From: a virus
Virus record (IMG/VR): IMGVR_UViG_3300025325_000148
Coordinates: 1-22,510 of that record
Direction: 5' to 3' (one strand)
Length of the DNA stretch: 22,510 bases
The stretch's first letter is position 1. Each line of letters opens with the position of its first letter. The translations under genes and the position numbers were made by a program. Positions 1-22,510 of this stretch are shown here, piece after piece. A model generated the notes under the pieces. That model searched no databases and was not told the DNA's origin. It saw only the letters and a list, made by a program, of their open reading frames with translations.

Positions 1-2
1 CG

Positions 3-584
3 GATTTAGATAAAAAAATTATGGGCGCAACGGCAATGGGCGGTATGAGCAGAAAGTTTAAAACCGGAGTGGAGATGCTGAAGAGAGTGTCGGAGCAGTC
101 GGCAGGGAAAGCAAAGTATATTTCGATACCAGCCGATTCACCCGAAGCGGAATTCTACAGAAAACAGAAATTGGCACAAAGTCAGCCATCAAAATGGCAA
201 ACTTCCGCAGGCGAATACAGACCAGTTAAAATACCCGAAATTAACCTGCCGCCTAAAGCATTGGTGATAAGAGGGAAGGCAAGCAAATCGGCTGTAGCGA
301 AAGCAAAATTGCAAGAAGAATTCTTAGCGAGAAAGGAACTTGCAAGAGCCAAAGGGGTTGGAAAAGTCCCTATCGGCAGAAAATTGAAAAGTTTTGCCAA
401 AGCAGGAATTAGGGGCGTGGTCAAGGGAGCGGCAACGGAAGCACTTCCTCTTTATGTGGCAGGAAAGGTTCAGGCGGAAGCAGAACGACAAAGACAGGCG
501 GACGAGGAAGCTATGTTCGGAAAGACCAGATGGACTGAGGACGAAGTTAGAAAAGAAATAAAGAGGTTGAAAGCTATCTACTAA
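3..584 (+). CDS. Basic phage protein of unknown function, 5' partial
   Basis: I do not recognise this protein. The reading frame is open to the left edge: six sense codons (D L D K K I) precede the first ATG at 21, so the true start is probably outside the window and the gene is partial. The visible part is rich in Lys, Arg and Ala, with a Pro-containing linker near the middle, a basic stretch (RKLKSFAKAGIRG) and a charged helical C-terminus. There is no membrane segment or signal peptide. It is the first gene of the rightward virion block and ends 3 bases before the tail-protein start, so a structural or DNA-binding internal role is plausible, but only from context. Confidence 0.7.
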   Translation, partial: DLDKKIMGATAMGGMSRKFKTGVEMLKRVSEQSAGKAKYISIPADSPEAEFYRKQKLAQSQPSKWQTSAGEYRPVKIPEINLPPKALVIRGKASKSAVAKAKLQEEFLARKELARAKGVGKVPIGRKLKSFAKAGIRGVVKGAATEALPLYVAGKVQAEAERQRQADEEAMFGKTRWTEDEVRKEIKRLKAIY

Positions 585-587
585 TAT

Positions 588-2660
588 ATGTCAATACCAT
601 ATTATATACCAAGTATAGCGGGGGGGCGTAATGCCAAATACGCCAAGCATATGATATTTGACGCCCAGGCAGTAGACGAAAAGAATGTAGATATATTTAC
701 AGAACTCGGGGTATTGAAAAGGCGAAGGGGCTATACACAGAAGGTATTTACTGGCGGGGATTCAATATTTCTGAATTTTGTCAATACTCCTGCCAGTCCG
801 AACGGGGGAGGCAAGATAGTCAGTATGTTTAGATTTTTGTCGTCGGGGGGAACTACGAAGTTTAATCTTGCCATGATGGAAGCTCCAATACAAGCGTCAG
901 ACATATTGTTTCGTATAGAGGATAGCGGGGCGGTAACAATTCCTACCCCGGCACTTACGTTTAAGGGTGAAGATGTATTCTTTACGCAGGCAGGGGGATT
1001 TGCCTACTTTGCAGGCAAGGGAAGTGGCTTAAAAAGATTTAATCACCTTACTGACAAAGTGGAGCAAGCTGAATATGCACCGCCTACTGTTAATCCCATA
1101 GGAGGATTGTCACCGATTGCAAGCGGCGGGTTTTTGAGTGGCACATACATATATGCGTTTGCTTGGTATTACGGCAGCGTAGCTCCTCCAGATCCAGAGC
1201 ATAATTACGAAAGCCCAATGGTTATAGCAACGCAAACCGCAACAACCACTACAGCAGTATCATCTGTAAATATAACTGGCATAGTTCAGCCTGCTGTGGG
1301 TTCGGGAGTAACATATATCCTTATCTACAGGACGCTTGGTTCGGCTACCACGACACCATCCGAGAGCGGCTCGTTTCCTTATTACTTTGTAGGTTCTGTG
1401 GCGGTAGGGACAACTACTTTTTTAGATACCCTGTCCGATACGGCTATATTTTCACAGGGAACTGGACAGGTAATAGAAAATAGATTATCGCAGATATTCC
1501 CGAGCGCCAATGCAATAAAGGGATTGGCAAGTATAGACAGGAGGATATTTGTGGCAAGCAACCAACAAATACTCTATAGTTGCGCTTCGCCAGACGAGAG
1601 GGACCTAAAAGATTTTGAAAGTTCCGCAAGATTCAGGATGTTTATGCGATATGGTTCTGGTCCCACGGTGGTTCAGAAAACTCCATTTGTTAATCATGGT
1701 GCGGGACAAGAGGTATTTCACCCCAATTTCTTTAGAGAGGTAAACCCGGGTAATGGAGAACTTATAACAGCCCTTGCGGTTCATATGGGACGACTGGTTA
1801 TTTTCAAGGAAAATTCTATCTATAAACTCTATGGCTCCTCGTCTCTTGATTTTAGGGTATTACAGGAAAACGGAGATGTAGGTTGCATAGCTCCCCGTTC
1901 GGTGATAGCAGTAGAGGATAAGATTTACTTTATTGCAGGTGGCAAGAATGTTGGTATCTGGATGTACGACGGAGAAGGTATATATCCGATTTCGAGTATA
2001 CTTGAGCCATATTTACGAGCAAACATAGATATTGCTAACTTACATAACGCTGCGGCGGGCGTTTATCGCAATATGATATTTTTCTCGGTCCCGTTTGTTG
2101 ACGGAGGTGGCAAGAATAACAAGATACTTGTGTATGACTACCAAAGGTCGAATCCGAGAAGCGAGCCAGACAATCATTGGGCAACGTGGGATATACCTTA
2201 TATCTATAGTTTTCTTACGCAAACCAAGCCCGGAGATTTTGGTGAAATATTGATGGGTGGTCAATTTGCGGGAATACATCAATACGATACATCGGAGTTA
2301 GATTTAGGGGCAACTACCATACCTGCCTATTTCCAGACCAAATATTTTGATTTTGGGGTGGTTGATAATATCAAAACGTGGAGAAGAAGCCATATCGTAA
2401 CGGACAATAAAGAGGTAGATGTAACCCTGAAGCTATTTACTGATTACGATACCGTTACTGCTGAGAAAACAAAGATTCTGACTAATGATTATGCGGTTAA
2501 GAATATAGCAAGGCGAGATTATTCCTTCGGAACTATAAAGGGGAATTACGGCTCCTTGCGACTGGAGTGGAATACGGCAATAGCAGATTTCAGGATTATG
2601 AGCAGGTCGCTTTATTACGATATTGTTCCTGAAAGACAGGAAGCCAATCAACCTATATAA
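588..2660 (+). CDS. Beta-propeller-like phage tail protein (P22 gp10 / T7 gp12 style)
   Basis: This is probably a tail tube, nozzle or tail-stabilising protein of a short-tailed phage. The N-terminus has a capsid/tail-adaptor-like pattern ending in GVLKRRRGY at about residues 43-51. Residues about 242-290 form a strand-rich segment (IYRTLG, then a Thr/Ser loop, then FLDTLSD) like that in P22 gp10-type proteins. Later blade-like motifs follow: DRRIFVASNQQILYS near 317-333, MGRLVIFKENSIYKLYG near 400-417, and DKIYFIAGGKNVGIWMYDG near 444-462. At 690 residues it is a usual size for the class. The start has no good Shine-Dalgarno sequence; it lies 3 bases after the previous stop in an AT-rich leader, so translation may depend on the upstream gene. 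The exact family is inferred from pattern, not searched. Confidence 0.75.
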   Translation: MSIPYYIPSIAGGRNAKYAKHMIFDAQAVDEKNVDIFTELGVLKRRRGYTQKVFTGGDSIFLNFVNTPASPNGGGKIVSMFRFLSSGGTTKFNLAMMEAPIQASDILFRIEDSGAVTIPTPALTFKGEDVFFTQAGGFAYFAGKGSGLKRFNHLTDKVEQAEYAPPTVNPIGGLSPIASGGFLSGTYIYAFAWYYGSVAPPDPEHNYESPMVIATQTATTTTAVSSVNITGIVQPAVGSGVTYILIYRTLGSATTTPSESGSFPYYFVGSVAVGTTTFLDTLSDTAIFSQGTGQVIENRLSQIFPSANAIKGLASIDRRIFVASNQQILYSCASPDERDLKDFESSARFRMFMRYGSGPTVVQKTPFVNHGAGQEVFHPNFFREVNPGNGELITALAVHMGRLVIFKENSIYKLYGSSSLDFRVLQENGDVGCIAPRSVIAVEDKIYFIAGGKNVGIWMYDGEGIYPISSILEPYLRANIDIANLHNAAAGVYRNMIFFSVPFVDGGGKNNKILVYDYQRSNPRSEPDNHWATWDIPYIYSFLTQTKPGDFGEILMGGQFAGIHQYDTSELDLGATTIPAYFQTKYFDFGVVDNIKTWRRSHIVTDNKEVDVTLKLFTDYDTVTAEKTKILTNDYAVKNIARRDYSFGTIKGNYGSLRLEWNTAIADFRIMSRSLYYDIVPERQEANQPI

Positions 2661-2666
2661 ATATTT

Positions 2667-5600
2667 ATGAATTATCCTAATACGCCACAGATAGGAGAAG
2701 TGGAATCGCCGGCCGGAGCTGCATTTCCTACGCCTGTTGAGCCACCGCCAGAAAACATAGAGGTTCAAGAAGATATTCTTGAGAGAATACGCAAGCTTGA
2801 TGAAAAAATAAATCCTTATCTAAATCAAGCTACTCCTTCCGCTGCTCCCGACAATACCGAACGTGGTGATTATCCCGTTGATATGGCAGGGAATGTATCA
2901 AGATTATTTGGCAGGGCAATAAACGAGGGGTATAAAGAATACGGCAGTCCTGATAGAGATGGCAGGGATGCACAGGGGCAAGCGACTATTCTTCCCGCCG
3001 AAGATTACGAAACTGGTATGTCTGCGGACAAGCAAGGCGAGGAAATGGTTAGGTTGAATAAGGAATTATACTCATTGGTGCAAAGTGGCGAGATTGATAA
3101 CGACCAGCATTTTAATATATTCAACGCTCCGGTTGACGAATCTAAATTTCAAAAGGTATATAGCGACTGGGTGTATGGTCGCAAGAAACTTTCCGAGAAA
3201 GCTATCAGTGTGATGGGTCGTCTTTATGCCTTGCATAGACGAAGCCAAAGTGCAAAGATATTGCAAAGTCGCTTTGATGAGGCAACTGCCCTTGGTGTAA
3301 ATGTAGCAGGATTTGAAACTGGTATAGGTGCAGGCACGGGCAAAATACGAATACAGAAATTATTAGAGCAACAATTAGGAATAGGCGAGATTGGCAAAAC
3401 AGATATAAAGCTTAATCCGCTTGCTTGGGTGATAGGTAAAGATACTCCGTGGTGGCTCGGCGGAGAATTGAGTATCGGTAGTTTATCTGCGGTAGTTGGT
3501 TTTGTGACTGAGCTATTGTTCGACCCTACTACCTACTTAACTTTCGGCGTTGGTAAGGTGGTGACTATGATACCCGCAAAACAGGTAAGTGCGGCGATAG
3601 CAAAATCTACGCTCATTCCTGCCCTTGCAAGACCTGTTGCTTTTAGACAAGGAGATATACGTCTGACAGAACAGGGAGTAAAATTACTTTACGAGCTCAA
3701 GGCGTTCGTGGGTAAAGATGAAGCTATCTCTATACTTGCAAGCTCTTTAAGCGTGGCGAATAAGTATAGTGCGAGGGTAGGAGCAGAAATGCTCACGTCA
3801 AAAATTGGTAGAACTGTTACTGCGAGCGAAGTATTGTCCTTATCGAAAAGACGGGGTATAGGATTGGGTATACCGTTTACCCGATGGGAAACAGGCAGAT
3901 TACCTACAGGCAGATACCTAAAGCAATTTGCGGATATGCTGAGATTGCGAGGCGAAATGCTTGTAAATAAATCCGCCGAAAAACTTATAGCAAAAGACCC
4001 TGTATTCTATTCTTACGCAAAAAGATTATATACGGGCGTAGATAAGACAGTAGAGGCATTGAGCAGGTTATTCGTTGGCCCCTCAAGATTGCCTCATCTA
4101 CAGGAATTGTCAAAGTTACGAAACAGAGTAAAGATGGGTAAATCTCGTGCGATAGTGGATGAGTTTGTGGCTATCGCAGATGAGTATAAGAGCATCCTGC
4201 GAAATCCAGAACTACGAAAGAGTGTCAATCGGGAGATTTGGGATAGGGTCGAGGAGGATATTGTAAAATCTGAATTTAATTTGGCAGCAAGAAAAGAAGC
4301 GGCTATTGGATATGCTATCCAACACGAACCCGTAGCTTTAACCGTAAAAAAAGCCCCAGAGGTTATTAAGGATAAGGCAGGGGAGATTATTATTCCATTA
4401 GACGAAATGGTTGCCGATGTAAAAATTTGGTTTGCAAAGATAGCCAAAATGGACGTTGAGCTTTATAAAATACTTGATCAATCCCAGGTTATATCGAGTT
4501 ATGCTTACAGGGAATTATCTGACGAGGCAAGGCAATTTGCTATAAAACATAATTTCCTTACGAGTGGTGGCGGTTACAAAGAATTTACAACGTGGATGTC
4601 CAGTCAAGAGGGAAGAAAGCTTGGGAACTATAGACATAATTATATTCAGGAGTTAGCACGAGAAGGGAATTTATCGAGAATTTTCGGCGAGCAATCGCAA
4701 TGGCGAGATTTCAGGGGTGATTTCTATGTAGATGATATGCTTGAGGGTATGTTGAGGCGTGCCTTGAATAGTGTCAAGACAGGTGAAAATGCAGTAATGG
4801 TAAGAGACGCACTCGATACATTTGCCTACAAGAAGATTAAAGCTACTTACAATTTAGAGATAGACAGGGCGTTGAGAGAATTTCCCGATGCAACCTCATA
4901 TAGGGAATTGAGTGGTGCGACTGTAGGGCTTGAGGAAGCAATGGCAGGCAGGGCGATGGCTACTGGCGAATATGTCTATATAGTCAATAGGGAGATAGCG
5001 GAGAATTTGAAACAAACATGTCGATTCCTTGTCAATCAGGAAGATGAGGCGGTGTTGTGGTGGAAATCCTTTTCTAAAAATTATGATGATTTTATAACTA
5101 ACTGGCAGAAGCAGGCAACAATTATAAGACCTGACTATCATTTAGCCAACGCTATATCTGATTATTATAGGTGGTTTTCGTGGAAAGCATTAGGCGATAC
5201 TATACCCGAAATAACTCATAACTTTAGATATTCCAATAACCTATCCTTGAGCGTAATGAAAGATAGAGGATACTTTAACGATATGAACAAAAAGATATTC
5301 GGGGAAAAGATAGGCGGAATAATTGATAAGTATAAGGTTCCTGTTCCCCTCGAAGCTACAAAGAAGCTTACCGAGAAAGAAATGGCATTGGCAAATGAAT
5401 GGCTTGATGAGGCAATTTACTATAACGTATTTACTCTCGGTTCGTTTGATGATACTATGATGTTGCGGGCAGGAGCATTGCCTAACAGGGAATATCAAAG
5501 GGAATTGATGAAAGTAATTTATGGCGTAGATGTTCCGCCTCGGGGGCTTATGGATGCTATTTTTAAGTACTCACAATTTGAAAAACTATCGGATATCGGA

Positions 5601-6623
5601 GCAAATCTTGGGGCATATGCCGAGAACCAAAGACGACTGGCTCTTTATTTTGCTCAAAGATATCAGGGGAAATCTGTTCCGAAGGCACTCGAAGTGGTAG
5701 ATAAGATTATGTATACCAGCAGGATGTATACGGAATTTGAGAAAAAGTATGCAAGACGGATTATAATGTTCTACGGCTGGATGAGGAACAATATCCCTGC
5801 TATGATAGAGAACCTTGTATTGCATCCGTTCGAGGCATTATTCCCGTATCGAGTTATAAACTCAATCAGAATGAATAGTCAGGACGAAGACGAACTCATA
5901 AAAGAGCTATACCCTGCCTATGTCCACGATAACTGGGGAGTTCCGATACGGAGAGTAGGGGGCGAGCAACAGATGTTTTTGGCAGGCAGATATTTCTCTG
6001 TCTCGGATTTATGGAGCAAGGGAATATTCTCGACGCTTTCGGGTGATACAGACAAGACAACGAAATTTTTGCTTAATAGTTTAACACCTGCCATAAAAGG
6101 GGGACTGAATGTTGCAGGATACGAACTCGCTCCGATTTGGAGCGATAGAAATATTGCACCCATACCTACCGAACAAACGGAATTTTTAGGTATAGAGATG
6201 TCAAGGCGTGTAGCTCAAGCTACAAAAAGTTTATTTCCTGCTCTATATTTGGCAGATAGATTAGTATCAGGCAAGTTATCGATTCCTGAATTCGTTACGG
6301 GAATACGAACCGTAGGATTAAAGGAAGTCCAGTTATTAGAGGGCGGCTCATACAGAGCTAACAATATGATAAGGGAATTAAGCGGCCAGATAAAGAAACT
6401 GGCAAAGCGAAGCGAGGAAGCGTTGAATACGGGGAATAAAGACAAGGCGATATCTTTGGTGGGGGACGCTACCGCATTACAGACAGATAGGGAAGCGTGG
6501 AGAATCAGATTAAGAGAGATTACACGGAAGCTACGGGAACTTGGCGAGAGAAAAGAATTGAAAGTATCGGCAGATAAGGCATTACGACGGGTAAAAGCTA
6601 AACTTGAAGAAGGAGAAGAATAA
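2667..6623 (+). CDS. Very large phage virion/ejection-type protein (LPD38-like)
   Basis: This 1318-residue protein matches the pattern of large phage proteins encoded beside tail genes and suspected to be packaged and ejected with DNA. The first ~80 residues are Pro/Glu-rich and probably disordered. A hydrophobic, Gly-rich segment near 266-302 contains LLFDPTTYLTFGVG, a phrase common in these proteins. Near 815-840 is the IIRPDYHLANAISD type motif, and near 1014-1057 is a block with FEKKYARRIIMFYGWMRNN, typical of the LPD38-associated group. The C-terminal ~90 residues are charged and probably a coiled coil. The start lacks a clear ribosome binding site and follows the previous stop by 6 bases. 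An internal virion protein is the best guess. A polyvalent enzyme-bearing protein is possible, but I see no catalytic motif. Confidence 0.7.
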   Translation: MNYPNTPQIGEVESPAGAAFPTPVEPPPENIEVQEDILERIRKLDEKINPYLNQATPSAAPDNTERGDYPVDMAGNVSRLFGRAINEGYKEYGSPDRDGRDAQGQATILPAEDYETGMSADKQGEEMVRLNKELYSLVQSGEIDNDQHFNIFNAPVDESKFQKVYSDWVYGRKKLSEKAISVMGRLYALHRRSQSAKILQSRFDEATALGVNVAGFETGIGAGTGKIRIQKLLEQQLGIGEIGKTDIKLNPLAWVIGKDTPWWLGGELSIGSLSAVVGFVTELLFDPTTYLTFGVGKVVTMIPAKQVSAAIAKSTLIPALARPVAFRQGDIRLTEQGVKLLYELKAFVGKDEAISILASSLSVANKYSARVGAEMLTSKIGRTVTASEVLSLSKRRGIGLGIPFTRWETGRLPTGRYLKQFADMLRLRGEMLVNKSAEKLIAKDPVFYSYAKRLYTGVDKTVEALSRLFVGPSRLPHLQELSKLRNRVKMGKSRAIVDEFVAIADEYKSILRNPELRKSVNREIWDRVEEDIVKSEFNLAARKEAAIGYAIQHEPVALTVKKAPEVIKDKAGEIIIPLDEMVADVKIWFAKIAKMDVELYKILDQSQVISSYAYRELSDEARQFAIKHNFLTSGGGYKEFTTWMSSQEGRKLGNYRHNYIQELAREGNLSRIFGEQSQWRDFRGDFYVDDMLEGMLRRALNSVKTGENAVMVRDALDTFAYKKIKATYNLEIDRALREFPDATSYRELSGATVGLEEAMAGRAMATGEYVYIVNREIAENLKQTCRFLVNQEDEAVLWWKSFSKNYDDFITNWQKQATIIRPDYHLANAISDYYRWFSWKALGDTIPEITHNFRYSNNLSLSVMKDRGYFNDMNKKIFGEKIGGIIDKYKVPVPLEATKKLTEKEMALANEWLDEAIYYNVFTLGSFDDTMMLRAGALPNREYQRELMKVIYGVDVPPRGLMDAIFKYSQFEKLSDIGANLGAYAENQRRLALYFAQRYQGKSVPKALEVVDKIMYTSRMYTEFEKKYARRIIMFYGWMRNNIPAMIENLVLHPFEALFPYRVINSIRMNSQDEDELIKELYPAYVHDNWGVPIRRVGGEQQMFLAGRYFSVSDLWSKGIFSTLSGDTDKTTKFLLNSLTPAIKGGLNVAGYELAPIWSDRNIAPIPTEQTEFLGIEMSRRVAQATKSLFPALYLADRLVSGKLSIPEFVTGIRTVGLKEVQLLEGGSYRANNMIRELSGQIKKLAKRSEEALNTGNKDKAISLVGDATALQTDREAWRIRLREITRKLRELGERKELKVSADKALRRVKAKLEEGEE

Positions 6624-6626
6624 TTT

Positions 6627-6854
6627 ATGGCTACATTTAGAACGCCTGCGGAAAGAGGAAAGATAACGCCCTGGTGGCTAAAACTTTTAGGAGAACATCC
6701 CGAAAAGTTAGGGAGAAAGAGGGTTTGGCTACCCAAAAGGGTGGCGCAGCAGGAAGAGGCAACGTTAGAACCAATGCCTAAACCTATTCTACCTTTAGCT
6801 TTTTCACAGGAACTTGATAGATTAGCGGAAATGGGCATTATACCAAAGGAGTAA
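6627..6854 (+). CDS. Small phage protein of unknown function (75 aa)
   Basis: I do not recognise this 75-residue protein. The start is supported by an AGGAG sequence inside the end of the upstream gene, about 11 bases before the ATG, and the gene sits 3 bases after that stop and 4 bases before the next start. The N-terminal half is basic with a Trp pair (TPWWLKLLGEHPEKLG); the C-terminal half is Pro-rich and ends in an acidic helix. Position between two giant virion genes suggests a minor structural or assembly role. No zinc site, signal peptide or membrane helix is present. Confidence 0.75.
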   Translation: MATFRTPAERGKITPWWLKLLGEHPEKLGRKRVWLPKRVAQQEEATLEPMPKPILPLAFSQELDRLAEMGIIPKE

Positions 6855-6858
6855 CATC

Positions 6859-9800
6859 ATGGCTGATTTTTACGGAAAGAACGACGAAGGATACGTAGGT
6901 AATGACAAGTATCGGCTTGGTGGCGTCACCTATTACGGCGCGACAAGTTACAATGCGGCTAAAGCCCGATGGGAGCAATATAGTAAATCCCGGCAAACAC
7001 CCCCCGCCACAGCAGGGTCGAGCGTAAGGACAGATGCATGGGGTAATCCTATTGAGAGGAATATGGGGCTCGCCGGTGGCGGTACGCAGCCGATTACTCC
7101 TCCTACAACAAATATCAATCCCTGGGATTATTTATCACAGGGATTGGGAACCACAGGAGGACAACCAGGAGGAAGAACTACTCCAGGAACTACTCCAGAA
7201 GTATTTACCTATAAAGGCGTAACCTATGATTTTTCGGACAAAACTGCCCCCTTATGGACTGGTGCAAAGAATGACGCATATCAGGCATATTTGCAAGGCA
7301 TAGGGAAAAGTATTCCCAGCACTGCTAATGTATCCGCCTATGAGGAAAGACGAGGGGGGTTATTAGACGAAGCACAGAGATTGGTGCAACCACCACCACA
7401 AACTACGGGAATTGCTCCGTCGAGAGCTGCGTCAGTTTCGTTTCCTTTGGGTGGCGGATTTTCTACTACTACTATTATGGGGCAAGCTCCATCAGGAACT
7501 TATGCAGGAGCGGCTACACCACCACCTACTCCTGTTCCAGCAACTCCTCCAGCACCGACACCCACTCCGACACCTATTACTCAAGCAGATAGGGCTGCTG
7601 AAATGTTAAGGGCATCTATGGTGGGTGGTGGTGGAGCGGAAGCAAGGGGGGCTAGACCACAAGGAGCACTGCCAACGGAAGTAGGATATCCATCTGGCAG
7701 GTATCAGGAAGGTGCGACAGCAGCGGAACCTATTACAGGTATTAGGGAGCCGCGAGGGGCAGGAATGATTGCTCCTGTATCTATAAGGGGAACTGGTGAA
7801 ACTGGTCGGCTTGGCTTGCCACTTCGATATGAATCACTGGTGGGGCAGGTGCAACCCGAACATTTGCCCGTAAGCCCCGAATTAACAAAAGGGTTAGTAA
7901 AGACAGGAGCTGGCGTCGGTGGAGGGATAGGCGGAATGTTAGGTGGCCCCACGCAGGGATATGTCGCACAATTAGCGGACTGGCAAGAAAAGCAACGGAC
8001 AACAAATATTGTCGCCACAAATAAGTATTTCAAGCAATTCGAAACAAAAGAAGAAGCTATTCCGTCACCGATTACTCCTTATGAACACATCGAGGTAAAG
8101 GAAGAAGAACCGCCAAAACCTACCGAAAGCGAGAAGCCAAAAGACGAAACGATAGATTTATCTAAACTACAGGAATATATAACGGAACGCCAATCGCAGC
8201 TGGAGGAATTATCCCGATTAAAGCAATCAATGAGAAATGGCACTGTTCCTTATGACGATAAGAAGTATAGGGAATATACGGAAATGGGGAAAGCAAAAGA
8301 AGCTGAGCTTGTAAAATTAAGGCAAATGGTTACGCAACCTACTACCCAAGTTTCTCAAAAGAAAGCGACAGCAAAAAAACCTACCAAGCCGTCATACGAG
8401 GATACCGAAGAGCAGATAAGGGCAAGGGCGACAGAAGATGCCAAAATCTATGACGATAGTGGCTATGCATGGAGACAGACAGAAAAGATGCTGGAGTCGC
8501 AAAGAGATGCCGAACAACCTCCCGATATTGCCGATAAGGCAGCAAGGGCTTCGATAACTGATGATATTAAGACATACGGCGGAGTTTATAGGAAAGCTTT
8601 TGATGAGGCGAAAAAACAACCTGAAAAGACGGCCGAACAAACTCGCCAAACTGGATTAGAGGACTTAAAGGATAGAATAACCATCGAGAAAGAAAAGGGT
8701 GTAGCGGGCGATACGGAAGCATTAGACAAGATAATGGAGGAAGCTACAGCTATTGAACGCGAGGCAGGCAGGTCGGATTCCGAAGCAAGAGACATTGCGA
8801 GGGATGCCTATAGAACCCAATCCGATATTATTAGTAAGGGCACAACCGAGGAAGTTAAAAACGCAGAAACGGGAGTTGACATTTTAACCAAAGGAATTAC
8901 GAGAAGACTGCCTTATCTTACCGATGAGGAGAAATTGGCTATACTTGAGGACTTACAGGCAAAGAAAACTGATATTGAAAAAGCTATAAATAATAATCCA
9001 AATCTAACTCCTCCTGATATTCGAGGATTGACTGAGGCAATAAGCAAGCTATTGGACGCTGAAGATAAAATAAGAGACAGCATAGCAGATACATCTGCCG
9101 CGGGGAGAGAGAAAAAAATAGAAGGATACTTAACTGACCCTGCCAACGATAACCCCAAAACCGCATTGGAAAATGCCGAAACTGCCGACCAGTTATTAAG
9201 GAACTGGGGCGACAGCATAGCGGAGCCAGGGCAGTCGTGGATGAACCCTGAAACGTGGGGAGAACAGAAAAACGCAAGGGATATAAAAGAATACGAGGAA
9301 GCGTTACCGAAATTACAGGACGACATAAATAAACTTAGGAGTAAAGCATATACGGACAGCCAAAAGGATTATGTAAATAGATTGAATGCCCTTGCCGCCG
9401 ATAAGGACGACAGAGTAAACAGAACGATAGGTGAGATTAAAGCAAATGTGGGAATAATGAACAATGGTGGTTATACACCATACCAAGTTGAATCTATGTT
9501 AGATGAACTAAAAAAGTGGACAAATAACTACTTTGGCAAATTGACAGAACAGGAAGGTGAGTTGTACTATTATGCTGAGGGGAAAGCGGGGGTAATAACT
9601 AAATACCATCCGGGTCATAAGAAAACGACGGAAATAGAGATAGCAGAACAAAAGTTTGCAACCAATATAGAGGAAGCACAAAATAAACTGACTACCGAAA
9701 TGAATGTAGCAAGAAGTGCCACCCAAGAGAAAATCGGCAAGGAGAAAGCTGATAACTGGGATGACTATCGGGAGAGTATGGCGGAGGAACTTAATAAATA

Positions 9801-10656
9801 TCAGGGGCCTATACTACCTGGCGAAGATGTGGAATTGGCAAAAGTAATTGAAGAAGTAACCAAGCGAGGTGGCCCCAATGAGGATGAAAAGAAGGAATTC
9901 AAAGACCTTATGAACGCTTTCCTTTCGCTTGAAAAGATGGAAAAGCAAATGGTTGATGAATATGGTAGCATAGGCAACCTTATCAATAAAGGACAGAAAC
10001 CAGAACTTGAAGCTATTATAAATATCAATAATGATATAGCTAATATCCTGGGGCAAATATTTTTCAAGAACGAGACATATAAGGACAAACTTGACAGGTT
10101 AGCACTTGAGCAACAGGACGAAGCCAATAAGGCAATCAAGAAATCAATAGACACGTTAGGCAAAGACCACTCAGCAGATATGAATGACTGGAATATATCA
10201 CCCGAGAGATTTGCTAAATCTGGTATTACTCCGAATACGTTAGAGAAATTCCTTAAGTCGGTTAAAGCTGCACTTAACGACATAAACGATATTCTCAATG
10301 ACCCTAATCCTGCGTTGCTGGCTAAAAAAGAAGGCAAGAAAAAGTTTTTAGATAAGATACTTGAAGTAAAGAGGAATGATGACCCCATCGAAAGAGCTGA
10401 CAGGGGACAAGGCGGACAAGGCAGACAACAACAATTAAGATGGCCCCAAGCAAACGTAAGAGGCGGTGGCAATATGGTAGGCAGGGGATTAGGATTTCCC
10501 CCGATTCGGAATATTCAGGGTGGAGTGGCTGGTGTGCCTATAATAAGAGGCGGACAACCTTTAGAAAGAACAGGGCGAGTGGGTATAATTCCAAGATTAC
10601 CTGCGCTACGAACCATAAGAGAAGTTCCTACTAAGCCAATCAAGAAGGGAAGGTAG
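6859..10656 (+). CDS. Giant low-complexity/helical virion protein (1265 aa)
   Basis: I do not recognise a family. Three regions are visible. Residues 1 to about 400 are rich in Gly, Pro, Thr and Ala, with a Pro/Thr run near 217-240 and two short GVTY-containing segments (near 22 and 115) that may be a repeated small motif. Residues about 420-1190 are strongly charged and mostly helical, probably coiled coil. The last ~75 residues are basic and rich in Gly, Arg, Gln and Pro, ending in KKGR, which could bind DNA. The start has a good ribosome binding site (AGGAG, 7 bases before ATG). Together with the 1318-residue neighbour it may be an internal virion or DNA-ejection protein. A tape-measure role is less likely because no long-tail genes or membrane segments are visible. 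Confidence 0.65.
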   Translation: MADFYGKNDEGYVGNDKYRLGGVTYYGATSYNAAKARWEQYSKSRQTPPATAGSSVRTDAWGNPIERNMGLAGGGTQPITPPTTNINPWDYLSQGLGTTGGQPGGRTTPGTTPEVFTYKGVTYDFSDKTAPLWTGAKNDAYQAYLQGIGKSIPSTANVSAYEERRGGLLDEAQRLVQPPPQTTGIAPSRAASVSFPLGGGFSTTTIMGQAPSGTYAGAATPPPTPVPATPPAPTPTPTPITQADRAAEMLRASMVGGGGAEARGARPQGALPTEVGYPSGRYQEGATAAEPITGIREPRGAGMIAPVSIRGTGETGRLGLPLRYESLVGQVQPEHLPVSPELTKGLVKTGAGVGGGIGGMLGGPTQGYVAQLADWQEKQRTTNIVATNKYFKQFETKEEAIPSPITPYEHIEVKEEEPPKPTESEKPKDETIDLSKLQEYITERQSQLEELSRLKQSMRNGTVPYDDKKYREYTEMGKAKEAELVKLRQMVTQPTTQVSQKKATAKKPTKPSYEDTEEQIRARATEDAKIYDDSGYAWRQTEKMLESQRDAEQPPDIADKAARASITDDIKTYGGVYRKAFDEAKKQPEKTAEQTRQTGLEDLKDRITIEKEKGVAGDTEALDKIMEEATAIEREAGRSDSEARDIARDAYRTQSDIISKGTTEEVKNAETGVDILTKGITRRLPYLTDEEKLAILEDLQAKKTDIEKAINNNPNLTPPDIRGLTEAISKLLDAEDKIRDSIADTSAAGREKKIEGYLTDPANDNPKTALENAETADQLLRNWGDSIAEPGQSWMNPETWGEQKNARDIKEYEEALPKLQDDINKLRSKAYTDSQKDYVNRLNALAADKDDRVNRTIGEIKANVGIMNNGGYTPYQVESMLDELKKWTNNYFGKLTEQEGELYYYAEGKAGVITKYHPGHKKTTEIEIAEQKFATNIEEAQNKLTTEMNVARSATQEKIGKEKADNWDDYRESMAEELNKYQGPILPGEDVELAKVIEEVTKRGGPNEDEKKEFKDLMNAFLSLEKMEKQMVDEYGSIGNLINKGQKPELEAIININNDIANILGQIFFKNETYKDKLDRLALEQQDEANKAIKKSIDTLGKDHSADMNDWNISPERFAKSGITPNTLEKFLKSVKAALNDINDILNDPNPALLAKKEGKKKFLDKILEVKRNDDPIERADRGQGGQGRQQQLRWPQANVRGGGNMVGRGLGFPPIRNIQGGVAGVPIIRGGQPLERTGRVGIIPRLPALRTIREVPTKPIKKGR

Positions 10657-10658
10657 CT

Positions 10659-11699
10659 ATGCCAGAGATGACAGAATCTCAATGGCAAGATGCTTTCAAT
10701 CGAAAGGTAAAAGAGCTCGGGGGATTTCGGGAATGGAGAACAAAGAATCCTCAAGTTACTGGTAACCTTCAGGAAAAATGGCAAACCGATAATCTCAAGG
10801 AACAGCAGAAATGGTTAGAGGAAAATCCAAGACCTATCAGAAGAACACACGTAAATGTAAATGTCGCAACCGGACAACGGGAGGAAACCACTTCGCCTAC
10901 ACAAAAGAAACCGTCTATCAGCTCAATAAGAGATAGAGACGATAAGGAAGTGGGAAAAGCATTCCAACAAATAATAAATCCTGCGGTTATGGATCCCATA
11001 CAGGGCGATATGATAATGGCACCCCAAGATGGGCAATGGCGTAAATTGTCAATCGGAAGCAATTTCTCGTTGCTATCTATCTTAAGGAAAATACCTACGT
11101 GGGCAAGAATAGCTTCGGGTTTAACTATTACTGAAGTTAGCCCGGGGGTAATAGAGATAAGCTGGAGGGGCTTTGGGTTTTACTTTCAATCTGTTTTGCA
11201 AGCTACCAAAAGAAATTTAAACATATCGTTTCCCGGGAGTATCACCACAGAATATAGCAACACTTCGCCCTTTACGGATACCCATAACTATACAATCCGA
11301 GTAAATCAGACAAGCGCGCTGGCTGGCGAAGCTATTAGCTTTGGTGATATTTTATACGGAAACCCTTCGGATGGTAGAGTATATAAGGCTTCACGAGATA
11401 CCATCAGCAAAATGAATCCTCTCGGGGTTTCTTTTTCTGGCCCACATTCTATAGGTGCTTTGCTTTATGTTCATACCGGGCATGGTGTTTCTGTTAAACT
11501 TGAAGCCACCGCGGGAATTGATAAAGGGACGCCTTGCTATTTGGGATTGGCAGGCAAGGCAACGCCAATTGTGCCTACATCGGGAGCCGTAGTTGTGCTG
11601 GGGAAATTTACACGGACACCATTTACCCTTCTACCGTTTCCTGGGTTTGATTTCAGCCATGTTATATTTAGTCCTCAAATACCTATCTTACTACAATGA
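10659..11699 (+). CDS. Virion appendage/decoration-like protein
   Basis: The N-terminal ~100 residues are polar and helical with many Trp and Lys residues, followed by a linker. The C-terminal half is beta-rich: GEAISFGDILYGNPSDGRVYKASRD, MNPLGVSF, and GTPCYLGLAGKATP in order resemble the small beta-barrel modules of DUF2190-type capsid decoration proteins and of many phage fibre bases. The start has a GGAAGG ribosome binding site 5 bases upstream that lies in the tail of the preceding gene. The stop overlaps the next start by 4 bases (ATGA), linking it to the receptor-binding-like protein downstream. I infer a head or tail appendage; which of the two cannot be told from sequence alone. Confidence 0.6.
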   Translation: MPEMTESQWQDAFNRKVKELGGFREWRTKNPQVTGNLQEKWQTDNLKEQQKWLEENPRPIRRTHVNVNVATGQREETTSPTQKKPSISSIRDRDDKEVGKAFQQIINPAVMDPIQGDMIMAPQDGQWRKLSIGSNFSLLSILRKIPTWARIASGLTITEVSPGVIEISWRGFGFYFQSVLQATKRNLNISFPGSITTEYSNTSPFTDTHNYTIRVNQTSALAGEAISFGDILYGNPSDGRVYKASRDTISKMNPLGVSFSGPHSIGALLYVHTGHGVSVKLEATAGIDKGTPCYLGLAGKATPIVPTSGAVVVLGKFTRTPFTLLPFPGFDFSHVIFSPQIPILLQ

Positions 11700-12535
11700 C
11701 AGTATCAAGAGCAATATATTTACCTGACGGTAGTATAAACTACAATACTACCGACTTTGCAAATGGCATAGAGCAAGGAATGTTTATAACCGAGCTTGCT
11801 ACGCCGGGGCAGGCAGTTCGGATAACTACAAGCGGAGTGTTCCGCGGGAATAACGCTCGTGATATTATAGCTCCGATTGCCAATATTCCTGCTACTGCCG
11901 CTGACGCTACGAACGAGAGGATAGATATAGTCCAGGGGGATGCGGCGAGTAACATTATAAATATCAAGGATGGCACACCTGCGGTCTCGGATGATAGTAA
12001 TCCAGTTCCTCCCGCTCCAGATACTGGCTTTGAGATACTTCGATATATTAAAAGACGTGCTAACAATAATGTGATTCTACGGAACGACGACGGTGTCAAT
12101 AGTTTTTTGTATGGCTTCAATTTTCAAAGATTTCTCCCTACTATAAGGGTGAAGGCAACGACAAGCAATCCGTCCTTCAATGCTACTACGTTTACGGGTA
12201 TTTCTGAAATGGAAGTTGCGGTTTATCTGAAAAGAGATAGTGTAATAAGATTACAATTTAGTTCAAATTTGCAGATAAATAATGCCAATACTGAACTGGA
12301 GGTTGGATTTTTCGTAAATGGGTCGCAGATTGCTGGTGCTACGAATTTGTCAGAGGATAACTCCATAGTGGGAAGGGCGACGGCAAATTCCAAAACTTTC
12401 ATATATATGTCATCGCAGATTAGGTTGGCAGCTGGAGCATATAAGATTGTGGTTAAGGGATTCGTGAATTCCGGTTCCGTTACATTTTTGGCTATGCGTA
12501 GAAAAATGTTATTCGATATTTTAGGAGAGACATAA
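11696..12535 (+). CDS. Tail fibre / receptor-binding-like protein
   Basis: The N-terminal ~115 residues carry a baseplate/fibre-type pattern: a short beta segment, ATNERIDIVQGD near residues 78-89, then IKDGTPA, a PVPPAPD turn and FEILRYIKR. This order is common in attachment domains of phage fibres. Residues ~150-279 alternate strands and polar turns (MEVAVYLKRDSVIRLQF, ELEVGFFVNGSQI, IRLAAGAYKIVVKGF) and look like a C1q/TNF-like or other jelly-roll head that could bind the host surface. Translation is coupled to the previous gene by an ATGA overlap with no separate ribosome binding site. Function is inferred from fold pattern and position at the end of the virion block. Confidence 0.6.
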   Translation: MTVSRAIYLPDGSINYNTTDFANGIEQGMFITELATPGQAVRITTSGVFRGNNARDIIAPIANIPATAADATNERIDIVQGDAASNIINIKDGTPAVSDDSNPVPPAPDTGFEILRYIKRRANNNVILRNDDGVNSFLYGFNFQRFLPTIRVKATTSNPSFNATTFTGISEMEVAVYLKRDSVIRLQFSSNLQINNANTELEVGFFVNGSQIAGATNLSEDNSIVGRATANSKTFIYMSSQIRLAAGAYKIVVKGFVNSGSVTFLAMRRKMLFDILGET

Positions 12536-12784
12536 ATGTTATATAGTTATGAAAAAATTGATAGCGAAGTGGATTGGCTTGTCAAACACGCTGGGTATAT
12601 AGCCAACGAGATAAAGACAGAATTGGGATATAAATTAGAGGCAGAGGTCGAGGGGGATACGGGAGTAGTAGGTTTTGTAAAAGTAGATAGTATCGTTGTG
12701 GGTAATCGTCATATCCATATTGAATGCCCGGAACTTACCGCCAACGAGAAAACTACCCTCGATAGTATAATGGCAAGTTTATGA
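12536..12784 (+). CDS. Small phage protein of unknown function (82 aa)
   Basis: This protein is not recognised. It begins directly after the upstream stop and has a strong AGGAG ribosome binding site 8 bases before the ATG, within the end of the fibre-like gene. The sequence has an N-terminal helix, a central Glu/Val/Gly-rich region with VDSIVVGNRHIHIECP, and a C-terminal helix ELTANEKTTLDSIMASL. There is no membrane segment. It could be a fibre-associated or assembly protein. A tiny open frame overlaps its stop by ATGA. Confidence 0.65.
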   Translation: MLYSYEKIDSEVDWLVKHAGYIANEIKTELGYKLEAEVEGDTGVVGFVKVDSIVVGNRHIHIECPELTANEKTTLDSIMASL

Positions 12785-12855
12785 TAAACCATAGCGGCGA
12801 TTATCAGAACCCAGACGGAAGCACTAACCATGATAACGATATAGAAGTTAGCTAA
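12781..12855 (+). CDS. Possible tiny ORF (24 aa) at the convergent junction
   Basis: A 24-codon frame encodes a polar peptide (MINHSGDYQNPDG followed by STNHDNDIEVS). Its ATG overlaps the stop of the 82-residue gene as ATGA, the same coupling used elsewhere in the window. Its TAA overlaps the TAG of the opposing leftward gene. This exact fit is the only support: there is no family match and no own ribosome binding site, so it could be chance. Confidence 0.3.
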   Translation: MINHSGDYQNPDGSTNHDNDIEVS

Positions 12856-13109
12856 AACTTTTCCGTAATTTTCAGGTTATCCCAGTCCCCACGAGCGCCG
12901 ATATGTATATGTTGCGGAGGTCGTCCGGGGCCTTTAGCCTTTAACTCATCAGGACATCGCCAGTTCTTCAGTTTCTCGACTATATACTCAAAATGTCGCT
13001 TCTCCTCTTTGGTCATATAATAGTGCTTAGATACTATTTGTTTGGCAAGAGCAACATCTTCTGGTTGTATTACCTCAGCCAAAAAGCCCACCAAAGGCAG
13101 TATAGTCAT
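12852..13109 (-). CDS. Small protein of unknown function, last gene of leftward block
   Basis: I do not recognise this 85-residue protein. It starts at ATG 13109, which overlaps the stop of the upstream gene by 4 bases (ATGA), so translation is likely coupled. The N-terminal part is hydrophobic then helical (PEDVALAKQIVSKHYYMTKEEKRHFEYIVEKLKNW), followed by a Gly/Pro/His turn (GPGRPPQHIHIGARGDWDN). Its stop codon shares bases with the stop of the tiny rightward frame. Context places it downstream of the ATPase gene, so a replication accessory role is possible but unsupported. Confidence 0.6.
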   Translation of the reverse strand: MTILPLVGFLAEVIQPEDVALAKQIVSKHYYMTKEEKRHFEYIVEKLKNWRCPDELKAKGPGRPPQHIHIGARGDWDNLKITEKF

Positions 13110-13300
13110 TTTTCTATCTCAAGCGGAAACTGCAATCCAGTTTCTTGCTCAATAATATTGCGAATAGTCATACCGCAATCTACACATCTTTGGCTATTTA
13201 TCCTGTGCGACCTATAAGGTATCAATTTCGATGGCGTTTTTAGCGATTTAGAGGGGGCGCCCTTGCGTTTTGAATACCTTATCGTCCTTTTACTGCTCAC
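13106..13300 (-). CDS. Small basic protein with one CxxC pair (64 aa)
   Basis: This protein is not recognised. The GTG start at 13300 is preceded by AAAGGGA about 11 bases upstream. The first ~35 residues are very basic (SKRTIRYSKRKG, then SKSLKTPSKLIPYRSHR), then a single CVDC pair, then a short helical tail. One Cys pair alone could be half of an intermolecular zinc site. Overlap with the downstream gene (ATGA) supports it as a real gene of the leftward operon. Nucleic-acid binding is suggested by charge only. Confidence 0.55.
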   Translation of the reverse strand: MSSKRTIRYSKRKGAPSKSLKTPSKLIPYRSHRINSQRCVDCGMTIRNIIEQETGLQFPLEIEK

Positions 13301-13337
13301 CCGTGCCTATTCCCTTTCAAATAAGCTATAAAGCTAA

Positions 13338-13355
13338 GTGCGTGAAATCACGCAC
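13338..13355 (-). other. Perfect hairpin in the gap downstream of the ATPase gene
   Basis: GTGCGTGA and TCACGCAC form a perfect 8-base stem separated by two bases, in the 63-base gap between the ATPase stop and the next small gene. The leftward continuation (TTAGCTTTATAG) is not a clean U-tract, so it is either a weak terminator or an mRNA processing/stability element. Confidence 0.4.
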
Positions 13356-13363
13356 CCAATCGC

Positions 13364-14572
13364 TCATTTTACTAATTTGTAAATTACCGAAGGTTTTTTA
13401 CTTTCTCCGATACGTTCTCTCTCAACTTTTATTCTGTTACCTTCTGCCAGCGATTCCAATATCTTGTCTACAAAATTTTTAGGGTAGCCTGTATGGTTAA
13501 ATAGTTCCGACCTGCCGATACTGCCTCTCCTTGTTATCAATTCCACTACTCGTTTGGTAGCTTTCTCGAAAGGTGTGAATGCAAACTCTCTTTCGTATAA
13601 TCCCAGGAAGTTTCGTATGATATAATTACAGAATTGCGTAGCATCGGCTATATCCCCAGATGACATAACATTTGATCCCCGCATAGCGCAATTGCAAAGG
13701 GCTACTTTCCAAGCTATAGTATGTAATCTTGCTAAGACAGGTTGAGTTATCGGCGGCGCTTTTTCTATCTTATTCGATATATCGGCAAACCAATCTCTAT
13801 ACATTGTCTCGCCCTGCTTATCTATTGAAACAGGCCCCCTTACATTTGTCAAGCTTTTGAGCGCCAATAAACATTGCCTAAATAATGTATCATTGGGCAT
13901 TTTAGGTATAGCTTCCAACCTACTAAACTCGCCAGGGATAAATAAAAATCTCGCCAAAAATCCCGCCCTAAAATCATCTTCCTTATTCTCCTTCAGAAAC
14001 CAATCGAGAGTAGTGGCGGTGCCAATACAGGGGAAAGGTTGCTTGATTGTCTGCGTTCGCTGTTTTGTAGTTCGGGTATAGCTATCATCGCAATCATAAA
14101 GGTCAGTCAGAAATGCCTTTAACCCTTCGTTGTAGCTACTGTTAAGCATACCGAGAAATGCCATAAACTCCGAGTGGTAAAATATCGCATTAGGTTGCGT
14201 CTCCATCCAATCAAACATTGCTTCCCTTGTGAAATCCCCGGGTGCCAGTATCAGTGGTTTTACGTGATGTATCATATTTCTGGATATATATAGAGATGTG
14301 GATTTTCTTGACAGCGAAGAGCGGGCTATCAGGCAAATCCAGAAGTTTGGATATACGGGCCTATGTCCCAACGGAAACCATAACTGCCTACCAAGAACCG
14401 CGCCGATAGTAAAATAAGCCATAGCTGTTTGGAATTCTTTAGGAGCATCGCAACTCTCAGTAGCATACTTTGTATATAAAGTTACAAAATTATCCATTTT
14501 GTTTGACACAAATGTGTCGCTTATAGCAACCTTGCTTGCAGTAATTGTATTTACAGCGATTACACTTTCCAA
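13364..14572 (-). CDS. DUF3987-like P-loop ATPase with C-terminal winged helix
   Basis: The layout matches DUF3987-type ATPases of phages and plasmids, probably a replicative helicase or primase-helicase-like protein. A nucleotide-binding loop SSLSRKST is at residues 85-92 (TTG-start numbering), with Lys90 kept but Arg in place of the usual Gly before it. A Walker-B-like strand AIFYHSEF lies at 129-136. The LTDLYD segment is at 155-160, and GFLARFLF with a possible arginine finger Arg208 at 204-211. Residues ~340-402 look like a winged helix. The longest frame starts with TTG at 14572, with AGGGG about 8 bases upstream. An ATG at 14497 (residue 26) begins the conserved region but has no ribosome binding site, so the start is uncertain. 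It lies beside recombination nucleases. Confidence 0.7.
   Translation of the reverse strand: MESVIAVNTITASKVAISDTFVSNKMDNFVTLYTKYATESCDAPKEFQTAMAYFTIGAVLGRQLWFPLGHRPVYPNFWICLIARSSLSRKSTSLYISRNMIHHVKPLILAPGDFTREAMFDWMETQPNAIFYHSEFMAFLGMLNSSYNEGLKAFLTDLYDCDDSYTRTTKQRTQTIKQPFPCIGTATTLDWFLKENKEDDFRAGFLARFLFIPGEFSRLEAIPKMPNDTLFRQCLLALKSLTNVRGPVSIDKQGETMYRDWFADISNKIEKAPPITQPVLARLHTIAWKVALCNCAMRGSNVMSSGDIADATQFCNYIIRNFLGLYEREFAFTPFEKATKRVVELITRRGSIGRSELFNHTGYPKNFVDKILESLAEGNRIKVERERIGESKKPSVIYKLVK
14505..14518. promoter_or_regulatory. Palindrome at the ATPase gene start, possible operator
   Basis: GACACA and TGTGTC flank two bases to give a perfect 14-base inverted repeat. It lies 8 bases upstream of the alternative ATG at 14497 and inside the gene if the TTG at 14572 is used. 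It could be an operator or a translation-controlling hairpin, or chance. Confidence 0.25.
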
Positions 14573-14641
14573 TTCCTTTACCCCTGACCTTCCCGCAGTA
14601 ATGACAAATATAGCATACTACTTGCTCTCGTATCACGAAAG

Positions 14642-15028
14642 TTACTCCCAGTTTACTAAACCTTTTGCGGTGTCTTTTATGCCTCGATATGCGTCGTCGT
14701 CTACAACCCTAATATGAACATCTGGAAAATATTTAGCCATTCTCTTTAGCTTCGTAGCACTCTTGCTATCCATCCAACCCTTGACTTCCCAATACTCTGT
14801 GAATCCGTCCTTCCAGATAACCGTGAAGTCGGGCTTATAAGTTCGAGTTCCTCGCTTAATCGCCTCGAAGGTAAACTCCTTTTCTTCGTATCTCCAGTCC
14901 TCTAACTCCTTGCATTCCTTCAGAAATTGCAAATAGCGGGCTATGTTAGCTTCCCATCGGCTTCGGAAGAATATCTCTCGACCTCCTATCTTGCGGAAGC
15001 CGCGCTTTACGTTTGTATATTTAGCCAT
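14642..15028 (-). CDS. DUF1064-like PD-(D/E)XK phage nuclease
   Basis: This is likely a small structure- or ssDNA/dsDNA-specific endonuclease of the restriction-endonuclease fold. From ATG 15028 (128 residues) the active-site pattern is clear: Glu26 in RSRWEAN, Asp67 in YKPDF, and Glu81-x-Lys83 in YWEVKGW, followed by LKRMAKYFPD, all in the order found in DUF1064-type phage proteins. A longer frame from a TTG at 15061 adds 11 residues but has no ribosome binding site. The ATG has a weak GAG 3 bases upstream and follows the DUF1064-like N-terminus better. A junction-resolving or recombination role beside the RecB-like exonuclease and annealing protein is inferred. Confidence 0.75.
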   Translation of the reverse strand: MAKYTNVKRGFRKIGGREIFFRSRWEANIARYLQFLKECKELEDWRYEEKEFTFEAIKRGTRTYKPDFTVIWKDGFTEYWEVKGWMDSKSATKLKRMAKYFPDVHIRVVDDDAYRGIKDTAKGLVNWE

Positions 15029-15128
15029 TTTCTCTATGCAATCGCATCTGTGCGGATTCAAAATTTTCGAGGCGCAAAAGCACCTGCCTAAGTTCCTCTT
15101 GAAATACCTTATTTAACTGTTTCTGCAA
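15021..15128 (-). CDS. Possible short ORF (35 aa), in frame after the preceding TGA
   Basis: A 35-codon frame from a TTG encodes an amphipathic helix (QKQLNKVFQEELRQVLLRLE, then NFESAQMRLHRENG). Its TAA lies just inside the nuclease gene start, a coupling-like overlap of 8 bases. It is in the same frame as the 96-residue zinc protein upstream, separated from its TGA by five codons, so it may instead be a readthrough extension or a cut-off tail of that gene. No strong ribosome binding site is seen. Confidence 0.3.
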   Translation of the reverse strand: MQKQLNKVFQEELRQVLLRLENFESAQMRLHRENG

Positions 15129-15143
15129 ATCCTCATAACATCC

Positions 15144-15434
15144 TCAATTTCCATTAGTATCTTTTCGCTTTCCTTCATCTCTTACCTCCTTATACTTAAC
15201 CAATAATCTAACTGCCATATCGGGAACTCCTCCTTCGCCTGCAACTTCTTCGGGAAAGTTCTCCTTTATATAACTCGCCAACCCCGCAAATCCTTGTTGA
15301 ATTAAGGGAATAGCCACCGCCATTCTGTCTATGCAATCACTATGATATTGCTTGCCTGAATTGTGAGTTACTACGAACGGTGGTCTTGTTATTGCCTCGT
15401 GGCATACACTACATACATAGTTTGGCATAATCAC
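15144..15434 (-). CDS. Small zinc-finger-like protein (96 aa)
   Basis: The N-terminus shows Cys8-x2-Cys11, His24, His31 and Cys34 (CSVCHEAITRPPF, then YHSDC), a plausible single zinc-binding module like half of a LIM or RING finger. The rest is helical and acidic/basic mixed, ending DTNGN. The GTG at 15434 has GGAGG with 5-base spacing; an in-frame ATG six bases later has 11-base spacing, so either may be used. The family is not recognised. It lies between two nuclease genes in the same direction, suggesting a DNA- or protein-binding accessory of the recombination module. Confidence 0.65.
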   Translation of the reverse strand: MIMPNYVCSVCHEAITRPPFVVTHNSGKQYHSDCIDRMAVAIPLIQQGFAGLASYIKENFPEEVAGEGGVPDMAVRLLVKYKEVRDEGKRKDTNGN

Positions 15435-15470
15435 TATTACCTCCTTCCTAAAAATCTTTTAGCACTTTTT

Positions 15471-16226
15471 CTATTTGCCATTTTTCTTTAACCACTCCAG
15501 CCAATTGTATACAGTCAAGCACGCCTTGAAAGTTTCAAAGTGCTTATCGAGATTTTCTACTTTCCCGAAAGTATAATCACCAGTTTCTTTGGATAGGTGA
15601 AGTATCCAGCATTCTTCGGCGCCGTGTTTTTCTGCCTCGCTAAAATCGCCACCTAATTGACCATTATTCAAAGGACACGCATGGTATGCTGCAACTTGCA
15701 TATTATGCTCGGGATATATCCCACCTTTATTTGTTTTGAAGTCCACTATAACCAATTTGCCATTCAACATACCTACGCTATCTATTTTCCCTGCATAGCA
15801 ATATTCTTTATTCCAAACGAGAAGCTCATTTATAATAAGTTTATAATGCTTACCCTCCAGCTCTCTCCATTTAAGATACGCCTCGAAAGCGTTCCGAGTT
15901 CCCTCGTCATATACAGGTGCCTCTATTGGGTGTCCTTCAAGGTGTGCCTGCACAAGTCCGTGAGCATCCGTGCCTTCGCCTGCCGCTTTGTCTCTGATAA
16001 CATTGTCAGCACTCATAGCACTCTTAACAAATGGACTGGTAAAGAATTCTGCTTTGTCAAGCTTCATCGCCACGCTCAATTCTTCAATATTGTTATATAG
16101 ATACTCCATTACAGTTTTCTTTCGCCAGTAGTTTAGCATCGGCTTGTCTATAACCTTCAGGATTTTAGTAACTCTTGGATACTGCAATCCGTCAATGGTA
16201 TAGAAACTATCTTGCTTTTCTCTCAT
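15471..16226 (-). CDS. RecB/Cas4-like PD-(D/E)XK exonuclease
   Basis: This is probably the DNA end-resecting exonuclease of a phage recombination pair. Numbering from ATG 16226 (251 residues), the family signature is in order: GTDAHGLVQAHL with His89, INELLVWN with Glu134, AGKIDSVG with Asp149, VIVDFKTNK with Asp162 and Lys164, and QVAAYH with Gln177 and Tyr181. The sequence before it (TIDGLQYPRVTKILKVID) is also typical of this nuclease group. The ATG has GGAGG 9 bases upstream inside the overlapping zinc-ribbon gene; a GTG 14 codons earlier has no such site. Its closest functional partner is the annealing protein at 16952-17812, two small genes upstream. Such exonuclease/annealase pairs load the annealase on resected DNA. 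Confidence 0.85.
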   Translation of the reverse strand: MREKQDSFYTIDGLQYPRVTKILKVIDKPMLNYWRKKTVMEYLYNNIEELSVAMKLDKAEFFTSPFVKSAMSADNVIRDKAAGEGTDAHGLVQAHLEGHPIEAPVYDEGTRNAFEAYLKWRELEGKHYKLIINELLVWNKEYCYAGKIDSVGMLNGKLVIVDFKTNKGGIYPEHNMQVAAYHACPLNNGQLGGDFSEAEKHGAEECWILHLSKETGDYTFGKVENLDKHFETFKACLTVYNWLEWLKKNGK

Positions 16227-16359
16227 CTTTACTTTCCTCCCAATGAGTAATAAATCTTTTTGCAACACCCATTACTTCAAACCATCCGCCTTGACAACTT
16301 TGGCATAGCTTAAAAGGTCTTTTTCTCTTTGTCTTTCGACCACACTTTTTACATTTCAT
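16207..16359 (-). CDS. Small zinc-ribbon protein (50 aa)
   Basis: The 50-residue frame from ATG 16359 carries Cys3-x2-Cys6 and Cys19-x2-Cys22 around a very basic stretch (GRKTKRKRPFK), a classic four-cysteine zinc ribbon. A Trp- and charge-rich helical tail follows. Its end overlaps the exonuclease start by 20 bases. No ribosome binding site is present because the leader is the U-tract of a strong hairpin (16363-16395). Expression may therefore depend on readthrough or a new promoter. A longer frame to 16464 would cross both hairpins and lacks credible sequence. A DNA-binding partner of the exonuclease is possible. Confidence 0.6.
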   Translation of the reverse strand: MKCKKCGRKTKRKRPFKLCQSCQGGWFEVMGVAKRFITHWEESKDERKAR

Positions 16360-16362
16360 ATT

Positions 16363-16395
16363 AAAAAGAAGATAGGGCAAGCAAGCTGCCTGCCC
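16363..16395 (-). terminator. Intrinsic-terminator-like hairpin (leftward)
   Basis: On the minus strand GGGCAGGCA and TGCTTGCCC form a 9-base stem with one G-U pair and a 3-base loop, followed by TATCTTCTTTTT. This fits a rho-independent terminator for leftward transcription. It stands only 3 bases from the ATG of the zinc-ribbon gene, an unusual place that suggests attenuation. Confidence 0.65.
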
Positions 16396-16410
16396 GCTTC
16401 GGAGAGAGGT

Positions 16411-16478
16411 AAATAAAAGAGGCAGGTGGCGATACAAGCTTTTGGATGGATGCTGTCCGCCCAAAACTACCTGCCTCT
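16411..16478 (-). terminator. Second long hairpin with U-tract (leftward)
   Basis: On the minus strand AGAGGCAGGT (16478-16469) pairs perfectly with ACCTGCCTCT (16427-16418) over 10 bases and is followed by TTTATTT. The 41-base loop holds its own TTTTGG/CCAAAA stem. It looks like a terminator or a structured regulatory RNA, in tandem with the hairpin at 16363-16395. Confidence 0.5.
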
Positions 16479-16607
16479 AAACAAAAAGGGGGAAGGGAAT
16501 TTATTATCTTCTTGACTGCCTGTATCACCATAAATTGGAACTTTACATTTTGTAATATATAAATCCACATTTCGAGGTAAAAAACTTTGAAAATAGTGCA
16601 GATTTCT

Positions 16608-16952
16608 CTAACTACTATTACTCGGGTACAAAGATTTGAGCATATCTATACGTCGTTGAATTTGCTGATATTCGAAATCCCTGTTTCTCAGCCAAGCGAT
16701 TCTTTTTATGTAAATTTCGTCATTACGTTTCCACATCTTGACTTTTTCAAGTAAATCTGTTTTCTCGGATTCACTTAAATCGCAATACCTTTTGTGCAAA
16801 ACATTTTGGATATACCAGCGGACATCACTTTCCCATTCGCCGATTGCTGACCAGAAATCTTTGGGGAGCGAAGGGGTAGGCAGAGAACTCGGAGGGAGTG
16901 TATGAGGTGTCTCTGCCTCCCCTTGCTTAGCTAATGGGCGATTTTCTTCCAT
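16608..16952 (-). CDS. Helical phage protein of unknown function (114 aa)
   Basis: The family is not recognised. The ATG overlaps the stop of the annealing-protein gene (TAATG), so it is probably made with that protein. The first ~30 residues are Pro/Ser/Thr-rich and disordered; the remainder is helical and rich in Trp, Arg and Glu (FWSAIGEWESDVRWYIQNVL, then MWKRNDEIYIKRIAWLRN). No cysteine cluster or membrane segment is present. The tight coupling suggests a partner of the annealase, such as a loader or ssDNA-binding helper, but nothing in the sequence proves it. Two terminator-like hairpins follow it. Confidence 0.65.
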   Translation of the reverse strand: MEENRPLAKQGEAETPHTLPPSSLPTPSLPKDFWSAIGEWESDVRWYIQNVLHKRYCDLSESEKTDLLEKVKMWKRNDEIYIKRIAWLRNRDFEYQQIQRRIDMLKSLYPSNSS

Positions 16953-17812
16953 TAAAACTTCGGCTCCTCATTTGCAGGAGCTTCCGCCGCGGGCTCCCTA
17001 TCGTTTCTAATCTCAATCATACTTGCTATTTTTACGGCAGTATCCCTTTCCGTCAATTCCTTTAGATGCTCCGCACCAAAGTGCTTGTGAACTTCCGGCG
17101 CTTCCCATCCAATCTCCTTTGCTACCGCCCAGATTTGATTTATCTGCTTCTGGTTTATCATAGGGATATCTTTGGGTACAGGACGACTTTCGACTACTTC
17201 CGCCTCAATTACCTTTGGCTTTGGCTCAGCAGAATGAGAAATCGCTTTCTTTCTCCATTTAGTTTTCCCTTCTTTGTCTGTGTATGTCTCGGCATATTTA
17301 GCTTTCCAGTTTCTAATAAACTCTGGTTTCCAAAGCTCAAGCCCCATACCTAACCCCTTACATAATCGCATAAGAGCATTTGACCGGCAACCTTCTATCG
17401 TATCTCCATACGTCATCATTTTGTTTGCAGGAGAATAATTATTTTCACCGACCGCAGTGCCCATATACTTACCTTTTACAAATAAATGATACTCTCGGAG
17501 CATTAGGTTATCTTTAAGTTGTGGCTGCATATTTGTCGGAGTAGCCCAGGAGCCATTGCCAAACGCCTTATTTAACCTATCGACGTAGAAAGGCCACGGC
17601 AAGTATATCAACCCGTCCGGGCGTATTTCTACATCCGCTTCATTTACAGGTGCCGCAATAATAGCTATTTGCTCTGGTGCGAGATTCATTCCAATATCGC
17701 TTGCTGAAACCTGTATAGCAAACTCTACGTTTTGCGTCTTTTTTGTCTCCACGTTTTGCGTCTGAGTTTTCCCTGGCTCCCCTGTCGTCGCTATTGCTTT
17801 GCCACTTTCCAT
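16952..17812 (-). CDS. Mgm101-like single-strand annealing protein (Rad52 superfamily)
   Basis: The core at residues ~59-170 follows the yeast mitochondrial Mgm101 pattern closely: ADVEIRPDGLIYLPWPFY, LNKAFGNGSWATP, LREYHLFVKGKYMGTAVGE, then EGCRSNALMRLCKGLGMGLELW and PEFIRNWK. Mgm101 is a Rad52-related annealing protein, so this protein is expected to bind ssDNA and anneal complementary strands in phage recombination. The N-terminal ~45 residues are polar and probably disordered. A basic linker follows the core, then a helical module (MINQKQINQIWAVAKEIGWE, residues 218-237, and KELTERDTAVKIASMIE) like the C-terminal tails of other phage annealases. The start has GAGGAGG 4 bases upstream. The RecB-like exonuclease nearby is its likely partner. 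Confidence 0.8.
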   Translation of the reverse strand: MESGKAIATTGEPGKTQTQNVETKKTQNVEFAIQVSASDIGMNLAPEQIAIIAAPVNEADVEIRPDGLIYLPWPFYVDRLNKAFGNGSWATPTNMQPQLKDNLMLREYHLFVKGKYMGTAVGENNYSPANKMMTYGDTIEGCRSNALMRLCKGLGMGLELWKPEFIRNWKAKYAETYTDKEGKTKWRKKAISHSAEPKPKVIEAEVVESRPVPKDIPMINQKQINQIWAVAKEIGWEAPEVHKHFGAEHLKELTERDTAVKIASMIEIRNDREPAAEAPANEEPKF

Positions 17813-17841
17813 AAAACCTCCTCGTAAAAGAAAGAAATAAA

Positions 17842-18213
17842 TTAAAAATTAACTCTCGCTATATTACTGTCAAGTGGTTTCTTCTTCGCCACTTTGGTCG
17901 TCCCTCGAAGTTTTCTTATATACGCGGTAAGCGCAGATCGGGGAATACGCCAATGTCCACCTTTTGTCCTCGCGGCTACAATTTCTCCGTTACGGCATAG
18001 TATTCTTAGTGATTCCCTATTGATACTTAATAAGGCAGACGCTTGCTTGACAGTATACAGTAGGGGTTTCTTTTGCTTTTGCTCTTTTTGCGACATCATC
18101 AGTTTCCGCTTTTCCTTCCTTAACATCTTAGAAAGCTCCCACTGCCATTTGCGAAATTCACGCTTCTGGTAAAGCTCGCTAACGATTTCTTTAACGCTTT
18201 TCTTTTCTTCCAC
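17842..18213 (-). CDS. HTH DNA-binding protein (MerR/excisionase-like, HTH_17 type)
   Basis: The centre reads YTVKQASALLSINRESLRIL followed by CRNGEIVAARTKGGHWRIPRSALTAYI, a clear helix-turn-helix with a wing of the MerR/Xis (HTH_17) type. Such small proteins act as excisionases, transcription regulators or origin-binding factors. The N-terminal ~50 residues are highly basic and helical; the C-terminus is basic too. The GTG at 18213 has AGAGG 7 bases upstream. A TTG five codons earlier (18228) has no ribosome binding site. It overlaps the end of the small membrane protein gene and directly precedes the annealing protein, so it could regulate this operon, but no integrase is visible to pair it with. 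Confidence 0.75.
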   Translation of the reverse strand: MEEKKSVKEIVSELYQKREFRKWQWELSKMLRKEKRKLMMSQKEQKQKKPLLYTVKQASALLSINRESLRILCRNGEIVAARTKGGHWRIPRSALTAYIRKLRGTTKVAKKKPLDSNIARVNF

Positions 18214-18340
18214 TGAATAACCTCTCAAGAATACTCATAATACATCCCAGAAGATATATAAGAGCGTATATAAGGATATTCCCTGAGAATATCACTCCTA
18301 TATAGAATAGTATAGTCAATAATTTCTCAATATCAATCAT
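18191..18340 (-). CDS. Small membrane protein (49 aa)
   Basis: From ATG 18340 the protein is an acidic N-terminus, then ~36 hydrophobic residues (7-42), then a basic tail SGRKEKR. The hydrophobic stretch has an SGN break, so it may be one long helix or two short ones; the basic tail would stay in the cytoplasm. The start is very well supported by AAAGGAGG 7 bases upstream. A small phage membrane protein of this kind could be a holin-like, superinfection-exclusion or host-modulating protein; there is no lysis enzyme nearby to favour holin. Its end overlaps the next gene by 23 bases. Confidence 0.65.
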   Translation of the reverse strand: MIDIEKLLTILFYIGVIFSGNILIYALIYLLGCIMSILERLFSGRKEKR

Positions 18341-18389
18341 ACTTTTTCCTCCTTTCATAAAATCTTGCAAATAAATTCCCATCATTCAT

Positions 18390-18674
18390 TTAATTATTAG
18401 CCATCGCCATAGCCATCGCCATAGCTGGTTTCGTGCAATCTAAAATCTCAATAGCTTGTAATAATTCAACTCTACTAACTTCGCAAGGGAATTTACAATC
18501 ATTCGGTTTTGACGTGCCTTCCATAGCTAATTGCGAAAGTGAACTCGCTCCAGCCCAACGCCATAATCTTCGGGCATTTTCCAAAATAACCTCTTGCCCT
18601 TTTTTGCCAACAAAGTTTCCTGCGAATACTCCTGCGGAATAAGTCCGCACTATTACATACTTTCCCTTTACCAT
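18390..18674 (-). CDS. DUF6948-like phage protein
   Basis: Residues from the ATG at 18674 follow a conserved phage protein pattern I know as DUF6948: YVIVRTYSAGVFAGNF, ILENARRLWRWAGASSLSQL, CKFPCEVSRVELLQAIEIL. The function of that family is unknown to me. The start at 18674 has AAAGGAAG 6 bases upstream; a longer frame from 18695 has none and would start at the predicted transcription start. The C-terminal end departs from the family: it finishes in a Met-Ala dipeptide repeat (AMAMAMAMANN) coded by a hexanucleotide repeat, where relatives usually end in a short Trp-containing tail. It is 94 residues long. Confidence 0.7.
   Translation of the reverse strand: MVKGKYVIVRTYSAGVFAGNFVGKKGQEVILENARRLWRWAGASSLSQLAMEGTSKPNDCKFPCEVSRVELLQAIEILDCTKPAMAMAMAMANN
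18400..18423. repeat. Hexanucleotide tandem repeat (GCCATC/GCCATA, 4 units)
   Basis: Four units alternate GCCATC and GCCATA, which is two perfect copies of a 12-base unit. It codes for Met-Ala pairs at the very end of the DUF6948-like gene, so copy-number change would alter only the C-terminus and keep the frame. Confidence 0.85.
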
Positions 18675-18700
18675 CTTACACTTCCTTTCTGCCATACGGC

Positions 18701-18706
18701 ATTATA
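18701..18706 (-). promoter_or_regulatory. Candidate -10 box (TATAAT)
   Basis: A perfect TATAAT on the minus strand in the 50-base gap after the HNH gene would place transcription start near 18694, just before the ribosome binding site of the DUF6948-like gene. The -35 position (TATGAG with 17-base spacing) is poor, so the call is tentative. Confidence 0.35.
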
Positions 18707-18724
18707 CAATAAAATAAATTCCCC

Positions 18725-19162
18725 TCATAGGTCATTCTTTTTAGCGAATAAAGGCATAAACTCTTCGATTGTAAAACTTGGCTTTTCGTATAACTTTTTC
18801 TTTTTAAGCTGTTGATTTGTTATAATTCTATGGCAAGCTCGGCATAATGCTTCGAGATTATCTTGATGATTTAGGCAGGTGAAAGTCCGCTTACCACCAT
18901 TTAATCGCTCAATATGATTTACCTCCTCCGCTTTCGCTCCACATTTCATACATTTATTATTCGCTCTCTTCATAGCTTTTATACGGGCAAAATCCCATAA
19001 GTGATTATCATAAAAATTATCTCTGCATTTGTCAGAGCAATAAAACCTTGCCCGCTTTTTAATAATTGGTTTTTGACAGAGCATCCAAGAGCATATATGT
19101 AAGCTAATACTATCAGCGACATTTATGCACTTTGCGTTAGCAAGTATATTTATATTGCTCAT
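18725..19162 (-). CDS. HNH endonuclease with extra zinc site
   Basis: The C-terminal half is a clear HNH domain: Cys71-x2-Cys74, then EVNHIERL with the first His83, DNLEALC with Asn102, and CRACHR with Cys107, Cys110 and His111 (numbering from ATG 19162, 145 residues). It should nick or cut DNA at a metal-bound ββα site. The N-terminal part has another Cys set (CSWMLC at 24-29, CSDKC at 42-46) that looks like a second zinc finger. The ATG has AAGGA 8 bases upstream and overlaps the stop of a 52-residue gene (ATGA); a TTG 16 codons earlier is less likely. It could be a free-standing homing nuclease or part of phage DNA processing. Confidence 0.85.
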   Translation of the reverse strand: MSNINILANAKCINVADSISLHICSWMLCQKPIIKKRARFYCSDKCRDNFYDNHLWDFARIKAMKRANNKCMKCGAKAEEVNHIERLNGGKRTFTCLNHQDNLEALCRACHRIITNQQLKKKKLYEKPSFTIEEFMPLFAKKNDL

Positions 19163-19317
19163 AGCTTTTTCCTTAAAGTTCTTGTAGATACAATTATTCG
19201 CCTTTGGCAATTATCACACCATATTAAACTCTTACCTCGAAATGTTTTTATAAGTGTGCAAGCGTGTCCTTTATGCTCGCTACCTTTGGCGTGTTGAATG
19301 TATATAGTTATGCTCAT
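19159..19317 (-). CDS. Small Cys/His-containing protein (52 aa)
   Basis: This short gene fills the gap between two neighbours exactly: its ATG at 19317 overlaps the upstream stop and its TGA overlaps the HNH start, both as ATGA. AAGGA lies 10 bases before the ATG. The peptide has several His residues near the N-terminus (His9, His15, His18), Cys20, and a WCDNC pair at 34-37 followed by a basic tail RTLRKKL, so a single zinc site is plausible. The family is not recognised. The double overlap and ribosome binding site are the main evidence that it is real. Confidence 0.6.
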   Translation of the reverse strand: MSITIYIQHAKGSEHKGHACTLIKTFRGKSLIWCDNCQRRIIVSTRTLRKKL

Positions 19318-19553
19318 AGCTTTTTAGTCCTTATAGCGGCGGTATATTCATAATGCTTTAGACATCCTGTCCAAAATATTCCCTTCTTACCATTCTTTTC
19401 TAAAATCACCCACCAATCGCCTGCAATACTTACAACATTCGAAACACCCCATAAACAAGCAATTACAATTTGCTGTTTAACCCAATAACTCGGTTCTGCA
19501 AAATCAGTTAAGGGTTTATCGTGGTGGTCAAATGTCATATTTATATCACTCAC
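19314..19553 (-). CDS. Small protein of unknown function (79 aa)
   Basis: This protein is not recognised. The GTG start at 19553 overlaps the upstream gene by 8 bases (GTGAGTGA); an ATG five codons later is the alternative and has a weak GAG upstream. The centre is hydrophobic and Trp-rich (QQIVIACLWGVSNVVSIAGD, then WWVILEKNGKKGIFWTG), more like a small beta-rich soluble fold than a membrane helix because Trp, Lys and Gly are interspersed. It ends RTKKL, a tail nearly repeated by the next gene. It belongs to the coupled small-gene cassette. Confidence 0.6.
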   Translation of the reverse strand: MSDINMTFDHHDKPLTDFAEPSYWVKQQIVIACLWGVSNVVSIAGDWWVILEKNGKKGIFWTGCLKHYEYTAAIRTKKL

Positions 19554-19797
19554 ACTTAAAAAGCCGACTGATAATTTCTAATATGGGTTCTAAATCAAAA
19601 AGATATTTTTTCTCGTATCTTATCGTTGCTGTTAGCGGAGCAAGTTCATTCATCAGCTTCTCTCTCAATTCATTTCGGTCTGCTTTTATAAATTGCCTCA
19701 TACCATTTTTAATTGTTTGCTTTAATTCATCGGGCGGGGCATTAACCATATATTCAGCGTAATCTTCTATCGCCTGTTCTAAACTTTTCTTATTCAT
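19546..19797 (-). CDS. Small helical protein of unknown function (83 aa)
   Basis: This protein is not recognised. ATG 19797 overlaps the upstream stop as ATGA and has GAGG 8 bases upstream; an ATG eight codons earlier lies deeper in the upstream gene and is less likely. The sequence is almost wholly helical and charged (KKSLEQAIEDYAEYMVNAPP, then DELKQTIKNGMRQFIKADRN), with no cysteine cluster except the penultimate Cys. It may be a small regulator or scaffold; nothing more can be said from sequence. Confidence 0.6.
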   Translation of the reverse strand: MNKKSLEQAIEDYAEYMVNAPPDELKQTIKNGMRQFIKADRNELREKLMNELAPLTATIRYEKKYLFDLEPILEIISRLFKCE

Positions 19798-20114
19798 AAC
19801 TCCTTCCTCCTCAATAAACATTCATCTTTATAAATCAAATCTCCGCCCCATCTGCCTTTCACAAAGGTTTCACACCAGTAAGCATTACATCTTATACACC
19901 ATTCCTCTTCAGGTTCATAATAATCACCACAATAAGTTTTGATTTTACAACCAACCAAGACACATATAAACCTGCGACAATGGCGTTCTACATCACAAAT
20001 GGAATCTAATATCATCATAAATGGTAATGGCTCTGATACTTTTGATATGTCTTTTTTATGATTTCTGGAAAATCTATCCCACCAAAAATCTGCTATGTCA
20101 TAAAAAGTTATCAT
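19794..20114 (-). CDS. Cys-rich small protein, probable zinc binder (106 aa)
   Basis: Eight Cys residues lie at 40, 46, 51, 56, 62, 73, 76 and 81, including CIRCNAYWC, which suggests one or two zinc sites. The N-terminal ~30 residues are aromatic and helical (MITFYDIADFWWDRF). The start at 20114 is well placed: ATGA overlap with the upstream stop and GAGGAGG just before it. The family is not recognised, although phage proteins with a Glu-rich turn before a CxRC pair are common. A DNA- or RNA-binding host-takeover role is possible, not shown. Confidence 0.6.
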   Translation of the reverse strand: MITFYDIADFWWDRFSRNHKKDISKVSEPLPFMMILDSICDVERHCRRFICVLVGCKIKTYCGDYYEPEEEWCIRCNAYWCETFVKGRWGGDLIYKDECLLRRKEL

Positions 20115-20413
20115 AACTCCTCCTCTTCTTCACTAATTAAATCATCTTTTTGTTTTAAGACCCAAGCTAATGCTGTGTCGTGTCCCTTGCCTTCGTCATC
20201 CATTGCAGGTTCATCATATCTATTGAATTCGGCAGTTATAGTTGCAGTTTCGGACTGATTCAAACACCACTTGAGCCATCTAATTTGACTATCCATTATA
20301 CGCCAATTATTAGCTCCAGTAAGCATATCGTATTGCCTAACGATTTTTCTTTCTTTTCTAATTTCGTCAGTCATTTTTTCTATTTGCTTTTTAGTTCGCA
20401 TAAGATTTTTCAT
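20111..20413 (-). CDS. Small helical acidic protein (100 aa)
   Basis: This protein is not recognised. The start at 20413 overlaps the upstream stop as ATGA with GAGGAG directly before it. The N-terminal half is a charged helix (RTKKQIEKMTDEIRKERKIV) likely to form a coiled coil, followed by a Trp-rich middle (NNWRIMDSQIRWLKWCL) and a very acidic tail (SEEEEEL). The acidic tail is partly forced by the ribosome binding site of the next gene, which lies inside it. Confidence 0.6.
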   Translation of the reverse strand: MKNLMRTKKQIEKMTDEIRKERKIVRQYDMLTGANNWRIMDSQIRWLKWCLNQSETATITAEFNRYDEPAMDDEGKGHDTALAWVLKQKDDLISEEEEEL

Positions 20414-20829
20414 AACTCCTCACTTTCTTTAATACCATATTTAGTTTTTAATTCGATAATCTTTAATTCTAAAGTGCAACCCTTTTTATCGGTATTCCAA
20501 ATTTCCTTTAACACTTCCTTAACCGCATTGGTAAGTTCAGAAACTTCAACATATCTTTTTAGGCAAACTCTGCAAACCATTTTATTGCCCACCATTGTAA
20601 AATCATACCAATTAGTTTGGCAACATAACCCCTTTTTTAATTCCTCCAAACTTTTCTCCTGCTCTATCGGCTCTAAACGAGTTCTCGTTTCCTTTAATAA
20701 CTTTATGGCGGACTCGATTTGAAAAATTTGCGATTCACATACAAGACAACAATACCATTTACCTTTGCAAGCAGGGCATTCTCCCTTTAATTCATTTTGT
20801 AACACCTCAATCACATAGTCATATTTCAT
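20410..20829 (-). CDS. Zinc-finger-like protein with helical core (139 aa)
   Basis: Two cysteine clusters are seen: CPACKGKWYCCLVC at 18-31 and CC at 69-70 with CRVC at 86-89, consistent with two zinc sites. Between them is an amphipathic helix (SQIFQIESAIKLLKETRTRL) whose DNA and protein sequence is partly shared with the N-terminus of the repeat protein at 21043-21729. The start has AGGAG 5 bases upstream. The end KESEEL overlaps the next gene as ATGA. The family is not recognised; nucleic-acid binding is plausible. Confidence 0.65.
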   Translation of the reverse strand: MKYDYVIEVLQNELKGECPACKGKWYCCLVCESQIFQIESAIKLLKETRTRLEPIEQEKSLEELKKGLCCQTNWYDFTMVGNKMVCRVCLKRYVEVSELTNAVKEVLKEIWNTDKKGCTLELKIIELKTKYGIKESEEL

Positions 20830-20841
20830 ATACTCTCCTTA

Positions 20842-21027
20842 CTAAAATTTTCCTAATTGTCCATCTTGCTCTGGCAAGTCCTCTAAGTCGTGCCTGCCTA
20901 ATCGTTCGGTATCAAATTGTCTATAACTACCATTCTCTTTTACATCTGTAATTTCACCAAGCACACCACTTTCTCTCACGCACAATATACATCTACCCAA
21001 ACTTCCGTGCTTACATTGCTCAACCAT
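20842..21027 (-). CDS. Tiny zinc-knuckle-like protein (61 aa)
   Basis: The N-terminus shows Cys5-x-His7 and Cys13-x2-Cys16 (CKHGSLGRCILC), a compact zinc knuckle found in many small phage proteins. The rest is polar and acidic (TDVKENGSYRQFDTERLGRH), probably extended. AAAGGAGAG about 7 bases before ATG 21027 supports the start. The leader closely resembles those of two neighbouring genes. Function is unknown. Confidence 0.65.
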   Translation of the reverse strand: MVEQCKHGSLGRCILCVRESGVLGEITDVKENGSYRQFDTERLGRHDLEDLPEQDGQLGKF

Positions 21028-21042
21028 ATATACACTCTCCTT

Positions 21043-21729
21043 TCAAATTTTGGGTTCTGGAAATCTCAAGTTCTTACGGATTATCTTACACATAGTTTTA
21101 TGGGTTTTTAATTTTACCGCATTCGCCGCATTCGCCGTATACGCCGCATACGCCGCCGCATTCACCGCATACGCCGCCGCATTCGCCGCATACGTCGCCG
21201 CATACGCCGCCGCATTCACCGCATACGCCGCCGCATTCACCGCATTCACCGCATACGCCGCCGCATACGCCGCTTCCCTTACTACTTCGATAGTCGCATC
21301 GTTTCTCGTCCACATTTCGGCGGCTTCAATCGCTTTTAAAGGTCGAAGTTCATTTTTAGGAATATATTTCAAAGATAATCTCGCACATTGGCAAGCAGTC
21401 CACACAATCTGTTTTTTCGTATTCCACTTTTTTTTATCAACCATTTTACCCGCAAGCCATAAAAGCCAATCGGCTCTCTCGCAATTTTTAAGAGCTGTTT
21501 TCCAATTCTTTTGCGTCTTAATCCAAACAACAGCTTCATTGCAAGCACCGACCGATTCTAAAAACTTAACTACATTTTCCATATTCTCTCCTTTCTTTTT
21601 CTTAATATCGTAAATTATACCCACTTGTCCCTTTTCCGCCTGCCTTAATAACTTTATGGCATTCTCGATTTCTGGAATTTGCTTTTTATAAATATCGGGG
21701 TGTTCGAGTTTATTGTCTGGAACGCTCAT
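21043..21729 (-). CDS. Imm5-like Ala-Tyr/Asn repeat protein with two good starts
   Basis: The middle (RADWLLWLAGKM at about 85-96 and an AxxCAR pattern near 112-116) followed by a long Ala-rich repeat with Tyr and Asn every third or fourth residue resembles phage proteins annotated as Imm5-like or putative immunity proteins; their true role is unclear to me. The repeat covers about residues 153-204. There are two starts with strong ribosome binding sites: ATG 21729 (AAAGGAGAG, 4-base gap), giving 228 residues, and ATG 21582 (AAAGGAGAG, 3-base gap), giving 179 residues that begin at the family-like part. The first 49 residues carry a helix (IPEIENAIKLLRQAEKG) similar to one in the gene at 20410-20829, so they may be a fused or added module. 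Confidence 0.65.
   Translation of the reverse strand: MSVPDNKLEHPDIYKKQIPEIENAIKLLRQAEKGQVGIIYDIKKKKGENMENVVKFLESVGACNEAVVWIKTQKNWKTALKNCERADWLLWLAGKMVDKKKWNTKKQIVWTACQCARLSLKYIPKNELRPLKAIEAAEMWTRNDATIEVVREAAYAAAYAVNAVNAAAYAVNAAAYAATYAANAAAYAVNAAAYAAYTANAANAVKLKTHKTMCKIIRKNLRFPEPKI
21117..21273. repeat. GC-rich low-complexity coding repeat
   Basis: Codon-sized units such as GCATTC, GCATAC and GCC recur with a longer 21-base unit (GCCGCATTCACCGCATACGCC), giving the Ala-Tyr-Ala-Val-Asn repeat on the minus strand. All three minus frames and several plus frames are open here, but the frames giving Gly/Cys or Ala/Phe repeats are shadows. Confidence 0.85.
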
Positions 21730-21749
21730 TACACTCTCCTTTCTAATAA

Positions 21750-22337
21750 TTACTCTCCCCGTAGGTTTGCAGGCTTAACTTTAATCCAGTGACTAACTTC
21801 CGGGCAGTCAAAATATCCTATTCTGTAAGGAGCATTGGCTTTCTTTATCACTATGCCTTCGCCGCCGTTAGCGATAATCATCTTATAATAGTCCAGCTTG
21901 TTGGACCAAACTCTTTCGGGCATAGTGATATGTTTTGTAATAGGCAGGGTTGCTTCCAATATGCCTCGCCTTTCGGTTTCGGTATTATCCAAAAGTAGCT
22001 TGCCTGTCTTTTTGATTATACTGAATGCGTAAAACACTTCCTTCACCTCATACTTTCGCCACTTCAAAAGTTCTCCGTCAATTATTGTATCGCAGGGAAG
22101 ATACATTTCAAGTTCTTTTCGCAAGTTAGGTAAGGCGTGTGTTATGATGCTATGGTGGCGTGTCCATAATTCTACCTTGCCATTTTTATCCGTATGCACC
22201 ATACACCTCCAGCCGTCTCGCTTGGCTTCCGCCCACCAGTCAGCATCGTTGTTTAATCTTTCAGCTATACGACTGGCGGGCGAGGCATAGAGGGGCTTCT
22301 GTGGATAAAGATAGTCCTTATTACTAATTCTAATCAT
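21750..22337 (-). CDS. Minimal ATP-dependent DNA ligase (nucleotidyltransferase core)
   Basis: The covalent nucleotidyltransferase motifs are present in order: motif I AEAKRDGWR with the adenylated Lys39, WTRHH with Arg60 (motif Ia position), IIDGELL with Glu89 (motif III), GGEGIVIKK with Glu160 and Lys165 (motif IV), and HWIKVKP with Lys186 and Lys188 (motif V). The protein should transfer AMP from ATP and seal nicks in phage DNA. At 195 residues it ends seven residues after motif V, so the OB-fold domain of ordinary ligases is missing. ATG 22337 has GGGAG 10 bases upstream and overlaps the preceding gene by 8 bases. A nucleic-acid-independent nucleotidyltransferase is the alternative. Confidence 0.85.
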   Translation of the reverse strand: MIRISNKDYLYPQKPLYASPASRIAERLNNDADWWAEAKRDGWRCMVHTDKNGKVELWTRHHSIITHALPNLRKELEMYLPCDTIIDGELLKWRKYEVKEVFYAFSIIKKTGKLLLDNTETERRGILEATLPITKHITMPERVWSNKLDYYKMIIANGGEGIVIKKANAPYRIGYFDCPEVSHWIKVKPANLRGE

Positions 22338-22510
22338 TTCCGAAAATCTCCCGAATAAAAGTATCTGTTAGTTTAGGAATATCACTGGCGTTATCAAACC
22401 TCCCTGCTCCGTGATAGAGTTCTAAAAGCAAATCCGGCAATACTCTTTTCGCTTTCTCGAAATAGTATTGTCTCGTCAATTGCCTTGCGTTTGACGAGAC
22501 AATACTATTT
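22330..22510 (-). CDS. C-terminal part of an unknown gene, cut by the right edge
   Basis: An open frame runs in from the right edge for 59 codons to a TAG that overlaps the ligase start. Its last part reads QLTRQYYFEKAKRVLPDLLL, ELYHGAGRFDNASDIPKLTD and TFIREIFGND, a well-formed helical protein end not recognised to family. The first ~7 visible residues fall in the outer arm of the inverted repeat at the edge and may be artefact. The overlap with the ligase gene suggests the two are cotranscribed. Confidence 0.55.
   Translation of the reverse strand, partial: NSIVSSNARQLTRQYYFEKAKRVLPDLLLELYHGAGRFDNASDIPKLTDTFIREIFGND
22460..22510. repeat. Perfect 20-base inverted repeat at the right edge
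   Basis: The left arm (22460-22479) and right arm (22491-22510) are perfect reverse complements around an 11-base spacer, and the right arm ends on the last base of the window. It lies inside the partial gene. A fold-back assembly artefact at a contig end or a real hairpin would look the same here. Confidence 0.9.

What the first reader, a model, noticed from the sequence alone, without database searches (positions are those of the whole stretch)
15471..17812. Mgm101-like annealing protein paired with a RecB-like exonuclease in a phage
Seen: residues 59-170 of the 16952-17812 product keep the order and key words of mitochondrial Mgm101 (EIRPDGLIYLP, LNKAFG, SNALMR, LELW, PEFIRNWK). A PD-(D/E)XK exonuclease with His89, Glu134, Asp149, Asp162 and Lys164 lies two small genes downstream. 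Known: Mgm101 is Rad52-related, and phage recombination systems pair an annealase with an exonuclease. Inference: this is a two-component recombination system in which the annealase is of the mitochondrial type, possibly with the coupled 114-residue protein and the zinc-ribbon protein as partners.
Basis: partly seen in the sequence, partly recalled or inferred. Interest (0 to 1): 0.6.

Follow-up and report, generated by a model that had tools for sequence, protein, structure and literature searches.

The report
Mitochondrial-type DNA annealing pair in phages
A group of uncultured phages carries, side by side, a DNA-annealing protein and a DNA-trimming enzyme whose closest structurally known relatives are the mitochondrial genome-maintenance proteins Mgm101 and MGME1, which points to a phage recombination system little seen before and to a possible source of mitochondrial DNA-repair genes.

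Summary
The 286-aa protein (16952-17812, -) is a clear Mgm101-family member: Pfam PF06420 E 7.8e-43, yeast Mgm101 E 1.8e-27, and a predicted core fold matching yeast Mgm101 (Z 18.9) before RAD52 and phage Sak. The window is part of a 38.7-kb phage genome with terminal repeats.

I found 44 viral contigs with this annealase. In 16, an MGME1-like nuclease follows it on the same strand, often overlapping; this was met in 8 of 11 contigs not used to build the nuclease profile (5 strong, 3 weak). Others have a different nuclease, Gam-like protein or SSB nearby. No RecT or ERF gene was found in 33 records. The annealase was not found in 50,697 named phages or in PHROGs. The 114-aa and zinc-ribbon genes were seen only in this phage, so nothing supports them as partners.

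Best reading: a Red/RecET-like exonuclease-annealase pair built from mitochondrial-type families. Function is untested. New variant of a known kind.

The parts
16952..17812 (-). Mgm101-family single-strand annealing protein, 286 aa; core residues about 43-192, plus a helical C-terminal tail (about 221-271) beyond the part that aligns with yeast Mgm101
   Evidence: PF06420 E 7.8e-43; yeast Mgm101 E 1.8e-27; core pLDDT block means 90-98, Z 18.9 to 9yi9
15471..16226 (-). RecB-type PD-(D/E)XK exonuclease, 251 aa from the ATG (an in-frame GTG start at 16268 is also possible); nearest solved relative is human MGME1
   Evidence: phrog_298 exonuclease E 5.6e-29; MGME1 profile E 1.4e-12; fold Z 17.4 to 5zyu against 12.7 for RecE; catalytic columns
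16608..16952 (-). 114-aa protein of unknown function, start overlapping the annealase stop (TAATG)
   Evidence: ORF, junction; no family above cut-off; not seen in the other loci
16375..16478 (-). two stable hairpins, one followed by TTTTATTT, between the 114-aa gene and the nuclease: possible terminator or attenuator
   Evidence: fold z-score -3.0, 10-nt perfect inverted repeat; terminator-like sites in the region not above chance
16207..16359 (-). small zinc-ribbon-like ORF (about 50 aa from its ATG), not seen in relatives
   Evidence: ORF; weak zinc-ribbon scores only; absent elsewhere
14642..15061 (-). 139-aa TnsA/resolvase-like PD-(D/E)XK protein, probable later step of the same module
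   Evidence: phrog_190 Holliday junction resolvase E 5.9e-11; DUF1064 E 1.6e-5
13364..14572 (-). 402-aa DUF3987 primase/helicase-like protein at the end of the same gene run
   Evidence: phrog_14296 DNA primase E 4.6e-28; PF13148 E 4.4e-10
17842..18228 (-). helix-turn-helix protein directly upstream of the annealase gene
   Evidence: PF12728 E 6.4e-14

Best explanation
The two genes encode a phage exonuclease-annealase recombination pair of the Red/RecET kind, built from different protein families. The MGME1-like nuclease would degrade one strand at phage DNA ends (inferred). The Mgm101-like protein would coat the exposed single strand as a ring or filament and anneal it to a complementary strand (inferred from yeast Mgm101 and the fold). 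This would serve repair, concatemer formation or circularisation of the terminally repeated genome, followed by a resolvase-like nuclease and a primase/helicase encoded in the same gene run (inferred). Shown here: family membership, predicted fold, conserved functional residues, and recurrent gene adjacency.
For: Mgm101 family by sequence and fold. Yeast residues reported as important (PMC5176325, PMC3823998) are kept: Y139, F153, C217, K218 and W257 correspond to Y70, F84, C151, K152 and W186. The nuclease has complete RecB-type motifs, and MGME1 is its nearest solved relative by profile and fold. The nuclease gene follows the annealase gene on the same strand, mostly overlapping it, in 16 of 44 contigs, 8 of them outside the profile's training set. 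Alternative nucleases, Gam/Gp157 or SSB lie nearby in other contigs, as around other phage annealases (own knowledge). No RecT or ERF gene in 33 records. The only two Rad52-profile matches are, by coordinate, the Mgm101-like proteins themselves.
Against: No activity has been measured. In this phage the nuclease is about 0.7 kb downstream, behind two private ORFs and a hairpin block that could terminate transcription. In 28 of 44 contigs no MGME1-like nuclease was detected near the annealase; some of those are contig ends. The three weakest nuclease matches (E 3e-6 to 1.2e-4) may be other RecB-type nucleases. The syntenic chromosomal copies in anammox bacteria have no nuclease beside them, so the annealase may work without one.
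Confidence: 0.8

Rival explanations
1. The Mgm101-like protein works alone (with host or phage SSB) in recombination-dependent replication, and the nuclease is a separate DNA-processing enzyme such as a flap or end-cleaning nuclease, as MGME1 is in mitochondria. Adjacency reflects only a shared replication module.
For: Anammox chromosomal copies lack a nuclease neighbour; most contigs have no MGME1-like nuclease nearby; MGME1 prefers single strands and cuts in both directions (PMC6237815), unlike lambda exonuclease.
Against: The gene order recurs in divergent contigs and was met in 8 of 11 new ones; where this nuclease is missing, another nuclease sometimes takes the slot.
Confidence: 0.25
2. 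Mgm101 reached phages from eukaryotes (gene capture) rather than being an old phage/bacterial family.
For: The literature found describes the family from eukaryotes (PMC5176325); the tree here is unrooted and holds one eukaryotic sequence.
Against: The viral and bacterial members are very diverse (21-40% identity to the window protein), and the single yeast sequence sits among viral sequences beside L018 (UFBoot 95). Recent capture would give a much shallower viral radiation.
Confidence: 0.1
3. The protein is an ordinary RecT/ERF/Sak-type annealase and the Mgm101 label is only a database accident.
For: These families are thought to share a Rad52-like core; phage Sak matches at Z 9.6.
Against: PF06420 is the only Pfam hit, there is no PHROG hit, and yeast Mgm101 leads RAD52 by 5.6 Z units and by 37% against 13% identity.
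Confidence: 0.03

Closest known systems
Yeast Mgm101 (PF06420; 9yi6-9yia)
   Same: Core sequence (45% identity in the pairwise alignment, 37% in the structural one), predicted fold, and equivalents of Y139, F153, C217, K218 and W257
   Different: Phage-encoded; extra helical C-terminal tail; Cys216 is Leu in this member; the basic triad is only partly matched; sits near a nuclease gene
Human MGME1 (5zyu, 8xa9)
   Same: RecB-type motifs including the His motif and QhXXY; nearest solved relative by profile (E 1.4e-12) and fold (Z 17.4, 3.1 Å, 195 residues)
   Different: About 15% identity; phage gene near an annealase gene; substrate preference unknown
Lambda Red (exo/beta) and Rac RecET pairs
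   Same: Same architecture: PD-(D/E)XK exonuclease encoded beside a single-strand annealing protein (own knowledge)
   Different: Annealase is Mgm101-type, not RecT/Red-beta; nuclease fold is nearer MGME1 than RecE (Z 12.7) or lambda exonuclease (Z about 9)
phrog_298 exonucleases of actinophages (Caron, Attoomi, Liebe)
   Same: Same nuclease family, 27-29% identity; 137 phage records match by tblastn
   Different: No Mgm101-like gene within 4 kb in the four records checked
Phage Sak / human RAD52
   Same: Rad52-like core fold (Z 9.6 and 13.3)
   Different: 12-14% identity; different sequence families

Membership tests
Mgm101 (PF06420) | Score above the family's curated cut-off | tested here: met
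   146 bits against a cut-off of 27; all 13 related records checked are over the cut-off
Mgm101 (PF06420) | Rad52-like core fold as solved for yeast Mgm101 | tested here: met
   Z 18.9, 2.0 Å over 152 residues, prediction without templates
Mgm101 (PF06420) | Residues reported as important in yeast (Y139, F153, C217, K218, W257) | tested here: met
   Y70, F84, C151, K152, W186; all but F153 invariant in 14 sequences
Mgm101 (PF06420) | Functional sites of yeast, not family-defining: Cys216 and basic triad K251-R252-K253 | tested here: not met
   C216 is Leu150 here and varies among relatives; triad only partly matched, though the stretch is rich in Lys/Arg
Mgm101 (PF06420) | Ring/filament formation and annealing of SSB-coated single strands | not testable with these tools
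   Needs biochemistry
RecB-type PD-(D/E)XK exonuclease, MGME1-like | Motifs Ia (His), I (Glu), II (Asp), III (DxK), IV (QhXXY) | tested here: met
   H89, E134, D149, D162-x-K164, Q177...Y181, invariant or nearly so in ten relatives
RecB-type PD-(D/E)XK exonuclease, MGME1-like | MGME1 as nearest solved structure | tested here: met
   Profile E 1.4e-12, next family 0.0022; Z 17.4, next 12.7
RecB-type PD-(D/E)XK exonuclease, MGME1-like | Exonuclease activity and its direction | not testable with these tools
   Needs biochemistry
Two-component phage recombination pair (Red/RecET type) | Exonuclease gene beside annealase gene, recurrently | tested here: met
   16 of 44 contigs, mostly overlapping genes; in the window itself separated by two ORFs
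Two-component phage recombination pair (Red/RecET type) | Physical interaction of the two proteins | not testable with these tools
   The helical C-terminal tail is a candidate contact, by analogy with Red-beta (inference)
RecT / ERF families | Match to PF03837 or PF04404 | tested here: not met
   Not among Pfam hits up to E 1; no match in 33 viral records

The most novel reading that the evidence does not exclude
Two mitochondrial genome-maintenance genes, Mgm101 and MGME1, descend from one phage exonuclease-annealase cassette of the kind seen here, adding to the phage-derived polymerase and helicase of mitochondria.
Probability: 0.15. Interest if true: 0.85.

Novelty: new variant of a known kind. 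Interest (0 to 1): 0.62.

Why it matters
Phage annealases are the basis of recombineering. This family is missing from the phage protein families and was not found in the 50,697 named phages searched here, so it is a possible new source of such tools and fills unannotated recombination slots in uncultured phages. It also makes the origin of mitochondrial Mgm101 testable, and offers a two-gene set in which both partners resemble mitochondrial DNA-maintenance proteins.

Tried and rejected
Partner role for the 114-aa and zinc-ribbon ORFs: dropped, since no other locus was seen to have them. A hidden Mgm101 beside the nuclease in four cultured phages: none. The C-terminal tail as a known phage domain: tblastn gave only chance matches. 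Rfam match for the hairpin block: none. A second Rad52 annealase in L026/L027: the two matches are the Mgm101-like proteins themselves by coordinate. Single-sequence search of the nuclease against solved structures found nothing; only profiles reached MGME1. Plasmid search: no match. The literature held here names no phage Mgm101 that I found; preprints and most subscription papers are not held, so prior reports cannot be excluded.

Full report
Observation. The window is a virus record of 22,510 bases. The 286-aa product hits only one Pfam family up to E 1, PF06420 Mgm101p, at 7.8e-43, and the solved yeast Mgm101 sequence at 1.8e-27, with 45% identity in the aligned core. The nuclease hits phrog_298 exonuclease at 5.6e-29.

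The virus. The same sequence lies in a longer contig (L002/G001, 38,739 bp): 22,493 bases are identical, and that contig has a 99-bp direct terminal repeat, which suggests a complete genome. It encodes terminase, portal and major head proteins by PHROG profiles, so this is a phage, most likely a tailed one.

Relatives. Searches of IMG/VR with growing alignments gave 33 contigs and 11 more, 44 in all including G001; two of them (L020, L022) look near-identical in gene layout. One genome scan gave four bacterial loci. No match was found in 50,697 phage records with the window protein at E 0.01 or with four divergent members at E 0.1, nor in plasmids with the window protein. PHROGs has no profile for the window protein, and no PHROG family matches more than one of the 14 aligned sequences.

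Structure. A template-free prediction from the phage alignment (33 sequences) has pLDDT block means of 90 to 98 over residues 41-190. Yeast Mgm101 is the best match (Z 18.9, 2.0 Å, 152 residues, 37% identity), then human RAD52 (Z 13.3, 2.7 Å, 132 residues) and phage Sak (Z 9.6, 3.5 Å, 115 residues). Two members, L026 and L027, also match the Rad52_Rad22 profile at 3.3e-5 and 1.0e-5, a sequence-level bridge between the families. Residues linked to function in yeast (PMC5176325, PMC3823998) are kept: Y70, F84, C151, K152, W186. Cys216 is not kept, and the basic triad only partly.

Nuclease. Ten relatives share H89, E134, D149, D162-x-K164, Q177 and Y181, the RecB-type motif set described for MGME1 (PMC6237815). 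A profile of these finds MGME1 at 1.4e-12, the next family at 0.0022. The predicted structure (mean pLDDT 78.6, from only eight sequences) matches MGME1 at Z 17.4 (3.1 Å, 195 residues), ahead of RecE at 12.7 (4.1 Å, 174 residues) and lambda exonuclease at about 9.

Pairing. In eight records (G001 among them) the nuclease lies downstream on the same strand, with gaps from -80 to +208 nt except for 683 nt in this phage. As a test, a profile built without the 11 later contigs found a nuclease directly after the annealase in eight of them: five at E 1.5e-8 or better and three between 3e-6 and 1.2e-4. Other contigs have a DnaQ-like exonuclease (L010, L020, and L022 by cluster), a Cas4-like protein (L015), another exonuclease family (L025), a Gam/Gp157-like protein (L009) or SSB (L006, L008, L024) near the annealase. 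RecT and ERF profiles find nothing in 33 records. I read this as an annealase slot with exchangeable nuclease partners.

What is particular to this phage. The annealase stop overlaps the start of the 114-aa gene, but that gene and the zinc-ribbon ORF were seen in no other locus. Between them and the nuclease lies a hairpin block (z-score -3.0) that may end or attenuate transcription; terminator-like sites in the region are not above chance. Two further genes on the same strand, resolvase-like and primase/helicase-like, fit a recombination-replication module.

Bacterial copies. In Jettenia- and Loosdrechtia-type anammox genomes, and in two further genomes of the same phylum sample, one of them a 3.8-Mb contig, the gene sits in a conserved chromosomal setting beside a LeuA-like gene (recognised by eye from its IFDTTLRDGEQSPG start) and, in three of the four, a TPR protein, with no nuclease and no recognised phage genes nearby. 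Five of 392 genomes sampled from that phylum have the family. This looks like an annealase settled in the bacterial chromosome.

Evolution. In an unrooted tree of the core (38 sequences) yeast Mgm101 groups with L018 (UFBoot 95) among viral sequences, and a fully supported split separates the window's group from the part of the tree that holds yeast. L018 has a phage integrase gene about 2 kb away. With one eukaryotic sequence and no root, direction cannot be settled. That mitochondrial polymerase and helicase resemble phage enzymes is own knowledge. The idea that both mitochondrial genes came from such a cassette is open, not shown.

Limits. Everything is computational. Contigs are viral by IMG/VR's classification and some are fragments, so absences are weak. 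The literature library lacks preprints and most subscription papers, and no paper describing the 2025 yeast Mgm101 structures was found in it.

Noticed in passing
L011 7848-8729, L012 7884-8711, L051 7453-8280, L052 7976-8803: Anammox-type planctomycete genomes carry an Mgm101-family gene at a conserved chromosomal place beside a LeuA-like gene, without recognised phage genes or a nuclease: apparently a settled bacterial Mgm101.
   Followed up: partly
L044 10527-10925 (G001 30027-30425, -): The full phage genome encodes a 132-aa protein matching only the N-terminal part of clamp-loader families (phrog_5846 E 2.1e-27), as if a truncated clamp loader.
   Followed up: no
window 21043-21729 (-): 228-aa protein with a long Ala/Tyr/Asn-rich repeat stretch, weakly like DUF6931 (E 1.1e-4, below cut-off).
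   Followed up: no
window 21750-22337 (-): 195-aa protein matching the middle of ATP-dependent DNA ligase profiles (phrog_114 E 1.2e-19), much shorter than the 634-position family.
   Followed up: no
window 16375-16478 (-): Strong hairpin pair inside the annealase-nuclease interval, not a known RNA family.
   Followed up: partly
L026 7989-8622 and L027 7752-8543 (annealase genes): These Mgm101-like proteins also match the Rad52_Rad22 Pfam profile (3.3e-5, 1.0e-5), linking the two families by sequence.
   Followed up: partly
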